Source: Mycoplasmopsis agassizii
GTDB lineage: Bacteria > Bacillota_I > Bacilli_A > Mycoplasmatales > Metamycoplasmataceae
DNA length: 64,000 nucleotides
Reading direction: 5' to 3'
NCBI RefSeq assembly: GCF_002272945.1
Contig: NZ_NQMN01000002.1
Location: 124,001-188,000 of the forward strand
Shown: positions 1 to 64,000 of the stretch, piece by piece
Layout of the letters: each line of letters opens with the position of its first letter
How positions within the stretch are numbered: position 1 is the stretch's first letter
Program-made: the position numbers and the translations under genes
Notes under the pieces: generated by a model
Told to the model about the DNA's origin: nothing
Seen by the model: only the letters and a program-made list of their open reading frames with translations
Databases searched by the model: none

Positions 1-1
1 T

Positions 2-1114
2 TTTGTCCCTTATTATGCACAAGAAAAGATCTTTGCTTATGATTGAAATGACCTAGATAAAACTAAATTAACTGACAAAGAAAAAGAGAATCTTGAGATC
101 GATTTTGATACAAGATTAGCTGAAAAAAATCAGGATAATTCACTAGGTAATGTTATGCAAATTACTAACTCTTTATTTAGTAATAATCAAATGATTGTTG
201 TGCACGATGAAATGAGAGATAACTATGCAATTGGTTCATCAAACTTTGTAGATCAAGAAGTAGAAAATTTTGATCCTGTACTTAGTTTAAAAGACAACAA
301 ATACCAAAAATATTTAGATCAATTTAGTAGTGATATTTCAAATGCAACAAATAATTCAACCTTTGCAGATGTTGCAAAATTACAAATGTTACCTGATAGT
401 GACATTGTCTTAAATAGTTTAATTAATCCTGATTTAAATGTCGGTGCATCAGTCATGTATAACGGTGATGCAATTGATGCTTTTTTTGCAAAAGATAATT
501 TTCAAAAATATAAAGATGAAGAAAATAATATTGACATAACTCCTGTAAGAATCAAAAAATTAAAAACAGAAATAGTTTTAATTGATGGTTTAATTTTGCC
601 TTCCTATTTAACTGAAAATGAAAAAAAGGATGTTTTAAAAACAACCCATGATAGTTTATATGATGGTTGATTTGTAGAAGATTATCAAACAATTCCTGAT
701 GAATTATATGGGACATATCAAAACAAAAATTCTAGCGAAACTTCGCAAATGTATGATGATGAAAATAGTACATTCACTAAAGAAGGATTTAAAAATTATG
801 ACTTTGTAAATTTTAATCCTGTTACAAATTTAGCTAATAATTTAATTCTTTATGGTGCTCCAGAAATACCTGAAGCAACGGAAGAGGGAATTGATTATTC
901 ATCAAATTATATGGCTTCATATTTAGAAGATTATTATTCTAATGGTGAAAATGCCAGTGAAGAAGAGAAAGCAACTTTTGCAAAATATCTCAACATAGTT
1001 TCGAATATAGGTAACATATCTTATGCAACAAAAGTTCCAACTTTTATAAATCCAATCAGTGATGTTTTAAGTGCAGCAGTAAAAATTTATTATGAAAATA
1101 AATTTAAAAACTAG
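2..1114 (+). CDS. Extracellular binding protein, probable PotD-like C-terminal part (5' end outside window)
   Basis: An open frame enters from the left edge and ends at TAG 1112-1114, with TGA read as Trp at 44 and 668. The visible 370 residues are soluble, acidic and rich in Asn, Asp and Tyr, as in mycoplasma surface proteins. The stretch VMYNGDAIDAFF and the later LIDGLILPSYLT resemble the part of spermidine/putrescine-binding proteins that lines the ligand cleft, so a PotD-like role in polyamine uptake is inferred. The rest of a pot operon would lie left of the window and cannot be seen. A generic surface lipoprotein is the alternative. A terminator is not obvious before the next gene. Confidence 0.5.
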
Positions 1115-1272
1115 ATTTTTTCAATCAATTTTATTTGTAATTTAACTCTTAATTTTTTAAAAATCACGAATATCTAAAAAAGGCTTTTTTTTGTAAAATT
1201 AAAGGCTTTTTTTGCATTTGTTTTATAATGACCACGAACAAAATTAAAACAAAAGAAGGATATCAAAAAGAT

Positions 1273-3987
1273 ATGAAAAAATCATTCAAAAAATCGTTCC
1301 TGATTCTTGCAGGGACAGTTTCTGTAAGCATTCTTACAACAGCAATTGCTTGTGCAGGACAACAAATATCAACTATAGAAAATAATAAAAAAACATTAAT
1401 TAAAATAGTTGATGAAATCAAATCAAAAACTTATGAAGCTAAAAACCAATACAAAAGTAAGGCAGAATTAATTACTGCTTTAACTGCTTCAAATGTTAAA
1501 TCTGATAAAGTAGCTTTTGATGCTTTACTTAAAACATCACCTCCATTTGGAGAATCTAAATTGCTAGATGTTTCAGTTTCTAGCGCTAATAAAGCTTCAG
1601 GTGCAACAACAGGTGTTGTAACTTTAACATTAACTTATGGAGAAGGCAATGACATCACCCAATCAAAAGTTGATATGAATGTTAATTTTACAACACCAGC
1701 AGAGGTTGTAAGAAAAACTAAAACACAAATAGCAAAAGAATGATATAGCCAAAAAGTTGGTACAACTTTAATCGCTCTATCATCTTTATCAACTAAAAAA
1801 GCAAGCGAAGTAACTAGTGCAGACTTTGCAAGTTTTTACACAATTCCAACTGAATTAACAGATACAACAGTTGACATTAAACTTTTAGATGAGCCAGCTA
1901 AAAGTGATTCAAACGGAACTTTAAGTATTAAAGTTACTTTGAAAGCAAGTGATGGCAAACTTTATAAAACAGATGGTACACTAGTTGAATCAACTGCAAC
2001 TGATGCTGGTAAAATAGTTAGCGTAAGTGGACTAAAAGCATCTGATCCAGTTGTTCAAAACGCAACTAAGTTTTATACAGAAAGCGTTAAAGATCATCTA
2101 TTAAAAGTTGAAAATAGTGCTGCTTTAGCAGGTTTAAAGCCTTCAAAAGTAAATGCAACAACTCATAAAACTGACTTAGAAAAACTATTTCCTTTATTAA
2201 AAGGAGATAGTTCAATTCCTGATGCAAGCGTTGAAGTTAGCATCGTAGAAGCTAATGATGAACAAAACTCTTTAAAAGTAAAAGTTACTCTTAAAGCAGA
2301 TGATAAATACTTTAGTGAAGCAGGAATTAAAGAAACTGACATTTCTAAAGCAGGTAAAGAAGTAACCATAACTGGTTTTTTAAACGAAGAAAAATTTGCT
2401 TTAGCTGCTTATAAAGCACTTAAAGTGGGGGACGATAGTTCTAAATTATTATTTGAATTTACAGGTACTGAAAATTCAGAAGAGATAAGCAAAAAAATGG
2501 CTTCTCAGGTTGTAGATAGCGATTTTGACACCTTAAATTCAGTCTTAAAAACTAATGGCTATCCTGAAAAAAATAGCCTTGATAAACTAAATGATCCATT
2601 AAAAAATGCAGGTTTCAAATTTGAAATTATCAAACATACACCAGCAAATAATAACATTAATTGAGATAACACTAGAGGTAGCTTACAAGTAGAATTATTA
2701 CTTTCAAGCACCAATAACGGTGTAACTAAGTATTGAAAATATGCAGATGTTAATCACGATGAAACCAATATTACAGTTACTGCTCAAGATTCTAAAGAAG
2801 GAGCAACAGGTCGTGAAGCTGCTATATCAGGCTTTGTAACTGGTCGTGCTTATTTAACACCAATATTATCAAGTTATAACTATAAAAATAGTTTTACTAG
2901 TGCTGATGAAGAAAATATTAAGAAGTTATCTAATGTATTTAATCCAATTTCAACAACCTCTACATCAGAAGCACAAACAACTAATCCATTAAAAGATTTA
3001 GTTGAATCACTTAATGCTTTAAAAGCATCTGGAACAGGCGATATCGATGTTAATTCAGTTGTTGGCTATCATTTAAGTCCAATTGCAGATGAAAATAAAT
3101 GAACTGTTAAGTCAGTTTATGATCAAGATAAAGTTGCTTCAGTTGAAGCAACCTTCAAAATCAAAAGTGACTTAAATGAAGTAACTGATGCAGAAATAGG
3201 AATTAAATCAACTAATGATTTTGCGGAGTACACTCCATATTTCATGACTGTAAAAGTTCCAAATAATGAAACTGATATTGTTAGTGCAGGTACTGACAAA
3301 AATGTCCATATAGGAATTGAAAACTTTGCTAACTATACAAACTGAAAAAGATTAATACAAAAAGTTGCCACTGTATTTAAAACTAGTGATGAAAAATTAG
3401 ATGAATTTTCAAATGCCCTTGGTTTAAAAATGGTGGAAGCAGCCTTAAAAAACCCTTCACTAACTGAAAAAACTACAACATTTTATATAAATCCATATCC
3501 TATGAGCCAATTACCTTCTGAAGTTACCGTAAGAACTGGTAATACAAAAGTCAATGGAATCGGTTCTAATCAAGAAACCTTATTATTGGGTGGATGGGCA
3601 GGTTATACATCAAATTCAAATAAAGTAAAAGAAAATGGAAAACCATGAACTAATGGTGGTAATGGTGTTTCAAGAAATTACTTTGAATACGATAATATCA
3701 AATGATATTTCTATGGATTATTTGAAGTAAGAGATCCTGGTCATGGTTTTGCTGCAAATGGAACCACTGCTGTAAGAATCAAGCGTTCATTATTTGATTC
3801 AGTTGTAAGACCTGTAGCAAACAATGGTCATACAGTTAGTGATGCACATAAATATAAAAATAATACTGCGATTGCAATTAGATTTTTATTAGAAGCAATT
3901 ATCACTAAAGATACCATGGTTAGAAATGCCACACCTTCTTCATCTTCTGGTAGTGCAAATACAGGAACTGCTTCAACTACTACTTAG
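1273..3987 (+). CDS. Large surface lipoprotein, beta-repeat (Lipoprotein_17-like) family
   Basis: The 904-residue protein begins MKKSFKKSFLILAG and has a signal peptide ending in a lipobox (TAIAC, Cys about residue 26), so it is lipid-anchored outside the cell. Start ATG 1273 is chosen because AGAAGGA lies 12 nt upstream; an in-frame ATG at 1228 would lack a signal-peptide start. Repeating units ending in phrases such as VTITGF and AAISGF, each following a KVTLKA-type strand, match the lipoprotein-associated domain typical of mycoplasma variable lipoproteins. It is related in style to the six-gene array at 45586-60472 but lacks their leader hairpin. The C-terminus is Ser/Thr-rich. TGA codons at 1741, 2662, 2734, 3100, 3343 and 3646 are read as Trp. 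Function beyond surface exposure is unknown. Confidence 0.85.
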
Positions 3988-4016
3988 AAACTAAAGACTT
4001 TTACTCAAAATTTTAA

Positions 4017-4044
4017 AACTACAGTAACATGCTGTGGTTTTTTA
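4017..4044 (+). terminator. Rho-independent terminator of the 1273-3987 lipoprotein gene
   Basis: AACTACAG pairs with CTGTGGTT (one G-U pair) around a 7-nt loop, followed by a run of T. It sits 30 nt after the TAG. Confidence 0.7.
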
Positions 4045-4067
4045 TTAATTTTGGGTAATCGATTTGT

Positions 4068-4204
4068 TATAATAATTAAGCCTAAATATATCTAATATTT
4101 AGGCGAGTGACTTCCATAATATTTCTCCTTAATTATCTTTCATACCGATTTTTAAGTATTATGGGTCGTACTTTCTTTCTGGCTTATGTAGCCTATTTTT
4201 TATG
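4068..4204 (+). ncRNA. Candidate small RNA, copy A of a tandem pair, with promoter
   Basis: A TATAAT box at 4068-4073 lies 6 nt before a hairpin formed by GCCTAAATA (4080-4088) and TATTTAGGC (4096-4104). A second long arm follows: CCATAATA near 4114 pairs with TATTATGG near 4156, extended by GAC/GTC and AGT/ACT with a bulge. The stretch CTTTCTTTCT leads into a small terminator hairpin, GGC TTATGTA GCC (4181-4193), and a T run. There is no ORF. The same order of elements recurs at 4319-4465 with different stem sequences. Size of the transcript would be about 120 nt. The family is not recognised. Confidence 0.6.
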
Positions 4205-4257
4205 TAAATTTTAAATTTTGTGACAAAAATGAATGTTTTTGTCCTTCAAATAATAAA

Positions 4258-4299
4258 ATAAAAGTCCTTTTAACTGAGTTAGAGGGGCTTTTTTTATAC
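4258..4299 (+). terminator. Strong terminator hairpin between the two small-RNA candidates
   Basis: AAAAGTCCTTT TAAC pairs with GTTA GAGGGGCTTTT (several G-U pairs) around TGA, followed by T7. It could be a second, distal terminator for copy A. Confidence 0.6.
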
Positions 4300-4318
4300 C
4301 TACAATTTTGATTTTTAG

Positions 4319-4466
4319 TATAATAGTGAAGCCTAAATACGTGAAACATTTAGGCAACGATATAACAATATTTGTTATTAATCTTCGTTTTTTGGATTAA
4401 TGACATAATATGTCGTCCTTTCTTTTTTGACAAAATCAGGTTTTAAATAGCCTGATTTTTTTATTT
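4319..4466 (+). ncRNA. Candidate small RNA, copy B of a tandem pair, with promoter
   Basis: TATAAT at 4319-4324 is again 6 nt before GCCTAAAT (4331), which pairs with ATTTAGGC (4348-4355). Then comes a long arm: CGATAT/ATGTCG at its base and TGTTATTAATC/GATTAATGACA at its tip, around a T-rich loop. GTCGTCCTTTCTTTTTT matches GTCGTACTTTCTTTCT of copy A. A terminator, AATCAGG/CCTGATT with T7, ends the unit near 4465. The stems differ from copy A but keep pairing. It is a noncoding RNA candidate of about 130 nt; family unknown. Confidence 0.6.
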
Positions 4467-4890
4467 TGAAAACAATTATGTCTGTTTTTAACGTTAGTTT
4501 CAAGTTGATGATTTTACAAATTTAGTCTGCAAATATTCTACTTGTAGGGATGGTTTTTTTAGTTTTTTTATGCTGACAATTAAGCAGATTTGGATTTTGA
4601 AATTAGATCTTTTTGGTTAATTTTGTAGTGTTTATTGGCTAGTTAAAATTTACTGTCTTTATTTTTAGTCGAATTTATGATGCAAACTAATGATCACATT
4701 TAATCAAATTCAAGTACTTTTATGACATATTAACTTAAAAATTAAATGTAACCACACATAAAAGACAAAAAAATCTAAATATATTTTCAGAATAACAACC
4801 AATATTTTTGCTTGTTAGTATTTTTAAAATCTATTTACTCAAAAACTAAGCAGTTTTAGTCTTAAAAGACTTAAAAACTGCAATTTTTTC
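4467..4890 (+). other. Noncoding stretch ending in a strong terminator-like hairpin
   Basis: No ORF is present here. At 4850-4881, GCAGTTTTAGTCTT pairs with AAGACTTAAAAACTGC (small bulges), followed by AATTTTTTC. A terminator this strong just upstream of the DHH gene implies that something is transcribed into it. It might be read-through from the small-RNA genes or an unrecognised transcript. Confidence 0.45.
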
Positions 4891-4941
4891 ATGTTTTAAA
4901 TTAGTTTCACTAAATAGGCTTGTTTGCAATATCATATAAAC

Positions 4942-5931
4942 ATGAATCAAAACAACCCAACCAGAATTATTGGATCAATTCAAGAAATTGATCAAGTTAT
5001 TAAAAATTATGAAGAAATTGCAATCTTTCATCACATTCGCCCTGATGGCGATTGTTTAGGATCTCAAGCAGGACTTGCTGAACTATTAAAGTTAAATTAT
5101 CCTAATAAAAAAATTTATATTATTGGTAACGCTTACGATGCTTATCCATGAATGGAATGAAAATTTAATGATATTAGTGAAATCAAAGATCCTAAAAAAG
5201 CATTAGCAATTACTGTCGATGTTTCTCAAAGAGAAAGAATTGAACTAGGCGAATATTTTACAAGTGATTACTTTCATGTAATTGCTAGAATTGATCATCA
5301 TGAAGTAAATCATGATGAAAAATTTATTGCTTCATATATCGATCCTGATGCAGCAGCTGCAGGTGAGCAGATTGCTTTAATCGCAAAAACATTGAATTGA
5401 AAAATCAATGCTAAAGCTGCTAAATATTTATATTTATCAATCACAACTGATTCAAATCGTTATGCCTATTCAGGTAATCGCTTTGAAACTTTAGAACTAG
5501 GTGCTTGACTACTTAGACAAGATTTTAATGTCAAAGAACTTTATGATAACCTAGCTAAAAAAACCTTAAAAAGTTCAAGACTATCAGGTTACATTTTAGA
5601 AAATGCAGTTACCTTAGACAAAATTATTTATTTTGAACTTAACCAAGAAACTTTAAAAAAATATGAAATAACTTCAGACATTGCAATTCGCTTTACAAAC
5701 ACAGTTGCTAATATCGATGATTATGAAGTCTGATTTTCACTAGTTCAAAATGAAGATTTAAAAACCTGAAAACTAGAAATGCGTTCAAAAAATGTTGCTA
5801 CTCATGAAATTGCCAAACATTTTAAAGGTGGAGGACATAAAAACGCTTCAGGCGCAACTTTAGATGACATTGAAAATCAAAAGCCAGAATTAATTAAATT
5901 ATTGCAAGAAGAAATAAAAAAACAAGGATAA
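4942..5931 (+). CDS. DHH/DHHA1 family phosphoesterase (NrnA/MgpA-like)
   Basis: The 329-residue protein has the DHH layout: HHIRPDGDCLG near residue 36, VDVSQRER near 92, RIDHHEVNHD near 114, and a C-terminal DHHA1 glycine motif GGGHKNASGA near 296. The Asp and His residues bind the catalytic metals. In Firmicutes such proteins degrade short oligonucleotides (nanoRNA) and dephosphorylate pAp or cyclic dinucleotide products; which substrate applies here is not shown by sequence. ATG 4942 was preferred over the in-frame TTG at 4924; neither has a clear ribosome-binding site. It converges on rpsD with 16 nt between stop codons. Confidence 0.85.
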
Positions 5932-5947
5932 TTCCTTGTTTTTCTTT

Positions 5948-6547
5948 TTATTTTGAGTAGTACTCAACGATTAATGAATCGTTGATTTCTTTTAAGAACT
6001 CTTTACGGTCAGGAAGTCTTGTAAAAGTTGAACTATTACCTTTTGTTTCCATTCAAGATGCTGCACTTCTAACTTCTAGTGAGCGTTTAACTTGTTCAGA
6101 TTTGAATAATCCATCTTTAACGCTAATTGTTGAACCAACTTCAACAATTACTGAAGGGATATCAACTTTTTTACCGTTTAATAAGATGTGACCGTGGTTT
6201 ACAAATTGTCTTGCTTGTCTTCTTGTTTCAGCAAAACCTGCACGATAAACTAAGTTATCTAAACGTTGTTCTAGGTATTGTAAAAAGTTTGTACCTGTAA
6301 CACCTTTACGTTTTGAAGCTTTTTCAAAACTTCTTGCGAATTGTTTTTCATTAATTCCGTATAAGAAACGAACTTTTTGTTTTTCATATAAGTGTTTCCC
6401 ATAATCTGATAGTTTTACACGTTTGTTTCCGTGTTGCCCTGGGGCATATTGGCGTTTTTTACCTTTAGAAAATTCTTTACCAGTTTCTAAGATAGAAAAA
6501 CCATAACGACGTGCTCGTTTAAAAACTGAGCCTCTAATTCTTGACAT
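5948..6547 (-). CDS. rpsD: 30S ribosomal protein S4
   Basis: This 199-residue protein is one of the primary 16S rRNA-binding proteins and nucleates 30S assembly. The start [16 protein letters not shown] and the central S4 RNA-binding domain ([32 protein letters not shown]) are typical. A TGA at the WMETK position must be read as Trp; the true end is TAA at 5948-5950 after [14 protein letters not shown] lies about 6 nt before ATG. Length matches bacterial S4. Next to the EzrA-like gene, as in Bacillus subtilis. Confidence 0.97.
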
Positions 6548-6715
6548 TTTTTACCTCTTTAAGTGTATGTTTTGATTTCAAAGAAAAATAAGTATCTAAC
6601 TGCTCTTAAAAATTTAATGTTTTCGCTTGTCAGCTTACAAGTTACACGCAAATCAAGGGAATTTTTTAAGGTCGACAGTTAAACCTTACTGCTGCTTTGT
6701 CTTTTTATTTTAGCA
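6548..6715 (-). promoter_or_regulatory. rpsD promoter and structured 5' leader (possible S4 autoregulatory leader)
   Basis: On the minus strand a TAAAAT box (6707-6712) precedes a leader of about 150 nt. The leader holds several inverted repeats, for example AAGGT/ACCTT and CTTGT/ACAAG. In Firmicutes rpsD is repressed by S4 binding to its own leader; the long structured leader fits, but the specific pseudoknot was not established here. Confidence 0.4.
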
Positions 6716-6809
6716 AAAAAATTCAAAACCTTGACTATTTATTTTTTAAGGTTTTTTAGGCTCAAAATAGTTTTTTTGAATATTTAAGCCTGCTTTAAAA
6801 TTATAGACT

Positions 6810-6823
6810 TATAATAACTAAAT
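6810..6823 (+). promoter_or_regulatory. -10 box giving an almost leaderless mRNA for the EzrA-like gene
   Basis: TATAAT occupies 6810-6815 and the ATG begins at 6824, so transcription should start within one or two bases of the start codon. No Shine-Dalgarno sequence is present. Confidence 0.55.
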
Positions 6824-8581
6824 ATGCACTGATGACACATTTTAATTATCGTTTCTTGTATTGCCTTTATGCTTGCTTTGCTAGCAACAATTTATTTTGT
6901 TTCAGCAACCCTTTACTTCAAGTCAAGACGAAAAAAACAAACTAAAAATACTTACATCATCATAGATGTCGAGGATAAATATAATACAATGCAATATCTT
7001 TTAAATTCTGATAAGGAAAACACCGAATTTTTAGAAGTTGGTGAAAACCTTGAAGAAATCTACGATAAATATTATGAAAACTTAAAAGAATATGAACACT
7101 TTTTAGGTAAAACAATTAATAATTTTGACTCAAAATGAGAACTATATAATCCTAAGAAACTGATTAAAAATTACCTCGAAAATATTTCGTTCAATAGCAA
7201 AATTTTGTCATCAAAAATTGAATGACAAAAGATCGTTGATACAATTAATGATCGAAAAGAAAGTTTTGATAAGATGAACTTAATTGTTGATAATAATTTG
7301 ACTGCTTTTGAAAGATTTTTAAATGAAAATCAGTTTCGTTTAGTTTATACAAAAGACTTCTTATCAGAGACTCATGAAGCATTAGTTGAAGAGCATAAAA
7401 AAATAGTTAATGCTGGAGTTAACCAAAAAGATTCATCTAAAAAATTAAATAAATTAAATGATGAAACTAAAAAATGAGACAGACTTTTAAAGAAAATTTT
7501 ATTCTACGAATACTTTGCCAGCGATGCTGAATGAGGTAAGTGTCGCATGTTTTTAAGTGACTTAGAAAATAAATTATTGTTTGCTCAAAAACAAAATATT
7601 CCTAAGTTTAAATTAGACAATGCCATTAATGATATTAATGAACTTTTTACTGAAATAAAAGAAAGTTTAGATGATTCAAATTTTGATGAAATTGATGAAA
7701 AGATAAACCAGATTTTAAATATTTATGATCGTGCTTTAGACTTTTTCAATCGTTCATCTCAGCAACTTATTTTTATTCATGGTTATGCAGAACAGATTGT
7801 TGAAAAATATAAAGAGCTAACTAAATTTTCAAAAACATTAGAAAAGAAAATAAATCTTTTAGTAAATGATCTTGCTTATGAAGATGAAAATTATTCACTC
7901 GAAATTAAGGTCATTGCTGATGATATGAAAAAGGTAAAAGACATAATTGAAAATATTAAATTGATGAAAGCAATTGAAGAATTAAATAAAAATTTAATTT
8001 CTTCAAGTGATGAAGATATTGAGCAAAGTGAAACACCTGCAATTAGTTTATTAATGAATAATTTTTTTCAATTACAAGAAGCAATTAAATCAATTCATTC
8101 AATTTCAAAAAGAGCAAATGCATTAAATTATAATGTCAATTTTGCTATTTATAATCGTAGCAATATTTATTGTAGATTCAAACATTATTACGAAATTTTC
8201 GATTGAATCGTTGCTTTAGCAAATAAAATAAATTTTAAAATTAGTGAAGATGTTCAAAAAAATATTTTAAAAATAAGTACATGAACTGCCAAGATTATTC
8301 AAGAATATGAAATGAATAATAACAAGATAAATAATTCAATTTATGTTGACATAGAAAACTATTTAAAATCAACTACAAAGTTCTTTCAACAGTTTTGAAA
8401 ACAAATAGAATCTTACAACATGTATAATGTTTTGAACTATAATTTTGCTTCATACAGACTAAAAAATAAAGAATTAGATTTAGCATATTTAGAAATAAAA
8501 GAAGCAGTCAAAAAAAATAATTATGTGATGGCTTGTTTACTTTTATTAACTGCTTTAAAGAAAATTAGAAAGGTGAGTTAA
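6824..8581 (+). CDS. EzrA-like membrane-anchored coiled-coil protein (cell division regulator)
   Basis: The 585-residue protein starts with one hydrophobic helix (about residues 5-27, ILIIVSCIAFMLALLATIYF) followed by SRRKK and then long Glu/Lys/Asn-rich coiled coils to the end. This architecture and length fit EzrA, which regulates FtsZ ring assembly from the inner face of the membrane. Synteny supports it: B. subtilis also carries rpsD, ezrA and thiI close together. In-frame TGA codons (for example 7137, 7221, 8204) are Trp. The stop overlaps the thiI start (TAATG), so the two are cotranscribed. Sequence identity to EzrA is low by eye, so the name is an inference. Confidence 0.65.
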
Positions 8582-9717
8582 TGTATAACGAGATTTTAAT
8601 TAGATATGGAGAATTAGTTTTAAAAGGTGACAATAGAAAATTATTTACAAGACAACTTAAAGATAATATTGAGGCAATATTAAAAACTGAAGTAGATGCA
8701 CAATATGACAGAATGTTTGTAAATTATGCTGAAACATACTTAAATAAATTAATTCATATTCCAGGAATTAGTACAATTTCTCCTGTCTTAAAAGTTGAAA
8801 AAAATTTAGATGAAGTCAAAGCAATTTTAGAAAAAATAATTGATCCTAATTACAAAACTTTCAAAGTAAGTGCAAGACGTAATGACAAAACTTTTGAATT
8901 TAGTAGCGATGAAATTAATCGCAATTTAGGAAGTTATATAATTCAAAATTTTAATTTAAAAGTTGACTTACATAATCCTGATTTAAACTTAATTATTGAA
9001 GTTAGAAAAGATGGAATTTATATTATTGACAAAATAATTAATGGCTTATCAGGTCTACCTGTTTCAGTTTCTGGAAAAGTTATTCACCTTTTATCAGGTG
9101 GTTTTGATTCACCCGTTGCAGCAATTGATTTAATGAAAAGGGGTGTTAAAGTTATTTTTTTAGCTTTCATAACTCCACCACATACTGATGAAAATACTGT
9201 TGCAAAATTACGTGACTTAATGAAGGTTTTTACTAAGTATCAAGGGCGTAGTAAAATCTATATTACAGAGTACACCGACTTAATGAATTACATTGGTTTA
9301 ATTAGTGATCAAAGTTATAAAATTACTTTAATGAGAAGATCATTTATGCGCCTTGCAAACAAGTTAGCAAGAAATGAAAAAGCACTTGCTATTTCAACTG
9401 GTGAAAATTTAGCACAGGTTGCTTCACAAACTTTAGAGTCATTAAATACAATCGCTAGCGAAAGTAATTTAGAAATTATTAGACCCTTAATAACTGAAAA
9501 CAAAAACGATATTATTAACCGTTCTAAGAAATATTTAACTCATGATATTTCTATAAAACAGTGCAGTGAATCTTGTGAATTATTTGCTCCAAAACAACCA
9601 GTAATTAGACCAAGTATTACAAGAGCAAAACAACTTGAAGATGAATTAAACGAAATAAATGAGTTTGAAAAAAAAGTTGTTTCTTCTTTTAAGGCAGAGT
9701 TTTTTGAAGTAGAATAA
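8581..9717 (+). CDS. thiI: tRNA 4-thiouridine synthase ThiI
   Basis: This 378-residue enzyme adenylates U8 of tRNA and transfers sulfur delivered by a cysteine desulfurase. The N-terminal ferredoxin-like and THUMP regions (IRYGELVLKGDNRK, RNDKTFEF) are followed by the PP-loop LLSGGFDSPVAA near residue 171, which binds ATP. ISTGENLAQVASQTLESL is the usual conserved block near residue 278. The C-terminus ends soon after ELFAPKQPV, so the rhodanese domain found in the E. coli enzyme is absent, as in Firmicutes. Translationally coupled to the upstream gene. Confidence 0.93.
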   Translation: MYNEILIRYGELVLKGDNRKLFTRQLKDNIEAILKTEVDAQYDRMFVNYAETYLNKLIHIPGISTISPVLKVEKNLDEVKAILEKIIDPNYKTFKVSARRNDKTFEFSSDEINRNLGSYIIQNFNLKVDLHNPDLNLIIEVRKDGIYIIDKIINGLSGLPVSVSGKVIHLLSGGFDSPVAAIDLMKRGVKVIFLAFITPPHTDENTVAKLRDLMKVFTKYQGRSKIYITEYTDLMNYIGLISDQSYKITLMRRSFMRLANKLARNEKALAISTGENLAQVASQTLESLNTIASESNLEIIRPLITENKNDIINRSKKYLTHDISIKQCSESCELFAPKQPVIRPSITRAKQLEDELNEINEFEKKVVSSFKAEFFEVE

Positions 9718-9734
9718 ATATAAAAGAACGCAAT

Positions 9735-10715
9735 ATGAAAACGAGATATAAAATTAATAATTTTTTTAACCTCATTCTTTTTAAATACAACTTCAAAGGG
9801 TTTGTAGTAAAAGGTAGAACAATATTTGTTTTAAAAGATCAAGAATTTAAAATTCTTGATTTATTTACTCTTGTTTTTGGGCTTTTCATGTTGATTGAGA
9901 TGATGACAATCAACTTAATAAAGAGCCCCACATGAGATGTTAATTCAAATGCTTTATATGTCTTCGTAGGTCATGGTTATGGCTTTTTATACTTTACTAC
10001 TCAGACAAATTTAATAGCCGCTACAGCCGTTTTAGTTATTACTTTTATTAAAACTAACTGAGCAAAAAACTTTATTTTTTCAGCAGCAGCTTTAATCACA
10101 ATCACTTTCACAATTTATTGAGCATTGATTTCTTACACAGTTGAGTGAACAAATGCACAAGATAATTTTCATTCAATTATGAGTCATGGATTATTTCCAA
10201 TTGTCACAGTTGCAATTTTCTTTTTAAACCGTAAAGATTTAATCATCAAAAGAAGAACTCGATTAATAATTTCAATTTACATTATTCTTTACTACATTTC
10301 AATCACTATCTTGTTTTTACTTTCTTATGAATCGGATGTTCTGATCAACAACATTTTGGAAAATCAAAATGCTGCTGATATTGCAGATTATACGACTTAT
10401 GTTTTAATCTATCACTTTGCAGATCCTTATAATCCGTTTTCATTAGATTTAACTGAAGTTACAACAGTTAATATTTTCTTAAGAATTTTTATGCAACTAG
10501 TTATCTTAGCTTTGTTAAATTTAATTTCATGAAGCTACATTTATGTAGCAATGGTTCTTTTAAAAATCAAGTTCTACGAAATTTTCTGTTTTTCATTTGA
10601 AAAAAAATGATATAGAAAAATTCGCTTAAATAAAAAGTCTGAATCAGTAATTAAAGACAAGTTTTTTTCTTGAGGAAAAATTCATAAAAATATTGATACA
10701 TATGAAAATAAATAA
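9735..10715 (+). CDS. Multi-pass membrane protein (DUF1600/Pr6Pr-like)
   Basis: The 326-residue protein has about six hydrophobic helices separated by short loops, for example FTLVFGLFMLIEMMTI, FIFSAAALITITFTIYW and LIISIYIILYYISITILFLL. Motifs such as FYFTTQTNLIA-like (YFTTQTNLIAATAVL) and HSIMSHGLFPIV resemble the Pr6Pr/DUF1600 membrane family found in mollicutes. No transport or enzymatic residues are evident, so the function is unknown. It starts 17 nt after thiI and probably shares its transcript; dnaE follows from its own promoter. Basic residues at the C-terminus suggest a cytoplasmic tail. Confidence 0.7.
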
Positions 10716-10728
10716 TTCATTTACACTT

Positions 10729-10740
10729 TATAATTAAGAA
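10729..10740 (+). promoter_or_regulatory. dnaE -10 box, leaderless start
   Basis: TATAAT lies at 10729-10734, exactly 6 nt before the dnaE ATG at 10741. This spacing puts transcription start at or beside the A of ATG. Confidence 0.6.
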
Positions 10741-13700
10741 ATGAACAACTTTGTTAACCTTCACTTAAACACAGAATTTAGTTTCTTAAATTCAAAAATA
10801 ACTATTAAAGATTTAATAAAATTTGCATCAGAAAATCAGATGCAATATTTAGCAATAACAGACCAAAATAATATGTATGCACATGCTGAATTTTATTTTG
10901 CTTGTTTAGAAAATAATATAAAACCAATTTTTGGTTTAGAACTATTTTTAGAAAATAATAAAAGAATTATTTTGATAGCAAAAAATAATAGTGGATTAAT
11001 TAATTTAAGAAGATTATCTTTTAAGGCATTGACTACAGGTCATGCAACACTTTTAGATTTATCTAAAGTACAAGATGATTTAATAATTATCAACCACCCA
11101 CGAGAAAAATTTAGAGTTACTAAAAATGAATTTTTAGAAAATCAAATTAATGATTTTTATAATTCAGAAAATAATTTAGATGATCCAAAATCACTATTTA
11201 TTCAGGAAAATAAAATAATGAATTTTGAAGATAATGAAGCCATTAAAATAATGAATTTTATTAACTCTGATGAGAGCAATAAAAATATGGTTTTTAGCGT
11301 TTTGGAAGATGGTAAAAATGTTAATCAAATCATGATAAATAGAATTCATGATTTAGTTAAAGATATCAATATAACTTTTAAAAAACCAACTTCCTTTATT
11401 CCTAAATTTTCAAAAGAAAATACAGATTCAAAAGAGATTTTAAAAGCACAATTAATTGAAGCATTTAATCAAAAAAATGATGAGTTTAAAAACAATTTAG
11501 ATGAAGCAAAAAATCGGCTTAAAAATGAATTAAGAGTTATTACAAAATTAGGTTTTGAAGACTACTTTTTGATTATTTCAAAAATCATTAAATATGCGAA
11601 AAACACGGGTGTTTTAGTGGGTCCAGGACGTGGTTCTGCTGCAGGTTCTTTAGTTGCTTATTTATTAAAAATAACTGATGTAAATCCATTAAAATATAAC
11701 CTTCTTTTTGAGCGTTTTTTAAACGAAGAAAGAGTAACTTTACCAGATATAGATATTGATATTGAGGCAAGTGAAAGAGACCATTTAATTAATGCTTATA
11801 TTGCACCAAATTATGGCAAATCTAAAGTTGCATCTATTACAACATATTCTTATTTAGCAGCAAAAAGTGCACTAAAAGATATAAATAGATATTACCAAAC
11901 AAATGAGCCTGAAAATTCACTTAGCGTGACAGCAATTAATGAATTATCTAAGTACTTAAAAGACAAAAAAACTATTGCTGAAAATTTAGAAACAAATAAA
12001 GAATTACAACGCTTTATGAACAAGGGTTCATCGGGAACTTTAAAACTAAAAGAAATTTATTTAAATCTTTTTGAAAAAGCAAAATTAATTGAAGGTGCAC
12101 CACGACAAAGTGGTACACATGCAGCAGGATTAATTATTTCAGATGAAGATCTAATAAATTATTTACCTGTTACTCAAGATTTAGATAAAGGTTTTTTTAA
12201 AATTCAATATGACAAAGAATACCTTGAAAAATTAGGTTTTTTAAAAATTGATTTTCTTTCTCTACAAGCTTTAACTGTCGTTAAATCAATTATTAAATTT
12301 ATAAAAACTCATAGCCAAAATGCTAATGCAGAAGTTGTTTCAAATAACCTGGATTTAGCACATTTAGATCCGAATAATATTCAATATCAAGAAGATATTA
12401 AAGACTTAATTTCTTCAGGAAAAACAATTGGTTTATTTCAAATTGAATCAAGTAATATGACAAATGTTTTTAAAAGAGCAAAGGTAAATGTTTTCAAAGA
12501 TATCTACGATATCATTGCACTTTATAGACCTGGGCCAATGGAATACATTAATACTTATATTGAAAATAAACATAACCCAAATAAGATTGAAAAAATTCAT
12601 CCAGTGTATGATGAAATTTTAAAACAGACAAATGGGGTTTTGATTTACCAAGAACAAGTTATGGAGATTGCTCAAAAAATTGCAGGACTAAGTTTTGCTA
12701 AAGCAGATTTATTTAGAAGGGCAATTGGTAAAAAAGATCAAGTCATGCTTGATTCCATGAAAGGTGAATTTTTATTAGGAGCTAAAAATAATGGATTTCC
12801 AACTAATCTAGCAGAAAATATTTTTGAAAAAATTCAATCCTTTGCAGAATATGGATTTAATAAAAGTCATGCCGTTGCTTATGCATATTTAACTTATTAC
12901 ACAGCTTATTTAAAAGCTAAATTCCCTTTATATTTTTATGCAGCTCAAATTGAAAAAGTTAAAGGTGATCAAGATAAATTAAAACTTATCTTGGATGAAA
13001 TTAAAGATACACAAAATATAAAAGTGGCTTCACCTACTATTAATCGCTTGACCTTAGCAGATACAATTGATTTAAAAACTAGAACAATTTATTTACCCCT
13101 AGACATGATTAAATCTTTTGGTGAATCAACACTTAATAAGTTATTAGTTGAATTTAAAACAAGAAACAAGTTCACAAACTTTTATAACTTTGCAATTCGT
13201 GCAAAAATGGCTGGTTTAACTCAAAAAAATATTGAACTGCTGATCGAAGCAAGTGTTTTAAGAGAATTTGGAACTCAAAATCAACTTAAAGAAAAACTAA
13301 CTGATGCTAACCTTTTATATAAAGAACTTGAAGCTTTTGCAAAACTAAACAAGCAAGACACTATCGATATTGATAATTTAGAAACCGAAAGCGATTTCAT
13401 TAACGAAAATGAAAGAGATGTCGAGCAGGAAAAAATTAACGAGCAAAAACATTTAGGTCGAGTTTTTAACTTTGCAGAATCAGTTAATCTAGGTAATATG
13501 CAAGAAGAGCAAATTGCTGAACTAGAAATTACAATTACTAGAATTGGTCAAAAGGATACAGACCGAGGTGGTAACTTAATTTATATGAACTTTACTGATG
13601 CTTATCAAAATAGTGGGGTCATGTTTTTCAAAAAAAACAATCAAGATATTCTTGATCAGGTTAAAAAAGATCAAAAATATCTAGTTAGAATTCAAAAAAA

Positions 13701-13770
13701 TAAAGCCAAAAGTTCGAATAACGTTTTTAGTGTTTTAGAAGTTTTGGCGACAAAGGAAACTGATGAATAA
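10741..13770 (+). CDS. dnaE: DNA polymerase III alpha subunit DnaE
   Basis: The 1009-residue protein begins with a PHP domain (NLHLNTEFSFLNSK), although its metal-binding His/Asp set looks partly degenerate. The polymerase core follows: GPGRGSAAGSLVAY near residue 298, catalytic PDIDIDIE near 335 (PDxDxD), YRPGPMEYI near 597 and FNKSHAVAYAYLTYYTAYLKA near 707. A C-terminal OB-fold region is present (FAESVNLGNMQEEQIAELEITITRI). It lacks the exonuclease domain of PolC, so it is the DnaE type. In Firmicutes DnaE extends RNA primers before PolC takes over. Its stop overlaps the next ATG. Confidence 0.95.
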   Translation: MNNFVNLHLNTEFSFLNSKITIKDLIKFASENQMQYLAITDQNNMYAHAEFYFACLENNIKPIFGLELFLENNKRIILIAKNNSGLINLRRLSFKALTTGHATLLDLSKVQDDLIIINHPREKFRVTKNEFLENQINDFYNSENNLDDPKSLFIQENKIMNFEDNEAIKIMNFINSDESNKNMVFSVLEDGKNVNQIMINRIHDLVKDINITFKKPTSFIPKFSKENTDSKEILKAQLIEAFNQKNDEFKNNLDEAKNRLKNELRVITKLGFEDYFLIISKIIKYAKNTGVLVGPGRGSAAGSLVAYLLKITDVNPLKYNLLFERFLNEERVTLPDIDIDIEASERDHLINAYIAPNYGKSKVASITTYSYLAAKSALKDINRYYQTNEPENSLSVTAINELSKYLKDKKTIAENLETNKELQRFMNKGSSGTLKLKEIYLNLFEKAKLIEGAPRQSGTHAAGLIISDEDLINYLPVTQDLDKGFFKIQYDKEYLEKLGFLKIDFLSLQALTVVKSIIKFIKTHSQNANAEVVSNNLDLAHLDPNNIQYQEDIKDLISSGKTIGLFQIESSNMTNVFKRAKVNVFKDIYDIIALYRPGPMEYINTYIENKHNPNKIEKIHPVYDEILKQTNGVLIYQEQVMEIAQKIAGLSFAKADLFRRAIGKKDQVMLDSMKGEFLLGAKNNGFPTNLAENIFEKIQSFAEYGFNKSHAVAYAYLTYYTAYLKAKFPLYFYAAQIEKVKGDQDKLKLILDEIKDTQNIKVASPTINRLTLADTIDLKTRTIYLPLDMIKSFGESTLNKLLVEFKTRNKFTNFYNFAIRAKMAGLTQKNIELLIEASVLREFGTQNQLKEKLTDANLLYKELEAFAKLNKQDTIDIDNLETESDFINENERDVEQEKINEQKHLGRVFNFAESVNLGNMQEEQIAELEITITRIGQKDTDRGGNLIYMNFTDAYQNSGVMFFKKNNQDILDQVKKDQKYLVRIQKNKAKSSNNVFSVLEVLATKETDE

Positions 13771-14635
13771 TCAACATAAACGCATTTTATTAATCGATGG
13801 CTCTTATCTAGCCTTTCGCTCTTTTTATGCTGCACAAAGTGCTAAATATATCACTAGCACGGAGCATTTTTTCTTCATGTCATTACTTAGTTTAATTAAA
13901 AGTATTGCACCCACTCATTTATATATAGCAACTGATGTGCCCGGAAAAACCTGAAGACACGAAGCATATGAAGGTTATAAAGCGACACGTTCAGAAACTC
14001 CTGAGCAGTTTCGTGAAGACTTAAAGAGTATTTTTAACTTATTAAAAGCAGCTAACTTTGCTTTTGGTGGTAAAACTAATCATGAAGCTGATGATGTAAT
14101 TGCAACATTAGCACAACATAAATCTGATAATGACCTAGTTTACATTTTTTCTAAAGACCATGATTTATTACAATTAGTTGAAAAAAATATTTTTGTTACT
14201 CATGACACAAAACTAGAAAAAATGTACACAATCGATAACTTCTTAGATGAATATGGAGTTTTACCTTCGCAAATTCCTGATTTAAAAGGGCTAGCAGGTG
14301 ATTCAAGCGATAACTTAAAAGGGGTCCCTGGAATTGGTAAAAAAACTGCCGCTAAATTATTAACCGAATTTAATAATTTAGAAAACTTATATGAAAAACT
14401 AGCAGATTCATCAGTTTCAGATAAGCAAAAGGAAAAACTTTTTGAAAATAAAGAACTAGTTTTTCAATGTAAAAAACTAGCCACTTTAACTAAAGATCTT
14501 GATTTAGGTTTAGATGATGAAGATTATCGCTTAAAAGTCAATTTTGATCAGTCAGCAAGAGAATCTTTTGCTGAAAAAAAACTAAATACTGTCAGCAGAG
14601 AACTAGAGGAACTATATGAAAGCGATAACTGGTAA
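13763..14635 (+). CDS. 5'-3' exonuclease (PolA N-terminal domain type)
   Basis: The 290-residue protein is a stand-alone flap/5' nuclease, without the DNA polymerase I Klenow part. Signs are LLIDGSYLAFRSFYA at the start, HEADDVIATLA near residue 110, FSKDHDLLQLV near 130, and the helix-hairpin-helix DLKGLAGDSSDNLKGVPGIGKKTAAKLL near 173-200. Asp residues in these motifs bind the two metals. It removes RNA primers from Okazaki fragments. The start overlaps dnaE by 8 nt and the end overlaps coaE by 20 nt, so the cluster is tightly coupled. TGA at 13952 is Trp. Confidence 0.93.
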
Positions 14636-15152
14636 GGCTTTTAGTGGAAAAAGTTACTTTGCTAATCAGTTGCGTGAGTTAGGCTTTAAAGTTTTAATAG
14701 GTGATGAATTTTATAGGTCAAATTACATGGCAAACCAGCCTAGTTATAACGCTATTAAAAGCGAACTAGGTAGTGAATTTGTAACTGAAACAGAGGTTGA
14801 TAGGCAAAAGTTGAGAGATTGACTGCTGGCTGATTTAACTAACCTTGATAAGCTAAGCAAAGTGGTCCATCCCTACCTTTACGAGCACTTAAAGTCAAAC
14901 TACTACGATTTTGTCGAAATCGCCGACATAAACAATAAAAATTTTAATTTTTTTGCACTTTTTTCTAAGATTTATGTTCTAAATGTCAATGATCAACAGA
15001 GACAAAAACATATCAAAAATCGCAATGTTAATAAGTCTCAAATTGAGCTTTTTGAGGCGATAAATAGGGCTTTTTCGAACGAAAACGTTGTTAATATATC
15101 CTATGAAGAACGGCAAAATCCAGAATTTCTTAAACAGTTTTTAAAAAAATAG
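14616..15152 (+). CDS. coaE: Dephospho-CoA kinase
   Basis: The 178-residue protein phosphorylates the 3'-hydroxyl of dephospho-CoA, the last CoA step. Its P-loop is AITGKAFSGKSYFA at residues 3-16; a DEFYR motif follows near 30, and VVHPYLYEHL near 82 matches the conserved HP of CoaE. The LID-type region has KHIKNRNVNKSQ. The sequence is diverged but the order of motifs is right. It overlaps the exonuclease gene; B. subtilis also has polA, coaE, dnaB and dnaI in one neighbourhood. CoaD is encoded at 29859. Confidence 0.85.
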
Positions 15153-15206
15153 CCTTTTAGGTCTCATAATAATCTGTAGAGAGATTTGAACTGAAGAGGT
15201 GAGCGT

Positions 15207-16196
15207 ATGAAATATGACAATTTTGTAATTCAACTGTATGAAGAATACAGTGAAAAAGATTTTAGAAATCTACGTATTTTATATTTACCTATTATCGGTT
15301 TTGAAACTGCTATGCTATTACAATTACTTGCTGACCATCATAAAGTAAGTAAGCAATTTAATTACAGTCTAGATCGCTTTTTAATGTCGAATTTTATTAG
15401 CATTAATAAGTTTGAAGAAATGCTTGCTCAACTACAAGCATGTGGTCTTGTAGTTGCAAAAAATAATGATGCAAAACATTTCACTCTTTTTTATTTGGCA
15501 AAAATAAATAACTCAGAAGAATTTTTTAGTAATAAGATTTTAAGTTCTTATTTACTAAAAAAAGTTGGTCAAAATAGATTTAATGAAATCAAAAGTTATT
15601 TTGTAAAAGAAGAACTATTTGATGAAAGTGAATTCACAATTGAGTCAAAAAGTTTTTCAGAAGTTTTTGGAAAAGTTACAATTAATGAGAAAGCATTTGC
15701 TAGTGAACAGACATTAACTCTTGAACTAAATAATCAGATTTTTCATTCAAATGAAGAAGCTGCTTTTAAATTAAATACAGAGCAATTTATATACTATTTA
15801 CAGGGTCATGTTGCTGATCAAAATTTAATAAAATTAATTAAAACATGAATGCTAAAAAGTCGTCAAAATATTATTAATTTAGTAATCAATTATGTATGAA
15901 AAAGAGATGGCAAAATTATTGAAAGAAAAATAGAAAAAATAATTAATGATTTAGCCAATAGAGGGCTAAATACTTTTGAAGATGTTAAGTCTCATTTTTC
16001 AAATATACTGTTTGACACAAAGCGTTCACTTTCAAAAAATATTGGTGAAAAAAGTTTTTCACCAAATGCAAATCACAAACTGAATCACAATATTTCTAAT
16101 ACAGATGATTTAGAAATCAAGAATCAAAAATCAAATATTTTAGATGATGATAGACAAGCTGCATTTACAAGATTTTTAGAAAACTTTAGCAAATAA
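15207..16196 (+). CDS. DnaB-like replication initiation / membrane attachment protein
   Basis: The 329-residue protein is mostly helical with an N-terminal winged-helix-like part (YLPIIGFETAMLLQLL, INKFEEMLAQLQACGLV). The C-terminal stretch VWKRDGKIIERKIEKIINDLANRGLNTFEDVKSHF resembles the DnaB/DnaD second domain, which helps remodel DNA at the origin and restart sites. A Shine-Dalgarno AGAGGTGA precedes ATG 15207. The DnaI-like gene follows after 2 nt, the same pair that loads DnaC helicase in B. subtilis. This DnaB is the Firmicute initiator, not the E. coli helicase of that name. Confidence 0.75.
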
Positions 16197-16198
16197 TT

Positions 16199-17119
16199 AT
16201 GGATAAAAAAGATACTAAAAAGCCCTATTTTTCAGGTGAATTCGACAAAATTAAAGTTTCTTCATATGGCTTTAAAAATTCATTAGAAGACACTTGAAAA
16301 AAAATTAAATCAAGTAATTGATTTAAAGAATTTGAAAATGAATCAATTAATAAAAATAAAATTCCTGTTGAAGTTTTTGAAAAAGAAATTGAAAAATTTG
16401 CTATTGAAATGCTCGATGCAACAATGGATGAAGAACTAGATAAAGATGATTTAGTAAAAAAAGCAATTACTAAAAAATTTGTTTTTACAAACAAAAATAG
16501 AATTGAAATTGTACCTGTTTATTTAGAGAATAAAGAGGGTAGAAAATTACGCTTTGAATTGAACTTTAAATCAGTGTCAAATTATTATTTTGATTTTGAT
16601 GATTTGTACCAATTTATTTCGCCTAAAAAGACACCATTGCTTTTTAAAAATAAAAAGAATTATTTAATTTGTTTTGGTGATGAAAATAACTTTTATTTTA
16701 TGCATCCAGTTGAATCTATTTTTATTTTAAGTGAGTCATTAACTAGACGTTCTCACAAAGTTTTGCATATTGATTTTAGATTATTTATAAGTCAAATTCA
16801 AAATAAAAATAAGCAACAAGTTGAACAAAGTCAAGTTAGTTTTCATGAAGCATTAAATAGTGATTTTTTAATAATTGAAAATTTAGATCCTTCAACTAAC
16901 CCTTGAGATTTGGATAACTTTTTAGTTCCTATTCTTCATAAAACTAGTGTTTCTAATTTAAAAGTACTGCTTGTTTTAAATAGCGATAAAGAAGCTTTTG
17001 TTAAAAAATATTTAGAAAAAACTACTATTAATAAACAATATTTGCAACATATATTACAAAGTTTTTTCGATAAAGTTGTTAATTCATTTCCTTTAAATGA
17101 CACCAAAAAATCAAAATAA
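16199..17119 (+). CDS. DnaI-like primosomal protein lacking a visible P-loop
   Basis: The 306-residue protein occupies the dnaI position right after the DnaB-like gene. The C-terminal half aligns by layout to the DnaI/DnaC AAA+ domain: a hydrophobic strand YLICFGDENNFYFM near residue 155 sits where Walker A is expected, LHIDFRLFISQIQ follows, and FLIIENLDPSTNPWDLDNFLVPIL near 223 sits where Walker B (LILDDIG) is expected. No GxxxxGK(S/T) sequence is present, so ATP binding appears lost. The N-terminal half is charged and helical. A role as helicase loader or partner is inferred from context. TGA at 16297, 16318 and 16904 is Trp. Confidence 0.6.
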
Positions 17120-17120
17120 A

Positions 17121-17146
17121 ATGTCAGTTTGAAACTGACATTTTTG
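17121..17146. terminator. Bidirectional terminator between the DnaI-like gene and pgi
   Basis: ATGTCAGTTT pairs with AACTGACAT around a short loop. There is a T run on the plus side and an A run before the stem that serves the minus strand. Confidence 0.75.
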
Positions 17147-17147
17147 C

Positions 17148-18431
17148 TTATTTTTTAAGTTTATGATTCATATTGTTTTTGTAAACTTCAACGCCTGGTT
17201 GGTCAAAAGGATTAACATCTAATAAGTAGGCACTGATGGCAACTGCTCTTTCAAAAAACATGAATAGTGCACCAAGACTTTCTTCTGAATTATCACTTAA
17301 TAAAACCTGAATATTTGGAACTGAACCTACTGCAAAATGGGCATCAACAGTTGCTTCATAAGCTGCTCTGTTTATATTATGAACACTAGTATCAATTAAA
17401 TAATTTAATTGATCTAGATCATCGACTGTATCTTCAATTGAAATATCAATTTTTGGTCTTTCAACTCAAATAACTGTTTCATAAAGTACTTTTGAACCAT
17501 CTTGAATAAATTGTCCAATTGAGTGTAAATCTCTAGTGAAAAGTGCAGTTGAAGGGAAAACTCCTTTGCGTAATTTTCCTTCTGATTCACCAAATAATTG
17601 TCTTCATCATTCTAAGAAATATAGGTGTGAATTTTCATATGAAACTAGTAATTCAACAGGGTAGCGCTTATGAAGTAAGTGTCTAGCAACTGCATATTTA
17701 TAAGCATCATTTAAATCTAGATCGCTACTTTTAAAATATTGATTTGCTTCAGCAGCACCTTTAATAACTTTTAAAGCATCAATTCCTGCACATAACATTG
17801 GGAAAATTCCTACAGGTGTTAAAACTGAGAATCTACCACCAATATTTTCGGGTAAAATGAACTTTGTATATTTTCTTTCTCTAACAAATTCTGCTAATAA
17901 ACCATTATTTGCATCAGTAATTGCAACGATATATTTTGAAGCATTATTTGGTCCGATTTTGCGCTCTAATAAGAGTCTAAATTCACGGAAAGCAATTGAA
18001 GGTTCTAGTGTTTTACCACTTTTTGAAATCACACAGATAGCAAATTTTTTGCTATCAGCATATTGCAGTTTTTGATATAAATCAGTACTTGATAAATTTG
18101 TTCCTGCAAACATTACTTCCATAGAATTTCTAACAGGATATTCACCTTTAATAAAATCAATCGCTGCTTTTGCTCCTAAAAATGAACCACCAATACCAAT
18201 AACTACAAGTAGTTCAACTTGTTCTTCAACAAGTTCTTTAGCTTTAGCTTCCATTGCTCTAAACTCTTCCATGTTATAGTTTTCAGCTAAATCTTTTCAA
18301 CCTAGCATTTCAAAACCAGGAGCTGAAAAGTTGTTCATTTTATCATTAATATATTTGACTTTTTCAGCATATTCAAAGATATCGTGATCTTTGATAGTGC
18401 TTTTACTTAAATCTAATTTGATTTTTTTCAT
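17148..18431 (-). CDS. pgi: Glucose-6-phosphate isomerase
   Basis: The 427-residue enzyme interconverts glucose-6-phosphate and fructose-6-phosphate, linking the PTS products (EIICBA genes at 34670 and 37736) to glycolysis. Conserved blocks include [48 protein letters not shown] and the C-terminal [12 protein letters not shown] with the catalytic Lys region. Length matches short bacterial forms. The start at 18431 gives [11 protein letters not shown]. It overlaps the upstream S1-domain gene by 19 nt, so the two are coupled. TGA codons at Trp positions interrupt the frame under the standard code. Confidence 0.96.
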
Positions 18432-18754
18432 TCTTTAACTTCCTTATCTAAGTGTTTTTTTAAATTACGAAAGCCACCGACTGTCTGTTTTAGTTGATAG
18501 TGTGAAGGACTAGTGTCTAGATTAGGGCGCAAATTGTTGAAACTTGCTTCAAAATACTGCTGATCATCATCTACCTTAGTAATCTGCACTTCAATAAATT
18601 CACCTATTAGCAAAAAATCTTTAACATCTTCTCTTAATTTTTGCCCTTTAGCATTTTCTTGAATTATGCCCCTTCAATGCCCAACATATTTAATGTGAAC
18701 ACCTTTTCCATTGATTTTATAAATTTTAACTTTTAGAATCTGATCGACTTTCAT
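18413..18754 (-). CDS. S1-domain RNA-binding protein (YugI/GSP13-like)
   Basis: The 113-residue protein has an S1-type beta barrel: MKVDQILKVKIYKINGKGVHIKYVGHWRGIIQ at its start fits the usual S1 opening, and LLIGEFIEVQITKVDDDQQYFEASF fits the closing strands. The C-terminus (HYQLKQTVGGFRNLKKHLDKEV) resembles small stress proteins of the YugI type. B. subtilis yugI also lies close to pgi. TGA is Trp at the HW position and near the end; the stop is TAG 18413-18415 within pgi. Upstream on the minus strand TATAAT (18764-18769) lies 9 nt before ATG. Confidence 0.75.
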
Positions 18755-18882
18755 AACTTGATTATTATATAAGAATATTGCTGATTTGTATTTTTGATTA
18801 TAAAAAAGCAAAATCATAAATTTTTGCTTTTTTTAATGGCGAAACTAGTCATAAAATTTGATTAAATTTAAAAAAAAATCTT

Positions 18883-18888
18883 TATAAT
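18883..18888 (+). promoter_or_regulatory. -10 box of the SRP RNA gene
   Basis: TATAAT lies 7 nt before the first base of the SRP RNA stem. Confidence 0.6.
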
Positions 18889-18894
18889 AACTTT

Positions 18895-18982
18895 GCCTAT
18901 AGAATGATAACCTTGTAACCTGGTCAGGACAGAGATGTAGCAGCCACATCGAGAAGTATCGTGTCTGTAGGTTTTTTATTTT
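18895..18982 (+). ncRNA. ffs: Signal recognition particle RNA (4.5S/scRNA)
   Basis: The hallmark helix 8 sequence is present: GGTC-AGG-ACA-GAGA-TGT-AGCA-GCC, with a GNRA tetraloop between asymmetric internal loops, the binding site for Ffh. The outer stem pairs CCTATAGA (18896-18903) with TCTGTAGG (18964-18971). T6 directly after it terminates transcription. The RNA is about 80 nt, the short bacterial type. With SecA and trigger factor in the window it belongs to the protein targeting machinery. Confidence 0.92.
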
Positions 18983-19134
18983 CTAAAAAACCTACAGATT
19001 TTAGTTAAATTAGTTTTAAAAAACTGCTTTTTTGACTTATTCTTTGCATTCTTTTAACAAAACAAAAAACCTTTATTTTTGACAATAGTTTATAATATGA
19101 AAATAATTTTCAAAAAATTATTAAGGTTTTAAAT

Positions 19135-19908
19135 ATGACACTCTCATATATTTTTTTATTTCTAACGGGTCTAGGTGTCATTGGATGGCTTGCTCTTTTT
19201 TATTACGGAAGATACTTTTTAAAAAAAGACCTCGCAAGACAAGAACATCAAGTTTTAAATTTATTTAAGAATAATGATTTACCTGTTTTGACTTCATATG
19301 TTGATAGCAAAATAGCTAGAAAAGAAAACAAGAAAAATTTTTTAATTAAACTTTTGCCTTTAATTTTTTGTTCTTTTTTACCAGCCATAATATCAACAAT
19401 AATTGTTTTAATTGACCCAATTGTAATTGATGAAAATAACCCTGATTTTGAAAATTTTCCTTTAGGACTTTATATTGCAATGTGAGTTTTGTCTGCACTA
19501 ATTTTTACCTTTTATATATGAGTTATTTTGAAAACAGCAAAGAAAATACAGCAATTACAAGTTGAAGAATTAAAGAAATTTGAAGTCCAAGATTTGAAAT
19601 CTTTATATGATCAAATTTCTAATAGTTCATACAACATTCATTCCTGAGAAAAGAATACAAAAGAATATTTATCAACTATGAAACAACTAGAGGTTCAATT
19701 TAAAAATAGTAACAACTTAACAATTGAAGATAAATATAATTTATATCTTAAAGTGGTTTATAAGTCGCTTGAAAAATTTGATTATTCTTTTGCTAATTCA
19801 CAAACATCGACAAAAGAGAATTACAAGATAGCATTTTCAAAAAATATTTTTGAAACAGTTTTTAAAAAAGAAATAGTTGATTGAAAAAATACTTACTTTG
19901 TAAAATAA
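19135..19908 (+). CDS. Three-TM paralogous membrane protein 1
   Basis: The 257-residue protein is the first of five tandem relatives (19135-23580). Hydrophobic segments lie near residues 4-26, 70-93 and 112-132, followed by a soluble C-terminal domain. Shared signatures are a DLPVLTSYVDSKI-type motif after TM1, a DKYNLYLKVV motif in the C-terminal half, and a closing FSKNIFETVFKKEIVDW motif. No known family is recognised and no catalytic residues are evident. AAGG upstream acts as ribosome-binding site; a TATAAT precedes it near 19090. Three in-frame TGA codons are Trp. Function unknown. Confidence 0.75.
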
Positions 19909-19984
19909 TTTTTAGCTCATGCACTTTAGTGTAAGGAAGAAATTTAAAAAATTATTCTTTAATAATATGGAAGGAGAAATAAAA

Positions 19985-20746
19985 ATGTTTTCAATCTTAA
20001 TATGAATAATATTTGGTTTTACTTTCTTAATTTATTTAGTTCCATTAGGAGCATTATTCATAACTAAAGGTTTAATTATAAATGTTAATAGCAAAATTAT
20101 GAACGTTTTTAAGAACAATAAAATTCCATTTATAACTGGTTATGTTACAGGAAAATATAGTCATCAACTCCTTCGAAATGTAATTGTCGGTGAATGATTT
20201 TTAATTATTTTTTTATCTTTCATACCCTTAATTTTTATATCACTTGCTTATTCAATAAATATAAATATTTTAAACATTAGAATTGAACAAAACATAGATA
20301 TTACTATTGAAAAAGTAGTTTTTGGTTTAACAGGATTTTTTACAATAATCTATTGATTATTGATGTCTTTGGTAGTTAAAAGAAATAAAAAACTCAGACT
20401 AATAAATTTAAATATTTCAACAAATCAATTTAGAAAAAGCGAATTAAAAAATTTATATTTAGAAATGAATGCAATACAAGATAATTATGATGATTTAAAC
20501 ATATATTACAAAATCATCGTATGAAGAGATAAACGCATAATAAAAAAGTTGGAAACTGAAAATACTTTAAACGATAAATATAATTTGTATATTTTTTCAG
20601 TCAATCACATAGCAACAAATATAAAATTTTATTCACTTGAAAAGGGAAAAATAAGTGATGCTAGATTTTTAAATGCATATGCAAAGAAAGTATTTAATAC
20701 TATTTTTGAAAAGGAAATAACGCTTTGAAAATCTACTGAAAAATAG
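19985..20746 (+). CDS. Three-TM paralogous membrane protein 2
   Basis: The 253-residue member of the tandem family keeps all signatures: IPFITGYVTGKYS after TM1, IEKVVFGLTGF before TM3, NDKYNLYIFSV, and AYAKKVFNTIFEKEITLW at the end. AAGGAG sits 9 nt before ATG 19985. It is separated from copy 1 by 76 nt, so each member appears to have its own translation signals. Function unknown; the constant C-terminal motif suggests a shared soluble domain that acts on the cytoplasmic side. Confidence 0.75.
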
Positions 20747-20830
20747 AAATTATGTTTCGTGATTTTTTGGATTAGGAATGATAAATGAAAATTTTTATTT
20801 TGTATCATCATTAAGTAAAGGAGTATAAAT

Positions 20831-21580
20831 ATGTTTAAACCAGGTATATGAGTTATTTTTGTAGTTTTTAGTCTGCTCCCAGAGGTATTATTTATTCTTC
20901 AACTTTTTTGAATTAACAAATTCATTTTAAAATTTTTAGATCGTATTAAAGATGATTTAACTATGATGGGTGTTCCGTTTTTAACACTTTATGTAAGTGG
21001 TAAATTTTCAAATTCTATAATTAAGCAGTTCTTTTTTATCGAGTTGTTTTTTTCATTTATAGTTTCACTTTTTCCACTTATTTATATGTCACTTTTTTAT
21101 TGAACTCAAATTAAATTTATATCTCAAGATCAAAATATCTTTGTGGAACAGTTAATTTATGGACTATCAGGTCTTTATGCAGTAATCTTATTTAGTTTAT
21201 TGTTATTAAAAACTAGAAGTAATCATAAATTTAGAGTTAATTATATTTCTAACAACACAAATATTTTTAAGAAGGCTGATTTTAGTGTCTTTTATGAAAA
21301 GATAAAAAATATAAAACACGAACTTGGTGATACAGACTTAAGTAATGGAATTTTAGGGATGCAACAAAAGCTTGTTTACAAAAAACTCTATTCAAAAAAG
21401 ATTAAAACTTTTAATGATAAATATAACTTATACATTGTGGCTACTATTAGTATGATAAGAGTACTATCTAGATTTTATTCGAAAAATCCTGTACTTAGTT
21501 ATGATACATTTGTGCTTGCTTACGCAAAAAATATTTTTAAAAAAATATTTGAATACGAAATTCAAAGATGATATAACTAA
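20831..21580 (+). CDS. Three-TM paralogous membrane protein 3
   Basis: The 249-residue copy has VPFLTLYVSGKFS after TM1, VEQLIYGLSGLYAV before TM3, NDKYNLYIVATI, and AYAKNIFKKIFEYEIQRW at the end. AAAGGAG precedes ATG 20831. It ends with WYN then TAA. Relationship to copy 4 is especially close in the segment around SDNQDIQ/SQDQNIF. Function unknown. Confidence 0.75.
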
Positions 21581-21913
21581 AAATTTTAAATTGTTTAATT
21601 TTAATTTTTTAATTACTAATTAACTGTAAAAATGAGTATCTTTTAATTTACTCTTTTTGCAAAAATTATATAATTTAGTTGTTATCTAATTGCTATTACA
21701 ATTTTAGCTAAATTTTAAATTTATAATTCTGTTTTCTTATTGGTGGTAATTTCTTGACAAATAGAAATTTAAAAAATGTAGTAATGAGAATGCAGTATAT
21801 CAAAAATAAGATCAATAATAATTTATGTATTAAATCACTATTCGCTTTTAAAAATATTCTTTTAAAAGTGAATTTGATCTTCGATTTTGTCATGCTCATA
21901 AAAGGAAATATAA
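21581..21913. other. Noncoding gap with a 14-bp inverted repeat
   Basis: No gene is seen. ATTCGCTTTTAAAA near 21838 pairs with TTTTAAAAGTGAAT (one G-U pair) around a 6-nt loop. The hairpin is not followed by a T tract, so it is not an obvious terminator. AAAGGA for copy 4 lies at the right end. Confidence 0.4.
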
Positions 21914-22662
21914 ATGTTTAATTTATATGATTGAGTAGTTATTTTTGTAGCATCATTTTCGCATAACATAATGTCTATATTTTATTTATTCATCATGAAT
22001 AAACTAATTTTATGACAAAAAAACAAGATTACAACTTTACTTCATGATAATGATATTCCTATAATTACATTTTTTGTAAAAGGAGCTCTTGTTAATTCAA
22101 AGATAAAACAAATATTCCTTATGGAAATGATCATTTGATTTTTTGCATGAACAGCACCTTTGATTATTGTATCTATTTATTTTTGAATAAATGTTGAATT
22201 TATTTCTGATAATCAGGATATCCAGCCTGAAAAATAGCTTATGGTTTAACAGGATTTTATTCATTTGTAATTTTAGTCTTAACATGAATTATGATAATCA
22301 AAAATCATAGAGAAAGAAACACATATTTATGGACTAATACTCTAATTTTTGATGGTGCTAATTTAACTGAATTTTATAATAAGATTAAAGAAATTCCTTA
22401 TGACTTAGGTGAGTATAAAATTAACTCTCGAATTTATGAAACACATAAAAATATTTTTAGAAGGCACCTTCAATCAAGTAAATTTAAGACCCTTCACGAC
22501 AAATATAATTTATATCTTTCAACACTATTTCGCATAACTAGAGCGATAAATTTATTTGCTTTAAAAAACTCTAATATCGAAGATGATGACTTTTTATTAG
22601 GCTTTGCAAAATATGTTTTTTTACATGCTTTCAAAAACGAAATTAATCAATGACAGAAATAA
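21914..22662 (+). pseudogene. Three-TM paralogous membrane protein 4, frameshifted
   Basis: The frame starts with ATG 21914 (AAAGGA upstream) and shows TM1, IPIITFFVKGAL and TM2, then stops at TAG 22235-22237. The expected continuation, AYGLTGFYSFVILVL, TM3, HDKYNLYLSTL and GFAKYVFLHAFKNEINQW, is intact in the +1 frame to TAA 22660-22662. A run of A5 at 22230-22234 should be A6 when compared with the paralogues, so one adenine is missing. It may be a true pseudogene, a slippage-controlled phase-variable gene or a sequencing error. Two partial polypeptides are predicted if neither slippage nor correction occurs. Confidence 0.75.
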
Positions 22663-22821
22663 TTTTCTTGTTTTATAAATATTAACAATTAACCAAAAAT
22701 AGGATAGCAATGATGTTACCCTATTTTCATATTTAAAATTTGGTGAAAAGGGTATAATTAAAGAAATATCTATCTAATAAATCAATGCTATAAATATGGC
22801 ATTAAAAGTAGAGTATTAAAC

Positions 22822-23580
22822 ATGATTGAAACAGTTGTATGAGTATTTTTTGGGCTTACTTTTTTATTTCCCTTGCTAGCAATTTTAGCAAGTCTAAAAT
22901 TGTTTAGAAATAGAGCACAAAAGAATAATAGAGTGATTGAAAAACGTTTAAAGCAATTTAATATTTTATATATTACACCTTTTGTTGATGGAAAAGTTTC
23001 TAAAAGCAATAACATAGCATGAGCTTTTACAGAAATCTTTTTAGCTATTTCTCTTTCTATTATTCCATTATCTTATTTTTCAATAGCTTATGTTATTTCA
23101 CTAGAATTCATCACGGATCAAAATTCAATCATCATTGAAAAAATTATTTATGGTTTAACTGGTTTAGCAACAATTATTTTTTGGATTGTAGAATCTTTAA
23201 ACACTGCTAAAAATTACAAAATCAATAAGAAAACAATAATGGAAAATTCCAAATTGCTAACAAAGCAAAAACTAGTAGATCTATTTAAAACTATAAGTAC
23301 GATACAACTTGATATAAAATCTTTAGGTGTAAAATATCGACCGCTAGATATTCAAAATTTAAGATTCGCAAAATCAATTTTTTTGAGAAAAGATGAAAAT
23401 ATATATGACAAATACAACTTTTATTTTCAAGCAATGAATTATGCTGCTCAGGTGATTTTACAAACTCCACTTAAAAATACAAGTGTAAGTAATAAAGATT
23501 ACTTGAGTGCTTATTCAAAGAAAATGTTTTATTATATTTTTGAAGATGAAATCAAACACTGAAAAATTTACTTAGATTAA
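22822..23580 (+). CDS. Three-TM paralogous membrane protein 5
   Basis: The 252-residue member keeps LYITPFVDGKVSKS after TM1, IEKIIYGLTGLATI before TM3, YDKYNFYFQAM and AYSKKMFYYIFEDEIKHW. A TATAAT near 22751 lies about 70 nt upstream, so this copy may be transcribed separately. No strong Shine-Dalgarno sequence precedes ATG 22822. A clear terminator follows at 23631. Function unknown. Confidence 0.72.
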
Positions 23581-23630
23581 TCTAGTTATATTTTTAGGTC
23601 ATCAAGAAAACATCTTTAACTGCTTATTAG

Positions 23631-23667
23631 AATATTGATGCCATTTATAAAGCATCAATATTTTTTA
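23631..23667 (+). terminator. Terminator after the three-TM gene array
   Basis: AATATTGATGC pairs perfectly with GCATCAATATT around a 10-nt loop, followed by T6. Confidence 0.75.
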
Positions 23668-23796
23668 TTTATGAAATTAATGCTAACAAAATCAATATTT
23701 TAGTCAGTTTTTAAGAAACAAAATAGCCTAAAATTAACCTGAAAAATTAGTGTAATTTTCTAAATATTTTTTTAACAAAAGATACTAAAAATTTAC

Positions 23797-23802
23797 TATA
23801 AT
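23797..23802 (+). promoter_or_regulatory. -10 box of the tRNA-Arg gene
   Basis: TATAAT ends 12 nt before the first base of the mature tRNA. Confidence 0.6.
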
Positions 23803-23814
23803 AAAAAAACGGTT

Positions 23815-23891
23815 GATTGCGTAGCTCAGTTGGATAGAGCACGAGCCTTCTAAGCTTGTGGTCGGAGGTTCGAATCCTCTCGCGATCGCCA
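23815..23891 (+). tRNA. tRNA-Arg (anticodon UCU)
   Basis: The 77-nt cloverleaf has acceptor stem GATTGCG/CGCGATC, a D arm with AGCTCAGTTGGATAGAGC, anticodon stem CGAGC/GCTTG around loop CTTCTAA (anticodon TCT), and T arm GGAGG-TTCGAAT-CCTCT. CCA is encoded. It reads AGA and probably AGG, the main Arg codons of this AT-rich genome. Confidence 0.95.
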
Positions 23892-23912
23892 TTTTTTTTA
23901 TTTAATAAACAT

Positions 23913-24524
23913 ATGGACAATTCATCAAAAGAACTTCAGACTGAAATTGAAACAATATTAGGGCTTAATGAAGAAGTAAAAACTAAAATTTTTCTGCTCG
24001 AAAAATTAAAGTTTCAATTTGTTTTTCAACATGAACAAGATTTAATTGATGAAGCAATTGAAAAAGTTAAACTTGATAAGTTAGAAGATAATTACTATAA
24101 CTATCAAGAAATTTTATCTAATTTTCAAAATTATCCAGATGAATTAGTAATTGATTCAATTAATGGCATTTTAAAAAATGAAACATCAGAAATAGATAAA
24201 ATTAAACAAATTTTTCATTCTGCTCATAAGCATTCATTAAAATTTCATGCACTAGATAAACTGATTAGATTAGAAGAACATTTTGATTTTTTCTACAATC
24301 AAAAAATCTTTAATACGAAAGATATTTTGCCTTTTAAAAAATCTTTAGCATATGTAAAAGTTAGCCAGTTGCTACAAAGTAACAACTTAAGCGAAGAACA
24401 TATTCAGGATTTATTAAAAATCATTTTTAATGAAAAGATTTTAATTGTTGATTATTTTTTAGATGAAAAATATCAACAAAAAATCATTGAAACAGCAATG
24501 ATTTTTTTAGATAAGATTAAATAA
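23913..24524 (+). CDS. Hypothetical helical protein
   Basis: The 203-residue acidic protein is predicted to be mainly helical, rich in Glu, Lys, Asn and Ile, with no signal peptide or membrane segment. No family is recognised. ATG 23913 is chosen because the longer frame would begin inside the tRNA-Arg. The gene lies 21 nt after the tRNA and 70 nt before trigger factor; it lacks a clear Shine-Dalgarno sequence, so it may depend on the tRNA transcript. Short length and intact frame without internal TGA are notable but not diagnostic. Confidence 0.6.
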   Translation: MDNSSKELQTEIETILGLNEEVKTKIFLLEKLKFQFVFQHEQDLIDEAIEKVKLDKLEDNYYNYQEILSNFQNYPDELVIDSINGILKNETSEIDKIKQIFHSAHKHSLKFHALDKLIRLEEHFDFFYNQKIFNTKDILPFKKSLAYVKVSQLLQSNNLSEEHIQDLLKIIFNEKILIVDYFLDEKYQQKIIETAMIFLDKIK

Positions 24525-24594
24525 AAAAATATTGAGTTATTTAATATAATATAAATAATTTTTAAAATTTCAAAAAATTATGAAAGAGGAAATA

Positions 24595-26049
24595 ATGACA
24601 AAAAGAACTATAGACAAAGAAAATAGTGAAATCGTTATTGAAGTTTCTGTACCTTCAGCAGAATGAAAATCTGCGCAAGAAAAAGCATTTAACGAACTAT
24701 TAAAAACGGTTAAAATTGATGGTTTTAGACCAGGTTCAAAAAGCCCTGCTTTTAGAGAACAAGCAAGTAGAAGGATCTCTTCTCAGGTAAAATGAGAAAA
24801 AGCAATTAATGAAAAATTTTTAAATAAATATTTACAAATTGCTAACGAAAAAATTGATCCTTCTAAAGATACAATTTTAGATTCACCTAACTATACAATT
24901 TCAAAAATTAGCGATGAGCAATTAGAAATTAAATTCTTATATCCAATTTATCCTGAAATGGAAAAATTTAATTACACAGGTTTAAAATTAAAATTAGGAC
25001 ACTTAACTCCTGATAAAAAAGACCTTGAAGAAGCAATGCAAGAATTCACTAGAAGACATGCCAAATGAGATTCAACAACTGAAAAAGCTAACGAAGGTGA
25101 TGAGATGGTTTTTGACTTTGTTGGGTCAATCGATGGAGTTGAATTTGATGGTGGTTCTGCAGAAGATCACTCATTAAAAATTGGTGGCAAAACATTTATT
25201 CCGGGTTTTGAAGAACAACTTGTTGGACTAAAAACTGGTGATAAAAAAGACATTAAAGTTAGCTTCCCAACTGACTATTATGTGTCTGAATACGCTGGAA
25301 AAGAAGCGGTTTTCGCTATTAATGTTAAAGATGTTAAAAAGCCGGGAACTGTTGAATTAAATAAAGAATTTTTTGACAAAATTAGTCTTAAAGATGTAAC
25401 TGATGAAAAATCTTTAAAGGAATATTTAAAGAAAAATCTTGAGTCAGAAATTGCTGATAAAGCAATTGAAAAATTCAGAGCAGAAGCATTTAAAGAAATC
25501 AAAAAAGGTAGTGAAATTTTATATCCAAGAGCCCTAGTTTTACGTGAAATGTCAGCAATTAACAAGCGTTTTGAAGACACTTTAAAACAACAAGGATTAA
25601 CTAGAGCAGAGTATCTAGAATATTTAAAATCTTCAGAAGAAAAATTAACTGAACAAATCAGAGATGAAGCTAAAAATTCTTTAACAGATCAATTAATTTA
25701 CGTTGAAATTTCACGTCGTGAAAAAATTAATGCAGAGCAAAAAGATTATGATGCACACTATAAAAAATTAGCTGCAACATATAAAATGTCTTTAGAAACT
25801 GTTACAGGTGCTTTAACAAAAGAGCAACTTCAAGCAACCATTGTTAACTCATTAGTAGCAGATAAATTAATTGAATTAAACGACAAAAAGGGTTTTGAAG
25901 AATTAACTAAATATCGTGAAGAACAATCTAAAAAATATGATGAAATTCTTAAATCTTTAGAAGCAGAAAAACCTAAAACTGAAAAAGATTCTGAAAATAA
26001 AGAAAAACCTAAAAAATCAACAACTGCTAAAAAAACTGCAAAAAAATAA
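24595..26049 (+). CDS. tig: Trigger factor chaperone
   Basis: The 484-residue ribosome-associated chaperone carries the ribosome-docking signature in the form GFRPGSKSP near residue 42. The FKBP-type prolyl isomerase domain follows (GDEMVFDFVGSIDGVEFDGG, FIPGFEEQLVGLKTGDKKDI, residues about 165-240). The C-terminal helical cradle ends in an unusual Lys/Thr-rich tail (EKPKKSTTAKKTAKK). GAGGAA precedes ATG 24595. It binds nascent chains, including those destined for SecA encoded next to it. TGA codons at 24664, 24793 and 25066 are Trp. Confidence 0.95.
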
Positions 26050-26057
26050 ATTAAATT

Positions 26058-26088
26058 TAGAACCTGAATTAACAGGTTCTATTTTTTT
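26058..26088 (+). terminator. tig terminator
   Basis: TAGAACCTG pairs with CAGGTTCTA around 6 nt, followed by T7. Confidence 0.8.
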
Positions 26089-26117
26089 ATTTGCAGAATA
26101 AAAATATTTTGAATTGA

Positions 26118-26429
26118 CTATTTTAATAGTTCATCAAGATATTTTTTAACTTCTTCAAGTTGTTCATGATTTGAAATTAATCATAATTCTTGATCATCTA
26201 AAACTGAATTAGACATAAAAATTATGTCTTCTTCAATTGCTTCTAAATCAAGTTCTTGATCAGATTTTTCTACTTGTTTAAACATGATTTTAAACAAGGT
26301 ATTTTTTAATCAAAAAGTTAGATCAATTGCTTTTAGATCAGCATTATCATTCAGTTTATACTCGATTTTTTTCTCGTATAAATACTTAATAAAATCTCGT
26401 TTTAATTTCTCTAAATCAGCATTATACAT
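26118..26429 (-). CDS. Small hypothetical acidic protein
   Basis: A 103-residue frame starts MYNADLEKLKRDFIKYLYEK and ends ELLK-TAG. It contains two TGA codons read as Trp (FWLKN and LWLIS), which is why it is split under the standard code. The composition (Glu, Asp, Lys, Leu) is helical and cytosolic. A TAAAAT box (26436-26441) lies exactly 6 nt before the ATG on the minus strand, the same spacing as at dnaE and secA, which supports expression. It lies divergent to secA. No family is recognised. Confidence 0.6.
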
Positions 26430-26476
26430 AATTTAATTTTATCTGAAATAATCAGGTTGCTTTTTTCTTTATAAAG

Positions 26477-26488
26477 TAAAATACTAAT
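26477..26488 (+). promoter_or_regulatory. secA -10 box, leaderless start
   Basis: TAAAAT at 26477-26482 lies 6 nt before ATG 26489, with no Shine-Dalgarno sequence. Confidence 0.55.
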
Positions 26489-29062
26489 ATGCTTGAAAAT
26501 CTAAAAAAATCATTTAACAAAGTTTTTAAATCAACTGAAATGCGTGTGGCTGAAAATGAATTAATGAGAATTAATTCATATAAAGAAAAATTTGCAGCCA
26601 TGAGTGATGAAGAATTAAAAGGACAAACTGCTATTTTCCTAGAACGCCTTGAAAAAGGTGAAACGTTAGAACATATTAGAGCAGAAGTTTTTGCGACTGC
26701 TCGTGAAGCAACCAAAAGAATTTTAGGAAAGTTTCCTTATGATGTGCAAATGCTAGGTGGAGTTATTTTAGATCTAGGTTCAGTTGCTGAAATGAAAACT
26801 GGTGAAGGAAAAACTATTACTTCAATTGCTCCAGTTTATTTAAATGCACTTTCTAAAAAAGGTGTAATTGTTTCAACAGTTAATGAATATCTAGCAGAAC
26901 GTGATGCTTTAGAAATGGGTGAAGTACATAACTTTTTAGGAATTAGTGTCTGTGTTAATAAACCACAAATGAACCCAACTTTAAAAAGACAAGCTTATGC
27001 TTGTGATGTGACTTATTCAATTCACTCTGAACTAGGTTTTGATTATTTAAGAGATAACATGGTTGGTAGTTTAGAAGAAAAAGTGCAACGTGGGCTGAAC
27101 TATATTTTAATTGATGAAGTTGATTCAATTTTGATTGATGAAGCTAAAACACCTTTGATTATTTCAGGTGGAGAAAAAAATCAATCTTCAATGTATTTAT
27201 CAACTGATCAATTTGTTAGAACAATTTCTCAAGAAGATTATGAAATTGATGAAGAATCAAAAACTATTAAGTTAACTGAATCAGGTATTGATAAAGCAAA
27301 TAAATTTTTTAATTTAAATAATTTATTTGACATTGCTAATTCAGAACTGGTGCACCGCATTCAAAATGCACTGCGTGCTCATAAGATTATGTCACTTAAT
27401 GTTGAATACATTGTGCGAGATGAAAAAATTGAACTAGTCGATGCTTTTACAGGTCGTGTTATGGAAGGTCGTGCTTATTCAGAAGGATTGCAACAAGCAA
27501 TCCAAGCAAAAGAAAGAATCGAAATTGAACCAGAAACTAAAACTTTAGCAACAATTACTTATCAGAATTTCTTCAGGATGTTTAATAAATTATCAGGTAT
27601 GACTGGGACAGGTAAAACTGAAGAGCAAGAATTTATCGACATTTATAACATGCGTGTTAATGTAATTCCTACTAATAAACCAATCGTTCGTAAGGATGAT
27701 GATGATGTAATTTATCTTGATATGCAAAGCAAAAATCAAGGTATTTTAGAAGAAGTTCAAAGAGTTCATAAAACAGGACAACCACTATTAATTGGAACAC
27801 AACAAATTGAACAATCTGAAATTCTGCACGAAATTTTTAAAAATGCAGGGCTACCTCACACTGTTTTAAATGCTAAACAAAATGCCTCTGAAGCAGACAT
27901 TGTTTCGCAAGCAGGGCGCTTTGGTGCAATCACAATTGCAACCAATATGGCAGGGCGTGGAACAGACATTAAGCCTGATGAAAAATCATTGCAAGCTGGT
28001 GGACTTTATGTTTTAGGAACTGAAAAAGCAGAAAGCAGAAGAATAGATAATCAGCTTCGTGGTCGTAGTGGTCGCCAAGGTGATGTTGGTTATTCAAGAT
28101 TTTTCTTATCACTTGATGATCAATTAATTTTACGTTTTGCTGTGCAAGATAAATGAAAAGCAATGTTTGCCAAAGCAGGTACAAAACCAATTGATGATAA
28201 GCAACTTTTACAAGTTGTGCAACGTGCACAACGCAAAATTGAAGGGTTCAATTTTGACTCTCGAAAAACAGTTTTAAACTATGATGATGTTATTAGACAG
28301 CAAAGAGATTTAATCTATTCACAACGTGATTTAATTCTTTCTCAAGATGACTTATTAAAAACAATTGAAGCCATGATTAATCGTAGTGTAAATCATATTT
28401 TGAAGCTTCCTATTTTTTATTTAAAAACAGGTCAAATTAATTATTCTGAATTAACTAATTACATTAATAATCAGTTCTTAAATTTAAGTAAATTTAAATT
28501 TGAAGAAGCTAAATTAAGATCAATGCATATCGATGATATGGCTGATTATTTAAGCGACATTTTAAAAGATGAATATGAAGAATTAAGAGTTAATATTGCT
28601 GAAAATTATGGCGCAGGTTATGTTCTAGTTGAAGAAAGAAGTAAGATCTTAAAACAACTTGATCACCTATGACAAAATCATATTAATGCTATGGATAAAT
28701 TAAGAACAAATTCTAACTTAGCACAATATGCTCAAAAAAATCCATACCAAATTTATACCCAAGAAGGTACAAAGAAATTTGATGCTCTAATTATTCAAAT
28801 TGCTTTAAATGCTTGCGTTGATTTATTTAATAATCCACAAGCAGCCTACCGAGAAAGAAATGTTCTTTCACAAGAAATTCAAGCAGGTAATACTTTAACT
28901 TTATCCGTTGAAGATCTTGAAGCATTAAAAAGATTTGATCTTGAATCGTTAAATGAAAATGTAAGACAATCATTATCATTTTTAAATGAAGATCAAATGA
29001 AACAACTTATCAAAAATATTGAACAAGCAGCATCAGAAATTAATGCTAAAAAAGATAATTAA
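26489..29062 (+). CDS. secA: Preprotein translocase ATPase SecA
   Basis: The 857-residue motor drives proteins through SecYEG. Nucleotide-binding domain 1 has MKTGEGKTITS near residue 102 (Walker A) and LIDEVDSILIDEA near 207 (DEAD-like). The preprotein-binding insert follows, then GMTGTGKTEEQEF near 371, and nucleotide-binding domain 2 with ATNMAGRGTDIK and QLRGRSGRQGDVG near 485-535. The helical scaffold and wing domains are present, but the C-terminal zinc-binding tail that binds SecB is absent, as expected for mollicutes. TGA at 28154 and 28670 is Trp. Confidence 0.97.
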
Positions 29063-29131
29063 AAATTTTAATTATCCAAATTAAAAGTTTTGAACTTTTA
29101 AAATTATTTTAAAGATAGAAAGATTCTAGTA

Positions 29132-29830
29132 GTGAAGAAAAATAAATTAAGCCATGAAGCAGAAGTCAAAATTCTTGCTTTACATGCATCAACTTATACG
29201 ATGCAAAGAATTTCTTTAATGGAGTGGGCAACCTATACCGAAGATGAAAATTTTGATATGGATGAACTAATTAACTTTTTGTGTTCATCATTTTTATACC
29301 ACTTTTATCAGTATTGAAACCTAGCTCAAGTTAAAGAAAACTTGCAAATTAATGACTTTATTAATAGCATGGATACTTTAAAAGACATTCTTTCACCTAG
29401 AAAATTTATTGAATTTATTAGTCAGGGTGCAGATTTAAAAGAATTTTTACTTGTTCTTTTAGTACAAAGAATTGACTGAATTGAAGACCTTGAACGAGCA
29501 CTTGATTATTATCAAATAAAATGACTGGCAGTTCAATATGCTAATTATTTAATAAAAGAGCAATATAACGGTGGTTTTATTGTTGGCGAAAAAGAAAATA
29601 GTGCACTAAGTTTTGTTAAGGATGTTTTTAAAAAACTATCAATTCCTTTTGAATCAAAAAGCGTTAAATTACGCTTTTCAGATAAGAGTAAAAAAACTTT
29701 AATAAGTGTTTCACTTGAAGCTGAAAAATTAGTTCCACTTGATGATTATTTAGTTGAAGAAGTTTTATCTATGGAAGATGTTCAAAACTTTTTCAAAAGA
29801 AAATATGAAGAATTTTCACCACAAAAATAA
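29132..29830 (+). CDS. Hypothetical protein downstream of secA
   Basis: The 232-residue protein starts with GTG 29132 (VKKNKLSHEAEVKILALHAS). It is likely soluble, with a helical N-terminal two thirds and a C-terminal part with beta strands (SKSVKLRFSDKSKKTLISVSL). No family is recognised. It has no signal peptide. It lies 69 nt after secA without an obvious terminator between them, so cotranscription is possible. Five TGA codons are Trp. The first in-frame ATG lies far inside, so the GTG start is preferred; the ribosome-binding site AGAAAG is weak and somewhat distant. Confidence 0.6.
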
Positions 29831-29839
29831 TTATAAAAT

Positions 29840-29882
29840 GATACGAAAAGAGCCTGTTTTAGGGCTTTTTCGTATTTTTTTT
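29840..29882. terminator. Bidirectional terminator at the 29132 and coaD convergence
   Basis: ATACGAAAAAGCCCT pairs with the AGGCTCTTTTCGTAT arm (minor mismatch) around AAAACA on the minus strand. It overlaps the last codons of coaD and is followed by T8 on the plus strand. Confidence 0.7.
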
Positions 29883-30317
29883 GTCTAAATATTTTTGATG
29901 TCGTTCAAGAGTAGATGAAAATGTAATTCCTTCAAAATCAGGAAAAATAATAATTGTTTCTAAGTCGTTATTAAGCATTTTATTTCCAGCAGCTAACTCT
30001 GTTTCATAATTATAATCAATTACATTTCGGGCACTTCTAATTAAAAAAGTTGCGCCTAATTCTTTGGCTAAGTGAGCTGTAAATTTATTTTTATTTATTA
30101 AGACTTTTACATTTTCAAGTTTTTCATCAGTAATTAATTTTTCAATATTTTTTTGTGCTTGTTCAAAATAATCAGAATTAGTTTTATCAGGATTTTGAGT
30201 TATAACTACATAAATGAAATCAAAAAGTTTTAATGCTTTTTTTAAAATCAAAAAGTGACCCCTATGAAAGGGATTAAAGGAACCAGGAAAAATAGCTATT
30301 TTTCTTTTTTCTGTCAT
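29859..30317 (-). CDS. coaD: Phosphopantetheine adenylyltransferase
   Basis: The 152-residue nucleotidyltransferase joins AMP to 4'-phosphopantetheine, giving dephospho-CoA that CoaE (14616) phosphorylates. It shows IAIFPGSFNPFHRGH near residue 6 (T/HxGH motif binding ATP), LIRSARNVIDYNYE near 92 and the closing FSSTLER near 130 (ISSTxxR). ATG 30317 is chosen over an upstream in-frame ATG at 30344: on the minus strand TATAAT (30324-30329) lies exactly 6 nt before it, so the longer frame would include the promoter. The mRNA is predicted leaderless. Confidence 0.93.
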   Translation of the reverse strand: MTEKRKIAIFPGSFNPFHRGHFLILKKALKLFDFIYVVITQNPDKTNSDYFEQAQKNIEKLITDEKLENVKVLINKNKFTAHLAKELGATFLIRSARNVIDYNYETELAAGNKMLNNDLETIIIFPDFEGITFSSTLERHQKYLDKKNTKKP

Positions 30318-30372
30318 TGCTGAATTATAATTCAAAAAGTGCAAATTAAAAATATTATTGTGAGGTGTTTAT

Positions 30373-30924
30373 ATGTTTTTTAATTTAAGTATTTATGATG
30401 ACAAAAAAGAAGCGTATATTAAAACTGTTCAATCAGTTTTGAATATTTTAAGAGTAAAAGGTGCAGGAAATTTATTAATATCTTCAACTGATAATCTGCA
30501 AGATTTATATTTTTTTCTAAATATTTTATCCAACGAAGAAAGTTTAGATTGAAGCAAATTTAATATTTTTGTTGATGATAGTAATTCTAATTCAAAAAAA
30601 TTAGATGATGTTTTTTTGAATCAAAATGATTTTAAAAATATTTTTTATTTAAATCAGATAACTGATTTTGAAAAATATAAAAATGTAAATATTGACTATG
30701 CCTTTATTGACATTCAATCTGAAGTTAAGTTACCTTCAACTCAGCATTTAATAAAAAAATCAACAACTATTTTTTTAAATTTTCAAGATGGTTTCTATAA
30801 CCATGAAATTAAAAATATATTGACTTCAAGTAAAGAATTATCGCTTACTGGAATCGATTTATCTATCGGTCAATTTACAAATTTTATAATTCACAAAAGT
30901 GATTTTGGTAGCATAATTAAATAA
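30373..30924 (+). CDS. NagB/6-phosphogluconolactonase-like protein (weak)
   Basis: The 183-residue protein begins MFFNLSIYDDKKEA. The run GNLLISSTDNLQDLYFFL, then LDWSKFNIFVDDS followed by SNSKK, resembles the strand-turn-strand of the NagB/6-phosphogluconolactonase fold (ALSGGSTP, then DWSKVHVFFVDER). The catalytic and phosphate-binding residues are not conserved, so enzyme activity is doubtful. GAGG precedes ATG 30373, and the stop overlaps the ABC ATPase start (TAATG), so it is the first gene of the transporter operon. It might be a sugar-phosphate sensor or a degenerate enzyme. Confidence 0.45.
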
Positions 30925-32117
30925 TGAAAAATTTTTCTGACTCAATTATTGAAATTCAAAATTTAGAATTTTCTTATAAGAAGGAAATTGTTTTGAAAAT
31001 TGATAAATTAAGCTTTCCAAAAAATAAAATTTCAGTAATGCTTGGACCTTCTGGTTCAGGGAAAACAACCCTACTTAATCTAATTGCTGGGTTTCTAAAA
31101 AATAAAAATGGAAACATCAATTTAAACAGTAACCAAGACTTAAGTTTCATAACTCAAGAATCAGTTTTATATGATCAAGTTAGTACCTTCAGAAATATTT
31201 TTTTATCAGCTAAAAATTCTGAATCATGATTGATTTCAAAGTATAAAAATTTTATAGAAACTCATAAACAATATCTAAATAATTTTTTAAAAAATCAATA
31301 CGATAAATTAATAAATATTAATAATTTAAACAAGAAACAAATGTCACGAACAACTTATAAATTAGGATTAATTTATAAGTCTTTATGAACATTAATTTTC
31401 TTCAAAGATATAAAAAAGTTCAGACCAACATATAAACAATTTTCAATCAAAAATATCGCTAAAAAGGAAATTAAAAAAATAACTGAGAAGTTAGAAATAG
31501 ATGAATTTCTAAATAAAAATGCAGGGCAACTTTCAGGTGGTCAAAGACAAAGAGTTGCTTTTGCGAAAGCAATTATAAAAAATTCATCCATTATTTTAAT
31601 GGATGAACCTTTTGCAGCACTTGATGCTAAGATCAAAGAAAAAACAAGAATTTGATTAACTAAGATTCAAAAACAATTTAACTTAAGTATTGTCCTTGTA
31701 ACACATGATCAACAAGATGCTATGATAGTTGGAGATTATGTTTTAGTTTTAAAAGATGGTGTTGTTCAGCAATTTGATACACCACAAAATTTATATTCAA
31801 ATCCAACAAATTTATTTGTTGCGAAATTTATTGGTTACCCAGAAATTAATTTATTAAAAGAAGAAACTGGTAAGAAATATTTTATTCGCTCAAACAATAT
31901 TCATATTTCAAATGATGAAAATCCAAATGATTTAGTAACTATTAAAAAAGAAATAGGTGAAAATGTTTACTATGAAGTTTTTTCAAATCATTATAAAAAA
32001 CCACTAGTTGTACTTGACAAAAAAAGACTTTTTAATGCAGGTGACAAAGTCAATTTAATTATTGATAATGATTCAGTTTTAGTTTTTAATGAAAAAGGTG
32101 ATAGAGTGTATGCTTAA
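30924..32117 (+). CDS. ABC transporter ATP-binding protein, GtsA/UgpC-like with insertion
   Basis: The 397-residue ATPase shows Walker [10 protein letters not shown] near residue 43, Q-loop ITQES near 74, signature LSGGQRQR near 202, Walker [15 protein letters not shown] near 223, and H-loop VTHDQQDA near 256. A C-terminal MalK/OB-type regulatory domain follows. The distance from Q-loop to signature is about 70 residues longer than usual, filled by a Lys/Asn-rich helical insert (31235-31480), as in mycoplasma UgpC/GtsA proteins. These energise glycerol or glycerol-phosphate type uptake; the substrate here is inferred. TGA Trp codons occur at 31227, 31386 and 31653. Confidence 0.82.
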
Positions 32118-33105
32118 AAAATTTAATTCAAATTTTTTTAAGCAAGCAATTAAAAATTACTTTTTAAATAATTGAAAAGGTTTTGTTTTGCTAGCACCTT
32201 TACTTATTCTTTTAATCATTTTTACAATTGTTCCAATTTTTGTAACTTTTTCAAATTCTTTTAATGTTTACCCGCCACACACAAGATTAGAATCTTTTGC
32301 TGGAATAGAAAATTTTCAAGATGTAATTGAAAGTGAAAGTTTTAATGACGCCATTAAAAATTCAACTTTTTTAATGTTTGTAGCAACCCCTATTTCGCTT
32401 TTTTTGGGAATTGTTTTTGCACTGGTTTTGTCATCAATAATTATTAAAGTTGCAATCAATGTTTTTACAACTATTTTGTATTCACAATTTTTTATTTCTT
32501 CATTTGCAATCGGTGCTTCATTTATTATGCTTTTTGGAGAAAAAAATATTTTGGCTAGCATTTTAAATTTAGATATCTCTTTTGGAACTGCAGATAATTC
32601 AGTTTCGATTCTTTGAGTTTATTTAATTTTTCAGATTTGAAGATCATTACCCTTTAATATAGTTTTATTTACCTTCACTTTTAATCGTGTAAATGAAATT
32701 CATTTCAAGAATTTTAAAAACGATAAGTTAACTATCGTTGATAAATTTTTTAATGTTTATATTTTTCAAATTAAGAAGAACTTTTTTAACATCATTTACA
32801 CTAATTTCATTTTTGCTGCTTTAATGTATCCTGCAGCAATTGTTGATTTTAACGATCTCGATCTTGTTAGAGGTCATACAATTACAAGTTTTATTTATAA
32901 TTTATTTTTACCTCTTAATGGAAGTATAAATATAAATTTTGAAATGGCTTATGCAGCTTCATTTATTGCTTTTGTTTACATTTTAATGATCATCTTTTTA
33001 ATTTATATAGTTCGTAAAAAATTTATCTTTATCTTATTAAAAAGATCATTTATGTTTTTAAAACATAAATGAATTACGAATAAAAAAGGAATGAAACATG
33101 TTTAA
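32110..33105 (+). CDS. ABC transporter permease, GtsB/UgpA-like
   Basis: The 331-residue permease has about six hydrophobic helices, beginning with FVLLAPLLILLIIFTIVPIF, which matches the MalF/UgpA first transmembrane segment (LLAPALIL..F.I.P). The EAA-type cytoplasmic loop is diverged but falls near VDKFFNVYIFQIKKN. It overlaps the ATPase gene by 8 nt and the next permease by 8 nt, so the operon is tight. Six TGA codons are Trp. No separate substrate-binding protein gene follows, so the receptor may be encoded elsewhere. Confidence 0.82.
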
Positions 33106-33916
33106 GTTTTATTCAAAAGAAATTATTAAATATGTTTTAATAATTGCCATTATAATTTTAATTTTGTTTCCACTTTATTATTTAATTGTGCTTGCTTTAA
33201 CAAGCAATTCATTTATTACTAGTGGCATTGCTTCATTAACACCTGATGGAGTCAATTGAGAAAATTTTTCAGAAATAGTTGATCAAAAGTTTTTAGATGC
33301 TTTTGGATTATCAGTTGCAGTTTTAGTTTCCCTAGTTTTAGTAAGATTATTAATTTATACGCTTGCTGCTTTTGGTTTGAATAATGTCACAAATCTGACT
33401 AGAAAAACCTTTATCATAATTTTAATATTTATCAGTTTAGTACCTGATATTACAATTTATTTGTCTTTAAAAACATTTGCTAATCAGTTTAATTTAATTA
33501 ACTTTCCTTTTATTTTTTCATTAATGATTAACGGCTTTTTTTCATTCTTTTTGATTAATTATTTATATTCAGCAGTTAAAAATATTTCAGAGAAAAAAAT
33601 TAAGTTAGCCAAAATGGATAATTTAAAATGATATGAATCATTTGCCTATGTTTATTTTCCTTCAATCAAATTTGCCTGATTTTTAATAGCAGTTTTTACC
33701 TCAGTGCAGTCTTGAAATGACTATTTATGACCTAGATTTGTGTTAAGCAGTTTTGATAATCAGACAATTTCAATTTGATTTCTTAGCCTAGGTGATACAG
33801 GTTTTTCTAAGTTAATTAACTTACAAGCTGCAGGTTCAGTTATTGCTACAATTATTCCCCTTGGAATTTACTTGATTTTTTCTAAAAAAATTAATAAGGC
33901 AATTTCTGGTAGATAA
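33098..33916 (+). CDS. ABC transporter permease, GtsC/UgpE-like
   Basis: The 272-residue protein has six predicted helices: LIIAIIILILFPLYYLIVLAL near the N-terminus fits the UgpE/MalG opening. The EAA loop shows KLAKMDNLKWYESFAYVYFPSIK, with the conserved aromatic and Pro. QSWNDYLWPRFVL near residue 206 is the typical WNDFLWP block of this family. The end (KKINKAISGR) matches the usual INKGL.G closing motif of UgpE/MalG. Final gene of the operon. Confidence 0.82.
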
Positions 33917-34059
33917 ATCTAAAGTAAAAAGTTGGTTTTTTAACAGTTTTTTAATACTCAAAAAAGATATTTAATATATTTCAAAAAAGAGTGCTTTTTT
34001 AGTGTTAAGATAATTAAGATAAGAGAAAAAGGCGAGAGCTAATTAACCAAGAAATTAAC

Positions 34060-34503
34060 ATGCGAGCCAGAACAAAATTATTTATAACACTTGCTGTCAT
34101 AGTAGTTGCTTCTGCTTCACTAGTAGCTTCATCGGTTGCAATTAGCGACCACTTTGATAAAGAAATAACTGCTAGTCAGAATCAAGATGCAATTATTAAA
34201 AGCAGTCAAAGCGATGCTTCATTTTCGCAAGAAGATGATATTTTAGCATTAATCAACAAAGCCTTGCGTTCTAAAAATCTGCAAAAGATATTGGTTAATA
34301 AAAATAGTCTTATTGATGAACAATGAGTAACTTTCTTGAATCAACAATACCTTGTTAGTCATGATAGTCTAGCAACAATTGTTGATGATAATAGTGAAAC
34401 CTTGATCATCAATTTGCATCACAAATTGAAGGATCAAGATACGATTGAAAACATTCGAATCGCCATTGATAAGACTACCTTTAAGGCTAAAAAAGTAGCA
34501 TAA
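34060..34503 (+). CDS. Small N-terminally anchored secreted protein
   Basis: The 147-residue protein has an N-terminal hydrophobic segment (LFITLAVIVVASASLVASSVAI, residues 6-27) but no cysteine, so it is either a type II membrane protein or a cleaved secreted protein rather than a lipoprotein. The remainder is polar, Asp/Ser/Lys-rich, with KLKDQDTIENIRIAI near the end. No family is recognised. TGA at 34324 is Trp. A terminator follows the TAA immediately. It lies alone between the ABC operon and the first PTS gene. Confidence 0.6.
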
Positions 34504-34505
34504 TA

Positions 34506-34535
34506 AACAGCAGGTGAAACCACTTGCTGTTTTTA
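34506..34535 (+). terminator. Terminator after the small anchored protein gene
   Basis: AACAGCAGGTG pairs with CACTTGCTGTT (one G-U pair), followed by T5. Confidence 0.75.
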
Positions 34536-34608
34536 ATTATTTTTTTTAAAAAAATTCTGCAAAATTTTTCACATTGTGAAGAAGCAGTGACAAATGGTCG
34601 GGATTTAT

Positions 34609-34669
34609 GATAAAATGGATTTACTTCTAACAACTTAGAAGTTTTTTAATAAAAAAAGAAAGGATTAAA
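34609..34669 (+). promoter_or_regulatory. PTS gene 1 promoter and leader with terminator-like hairpin
   Basis: A GATAAAAT -10 region (34609-34616) is followed within about 6 nt by ACTTCTAA (34623-34630) pairing with TTAGAAGT (34635-34642) and T6. The Shine-Dalgarno AAAGG and ATG 34670 come next. A terminator-shaped hairpin this close to the transcript start could be an attenuator or a 5' stabilising stem. Confidence 0.45.
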
Positions 34670-37192
34670 ATGCAAATTATGCAAACTTTAAGAATGAAGT
34701 CAGCTTCGATTTCTCAAGCAGAAAAACCTGCTAAAGAAAAACGAAAATGATTTTCACGTCCTAAAGGCAAAGCAAACCATAATAGTGGTCGTGGTCGTAA
34801 GATCTTATCAAAATTATCAGGTGCTTTTTTACTACCTATTGCCATTATGTCAGTTGCAGGAATTTTCCTAGGTGTTGGAGCAGCGATTGTTTCAAATGCT
34901 GGTGATAATGCAGGTTTAAAAACATTTGGAAGTTTTATTCAGGCAATTGGTAACCCAGTTTTTGGTGCTTTACCATTACTATTCGCAGCTGGTTTTGTCA
35001 TCGCCTTTACGGATGAAGCTGGTGTCGCCGTCTTCAGTGTCATCATTGCTTATTTAGTATTTGTTAATATACAACAAGCTTTTATTTACCCTATAAATAC
35101 TGAAGCAAAAGCAATTGAAACACTAGCAGATGGAACAACTAAAGAACACACAATCAAAACCCTAACGGGTTACGATATCTTATGATATAACGGGGGAGAT
35201 AGTGGTCGTGACCCTGTCGCCATGAAAGGACTAGTAGGTTCTTCGCTTGGATTTACCTCACTTCAAACATCAGTTTTTGGAGGTATTATCATCGGTTTAA
35301 TTGTTGCTTTTCTTTATCGTAAGTTTAATGCAATTAAATTCTGAGCAGTCTTTAACTTCTTTGCAGGAAAAAGATTTATTCCAATTATTTCAGTATTAGC
35401 AATGGTGCCTTTAGCATTTCTATTTCTAATATTTTGACCTTGAGTAGGTCAAGGGCTTGCCGCTTTTGGGGAAGCTTTAGGTAAAGCAACATACGCAGAT
35501 AGTCTTATCTTCGGTTATGTTGAAAGATCATTAGTACCTTTTGGATTGCACCACGTTTTCTATTCAGCACTTTGATATACACAAGTTGGTGGGGACTTAT
35601 CAGCTGCTTACACTAACTTTACAAATGCAGGTCATATAATTATTGACCCCGCAACAAATGCAGCTGTTGTTGCTTCAGAAGCAAGTACTGCAAGTGGAGT
35701 GGCAAATTGAGTTTATTCACTTCTTAACAAGCAAGATGTTTGACAAGGAGATTCAACTATTTCCTTGCAAGTGGTAAAACAAACATTTAATGATGTTACT
35801 TTTAGATTAAATGGAAGCACTGAAAATCAGACATTACCACTATATGCCTTCATTCAGGATCAATTCTCAACTAGAGTCGGAAGATTTATGCAAGGTAAGT
35901 ACACCTTCATGCAGATGGGCTTACCTTTTGCAGGATTAGCGATGATTATGGCTGCACCTAAAGATAAACGTAAATTAGCTTTATCAGCAGTTTTACCAGC
36001 TGCTTTTACAAGTTTTTTAACAGGAATAACAGAACCAATTGAATTTACTTTCTTATTTTTAAGTCCGTTCTTATTCTGAGGTGTACATGCTTTCTTATGT
36101 GCTATTGCCTTCTTATTATTGAACGTTTTATCAGTTCACTTAGCAATGTCATTTTCAGGTGGATTTATCGACATGATCATCTACGGAATGTTACCTGTAC
36201 AAAAAGGAACTAATTTCTGATGAGCATATGTTGTCGGTTTAGGTTTTGCGCCTACTTACTTCTTCATTTTCTACTACTACATTAAATGAAAAAATCTAGC
36301 AACACCAGGTCGTGGAGACACTATTAAGTTATTCTCAAAAGATGATTACAAATCAAAAGGAGCAAAAGTTGCTAAAGGTGACTTAGATCCTAAATTAATG
36401 TTAATCATTGAAGGAATGGGTGGTTTTGAAAACATCATGGTTTATGAAAACTGTGCTTCAAGACTACGTTACGATGTTAAAGATACATCTAAAGTTTCAC
36501 AAGAAAAACTTAAAGCAGCAGGGGCTTTTGGAGTACAGATTACAGGTTCAACTCACGTTCAAGCGATCTTTGGACCTAGTGCTTCACCTATTAATGCACA
36601 AATTCATAAATATAAAGAAGAGTACACAACTAACCCTGAAAAATTCAAAAACTATGCAGCAGATGCTTCTCCAGTAGTTGAAGAAACTAAAGCAGAAACA
36701 ACTAGTGCAACTACTAACAAATTAGTACCTGCTTTATCAGTTAAAGCGCCTATTTCAGGAACTATTAATGATTTAGGATATATTAATGATGGTGTCTTTT
36801 CTGCAGGTCTGCTTGGTAATGGAGTTGTAATTACTCCTAGCGAAGATAAAGGTGTAATTAAACTTTATTCACCAGTTGATGGTACTTTAGAAACTGTTAT
36901 GGATTCATTACATGCTTACGGAATTACTACTAAAGATGGAGTTAAATTCTTACTACATGTTGGAATTGATACAGTTAACTTAAAAGGCGAAGGATTCAAA
37001 ACAGTTGTAAAACAAGGTGACCAAGTTAAACAAGGTCAATTGCTTGGAGCATACAATGTTGACTTCCTAAAAACCAAAGTTGCAAAAACTGATTTAATCA
37101 TGATTTTACTTGATGAATCGGAACACAAAGAAATGAAAGATTTAAAACTTGAAAATGTAAATCAAAATGATGAAATTTTCAAAGTTGAATAA
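34670..37192 (+). CDS. PTS glucose-type EIICBA permease, copy 1
   Basis: The 840-residue protein has all three PTS domains in order C-B-A. EIIC (about residues 45-545) has many hydrophobic helices, including [16 protein letters not shown] and [19 protein letters not shown], the glucose-family sugar-site motif. EIIB has the phospho-cysteine in [14 protein letters not shown] (Cys near residue 595). EIIA has [14 protein letters not shown] with the phospho-His near residue 763. It imports and phosphorylates a hexose, most likely glucose or a close relative, feeding Pgi. An unusual basic, Gly/Asn-rich segment ([15 protein letters not shown]) precedes EIIC in both copies. Confidence 0.93.
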
Positions 37193-37207
37193 AACTTAAT
37201 TTCAAAA

Positions 37208-37246
37208 CATAAACGAATCTTTTTAATAGGGTTCGTTTTTTTATTT
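37208..37246 (+). terminator. Terminator of PTS gene 1
   Basis: ACGAATC pairs with GGTTCGT across an AT-rich loop, followed by T7. Confidence 0.65.
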
Positions 37247-37720
37247 CCAAATTATGTAATCATCTTTTTAATTTTTTCAAGTTTTAAAATAATAAATCAA
37301 TGCCAATAATGAAAGATATCAATTATTTAAATAATGTCTAAAAAGCCCTAAAAACGGCTCTTTTAAGTTATTTCTAGATTGTTTAAATATATTTGTTCAA
37401 AACTATTTTATTTAGTAAAAACACATACTAAAAATATTTGCATTATTAAAACATGAAGTCATCTTTTTGAAATTAAGGCATCTTAATTTGAAAAAGTATT
37501 CATTTAAATTCAAATTATCTTTTAGATTTAGGGAATAAATTTAGCCTCTAAAAAATCATTAATTACTTCAGTAATTTTTGACAAATTAATATAATTATTA
37601 TAATAGGAAATTTCATTATTTTTAGCTTTACAAAACTCACTCCATAAATCGTTTTTCTATTTACTAAAAATAGCAGTTTTAATATGACTTTAAATTTATT
37701 TTTTATTTTCTATCTAATTT
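37247..37720. other. AT-rich intergenic region between the two PTS genes
   Basis: No ORF or RNA gene is seen. A terminator-like stem (GCCCT/AGGGC-type, TAAAAAGCCC with the GGCTCTTTTA arm, near 37338-37363) is the only structure noticed. The Shine-Dalgarno AGAAAGGAG of PTS gene 2 lies just beyond, at 37721. Confidence 0.4.
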
Positions 37721-37735
37721 AGAAAGGAGCAAAAA

Positions 37736-40240
37736 TTGCAATTTTTACAAGTCAACAAAATTAATTTATTTTCTTTAAAAAATAAATTAAAAGATCACAA
37801 ATGAAAACTTTTTGCAAGACCAAAGGGCAAGGCAAACCATAATAGTGGAAAAGGTCGCAAACTACTATCAAAACTTTCTGGTGCTTTCTTACTACCTATT
37901 GCAATCATGTCTGTTGCAGGTCTATTTTTAGGTATTGGTGCAGCAATTGCTTCTAATGCAAATGGAATAAATGGTTTAAAAGTTTTTGGTAATTTTTTAC
38001 AAGCAATTGGTAATCCAGTTTTTGGTGCCTTGCCACTATTATTTGCTGCAGGTTTTGTAATTGCTTTTGCAGATGATGCAGGTGTTGCTGTCTTTAGTGT
38101 TATCATTGCTTATTTAGTTTTTGTCAATATTCAACAGGCATTTATTTATCCCATAAATACGGAAACAAAAGCAATTCAAACACTAACAGATGGTACAACC
38201 AAAACCCATACAATTAAAACGTTAATTGGTTATGACATCTTATGAACTAATGGTGCTCTATCAGGAAGAGACCCTTCTGCTATGAAAGGAATTGTCGGGG
38301 ATTCGCTAGGCTTTAAGTCCTTACAGACTTCAGTTTTTGGTGGAATTATCATTGGTTTAATTGTTGCATTTTTATATCGTAAGTTCAATGCAATTAAATT
38401 TTGAGCAGTATTTAATTTCTTTGCAGGAAAAAGATTTATTCCAATTATTTCTGTTCTAGCAATGGTGCCTTTAGCATTCATATTTTTAATTTTTTGACCT
38501 TGACTAGGTCAGGGCTTAGCAGTTTTTGGTGATGCCTTATCAAAAGCTGTCTATATCGATAGTTTTATCTATGGTTATGTTGCTAGATCGCTAGTTCCTT
38601 TTGGTTTACACCATGTTTTTTATTCAGCACTTTGATATACACAAGTAGGAGGTGACTTATCAGCACAATATGTTAATTTTATTAATGCAGGCAATGTCAT
38701 TATTGATCCTTTAACCAATGCTCAGGTTGTTGCTCAGCAAAATGGAAGTGGTGTTCAGCATTGAATTTGATCATTAGAAAACGAACAAAATGTTTGACAA
38801 GGTGATTCAACAATTTCCTTGCAAGTTGTGAAACAAACCTTTAACACAGTCACTTTTAGAATAGGAGCAAATGGCGAAAATCAGACCTTAGAAATTTATG
38901 CTTTCATTCAAAATCATTTTAATACAAGGGTAGGAAGATTCTTACAAGGCAGTTTTACAGTTATGCAAGTAGGCTTACCTGCTGCAGCATTTGCAATGGT
39001 TATGGCTGCACCAAAAGATAAACGTAAAATTGCTATGTCAGCAACTTTACCTGCTGCCTTTACTAGTTTTTTAACAGGTATAACTGAGCCTATTGAATTC
39101 ACCTTTTTATTCTTAAGTTCATTCTTATTTTGAGGTGTTCACGCTTTCTTAGAAGGCTTATCATTTTTACTAATGAATGTCTTATCAGTTCATTTAGCTA
39201 GATCATTTTCAGGTGGCATAATTGACATGATTGTTTATGGAATTATACCTGTTCAAAAGGGTACTAATTTTTGATGAGCATATGTTGTTGGCTTAGGCTA
39301 TGGACCGTTATACTATTTCATTTTTTACTATTATATTAAATGAAAAGATCTAGCAACTCCAGGAAGGGGAGATAACATTAAATTATTTTCTAAGGCTGAT
39401 TTTAAAAATAAAAAATCTAAAAATGATCCTGAAAAATTAGATCCTAAATTAATGAAAATAATTGATGGTATGGGTGGTTTTGAAAATATTTTTGTTTATG
39501 AAAATTGCGCTTCAAGACTTCGTTATGATGTTAAAGATACTAAGAAAGTTTCTCAGGATAAATTAAAAGAAGCAGGAGCATTTGGTGTTCAAATAATTGG
39601 TGATAATCATGTACAAGCAATTTTTGGTCCTAGTGCTGCACCACTTAATTCGCAAATTTCTAAATATAAAGATGAATATAAAATTAACCCTGATAAATTT
39701 AATAAACTAGAAAGTAATGAAAAAATTGAAATTACTAAATCAGAAAATCAATTAAATAAAATTGAAAAATTAGAAACTCCTTTAGTTGTAAAAAGCCCTA
39801 TTTTAGGGAATATTAGACATTTAAATGAAATGAATGATGGTGTATTTTCAAAGGGTTTACTTGGTCAAGTAATTGTAATTACACCATCAGAAAAAAGTGG
39901 AGTAATAAAAATTTATTCACCTGTAGATGGTATTTTAGAAACTGTCATGGATTCAAAACATGCTTATGGAATTACCACAAAAGATGAAATTAAATTTTTA
40001 TTGCACATTGGAATTGACACAGTTAATTTAAAAGGTAAAGGTTTTAAAACAATTGTAAAACAAGATGATCATGTTAAACAAGGTCAGCTTCTTGGTGCAT
40101 ATAATTTAGATTATTTAAAATCTAAAGTTGAAAAAACTGATTTAATTTTAATCTTACTCGATGAGTCAAAATACAAAAATATTTTGGATCTAGAATATAA
40201 ATTTGTAAATCCAAAAGATCAAATTTTCAAAGTTGATTAA
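37736..40240 (+). CDS. PTS glucose-type EIICBA permease, copy 2 (TTG start)
   Basis: The 834-residue paralogue of the preceding gene keeps the same C-B-A order, the basic [15 protein letters not shown] segment, [18 protein letters not shown] (Cys near residue 591) and [18 protein letters not shown] (His near 757). Start TTG 37736 is supported by AGAAAGGAG 7 nt upstream; the first in-frame ATG would cut into the EIIC domain. Differences from copy 1 cluster in the B-A linker and in the loop near 38650-38790, which may reflect a different sugar. The duplication is in direct orientation with 543 nt between the genes. Confidence 0.92.
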
Positions 40241-40289
40241 GGAGATTTCTACTTGATCAATACAAAAAAAATCTTACTAAAAGAAAAAT

Positions 40290-40532
40290 AAAAAAGAGCC
40301 TAAAAAGGCTCTTTTTCTCTGCCGCTTATTGACAGCCCAATCCACTACTTGAGAACACACTAGTTAGACAGTTAATAAATTAACTCTTTCTCATATCTTA
40401 TGTTCTTTAGCAACTTCTATCACGGCAATGGGGCGTACTATGTGATAGCTTTAACACTAATGTGGGGGTTTAAATGTGCATATAGTTATGAAATAAGTTT
40501 TCTTTTGAATAACCTATGCTATATAATTATAC
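40290..40532 (-). ncRNA. Structured RNA candidate, minus strand, copy 1 (downstream of the 40679 gene)
   Basis: Read on the minus strand, a TATAAT box (40521-40526) is followed by a hairpin (GCATAG-GTTAT with ATAAC-TATATGC), a conserved core TTAAACCCCCACATTAGTG, a stem CTATCAC/GTGATAG around GTACGCCCCATTGCC, and an outer stem AGAACATA/TGTGTTCT enclosing a hairpin AGTTAA/TTAACT. GCGGCAGAG then leads into the terminator AGAGCC-TTTTT-GGCTCT with T6. Local GC content is far above background. There is no ORF. Copy 2 keeps the core exactly but changes both strands of several stems. The terminator stem also works on the plus strand for PTS gene 2. Family not recognised. Confidence 0.65.
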
Positions 40533-40678
40533 AAAATTTTGAGAAGTTTTAAATATTTTTAATAAATCACTTAATTATTTAAGGAGTAAAGCAGTAGTGG
40601 GGAGTTCTTGAAGCCTGTCTGAATTAAATGGTTATTCAAAAAGTATAAAATAAGTAAACTTTTTATTTGACTTTTTAC

Positions 40679-41452
40679 TTATTTCATCCCTAGACTATTT
40701 CCATTTTCATTTAAAGCTCCTAGATCAAGCTTATGTCTAAATTTATATAGCTTTATTTTGGATAAATCAACTGATAAATTAGAATTTATAATTTCTTGAA
40801 TATTTCACACAAACATTGATTTTAGGTCTTCTAATTCTTTTACTAATTCACTTTGTTGAATAGTTGGGTGATTAATAAAATTTTTAGAAACTTGTTTTTC
40901 TGAAAACATAAATTCAAAATCTCTTAGGTAGCTTAGCGAAAACTCAGGGTGATTGACATAAGCATTTTTATATAACTCCATTACACTATTGCTTGCGTAA
41001 ATAATTTTGGTTTCAGTATTCTTATACTTATTTAATGTTATTTCTGCAAGTGCAATCTCAGGTGGTGTTTTTAACAACCTTTTCGATAGATCATCAAATA
41101 TTTGCTTTATTTCTATACTCTTAATTAGTTTTACTTTTGTTTTTTGTTCTGAGAAAACATTTTTATTTAACAAATTCTTCTCCACCTTATAAATTACATC
41201 ATTATCTATTATACTCTTTATAGACATTTGGTAGCCTTCGCCCTGTCCTTCCAAGATGATTTTTTTTAGATTGTAAGCAATATTTTTGTGCTTGTCTTTA
41301 TAACTTTGTAGTGCCATAAAATAATAATGATTTTTTCCTACAAAAACAATTATGGGATGAACATTTTCAACAGATATATTCATTAAATTTTTGAAAAAAT
41401 ACTTATTCTTTATCATATATGGTCTTAATAATTTAAGGTCATTGTTATTCAT
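40679..41452 (-). CDS. 257-aa protein in an RNA-flanked cassette, possibly toxin-like
   Basis: The protein starts MNNNDLKLLRPYMIKNKYFF; TGA at the WNIQE position is Trp and the stop is TAA 40679-40681. No signal peptide or membrane segment is seen. The N-terminal run PIIVFVGKNHYYFMALQSYKDKH resembles the beta hairpin of ToxN/AbiQ-type endoribonucleases, where a Ser/Thr and a Lys in L-(T)-S-x-K sit at the active site; this resemblance is by eye only. The remaining 180 residues are helical and charged. The gene has its own TAAAAT box (41462-41467) and no Shine-Dalgarno sequence. A structured RNA with its own terminator lies directly upstream and a second copy downstream. The alternative is an unrelated mollicute protein. 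Confidence 0.55.
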
Positions 41453-41469
41453 TGTTGTTATATTTTAGC

Positions 41470-41693
41470 AAATAAAAAAGAGTCCGAAGACTCTTTTTCT
41501 CTGCCGCTTTGATGACAACCCATTCCAACACTTGAGAACATACTAGTTAGCCAGTCTTATAAAACTCTATCTCATATCTTATGTTCTTTAGCAACTTCTA
41601 TCACGGCAATGGGGCGTACTAAATGATAGCTTTAACACTAATGTGGGGGTTTAACTGCATACGTAAACGCACTAAATAATTATACAAAAAACT
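41470..41693 (-). ncRNA. Structured RNA candidate, minus strand, copy 2 (upstream of the 40679 gene)
   Basis: Minus-strand order: TATAAT (41681-41686), a short hairpin TGCGT/ATGCA, the core TTAAACCCCCACATTAGTG, stem CTATCA/TGATAG around the same GTACGCCCCATTGCC, outer stem AGAACATA/TATGTTCT enclosing hairpin AGTTT/AGACT, then GCGGCAGAG and terminator AGAGTC-TTCG-GACTCT with T6. Compared with copy 1, the 5' hairpin, the enclosed hairpin and the terminator stem all changed on both strands yet still pair. That argues for a selected RNA of about 190 nt. The next gene begins about 40 nt after the terminator. Confidence 0.65.
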
Positions 41694-41775
41694 TATTTTT
41701 TTACTCTGATTTTATCTTTACAAATTTTCTAATTAACAATTCAATTTTGAACTTCTATCTTCACTAAATCCAAAT

Positions 41776-41813
41776 TGAAAAATCGGTTTCATTAAAATGA
41801 AAACCGATTCGAA
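41776..41813 (-). terminator. Terminator of the chromate-transporter pair
   Basis: On the minus strand AATCGGTTTTCAT pairs with ATGAAACCGATT around a short loop (small bulge), followed by a T-rich tract. It sits just after the TAA at 41817. Confidence 0.7.
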
Positions 41814-41816
41814 TAA

Positions 41817-42491
41817 TTAGGCGAGCCATGGTTGGAAAAATAAAAAGGCTAATGCAAGTGAATAAAAAATACTAATTAATAAGTGTTTTTTATATTTACC
41901 ACTTATCAATAATGAACCACCAATTGCTAAAATTAAATAAACAGGTAAGACATAAAGTCTTCAACCAACAAAGAAACTAGCATCGCTATTTAAATTGCTA
42001 GGATCTTTATAAACTATATATTGATCAATGCTTTTGTTGAAAGAAACAAAAGGTAATAGTAAACCGATTAATAACTGAATAACTAAAGCAATAATGATTC
42101 CTGCTATCACTGGTTTCATGTATTTAATTGATAAAACTAAGAACCTATTATGTTCTATTTTTTTAACAATTGCCATCGAAATAATCATGATAATTGTCGC
42201 TGGTAAAACAAAGACTGCATAGGTCAAAAACATGGCTAAGTAGCCCCATCATTGTCCTTGCGAAATTAAAATACCTGTGAAAATACTAAGCTGAGTAGAA
42301 AAAACTCCTGGCGTTAAATTACCAACTACAAAGATATTATTAATAGTTTCAGGGTCGATTGGAATATTAAAAGTTGATGCCAGAAAGTTTCACATATTTT
42401 GAAACATTGGCATAAAAACTTGCCCACCACCAAAAACTACTAAGGAAACAAAAACTGTGTAAGGTAAAGAAACTAGTAAAGCAATAAACAT
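41817..42491 (-). CDS. Chromate transporter (ChrA) family protein, half-size, second gene
   Basis: The 224-residue membrane protein starts MFIALLVSLPYTVFVSLVVFGGGQVFMPMF; the FGGG followed by P is the ChrA family signature. About six hydrophobic segments follow (FLTYAVFVLPATIIMIISM, YMKPVIAGIIIALVIQLLIGLLL), and it ends FFQPWLA. Half-size ChrA proteins act as pairs with opposite topology. Chromate is only the founding substrate; in a mollicute another anion is more likely. The start overlaps the partner gene stop (TAATG). Confidence 0.82.
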
Positions 42492-43126
42492 TATTTATCC
42501 TTACTTTCTTTTTCAGTTTTTTGTTGTTTTTTTAGCTTTCTTTGCCGAACAAATTCAATCACAAAAACGACTGCAATTAAGCCAACCATTACAATTGCAG
42601 CGATATTATAAGGTGCTGGAATAAAGAGTGCAAAAACGATCGTGAAGCAAAATAAAGAGACTCATAAAGGAATACTTAATTCCTTATGAGACATTTTTAA
42701 ATACCTTCAACCAAACAAAATTAAGGTCGCAATAATTGCGCTCAACACCCCTAAATTAACGACAAATAAGTAGCGTGGAGGTAGAAATTGAAATAAATAA
42801 AAAACTAAAACTGCAAGTAAAACATGGGGTAAAACTGCAATTAAAACAAATCAGATCGCATTAATTTTACCGAGCCTAATACTTGCTATATAAGTTAAAG
42901 CCTGTAAGACACTAGGTCCAGGCAACATATTGGCAACGATTAATAACTTATCAAATTCTTCTTCACTTAATCACTTAAACTTTAAGACACTATACTTTCT
43001 AATAATTGGCATTAAAGCATTACCTCCACCAAATCCTAGGAAGGTAACTATTTGAATAAAGTAGAAAACTTGCCAAAAATCCTTAAATTTCGGCCTTACT
43101 TTCGGTTTTTTTTCAGGTTTTTGCAT
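42491..43126 (-). CDS. Chromate transporter (ChrA) family protein, half-size, first gene
   Basis: The 211-residue partner has FFIQIVTFLGFGGG-like FIQIVTFLGFGGGNALMP near residue 24 and ANMLPGPSVLQALTY near 65, matching the FGGG and PGP motifs of ChrA. The N-terminus is basic (MQKPEKKPKVRPKF) and the C-terminus is a charged Lys/Gln/Glu tail. TATAAT (43135-43140) lies 8 nt before the ATG on the minus strand. It is cotranscribed with the following half transporter. TGA codons are Trp at KW, IW, GW and LW positions. Confidence 0.82.
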
Positions 43127-43215
43127 TAACTTTTATTATATTGATAAATTTTAATTTTGCAGAGTAAAATTGAACATGAATTTAATTTCTAACCTAAATT
43201 TGAAAGGAATAATAT

Positions 43216-44406
43216 ATGAAAAAATTTAAACGTGTTTTTATGATCGTCACTGATTCACTAGGAATTGGTGCTGATGAAGATCAAAAAGCTTTTGGTGATG
43301 AAGGTGCTAACACTTTTAAAAGTGCAGCAACTTCTGATCTTTTTGAAATTAATGAATGAAAAAAAATGGGGATTGGTAACATTGCTAATTTAGACCATAA
43401 GTGAAAAGTTAAAAAGCCTTCTGCTTATGTCATGCCTGTGCAAGAAATTTCCAATGCTAAAGATACTTTAGCAGGACACTGAGAAATGATGGGTGTCAAA
43501 ACTGAAAAACCATTTCCAACTTTTTTTGAAAACGGTTTTCCAAAAGAGTTAATTGATGAATTATCAAAAGCTTTTGATAATAAAAAAATTGTAGGAAATA
43601 AGTCTGCTTCAGGAACTGAAATCATTGATGAACTAGCCCATGAAGAAAGAGACAATAACGCTGTGATTGTCTATACATCTTTTGATTCTGTTTTACAAAT
43701 CTGTGCTAATGAAGCCTGAATCGGCCTTGATAAACTATATGAATATAGTAAAAAAGCTAGAGCCATTTGCTCTTCAAGACCGGAATGAAATGTAGGAAGA
43801 ATTATTGCTCGCCCTTATGTTGGTGATAATGGTAAATACACAAGAACTTTCAACCGCCATGACTATGCCAACGTGCCACCTCGCACTATTTTAAATAACT
43901 TAATTGAACATGGTGTTGAAGTTATTTCTGTTGGAAAAATCAATGATATCTTCGTTGCTTCAGGAATTAGTAAGCACATTCCTAGCGGCAGTGACAATGT
44001 CGGGATGGATATAACTATCGATCTAGCGATGGAAAAAGGTAAAGAAAGACAACTGATTTTCACTAATTTAGTTGAATTTGATTCACATTACGGACATCGA
44101 CGTAATGTGGATGGTTATGGGCAAAATATTACTAATTTTGATATTAAATTAGCAAAATTAGTGAATGCTTTAACTGAAGATGACTTGTTAATTATTACTA
44201 GTGATCATGGCAATGATCCTGCTTATCCAGGTTTTAATCATACTCGTGAATTGTTGCCATTAACTATTTATTCAAAAGCTTTTAAAAATCCTAAAGTTTT
44301 ACCAACTGTGACTGGAATGATGACTTCAGGAAACTTAATTGCTAAAAATTTTGATGTACCTAGATTAAATGATTTAGGTGAAGATATTTCTGAATTATTA
44401 GTGTAA
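43216..44406 (+). CDS. deoB: Phosphopentomutase
   Basis: The 396-residue alkaline-phosphatase-fold mutase converts ribose-1-phosphate or deoxyribose-1-phosphate to the 5-phosphate, recovering carbon from nucleosides. Motifs: [16 protein letters not shown] at the start (metal-binding Asp), DTLAGHWEMMGV near residue 83 (catalytic Thr region), [17 protein letters not shown] near 190, [16 protein letters not shown] near 280 and [12 protein letters not shown] near 325. AAAGGA precedes ATG 43216. Length fits DeoB of about 395 residues. TGA codons (for example 43357, 43402, 43480) are Trp. Confidence 0.96.
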
Positions 44407-44599
44407 AAGTTTTACTTTTAAAATCAAAAGCAGAATGTTTTTGACCTTCTGTTTTTTTAGATTTTTTCTAATAAAAGTAGCATTTTTGTTAGATTTAATC
44501 GTCTTATTTTGAAATTTGTCATAGTCATAATAAGACTTGCAGATTATAAAAATATCTAGTTCAAAACATATAATTTATAATTTATTTGATTATCTTTCA

Positions 44600-44642
44600 A
44601 AAACTGTTTTTGCCTTAAAATTAAAGTCAAAAACAGTTTTTT
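44600..44642 (+). terminator. Terminator hairpin between deoB and the coiled-coil gene
   Basis: AAAACTGTTTTTG pairs perfectly with CAAAAACAGTTTT around a 15-nt loop, followed by T2 beyond the stem. It lies 190 nt after deoB; a weaker CAGAA/TTCTG hairpin with T7 is closer, near 44431-44457. Confidence 0.5.
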
Positions 44643-44675
44643 GAAATTCCTTAATTTAAAGCAAAATATTTTAGA

Positions 44676-44687
44676 TATAATTAAATA
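44676..44687 (+). promoter_or_regulatory. -10 box of the coiled-coil gene, leaderless start
   Basis: TATAAT at 44676-44681 lies exactly 6 nt before ATG 44688; no Shine-Dalgarno sequence is present. Confidence 0.6.
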
Positions 44688-45428
44688 ATGAAAAAGAATG
44701 AAGAAAAAAATCCTAAGAAATTTACTCCAAAAAGATTTAATGAAACTATTAAAACTCGCAAAGTTGATTATGATCTTCGAGAAGGCGATGTCAAGGAAGA
44801 ATTTAGTTCTGATCGCAAGCAACTTCGTATTGTTTCTGAAGTATTTGGTGAATTTAGAGAACCTGAAGAAAAATTACCTATCGATATTGATGGAGGAGGA
44901 AAAACTGGTGGTGGAACAAAACCAGGTAATGGTGATGAACCTGAATGAAAAAAATATGCTGATTCAATCAAAACTGACTTAAGAGAAGAAATGGCTACCA
45001 ATAGTCAAACATTAAGAGAAGAGTTTGCCGAAGGTAACCAAAAATTAAAAGAGGAGTTGCGTGAAGAGTTCAATGCTGGTAACCAAAAATTAAAAGAAGA
45101 ACTGAGAGAAGAGTTTGCCGAAGGTAACAAGAAACTAAAAGAAGAACTGAGAGAAGAGTTTGCCGAAGGTAACAAGAAACTAAAAGAAGAACTGAGAGAA
45201 GAATTTAACGCAGGAAATCAAAAACTAAAAGAAGAACTTCGAGAAGAATTTAACGCATCAATAAATGCGCTTGACAAAAAAATGGATAAAAAATATGATG
45301 AACTTAATCAGAAAATAGACAAAAACTATAATGAACTTAATGAGAAAATTGATAAAAACTCTAAAGACCTAGCAGATGTTAAGAAAGCAGTTGACCAGAT
45401 TTTGGAGATTTTAAAGAACAAGAAATAA
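44688..45428 (+). CDS. Coiled-coil protein with tandem 15-residue repeats
   Basis: The 246-residue hydrophilic protein has three parts: a basic/acidic N-terminal region (residues 1-65), a Gly-rich linker (GGGKTGGGTKPGNGDEPEW), and a long coiled coil. Residues about 109-183 are five repeats of a 15-residue unit of the form LREEF(AE/NA)GN(Q/K)KLKEE. The rest (KKMDKKYDELNQKIDKNYNELNEKIDKN) continues with heptad spacing to the end. There is no signal peptide. It resembles the generic coiled-coil proteins of mycoplasmas with a DUF16-like C-terminus. A structural role is possible, but none is shown. TGA at 44946 is Trp. Confidence 0.75.
45012..45236 (+). repeat. Five tandem 45-bp repeats inside the coiled-coil gene
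   Basis: Five consecutive 45-bp units each encode LREEF..GN.KLKEE; a sixth begins at 45237 and diverges after eight codons. Units 3 and 4 are nearly identical in DNA (GAAGAACTGAGAGAAGAG blocks), which suggests recent slippage or unequal recombination. Length change would stay in frame. Confidence 0.85.
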
Positions 45429-45537
45429 TTTTTATTTTGAAGATTTTGTTAACAGCAAAATATTTTTTGATGCCATGAATAAATCAATCTTTTAAAAACA
45501 GCATAATTTTTTGCTGTAGTTATCAAAAATGTAAAAA

Positions 45538-45565
45538 ACAGAAGGTTTTCGCCTTCTGTTTTTGC
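45538..45565. terminator. Bidirectional terminator between the coiled-coil gene and lipoprotein A
   Basis: ACAGAAGG pairs with CCTTCTGT around TTTTCG, with A6 before and T5 after the stem, so it can serve both converging genes. Confidence 0.75.
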
Positions 45566-45585
45566 TTGCTTTTAGTTTTTAAAAA

Positions 45586-47757
45586 CTAAAGATCTTGTGT
45601 TTGTGCATAAGGAATGTTTAATGTAAATGTTTCAGAAACTAAGCTTCCATAATGAACAACAAAATCTCATTCACCAGCAAGTCCACCATTTTTAAAAATT
45701 AGAGTTGCTCCGTTTGTAAGTTCTGATAGACCTTTAATGCCAGCAGGCTCATCTCCATAATTTAATAAATTTGTTACATAGGCTTGGTAGGCAACCATCT
45801 GTAAAAGGCCTTGATCATCTAAAGTATTTCTAGGATTAGATTTTAAATATAAAACAAAGTGTTTTATACGGTCTTCATATTGGTTTTTATCGTTTTTATC
45901 ATGATCGAGAGCGTGTTTAAAAACTTCAACAGCTTGATCTAAAACCTGTTTTTCAGTTAAAAATCCTGATAAGGTAATTTTTATAGGTTCTGATTTGACA
46001 TTACCTTTTTTGAAGATCAATTCTAAAGTTACTGAGCCTTCTTTATTTAAAAAGTCAATAGTTTTTACTTCAGCATTGACACCTTTATCCTGATTAGTTC
46101 AACTTATTTTTTGCCCTTCAGGTAACTTGTCATTTAGTTTTTCGATGGTGTCAATATCTTGTAAACTAGCAACTCATTTAGCATCAACTTTTTCATCTTT
46201 TTGAGGTTCTCTGACTTGATAATCAAATTTATTAAACTCGTTATAAGCAAATAAAACTAAATTATGATCATCAGATAATTTATCGTTAAAACCTTCTAAA
46301 ACTAATTCTTCTGTGCCAATAACTAAATTGCCAATACTGTATGTACCTAGAAGGTAGATTTTTTGGTTTTTATAATCAATTCCACCTTTGGTAGGATTAA
46401 CTTCTAGTTTTAACTTAACATTGTTTGCAGTTGCTACTTTGTCATCAAAGATTTTTTGCACAGTCTCAATATATTTATTAGCAGTTTCTTTATTAGTGAA
46501 GGCAGGTTTAGTGATTTTGTCTTGTTCATTTCATTTTTTTAATGACTCATAATAAGTATCAAAAGCGATGCCAACAAGTTCTCTTCTGCTTAAAAAGTTG
46601 CTGATAGTTACTAATTTTTCTTCAGATCTAGCTTCACCTTTTACGAAAGTAATTGAGATAATAACTTCACCCTTGATGTCATCAGCACTAATAACTTTTA
46701 CTTCGCCAGTTACACCTTCTTCTAGTTTAATTTTATTTTTTTCTAATAGTCTTGCTTGTAAATACTTATAAGCATCGTGATCAAAATATTGACTTTGCTC
46801 AAATTTTTGATTATCCAAAATAGTTGGTTTAAAAGCACTTGCTCTTAGGTGTGAATTAGAATTTACTTTTGCTCATTTTTCATGATCTATTCTAAATTCA
46901 TTGCTGTGGCTTTTACGTGTACCATTTCAATCATGTATCATTCCTTCGGGAAAATATATGTCACCTCGATCTAAGGTTGCTTTTGTTAAAATAAAATTAT
47001 TTACAGTTGCTTCAACAGCTTTTTCATTTCTGTCTAAATACTTTGTTTTAAAGCCTCTTACCTTGATAGTTTTTTCTCGTATTTGACCTAATTTTTCAAG
47101 TTTAACTTCAAAAACTGAAATACCTTTTGCAGTATCACTTTGTGTTCTTGTTATTGTTACATTGATATCTTTATCAAATGAAATAGGTTCACCAACTGTA
47201 TTATTATTTCAAGATTCTAGTGAATTAATATCGCTTTTAGCAGGTAGTAATTGCTTATTAGAAGAATCTTTTTTTAGTTTTCTATCAGTAAATTTTTCTA
47301 TTTCAGTACTTAAAAATCTTGCCACTCTTTCTCAGTCTTTGAGCGCAAAATTAACAATATTTAAATACCCTTCTCTAGTTGCAACAACGCCATTTTCTTC
47401 ATAAGAAAATGACAGTTTTAAATTGATAACATATTCACTTGCGTTAGCAACTTCCATCTTTGTTATCTTTATACCACCCAGTAAATAACCTAAATAATCA
47501 CCATCAGAAATTAAATTCAATAATTTGTTTTTGTAATCACTTGCGATTGATTCAAATTGAGATTTGACAACATCAACTTCATCTTTTACATTAGCAGTTC
47601 AACTTTTGTTAGTTAGTTCATTAACTATTTGTTTCAATTTTTCTTCTGCTTGATCTTGTTTGATTGATTGATCAATAGGTGCACAAGCAATTGCTGCAGT
47701 TGCAGTAACTACTGATGCAAGTGATAAACTAGTTACAATTAGAAATTTTTTTCTCAT
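45586..47757 (-). CDS. Array lipoprotein A
   Basis: The 723-residue protein starts MRKKFLIVTSLSLASVV and has the lipobox AAIAC (Cys near residue 25). It is built from about five similar beta units, each with an alternating charged strand pair that ends in a phrase such as VTISNF, VLEGFN or ITLSGF, the pattern of the lipoprotein-associated domain. The C-terminal part (DDQGLLQMVAYQAYVTNLLNYGDEPAGIKGLSELTNGATLIFKNGG as separate blocks) is shared with B, C and D. It is closest to B and C. No lipase or protease motif is seen; surface adhesion or antigenic roles are inferred. The leader carries the SD-hairpin-ATG element. Confidence 0.85.
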
Positions 47758-47800
47758 CTTAATATCAGCTAAATTTGTAAAGCAAATTTAGCAACTCCTT
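47758..47800 (-). promoter_or_regulatory. SD-hairpin-ATG leader element, lipoprotein A
   Basis: On the minus strand AAGGAG (47795-47800) is followed by a perfect 10-bp stem, GCTAAATTTG/CAAATTTAGC with loop CTTTA (47768-47792), then ATG at 47757. The distance from SD to ATG is 37 nt along the chain but about 12 nt if the hairpin is folded out. TATAAT lies further upstream, near 47819. Confidence 0.75.
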
Positions 47801-47886
47801 ATTTTATATAAATATATTATAATCTTTTATAACGTTATAACCCTTATTTATGTCCAAAACTGTATTTTTTACGATAACTTCTAGAA

Positions 47887-47912
47887 AAGTGCTATAACAA
47901 AATTTATTTTTG
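47887..47912 (-). promoter_or_regulatory. Conserved upstream block of lipoproteins A, B and C (copy at A)
   Basis: Minus-strand AATAAATTTTG-NN-ATAGCACTTTT recurs about 90-130 nt upstream of the SD of genes A, B (50370-50394) and C (52832-52857). It sits before the -10 region and may be an upstream promoter or regulator site. Confidence 0.45.
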
Positions 47913-47949
47913 ATAGAGATTAAATCTATAGAAAAATCAAGATCACAAA

Positions 47950-47983
47950 AATAGCAATTTTCCAATTTTTGAAAATTGCTATT
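47950..47983 (-). terminator. Terminator of lipoprotein B
   Basis: AATAGCAATTTTC pairs with GAAAATTGCTATT around 8 nt, with a T5 tract on the minus strand. Confidence 0.7.
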
Positions 47984-48046
47984 TGTTTTTTTTAAAATTG
48001 CATCTAATATTACAATTAAATCTTGGCTATTTTTATTTCTTAAAAA

Positions 48047-50245
48047 CTAAATATTTTGCGTTTTAGGATGTGGAATATTTAGTTTGAAAACTTCAGAAAT
48101 TAAACCACCATAATGAACAGTGAATTCTCATTCACCTGAAAGTCCACCATCTTTAAAGACTATAGTTGCACCATTTGCAAGCTTACTTAAACCTTTAATA
48201 GAAGCAGGCCCATCTCCATAATTTAATAAATTGCTAACATATGATTGGTAAGCAACCATCTGTAAAAGACCTTGATCATCTAGAGTATCTCTAGCATTGG
48301 ATTTTAAATATAGAACAAAATTTTTCATGCGTTCTTCATATTTATTTTCACCATTTTTATCTTTATCCAGAGCATGTTTAAAGACTTCTACAGCATTATC
48401 TAAAACTTGTTTTTCAGTTAAAAATCCTGATAAATTAATTTTTATAGGTTCTGATTTGATGTCACCTTTTTTAAAGAATAACTCTAAAGTTAATGAGCCA
48501 TCTTTGTTTGAAAAGTCAATAATTTTGACTTCAACTTCAACACCTTTATCCTGATTAGTTCAACTTATTTTTTGATCTTCAGGTAGTTTGTCGTTTAGTT
48601 TTTCAATGGTATCAATATCTTGTAAACTAGCAACTCATTTAGCATCAACTTTTTCAGTTTCTTTAGGTTCTCTAACTTGATAATTAAATTTATTAAAGTC
48701 GTTATAAGCCGTTAAAACTAAATTGCTCTCTTCAGATGGTTTATCGTTGAAACCTTCTAGAACAACTTCTGTTGTTTCTAAAACTAAATCTCCAATGCTA
48801 TATGTACCTAAAAGATAGATTTTTTGATTTTTATAATCAATTCCACCTTTAGTTAAATCGACTTCAAGTTTTAATTTGACATCATTTGCATATGTTGTTT
48901 TATCATCGAAAATTTTTTGTAAAGTTTCGATATATTTATTAGCCGCTTGCTTGTTTGTAAAAGCAGGTTTAGTGATTTTGTCTTGCTCATTTCATTTTTT
49001 TAATGAAGTATTATAAACTTCAGAAGCAATATCAATAAGTTCTCATTTTTCTAAAAAGTTATCGATAGTTAATTGATGTTCTTCGGATCTGGCTTCACCT
49101 TTTACAAAAGTAATTGAAACAATTACTTCTCCGTTTATGTCATCTGCTTTAACAACTTTTACTTCTCCAGTTACTCCTTCTTCAAGTTTAATTTCGGCTT
49201 TTTCTTTTATTCTTGCTTGTAAATACTTATAAGTTTCTTTTTCAAAATATTGACTTTCTTCAAATTTTTTATTATCTAAAATAGATGGTTTAAAAGCGCC
49301 TGCACGTAGGTGAGAGTTCGAACTTACTAATGCTCACTTTTCAGGATCTCTAGTAAAATCATCGATGCCACTTTTAACTGGCGGATTGGGTTGATCATAA
49401 TAGCCATCATCAATTCAACGGCTTCTTCTTGGAAAATATATATTCCCTCGATCCAAAGTCGCTTTTTCTAAGGTGAAGTTATTTACTGTTGTTTCAATAG
49501 CTTTTTCATCAGCATTTAAAACTTTTATTTTAAAGCCATTGACCTTAATAATTTTTTCTTTTTTCAGATAAGACTTTTCAAGTGTAATTCTGAAAAATGC
49601 AGATCCTTCTGTTGTATCGCTTGTGGTTTTTGTTACTGTTACGGTTATATCTTTTCTAATTGAAACTGCTTCGCCAACTGTATTATTGTTTCAAGATTCT
49701 AGGGAATTAATATCACTTTTAGGAGATAGTAATTGCTTATTAGAAGAATCTGCTTTTAATTCTCTATCAGTAAATTTCTTTAATTCAGAAATTAAAAATC
49801 TTTCAAGAATTTCGTTATCTTTAAGTTCAAAATATCATATGTGAATATTTACATCGTTAGCCGCAGTAACACCATTTTCTGTATAAGAAAGCGATAACTT
49901 TAAACTAATATCATCTTCTCTTCAATTAGTAACCTTAACATTAGTTATTTCTGCTTGATCTAGTAAATCTGTAAAGCGTTTTATTTCAGTCTTAGATATT
50001 AAATTCAGTAATTTATTTTTGTAATCGCTTGTGATTGCTTCAAATTTAGCTTTAACAATTTCTAGATCATCTCTATCTCTAACAGAAAAACCCTTGTTAC
50101 TTAAATCCATAACTATTTTTTTCAATTTATTTTCTGCAATATCTTGTCTTATTGGTTGGTCTATAGGTTCACAAGCAATTGCTGCAACTGCAGTGATTGC
50201 TGTACCTACTGATAAACTAGTTACAATTAAAAATTTTTTTCTCAT
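48047..50245 (-). CDS. Array lipoprotein B
   Basis: The 732-residue protein starts MRKKFLIVTSLSVGTAITAV with lipobox AAIAC (then EPIDQP). Its frame has no internal TAA or TAG; several TGA codons are Trp. The five-unit beta architecture matches A. The last unit and C-terminal block (DDQGLLQMVAYQSYVSNLLNYGD, then ASIKGLSKLANGATIVF) are almost identical to C and close to A, while the N-terminal third is more divergent. The mature N-terminus begins with an Ala/Leu/Lys helix. Surface role inferred. Confidence 0.85.
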
Positions 50246-50288
50246 CTGAATTTTAGTTAAATTTGAAATTCAAATTTAGCTTCTCCTT
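50246..50288 (-). promoter_or_regulatory. SD-hairpin-ATG leader element, lipoprotein B
   Basis: AAGGAG (50283-50288) is followed by GCTAAATTTG/CAAATTTAAC with loop AATTT (50256-50280; one mismatch) and then ATG at 50245. The gap is 37 nt. A TTGACT with TATAAT promoter follows upstream, near 50298-50324. Confidence 0.75.
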
Positions 50289-50425
50289 TTTCTTAGCACA
50301 TTATAGACTTTTATAAAATTAGTCAAACTATTTGTGTAATAAAGTCGAATTTTTACAAGAACTTTTTGCAAAAGTGCTATGGCAAAATTTATTCCTTTAA
50401 AAAAGATTTCAACCTACTTATTAAT

Positions 50426-50455
50426 GAGAATTAAAAATAGCAATTTTTGAAAATT
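50426..50455 (-). terminator. Terminator of lipoprotein C
   Basis: An inverted repeat around ATAGCAATTTT with AAAATTACTAT is followed by T5 on the minus strand. Confidence 0.6.
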
Positions 50456-50485
50456 ACTATCTTAATATTTATTAGTTTCATCTTT

Positions 50486-52708
50486 TTAAAACGAAATATT
50501 TTGGGTTTTTTCATAAGGAATTTTTAGTGTAAAAACATCAGAAACTAATCCACCATAATGAACAGTGAATTCTCATTCACCTGTAAGCCCGCCATTTTTA
50601 AGGACTAAAATTGCACCATTTACAAGTTTACTTATTCCTTTAATAGAAGCAGGCCCATCTCCATAATTTAATAAATTGCTAACATATGATTGGTAAGCAA
50701 CCATTTGTAAAAGCCCTTTATCATCTAGAGTATCTCTAGCATTAGATTTTAAATATAGAACGAAATTTTTCATGCGTTCTTCATATTTATTTTTACCATT
50801 TTCATCTTTAACCAGTGCATGTTTAAAGACTTCTACAGCGTTATCTAAAACTTGCTTTTCAGTTAAAAATCCTGATAAAGTAATTTTCACGGGTTCTGAT
50901 TTAATATTATCTTTTTTGAAAATTAACTCTAGAGTTAATGAACCATCCTTGTTTGAAAAGTCAATAGTTTTTACTTCAACTGCAACACCTTTATCTTGAT
51001 TAGTTCAACTTATTTTTTGACCTTCAGGTAGTTTGTCATTTAGTTTTTCAATAGTATCAATTTGTTGCGAACTAGCAACTCATTTGCTTTCCACTTTTTC
51101 ATTTTCTTTAGGTTCTCTAACTTGATAATTGAATTTATTAAAATCGTTATAAGCCATTAAAACTAAATTATTGTCTTCAGATAAGTTGTCGTTGAAACCT
51201 TCTAAAACAATTTCTGTTGTGTCTAAAACTAAATCACCAATGCTATATGTACCTAAAAGATAGATTTTTTGATTTTTATAATCAATGCCGCCTTTAGTTG
51301 AATCCACTTCTAGTTTTAACCTAACCTCATTTACATATGTTATTTTATTATCAAAAATTTTTTGCATAGTTTTGATATATTCATTAGCAGTTTGTTTGTT
51401 AGTAAAGGCTGGTTTAGTGATTTTGTCTTGCTCATTTCATTTTTTTAATGAAGTTTTATAAACTTTATAAGCAACGCTAATAAGTTCTCATTTTGCTAAA
51501 AACTGAGTAATAGTTAGTTGAATTTCTCCAGATCTTGCTTCACCTTTTACAAAAGTAATTGAAACAATTACTTCTCCTTTTATGTCATCTGCTTTAATAA
51601 CTTTTACTTCTCCAGTTACACCTTCTTCAAGTTTAATTTCATTTTTTTCCTCTAGTCTTGCTTGTAAATATTTTGCAGTTTCTTTTTCTAAATATTGGAT
51701 TTTTTTGAATTTTTTATTATCTAAGATGGTTGGTTTGAAAGCACCTGCCCGTGAGTGTGAATTAGATCTAGCTAATGCAAATTTTTTAGAATCTATAATA
51801 AGTGTTCTTGGTTCATTGGGATCATAATCATCAATAACATCCTGAAGTCTACCATTTATTCATTGATTATATGTGTTCTCCCAATCCAATGTCGCTTTTC
51901 TTAAAGTGAAGTTATTTACGGTTTTTTCAACTGCTTTTTCATCATCAGTTAAAACTTTTGTTTTAAAGCCACCGACCTTAACTATTTTCTCTTGTTTTTG
52001 ATAAAAGCTCTCAAGTATAACTTTGAAAAAAGCCTCCCCTTCGGCTGCGTTGGTTTTGGTTTTTATTATAGTTACGGTTATATCTTCTCTGATTGAAACG
52101 GGTTCACCAACTGTATTGCTATTTCATGATTCTAATGAATTAATGTCACTTTTAAAGGCTAGCAGTTTCTTATTAGAAGAATCTGTTTTTAGTTCTCTAT
52201 CAGCAAATTTATTTAATTCAGAAATTAAAAATTTTGTAAGAATTTCATATTGTTCAGGTGCAAAATTTCATATCTTAATCTCAGCTTCATTATTTGAAGT
52301 AAAACCGTTTTCCGTATAAGCAAGTGATAATTTTAAATTGATAATAGTTTCTTCTGATCCGATAACCTTAACATTAGTTATTTGTGCTTTATCTAGTAAC
52401 TCTGTTAAACTTTCTGCATCAGTGTCAGAAAGTAAATCTAATAATTTATTTTTGTAATCACTTGTGATTGCCTTAAATTTAGCCATGACAGATTCAAGAT
52501 CATCTCTTTTTTTAGCAGAAAAAAAACCTTTGGTATTTAAATTCTCAACTACTTTTTTCAACTTATTTTCTGCTGTATCTATCTTAATAGGTTGCTGCTC
52601 TATAGGTTTGTTAATGGGTTGGTCGATAGGCTCACAAGCAATTGCTGCAACTGCAGTAATTGCTACTCCTACTGATAAACTAGTTACAAGTAAAAATTTA
52701 TTTCTCAT
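50486..52708 (-). CDS. Array lipoprotein C
   Basis: The 740-residue protein starts MRNKFLLVTSLSVGVAITAV, lipobox AAIAC, followed by an expanded Pro/Gln-rich stretch (EPIDQPINKPIEQQPIK) not seen in B. ATG 52708 is chosen over an upstream in-frame ATG at 52744, which would lie before the leader hairpin. Five beta units follow. A Glu/Asp-rich insert around 51800-51850 differs from B. The frame was followed through with no TAA or TAG. Surface lipoprotein of unknown ligand. Confidence 0.85.
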
Positions 52709-52750
52709 ATGAATTTTGCTAAATTTGAAGAGCAAATTTAGCACCTCCTT
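52709..52750 (-). promoter_or_regulatory. SD-hairpin-ATG leader element, lipoprotein C
   Basis: A strong AAGGAGGT (52743-52750) is followed by a perfect stem GCTAAATTTG/CAAATTTAGC with loop CTCTT (52718-52742), then ATG at 52708. TTGACT and TATAAT upstream match those of B. Confidence 0.8.
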
Positions 52751-52885
52751 TTTTGATAAGCGAATTATAAACTTTTATAAAATTAGTCAAACTATTTATG
52801 AAATAAACCTGAATTTTTACAAGAATTTTTTGCAAAAGTGCTATGCCAAAATTTATGAATTTTATGCTTAAACACTAAGATTAAA

Positions 52886-52915
52886 AAATAGCAATTTTCA
52901 AAAAATTGCTATCTT
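52886..52915 (-). terminator. Terminator of lipoprotein D
   Basis: An ATAGCAATTTT/AAAATTGCTAT inverted repeat is followed by T6 on the minus strand. Confidence 0.65.
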
Positions 52916-52943
52916 AATATTTATTAGTTTTAATTTTCAGAAA

Positions 52944-55142
52944 CTAAATTTCTTGAGTTTTAGCATAAGGAATTTTTAGTGTAAAAATCTCTGAAACTAG
53001 TCCACCATAATGAACAGTGAATTCTCAATCACCTGCAAGTCCACCATCAACAAAGACTAATATAGCACCATTTACTTGTTTTTCTAAACCATCGATGCGA
53101 GCAGGTCCATCGCCAGAATTAAGAAGTTTTGTAACATATGCTTGGTAAGCAACCATCTGCATAGTACCTAAATTATCTAGTGTTTGTCTAGGATTTAGTT
53201 TCAAATATAGAACATAGTTTTTCATTCTATTTTCATATTTGTTATTACCGTGTGCATCTTTTTCCATTACCTTTTTAAAGATTGCTACTGCGTGATCTAG
53301 AACTTGTTTATCAGTTAAAAATCCTGATAAAGTAATTTTTACAGGTTCTGACTTAGCACTACCTTTTTTGAAAATTAATTGTAAAGCAACTGAACCATCT
53401 TTGTTTACAAAGTCAACAGTTTTGACTTCAACCGTAACACCTTTATCCTGATTAGTTCAAGTCACTTTTTGATTTTCAAATAGTTTTTCATTTAGTTGAT
53501 CAATAGTAGTAATTGTTTGTGAACTAGCAACTCATTTACCATCAACTTTTTCATTTGGCTTAGGATCTCTAACTTTATAATCAAGTTTTGTAAAGCTATC
53601 ATAAGCTTCTTTAACTAGTTTTGAATCTTGAGATAAGTTGGCATTAAAGTTTTGTAAAACAACATCATTATCACCTAGAATTACATTATTCACAGTATAT
53701 GTACCTAAAAGATTGATTTTTAGATCTTTATAGTCAATTCCACCTTTATTTGCATCGATTAGCAACTGAACTTTGACATTGTTAACATAGGCTCTTTTTT
53801 GGTCTAATACTTCTTGCATTTGTTCAATATATTTATTAGCCTCAACTTGATTACTAAAGCCTGGTTCATTAGTTTTATCTAGTAGATTTCATTCATTAAC
53901 TAATGAACCATAAATTGCTTCAGCGAAAGTACCTAGTTCTTTTTGGTCTAAGAAATTCTTAATAGTTAATAACTTTTCTTCTGATTTAGCACTGCCCTTA
54001 ACAAAAGAAATTGCTACAACTACTTCACCTTTAATATCATCAGAACTAATTACTCTAACCTCTCCAGTGACACCTTCTTCGAGCTTAATTTGATCTTTTT
54101 CTTTTAATTTAGCTTGTAAATGATCTGCTGTTTCTTTTTTAAAGTAGTCTGCTCTAGCAAATGTTTTAGTATCTAAAACAGTTGGCTTATAAGCACTTGC
54201 TCTTGAGTTTGAATTAGACATTGATAAAAGCCAATCAGGGTTTTTATCAAAGTCGTACTTAAGAATAGGTTTTGAACTATTTGTTCCCGTTGGATGTTTA
54301 ATTCCTGGTTGTTCTACGATAAATGATTCAACTGTTAGTTTTTCTGCTCCACGATCAAAATTGGCAACTTTTAAATTAAAGTTGTTATAAGTTTGTTCAA
54401 CAGCTTTTTCATCACTGTCAGGTGTTTTAATTTTGAAACCACTTACTTTAATATCTTTAGTTTTAGTTTCATTTTCTTTTGAAAGTGTTACTTTCAAAAC
54501 GATACTTCCTTTTTCTGTATCACTTGAAACTTTAGTTAAACTTACAGCAACTGATGCATCGATTTCAACTGCTTCACCTACGGTATTAGTGTTATAAGTT
54601 GCTAGTGAATTAATATCTGAATTTGATGCTAATAATAATTTATTAGATGAATTATCTTTTAAATTTCTATCTGTAAATTTAGCAATTTCATCCTCTAATA
54701 ATTTCTGAATTGCTTCGCTATTTTTAGCACCTAAACCAATAATTTTAATAGTAGTTTTATTAGTTGCTGATACGCCATCTTCTGTGTAAACTAGACCTAG
54801 ATCAAGACCGATTGATTTAGTATTTAATGTTGTTACTTTGATACTTGTTATTTGTGCATCACCTAAAAACTGACTAAATTGTTCAGTATTTTTTACTAAA
54901 CTTAATAAGTTGGTTTTATACTCTCCTGTAAATGCTTCAATTTTAGATTTAACTGCAGTATCAGTTTCTTTTTCTTTGATTGATAATTCAAAGTTGAGTA
55001 AATTAGTTGCAATTTTTTGCAAGGTAATTTCCACAGTTTCTTTAGCTGGTGGCTTATCAATTGGTGAACAAGCAATTGCTGCAGTTACAGCAATTACTGA
55101 ACCAAGTGATAAACCAGTTGTGATTAAAAATTTTCTCTTCAT
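52944..55142 (-). CDS. Array lipoprotein D
   Basis: The 732-residue protein starts MKRKFLITTGLSLGSVIAV, lipobox AAIAC (then SPIDKPPAKETVE). D, E and F share the KETVE/KDTVE opening and a long helical region (IKEKETDTAVKSKIEAFTGEYKT), forming a subgroup distinct from A-C. The central unit WLLSMSNSNSRASAYKPTVLD is nearly identical in E and F. The last third resembles A-C instead, so D looks like a hybrid of the two subgroups. ATG 55142 is used; an upstream ATG at 55169 precedes the hairpin. Confidence 0.85.
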
Positions 55143-55186
55143 TATTTTAAGACTAAAGTTACAAAGCAAATTTAGCCTTACCTCTC
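55143..55186 (-). promoter_or_regulatory. SD-hairpin-ATG leader element, lipoprotein D
   Basis: GAGAGG (55181-55186) is followed by GGCTAAA/TTTAGTC with an inner 3-bp extension across one mismatch (55151-55177), then ATG at 55142. The gap is 38 nt. This is the weakest stem of the six. Confidence 0.6.
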
Positions 55187-55604
55187 TTTTGGTTATTTAT
55201 AAGTTTATAGTTATTTTTGATTTGTTAAAGTTTACTTATAAACTTAAAAAAGTAGATTCATAAAAACACTTTTTTCTTTCACTAAAATAACTACGTGCCA
55301 ATTTTAAAACTTTGTCAAAATAGTCTGAAGATATTTTAAAACTTGGTTTATTTTGGAACTTTTAATTTCTTTGGGATTAAAATTTATTTAACCAAATTAT
55401 TAACTTGGTTTATTAGTTGATAATAAAGAACTTTAAATGCTAAAAACCATGTTTATGGGGCTTTTTGGCTTAATATAACATTTAAAAACGTGTTAATAAA
55501 TACGTTTACAAATGCTTTAAATGTTTAATCAAAGTAATTAAATTTACTACTTATATTTTTTTACTAACTTATTTTCCTAATTAGACCTAAATGAAAGAAA
55601 AAAA
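55187..55604. other. AT-rich upstream region of lipoprotein D
   Basis: No ORF is seen. On the minus strand TTGACAAAGTTTTAAAAT (near 55305) resembles a promoter -35 region, and a related sequence lies at the same place before F. The terminator of E is at the right side of this gap. Confidence 0.4.
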
Positions 55605-55627
55605 ACAGAAAGTTTTTGACTTTCTGT
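55605..55627 (-). terminator. Terminator of lipoprotein E
   Basis: ACAGAAAG pairs with CTTTCTGT around TTTTTGA, with T6 or more on the minus strand. Confidence 0.75.
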
Positions 55628-55635
55628 CCTCAATT

Positions 55636-57855
55636 TTAAACAACATTAACTGGTTGAATAATTGCACCTTTAAATTGAGGTTTTGGAAGTTTAATACTAA
55701 TTTCTTCAGATTCTAAACCGTTGTACATGACAACAAATTTAGCATTACCATTAAAATCTAAATGTTTAATTCTGACTAATGCAGTATTTCCTAATCATGA
55801 TAAGCCCGGTATACCATCTGAAGGTGAACCAAAATTAATTAAGTTAGCAAAATAACTTCCAAAAATATTCAACTGTGTTTGAATATTTCTTTGATTTTCA
55901 CTAGTTTGAGGTAGTGCTATATAAACAACAAATTCTTGAATCTTTTTATCAATAACTTTTACACCATCTTGATCTTTAGTTTCAAGCATTGCTTTAAAAG
56001 CATTTTTAGCAATATCAAAAACTTGTGCATCTATAAAAAAGCCTTTCAGTGTAACAGTAATAGGTTCTGAAATAATGTTGCCTTTTTTGAAATTAAACTG
56101 TAATGTAACTGATCCATTAACTCCGTTAAAACCAATAGTTTTAACATCTAAAATAACACCTTTATTTTTATTAGGTCATGTCATAATTTTATGATCTTGA
56201 CTTAATTTTTCATTCAGTTCTTCTAGCGAATTAAAGTGTTGTCTACTAGGAATTCATAGTCCTCCTCTTGCTTCATTAACTGTATCACTAACAACAGGAT
56301 TTCTCGCTTGTAATTCCTTAATATTAAAATTATTAGATGCTTCTAAAACTAGTTTTGCATCACCACTTAAACTATCATTAAAGCCTTGTAAAACAATTTT
56401 ATTAGTTGCTAAAACTACATTATTTAAAATGTAAGTACCTATTAAATTAATTTCTAATTTATCATAATCAATGCCACCATTTGCAGTATCAACTGCTAAC
56501 ATTAGACTTACATCATTAGGATAAAACTTTTGATCATCAAAAGTTTTTTGCATTAATTCAATATATTTTAAAGCTGTTGCTTCATCGCTAAAACCGGGTT
56601 TTAAATTTTTATCTTGGCGATTTCACGTATCAACTAATTTACCGTAAATAGCGTATGCAAAAGAACCTAATTCTTTTTGATCTAAGAAATTTTTAATGGT
56701 TAAAAATTTCTCATCTGATTTAGCATCACCTTTAATAAAAGTAAGAGCAACAACTACTTCTCCTTTAATGTCATCTGCAGTTACTATTCTCACTTTTGCA
56801 CTTACACCTTGTTCTAGTTTAATTTGATCTTTTTCCTTTAATCTAGCTTGTAAATGGTTTTTGATGTCGTTACTAAAATAATCTGCTTTAGGAAATGTTT
56901 TAGAATCTAAAACAGTTGGCTTGAAAGCACTTGCTCTTGAATTTGAATTAGACATTGATAAAAGTCAATCAGGGTTTTTCTCAAATCGATATTCATAAAT
57001 AGTACCTGAGTCATTTCCTGTGTCTATCTCAACAAATGATTCAACTGTTAGTTTTTCTGCTCCACGATCAAAATTCGCAACTTTTAAAGTAAAGTTGTTG
57101 AAAGTTGTTTCAACATCTTTTTCATCAGCATTAAGTAACTTAGTTTTAAAACCACTTACTTTAATATCTTTAGATGAAGTTTCGCTTTGCTTTGTAAGTG
57201 TAACTTTAAAAATAGTTACTCCTTTTGTTGTATCACTTGAAACTTTAGTAAAAGTTACAGTAATAGAATTATCAACTGCAACAACTTCTCCACTTGTATT
57301 AATATTTCAAGTTTCTAAATTATTAATTGTTGTTTTAGATGGCAATAATTCTTTTTCTTTTGAAGTATCTTTTAAATCACGATCTGTAAATTTAGCAATT
57401 ATAGTTGCTAGTTCTTCTTGAATTAAAGTACTTACTCTAGTTCCTAAACCAACAATTTTAATTGTTGTTTTATTAGTAGAGGTTTCACCTTCTTCAGTAT
57501 ATGAAAGTCCTAATTCAAGACTTAATGAAGTAGGACTTTGATCACTTACTTTAAGGCTAGTAATTTTTGCTTCACCTAAAAATTCACTGAATAATTTACC
57601 TTTTGTAGCTAGTTCAACTAACTTAGTTTCAAAGTCACTAGTGATTGCTTCAACTTTAGTTTTGATTACACTCGGTAAATCTTTGTCTTTAATTGTTAGT
57701 TCAAAGTTTTTTAAACTAGTTGCAATTTTAGCTAAAGTAAGTTCAACTGTATCTTTAATTAACGGCTTATCAATTGGTGAACATGCTATTGCTGCAGTTA
57801 CAGCAATAGCAGAACCTAATGACAACACTGTTGTTATTAGAAATTTTCTTTTCAT
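55636..57855 (-). CDS. Array lipoprotein E
   Basis: The 739-residue protein starts MKRKFLITTVLSLGSAIAV, lipobox AAIAC. It belongs with D and F by its N-terminal helix (ELTIKDKDLPSVIKTKVEAITSDFETKL as separate blocks) and the SNSNSRASAFKPTVLDSK unit. Its C-terminus diverges from the others (ending IIQPVNVV rather than TQDL/TQNI), so the last segment has changed independently. Frame continuous with TGA as Trp. Function unknown. Confidence 0.85.
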
Positions 57856-57897
57856 TATCTAAATTTAAATTTGTCTAGCAAATTTAAATTCCCTCTC
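57856..57897 (-). promoter_or_regulatory. SD-hairpin-ATG leader element, lipoprotein E
   Basis: GAGAGGG (57891-57897) is followed by a perfect 12-bp stem, AATTTAAATTTG/CAAATTTAAATT with loop CTAGA (57862-57890), and then ATG at 57855. The stem sequence differs from A-C on both strands but still pairs. Confidence 0.8.
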
Positions 57898-58265
57898 TTT
57901 TGTTGTTTATAAATTTCTCTGGTTACCCTTAGTTTCTAAAATAAATAGTTTAGAAACTAAATTTAAAAGTAGTTTAAATTAAACTCCTTTAACTCTCTCT
58001 TATATAGTAAAGTAACAGGATATGATTTTAGACTTTTGTCAAAAAAGACGGGTGCTAAAAATGTTTTTCACTTTTTTTGCATAAACCAGTCTTTTTTGGG
58101 TTAAAATTATTAAGGAATAAGATTTTCTCCTTTTAATTTTATTCTTAGTATATATAGTGTATCTAAAGTGGGTCGTGAAAGCGGCCTTTTTTCATTAACT
58201 TTTTAATAGTTAAATAAGGTGAATAAATATAAAAAAAGCATAATTAAGCAAAAGAATATAAAAAA
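57898..58265. other. AT-rich upstream region of lipoprotein E
   Basis: No ORF is seen. On the minus strand TTGACAAAAGTCTAAAAT near 58040 looks like a -35 region, with TATATAAG closer to the gene. The rest holds no feature I can support. Confidence 0.4.
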
Positions 58266-58288
58266 ACAGAAAGACAAAATCTTTCTGT
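58266..58288 (-). terminator. Terminator of lipoprotein F
   Basis: ACAGAAAGA pairs with TCTTTCTGT around TTTTG, with T6 on the minus strand. Confidence 0.75.
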
Positions 58289-58306
58289 TTGATGTTGGTT
58301 AATCTA

Positions 58307-60472
58307 CTATCTAGTTGTTGAACCAGGAGGTAGTTTAAATTGTGGTTGTGGAATTGTTAATTGGAATGGTTCAGATTGTAGTCCCCCATATTGAACAACA
58401 TATTTAAATGGACCTGCAACACCACCATCAAGAAGTACTAATATAGCAGAGTTTGCAAGTTGTCATAATCCAGGCAACCCTATTGAGGCATCTCCGTAAT
58501 TTAATAAATTAGTAACATAAGATTGATATGCCATGATTTGAATTGTTGACTCTGGTGATAATTGAGTGGTTTCACCTGGTTTAAGATAAACTATGTATTT
58601 TTTCATTTGTTCTTCAAGTGGATTTTTACCATCAGAACCCTTTGTAGTAATTGCTTTTTTGTATAATTCAGTAGCCCCTCTAAGAATATGTTGGTCTGTA
58701 AAAAATCCAGATAAAGTAATTTTTAATGCATCAGATTTTATTTCACCTTTTTTGAAAATTAATTCAAGTTCAACGGTTCCATTGCTATTATTAAATCCTG
58801 CAGTTTCAACTTCAACTTCAACGCCTTGTTCCTTATTCAGTCAAGTTATCTGATCTGTTGATGGTAACTTTTGATTCAATTTTTCAATTGAATTAATTCC
58901 TTGAGTGCTAGGAATTCATTTAGCACCTGTAAATTCACCTTGCTCTTGACTAGGCACACGAGTTCTATACTCAGTTTTTGTGAAACCATTATAAGCTTCT
59001 AAAACTAATCTAGCATCAGCACTTAAGCCATCATTGAAATTCATTAAAGTAATATCATTTTTTGCTAGAACTACATTATTTAAGGTGTATGTTCCTAATA
59101 AATGAATTTGTAGATTTTTATAATCAATACCACCTTTACTATTATCGATTGTTAAAGTTAATTTAACATCGTTAGGATATGTTCATGTATCATCAAAAGT
59201 TTTTTGCATTAACTCAATATATCTTTGAGCTCCTGCTTCAGTAGCAAATGCAGGTTTTAAATGTTTATTTTCTGGTTTATTTCATTTATCAACTAAATAA
59301 CCATAAATTGCTCCAGCAAATGTACCCAATTCTTTTTGGTCTAAGAAATTCTTAATAGTTAAGAATTTCTCTCCTGATTTAGCATTACCTTTTTCAAAAC
59401 TAATAGCAACTACTACTTCACCTTTGATATCATTTGAGGTTACGATTCTAACTTTTCCAGTTACACCTTCTTCTAGTTTAATTTGGTCTCTTTCAACTAA
59501 TTTTGCTTGTAAGTGGTTAGCTGTTTCTGCTTTAAAATAGTCTGCAGTAGTAAATTTTTTGCTATCTAAAACAGTTGGTTTATAAGCACTTGCTCTTGAA
59601 TATGAATTAGACATTGATAATAATCAGTCACGATTATTATCAAAATCAAACTTACCTGTTTTTTCAATACGTTGAGATCCACGATCAAAAGTAGCCTCTT
59701 TTAAAGTAAAGGCATTGAAGGTTTTTTCAACTGCTTTTTCATCATCACTAAGTGTTTGTGGTTTAAAGCCACTAACTTTAATATCTTTAGTTATTGTTTG
59801 ACTTTCTTTAGATAATGTTACTCTGTAAGTAGCAGTTCCATTACCTGAATCACTTGAAATTTTATTAAAACTTACAGTGATTGAACTATCAACTGTAACT
59901 GCTGTTCCAGTTGTATTACTATTTCATGTTTCGAGTGAATTAATATTCGACTGTGTTGCAAATAATTTTTTATCTGCTGAATCTGCTTTTAGATCACGAT
60001 CTGCAAATTTAGCCACTGCATCTGCAAGTTCTTGTCTAATTATTTCTGTTGTACTTGTTCCTAAACCAACAATTTTAATTGTTGCTTTATTAGTTGCACT
60101 TACTCCTGATTCAGTATATTTAAGTGATAATTCAAGACTTAATGAAGTAGAACTTGTATTTGTCACCTTTCAACTTGTAATTTCTGCTGAACCTAGATGT
60201 TGATTGAATTTAGTTGCATCAGTTACTAATGCTACTAATTTATTTTTGTAGTCACTAGTAATTGCTTCTAATTTTGCTTTAACTGCAGTATCTGTATCTT
60301 TTTCTTTGATTGTTAACTCTAAACTATTTAATGCATCAGCAATTTTTTTCAAAGTTGTTTCTACAGTATCTTTAGCAGGTGGGTTTTGATCTGGAGCACA
60401 AGCAATTGCAGTTGCTGCAACAGCAACTGATGCTACTGATAAAGTAGATGTGAATATGATTTTTTTTCGCAT
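58307..60472 (-). CDS. Array lipoprotein F
   Basis: The 721-residue protein starts MRKKIIFTSTLSVASVAVAA, lipobox TAIAC (then APDQNPPAKDTVE). It groups with D and E by the KDTVETTLKKIAD helix and WLLSMSNSYSRASAYKPTVLD. It lacks part of the third unit seen in D (shorter between 59640 and 59700). The C-terminus ends PPGSTTR. First gene of the array in transcription order relative to nusA, which is divergent. Surface lipoprotein; ligand unknown. Confidence 0.85.
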
Positions 60473-60514
60473 GTTTAGATGGTAAATTTATATTGAAAAA
60501 ATTTACCTTTCCTC
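60473..60514 (-). promoter_or_regulatory. SD-hairpin-ATG leader element, lipoprotein F
   Basis: GAGGAA (60509-60514) is followed by a perfect 9-bp stem, GGTAAATTT/AAATTTACC (60481-60507), then ATG at 60472. The G-C pairs at the base replace the GC/GC pairs of A-C on both strands. Gap about 36 nt. Confidence 0.75.
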
Positions 60515-60773
60515 TTTTCTGTTGTAATATATAAACTTATATATAGTTAGTTGAAATGCCTAGATGTGAATCTAGGATAATTAGTAAGTTCAAAAAAAAT
60601 ACTTCCACTCTCTCTCAAATAACTATGCAATAATTTTAAAACTTTGCATAAATAGGTTAAAGATATTTAAAAAACTAGATTTTTTTGCAGTTTTTTATTA
60701 GTTTTGCATTAAAATGAATTTATACAAATTATTAAAATTGTTTTAACAGTGATAATAATTGTATTCGAGCGAG
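60515..60773. other. Divergent intergenic region between lipoprotein F and nusA
   Basis: No ORF. A sequence on the minus strand (AAAGTTTTAAAATTATTGCATAGTTA region near 60620-60650) matches the corresponding region upstream of D and is probably the promoter zone of F. Confidence 0.4.
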
Positions 60774-60800
60774 AAAAAAGTTGCTTTGGCAACTTTTTTA
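60774..60800 (+). terminator. Terminator-like hairpin upstream of nusA
   Basis: AAAAAAGTTGC pairs with GCAACTTTTTT around TTTG. It lies about 30 nt before the nusA ATG, so it might attenuate nusA or insulate it from upstream transcription. Confidence 0.6.
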
Positions 60801-60831
60801 CATTATATAACACAAAAAACAAGAGGTATAA

Positions 60832-62550
60832 ATGAGTGTTGCAGAAATTAAAAAGAAGACAGGAAGCAAAAAAAATTATGCGAATTTTGCTTTTATTGCT
60901 GAAAGTCGTAAATTAGACATTGAAAATGTCAAAGAAATCTTCTTCGAAGCCTTAAAACACATTTTTTTAGAGATCGATCAAGATGTGGAACTAGAAAAAG
61001 AATGAGTTGATGAAGGTGAAACCTTAATCGTTAAAGCACCTAAAATTATTGTTTCAGATGAAGAGTTTGAAGAAGAATTAGCTAAGGCTGAGAAAAAGTC
61101 AGATTTAGATACAAAAGACCTTTATTTAATTACTTATATTCCCCTTTCAAGAGCTTTAAAACTAGATAAAAAAGCAGTGGTTGATGATACAGTTGTTGAA
61201 GCAATTGAATATCAAAACCTTTCTCAAGCTAGAGTTAGAAAAATTCAAAACTTATTCCAACAAAACCTTTCAAAAGCAACTAAAGATCGTATTTATTTAA
61301 CTTATAAAGATCGTATTGGTGAAGCAATTAAAGTTAAAATTGAAAACATTACAGAAATGCTAGTCACAATTTCAATTGTGGGAGATAGCGAAAGCGTAAC
61401 TTTTATTAGAACTGCTGATTTGAAGAAAAAATATCCTGAAATCAAAGTTAATGGAGTTTATGAAGTCTTTATTACAGATGTTTTAGCACAGCCTAAGAAA
61501 AATGGTTCAATGATCATGGTTTCAACAACTAGCCCTTTTGAACTATTAAAACTGCTTGAAAGCACTTTCCCAGAAATTGCTTCAAAAGAAATTTTAGTTA
61601 AAAGAATTGCTCGCCGTGCAGGTGTTAGAAGTAAAATTGCCGTGATGGCTAACCCTGATTTAGCACGTGAAGATTTAGATGTAATTGGAATTTTAATTGG
61701 TCAACAAGGATCAAAATCACAAGCCTTATCTTCAGAATTAGGTGAAGAAAAACTAGATTTTATTACCTTCAGCGAAGACCGTTTAAGTTTTATGCTAGAT
61801 GCTTTAAAACCTGCTAGAGTAATTTCAATCAGTGAAAAACAAGAATCACCTGATCAATATGCTTATGAAATAGTTGTGCCTGATGCCATGGTTTCAGTAG
61901 CAATTGGTAAGGGTGGAATTAACACTTATTTAGCAAGTGAAATTACTAGAAGTCGTGTTAATGTTAAAGGTTACACAGATGCTTTAGCTGCTAAACAAGA
62001 AATTTTATGAAATGCTAATGTCACTGAAGATGAACTAGAACAACTTAATAATTTCAGCTTAACTAATAAAAGAGTGCAAACCAACCGTTCACAATCAAGC
62101 TATACTAAAACTGCAAAACCTAAACGCAAAGATAGTTTTGATATTTCAGACTTTAATAAAGATATTGAAGCCTTCGATAATTATTTTGAAAGTATCAAAG
62201 ATACTCAAGGAGCAGGCCCAGCTGATTTAGTAACTAAAGAAGCACCAAAAGTTAAAACTAAACCTGCTAAAGATAAAACTGTAACTAAAGAAGATAATTA
62301 TTATGATGTTGATTTTGCAGAAATTAATGCAGCCATTGAAGCAGCTTCATTTGATGAATTAGATCAAGAAATTGATTCAGATTTTGAAGAACAAGTTGCT
62401 ATCAAAAATCAAGAAAGTGATGAAAAAGAACGACAAGATCGCCGTACTAAAGCTAAACTACAAGACTATGCAATTAAAGATAATGACTTTGCAGATTTTG
62501 CTCTAGATGGAATCGATCTAGATAATCTAGATGATGAGGATTGAGATTAA
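60832..62550 (+). CDS. nusA: Transcription termination/antitermination factor NusA with acidic C-terminal extension
   Basis: The 572-residue protein binds RNA polymerase and nascent RNA. The N-terminal polymerase-binding domain is followed by an S1 domain (GEAIKVKIENITEMLVTISI, near 157-240) and KH domains (EILVKRIARRAGVRSKIAV near 250; VVPDAMVSVAIGKGGINTYLASEIT near 345). After about residue 400 comes an extension of roughly 170 residues, first basic then very acidic (ending DFALDGIDLDNLDDEDWD), absent from B. subtilis NusA. GAGG precedes ATG 60832. Start of the nusA-ylxR-infB operon. Confidence 0.95.
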
Positions 62551-62553
62551 AAA

Positions 62554-62826
62554 GTGGAAATTAAAAGAAAATGTTTTGTTACTCATAAAATTTATGAAAG
62601 AAAACATTTAATCCGTTTTGCAAAAAAAAATGATCAAATCACAATTGATTGATCATTAAAAGCGCCCGGAAGAGGTGCTTATTGTTTAAATGATAAAGTT
62701 GTGATTGAAGAGTTATTCAAAAAGAAACTTTTAAATCGAGTTTTTAAAGCAAATATAGATCAAGCCATCTATAATAGTTTAAAACAACAACTACTAGAGG
62801 AGATTGAAAATGGCAAAGAAAAGTAA
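62554..62826 (+). CDS. rnpM: YlxR/RnpM family RNA-binding protein
   Basis: The 90-residue protein starts with GTG 62554 ([22 protein letters not shown]) and carries the family signature [10 protein letters not shown] near residue 37. RnpM in B. subtilis binds RNase P RNA and modulates its activity. It sits between nusA and infB as in nearly all Firmicutes, 3 nt after nusA and overlapping infB by 17 nt. TGA at 62650 is Trp. No Shine-Dalgarno sequence is clear, so translation may be coupled to nusA. Confidence 0.87.
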
Positions 62827-64000
62827 AAAAGAAAGAAAAACAAATATTGATCAAATTGAAACACAATTATTCAATGTCAAAAGTGGAGTTGAAAACAATA
62901 AATTTATTTTTTCAGGTCCAATGACTGTTGCAGAATTTGCTCAAAAAACTAATTCTTCAGGAGCAGAAATTGTTAAAAAGTTCTTTTTAGCAGGAAAACT
63001 ATATGATCTAAATAAGATCCTTTCTGAAGAAGAAATTGCTGAATTATGTTTTGAAAGAAATTTAGATTTTCAAGTTGTTAAAGAAATTAATGCAGGTAAT
63101 TATTTAGATACAGTTGAATTTAGTGATGAAGAAAGTGAACTAACAACAAGGGCTCCAATTGTGACAATTGTTGGTCATGTTGATCATGGTAAAACTACTT
63201 TAATTGATAAGATTCGTAAATCAAAAATTGCCGAATCAGAAGCTAGTGGAATCACTCAACATACAGGTGCTTATCAGATTTTTCATAATAATAAAGCCAT
63301 TACTTTCTTAGATACTCCAGGTCATGAAGCTTTTACAGCGATGCGTGCTCGTGGTACTAAATTAACAGATATTGTTATTTTAGTAGTTGCTGCAGATGAT
63401 GGAGTAATGCCCCAAACTAAAGAAGCAATTGCTCATACACATGCTGCAAAAGTACCTATGATTGTCTTTGTCAACAAAATGGATAAACCTAATAAAGACC
63501 TAGAAAAACTTAAATCAGAACTATCTGCAGCAGATGTTGTGATTGAAGAATGAGGTGGTAATGTTCCTGTAGTTTATGGATCAGCACTATTAGGTGAAGG
63601 AATTGACGAGTTATTTCAAATCATCAATTTAACAAGTGAAATTCTTGATTTGAAAGCCAACTTTAACCGTTATCCTATCGGGGTAGTTGTTGAATCTAGA
63701 CTATTAAAAGGTGTTGGTGCTGCAACAACTATTATTGTTAAAAATGGTACCTTAAAACTAGGTGATTATATCGTTGCAGGTTCACATCAAGGTCGTGTTA
63801 AAACTATGACAGATAGTGAATCAAAAAATGTTTCAGAAGCACTTCCAGGAATGCCTGTCAGAATTACAGGACTTTCATCTTCACCAATGGCTGGTGAAAA
63901 ATTTATCGGTTTTGAAGATGAAAAATATGCTAAAAAAATTGCTTCAGAAAATGAACGTTTAATCAAGCGTGAAAAGTTTATGCAACAAACACAAACTATT
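62810..64000 (+). CDS. infB: Translation initiation factor IF-2 (3' end outside window)
   Basis: The first 397 residues are visible. A short Lys-rich N-terminus ([11 protein letters not shown]) leads to an IF2_N-type domain ([23 protein letters not shown]) and the GTPase domain: G1 [12 protein letters not shown] near residue 122, G3 DTPGHEAF near 170, G4 NKMD near 223. It then enters domain II ([23 protein letters not shown]). The factor places initiator tRNA on the ribosome. ATG 62810 has AGAGGAG 7 nt upstream; the N-terminal region is far shorter than in E. coli. TGA at 63551 is Trp. Confidence 0.97.

What the first reader, a model, noticed from the sequence alone, without database searches (positions are those of the whole stretch)
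47758..60514. Six lipoprotein genes share a hairpin inserted between the Shine-Dalgarno sequence and the start codon
Seen directly: genes A-F each have a purine-rich SD, then an inverted repeat of 25-29 nt, then about 10 nt, then ATG. The linear SD-to-ATG gap is 35-38 nt in all six, too long for normal initiation, but falls to about 10-12 nt if the hairpin is extruded. The stems differ in sequence but keep pairing: GCTAAATTTG/CAAATTTAGC (A, C), AATTTAAATTTG/CAAATTTAAATT (E), GGTAAATTT/AAATTTACC (F). Inference: the stem brings the SD into register and may act as a switch (temperature, protein or helicase dependent) that sets lipoprotein expression as a group. The lipoprotein at 1273 uses an ordinary SD and lacks it, so the element is specific to the array.
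Basis: partly seen in the sequence, partly recalled or inferred. Interest (0 to 1): 0.8.

Follow-up and report, generated by a model that had tools for sequence, protein, structure and literature searches.

The report
Hairpin-bridged ribosome binding sites, lipoprotein genes
In a tortoise mycoplasma, a small class of surface-protein genes carries an RNA hairpin between the ribosome docking sequence and the start codon, which probably folds out the excess distance; the same trick is documented for two genes of phage T4, but I found no report of it as a recurrent feature of a bacterium's own genes.

Summary
All six tandem Lipoprotein_17-type genes (minus strand, 45.6-60.5 kb) have a promoter-like -10, a Shine-Dalgarno (SD), a 9-12 bp hairpin and then ATG, with no SD at normal distance. 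The stems beat dinucleotide shuffles (at most 8/2000 each), and paralogues and orthologues (Mycoplasmopsis agassizii 723) keep pairing through changes on both sides. The element is not specific to the array. In 858 kb of the genome a strict scan returned 9 starts: the six, two lipoprotein genes of an unrelated array, and one false start. A looser scan added two more lipoproteins, one with an A-U to G-C double change in its orthologue. Bridging the stem cuts the SD-ATG gap from 36-38 to 7-12 nt, close to normal for this genome. Best explanation: a split ("accommodated") ribosome binding site, as shown experimentally for T4 genes 25 and 38. Nothing supports a switch; calculated stems stay folded above 42 C. 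Site-specific recombination is unlikely: no tyrosine recombinase was found and every gene has its own -10. The main unexcluded rival is an SD-plus-hairpin 5' mRNA stabiliser with SD-independent initiation. No expression data were available, so the mechanism is inferred.

The parts
45586..47757 (-). gene A, lipoprotein with Lipoprotein_17 domains, 723 aa (code 4)
47768..47792 (-). hairpin A, GCTAAATTTG-CTTTA-CAAATTTAGC, 10 bp
47795..47800 (-). SD A, AAGGAG, 37 nt before ATG (12 with the stem folded out)
47816..47821 (-). -10-like TATAAT of gene A
   Evidence: motif only
48047..50245 (-). gene B, lipoprotein, 732 aa
50255..50281 (-). hairpin B, one C-A mismatch
50283..50288 (-). SD B, AAGGAG
50300..50305 (-). 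-10-like TATAAT of gene B
   Evidence: motif only
50486..52708 (-). gene C, lipoprotein (ATG at 52708)
52717..52743 (-). hairpin C, 11 bp perfect
52745..52750 (-). SD C, AAGGAG within a 10-nt match (AAAGGAGGTG) to the 16S tail
52764..52769 (-). -10-like TATAAT of gene C
   Evidence: motif only
52944..55142 (-). gene D, lipoprotein, 732 aa from ATG
55149..55179 (-). hairpin D, 12 bp with one T-C mismatch and two G-U; the orthologue has G-C and A-U at the two G-U pairs
55181..55186 (-). SD D, GAGAGG(T)
55196..55201 (-). -10-like TATAAA of gene D
   Evidence: motif only
55636..57855 (-). gene E, lipoprotein, 739 aa
57862..57890 (-). hairpin E, AATTTAAATTTG-CTAGA-CAAATTTAAATT, 12 bp
57892..57897 (-). 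SD E, GAGAGG
57906..57911 (-). -10-like TATAAA of gene E
   Evidence: motif only
58307..60472 (-). gene F, lipoprotein, 721 aa
60481..60507 (-). hairpin F, GGTAAATTT...AAATTTACC, 9 bp
60511..60516 (-). SD F, AAGAGG
60526..60531 (-). -10-like TATATT of gene F
   Evidence: motif only

Best explanation
Each leader is a split (accommodated) ribosome binding site. Transcription probably starts a few nucleotides before the SD. The SD pairs with the 16S tail. The hairpin between SD and ATG folds locally and takes 25-31 nt out of the path, so the ATG lies 7-12 nt past the SD, in reach of the P site. Shown here: the anatomy, the conserved pairing, the missing proximal SD and the recurrence in unrelated surface-protein genes. 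Inferred: the transcript start, the folding in the cell and the need of the fold for translation. Most likely this is constitutive wiring that keeps these genes translatable, not a switch; why surface-protein genes use it is open.
For: Stems exceed shuffles. Both-side changes keep the pairs among paralogues. In eight orthologous leader pairs with the M. agassizii 723 genome, arms changed at 6/136 positions against 22/139 unpaired ones (Fisher p 0.002); 5 of the 6 arm changes keep a pair, including one A-U to G-C double change. The usual aligned SD distance to ATG in this genome is 2-6 nt, rarely over 10. None of the 8 strict split leaders has an SD at normal distance, against 44 of 69 other lipoproteins (p 0.0007), so the SD was displaced, not added. 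Strict scan: 8 of 77 lipoproteins against 1 of 538 other ORFs, and that one is a false start. Spacer length differs by 1 nt between orthologues (D 38/37, E 36/37) and in-frame stops lie between SD and ATG in A, B, E, F, D2, E2 and F2, so no conserved upstream start exists. The 16S tail is intact in G002, CACCTCCTTTCT. The same mechanism is experimentally documented for T4 genes 25 (27 to 11 nt) and 38 (22 to 5 nt) (PMC3014915).
Against: No transcript, probing or translation data. About 58% of non-lipoprotein ORFs in this genome have no recognisable SD near their first ATGs, so SD-independent initiation is possible. Weak SD-side extensions in B, C and F could partly mask the SD. The 16S gene was not found in the window's own assembly. 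Paralogue relatedness inflates covariation counts; independent both-side changes number about five. Background predicts about 1.3 strict hits in 807 starts, so the second array rests on its orthologue as well as on the scan.
Confidence: 0.66

Rival explanations
1. 5' mRNA stabiliser: the SD-like sequence near the 5' end holds a 30S subunit and the hairpin blocks 5'-to-3' exonuclease, while translation starts at ATG without an SD (stab-SD plus stem).
For: The predicted transcript starts only a few nt before the SD. Strong SDs and blocked 5' ends stabilise mRNA in bacteria without RNase E, e.g. cryIIIA and hbs (PMC3997798). SD-less ORFs are common here.
Against: It does not explain why a proximal SD is missing in all these genes while most other lipoproteins have one, nor why the stem-to-ATG distance is held at 5-10 nt. 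It can act together with bridging.
Confidence: 0.17
2. Operator: the inverted repeat is a DNA or RNA site for a regulatory protein that controls these genes.
For: A, B and C share a near-identical palindrome GCTAAATTTG-N5-CAAATTTAGC. A short AAATTT core is common to nearly all array stems.
Against: Outer stem letters differ between paralogues with pairing kept, and the stems of the other families (TTATAGA/TCTATAA, ATTTAGATATT/AATATCTAAAT) share no core with these; the common feature is position between SD and ATG.
Confidence: 0.1
3. Site-specific recombination sites in the leaders, as in the vpma/vsp/vsa phase-variable arrays.
For: Same setting: tandem mycoplasma lipoproteins with repeated leaders; vpma recombination sites lie at -1 to -72 before the start codons (PMC2268961).
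Against: No tyrosine recombinase domain (PF00589) in the assembly, while 14 of 14 control genomes have it. Each array gene has its own -10 motif, whereas vpma has one promoter. Sites are not identical between genes.
Confidence: 0.03
4. Chance inverted repeats in A+T-rich leaders carried along by gene duplication.
For: The window is 28% G+C and six copies share ancestry.
Against: Shuffles, slid-partner control, compensatory changes, slower change in arms than elsewhere, recurrence in unrelated lipoproteins.
Confidence: 0.03

Closest known systems
Bacteriophage T4 gene 25 and gene 38 split (accommodated) ribosome binding sites
   Same: SD and AUG too far apart in line; an RNA hairpin between them shortens the distance (27 to 11 and 22 to 5 nt); stem conserved in related phages; stem mutations lower initiation (PMC3014915).
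   Different: Phage genes with translation shown by experiment. Here: chromosomal lipoprotein genes of a mollicute, a recurrent class of at least ten genes in several families, longer spacers (up to 40 nt), no experiment. No sequence relationship claimed.
stab-SD / 5' stem mRNA stabilisers of Bacillus (cryIIIA, hbs, ermC)
   Same: SD-like sequence close to the 5' end of the mRNA, in a related bacterial lineage.
   Different: In stab-SD the stabilising SD need not serve the start codon; here no second SD exists.
vpma/vsp/vsa phase-variable lipoprotein arrays of mycoplasmas
   Same: Tandem surface lipoproteins with repeated leader elements.
   Different: One promoter and a neighbouring tyrosine recombinase there (vpma); here a -10 motif per gene, no recombinase found, divergent stems.

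Membership tests
Split / accommodated RBS (T4 gene 25 type) | SD complementary to 16S tail, too far from AUG in linear sequence | tested here: met
   36-38 nt against a usual aligned spacing of 2-6 nt; 16S tail read from the sister genome
Split / accommodated RBS (T4 gene 25 type) | Hairpin lying wholly between SD and AUG that reduces spacing to a workable value | tested here: met
   7-12 nt left in the array; folding beats shuffles
Split / accommodated RBS (T4 gene 25 type) | Pairing conserved in relatives | tested here: met
Split / accommodated RBS (T4 gene 25 type) | Stem needed for efficient translation | not testable with these tools
   needs reporters, probing and ribosome profiling
stab-SD 5' stabiliser | SD-like sequence near the mRNA 5' end | tested here: inconclusive
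   -10 motif 8-15 nt before the SD in all six, start not mapped
stab-SD 5' stabiliser | mRNA half-life depends on the SD-like sequence independently of translation | not testable with these tools
   no expression data
vpma/vsp/vsa-type recombination array | Tyrosine recombinase encoded, usually next to the array | tested here: not met
   PF00589 not found in the 96% complete assembly
vpma/vsp/vsa-type recombination array | Single promoter, other copies promoterless | tested here: not met
   a -10 motif before each of the six SDs
RNA thermometer | Stem melts within the physiological temperature range | tested here: not met
   predicted MFE at 42 C still -4.8 to -11.9 kcal/mol; prediction only

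The most novel reading that the evidence does not exclude
A bacterial chromosome uses hairpin-bridged ribosome binding sites as a regular, repeatedly evolved device for a set of surface-protein genes, possibly giving these genes initiation properties (for example dependence on an RNA helicase, an initiation factor or 30S standby binding) that other genes lack.
Probability: 0.4. Interest if true: 0.7.

Novelty: new variant of a known kind. Interest (0 to 1): 0.52.

Why it matters
If true, this is a natural set of genes in which initiation depends on RNA folding between SD and start codon, so the bridging idea known from two phage genes could be tested on unrelated stems in a cell's own genome. 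It also warns annotators: start finders that look for an SD at 5-10 nt treat these genes as SD-less or may move the start. It bears on how mycoplasmas, which have few transcription factors, set surface lipoprotein levels.

Tried and rejected
Upstream start codons: TTG at 55169 in D and GTG at 52744 in C are in frame, but the D orthologue is out of frame with stops between. Thermosensor: rejected on predicted stability. Recombination site: rejected. Rfam: no leader match; only a tRNA and SRP RNA in the window. Wider distribution: a covariance model over 28 genomes gave strong hits only in the window genome's array and the sister genome's array; the weaker hits read in other genera (E 0.006 and worse) are not before lipoprotein starts. 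The protein family itself was found in full length only in the window genome and M. agassizii 723. A strict scan of 400 kb of two other congeners gave one weak non-lipoprotein hit. Transketolase hit rejected: an in-frame ATG lies just after the SD. The gene at L053:5911 (-) has a possible stem but was not followed. The general promoter scan was uninformative (66 found, 77 expected by shuffling). Papers: no report of this arrangement in mycoplasmas found in the searched library.

Full report
Setting. The window is contig C2:124001-188000 of a 1.27 Mb Mycoplasmopsis assembly. Six tandem genes on the minus strand encode about 720-740 aa lipoproteins, 43-69% identical to gene A; the five scanned carry Lipoprotein_17 domains (PF04200). 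TGA is read as Trp.

Observation. Every leader reads -10 motif, 8-15 nt, SD, 1-3 nt, hairpin of 25-31 nt, 6-10 nt, ATG. Predicted leader folds are -6.2 to -11.9 kcal/mol at 37 C. The spacer alone folds better than nearly all dinucleotide shuffles, 0-8 of 2000 reaching it. B and D have one internal mismatch each.

Conservation. On nine leaders (six here and orthologues of D, E and F in G002) 86% of cells pair at the right register and 22-57% when the partner is slid. Three outer pairs show changes on both sides (AU/GC/UA, GC/UA/AU, CG/UA/GC). Control (a) of that tool does not correct for relatedness, so I count about five independent double changes. Between orthologues D/D2 the two changed arm positions turn G-U into G-C and A-U; E and F arms are unchanged while loops and tails vary. 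In G002 a fourth leader survives in front of a remnant from which nearly the whole reading frame of copy B was deleted; its stem also has one mismatch.

Not confined to the array. A strict scan (SD, stem of at least 9 bp with at most one mismatch, 3-14 nt, ATG) of 858 kb with 622 ORFs and 807 candidate starts returned nine hits: the six, two of three genes in a second lipoprotein array with no Pfam match at E 1 (G000:C1:140465 and 141613; locus L043), and a transketolase false start. With perfect stems of at least 6 bp, nine hits were returned, all lipoproteins, adding G000:C2:60895 and 65484 (locus L139) and missing D for its mismatch. Those two are distant relatives of each other (35%) with 7-bp stems, AAATAGA/TCTATTT and TTATAGA/TCTATAA; the G002 orthologue of the first has AGTAGA/TCTACT, an A-U to G-C change on both sides. 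The third L043 gene (142760) has a mismatched stem. A pair of secreted proteins (C1:374776 and 377502) has GTGCA(T)/(A)TGCAC between a distant SD and ATG, conserved in G002, but the fold leaves about 20 nt unless weak outer pairs form; I treat it as doubtful. In 400 kb of two further congeners the scans gave one hit each, neither with a lipoprotein signal. All-ATG background is 0.16% without the eight, so about 1.3 strict hits are expected in 807 starts; eight of 77 lipoproteins against one of 538 other ORFs is far from that, though the six are paralogues and not independent.

How it works. Where an SD is recognisable in this genome its aligned distance to ATG is mostly 2-6 nt and hardly ever above 10. 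In the array it is 29-35 by the same measure (about 37 for F if its GAGG core is used), and 7-12 nt from SD core to ATG when the stem is taken out. No strict split leader has a proximal SD, whereas 44 of 69 other lipoproteins do. The SD was therefore displaced rather than duplicated, and the hairpin fills the displacement. The simplest reading is that the 30S subunit binds the SD and the folded stem lets the ATG reach the P site. This is the mechanism shown for T4 genes 25 and 38, where stem mutations lower initiation and, for gene 25, chemical probing supported the fold (PMC3014915). Shown here: anatomy, conservation, recurrence. Inferred: transcript start, folding in the cell, requirement for translation.

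Alternatives. A 5' stabiliser is compatible with the inferred 5' end and may act as well (PMC3997798). An operator is possible for A-C but does not fit the different stems of other genes. Recombination as in vpma (PMC2268961) lacks a recombinase and a single promoter. A thermosensor is unlikely, since stems are predicted to hold at 42 C and above. Upstream start codons are not conserved in frame.

Limits. The window's assembly lacks a recognisable 16S gene, so the anti-SD was read from G002. About a third of the genome was not scanned. Lipoproteins were called by a simple lipobox rule. Species identity of the window genome was not settled; only its closeness to M. agassizii was.

Noticed in passing
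L043:1565-1612 and 2712-2759 (G000:C1:141565-141612, 142712-142759): In two leaders of the second lipoprotein array the stem contains a tiny reading frame, ATG TTT TTT AAA AAC ATT/ACC TAA, at normal distance from the SD; it could be a leader peptide instead of, or as well as, a bridge.
   Followed up: partly
L054 (G002:C35:60083-60243): In M. agassizii 723 copy B of the array is deleted from about the start codon to the last ~37 codons, leaving leader and gene tail joined; copies A and C were not found there.
   Followed up: partly
L038:2472(-), L050:17019(-), L130:12948(-), L134:10812(-): A dispersed family of four ORFs (217-260 aa) shares the leader AAAGGAGATATTCTTTAGTTATAATTAAATTATT-ATG: SD about 25 nt from ATG with the SD itself inside a short repeat AAAG...CTTT. 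A different, unexplained arrangement.
   Followed up: no
window 45015-45251: Coiled-coil protein with 5.3 tandem 45-nt repeats (KLKEELREEFAEGNQ-like) next to the array, on the opposite strand.
   Followed up: no
whole G000 assembly: No tyrosine recombinase domain (PF00589) was found although the assembly is 96% complete; XerC/XerD-type proteins appear absent.
   Followed up: partly
L107:3717(+), L117, L122 and other loci: A large family of about 340-380 aa lipoproteins (21 matches in G000, 27 in G002) is scattered and arrayed through both genomes; only the L043 subgroup was seen to use the hairpin leader.
   Followed up: partly
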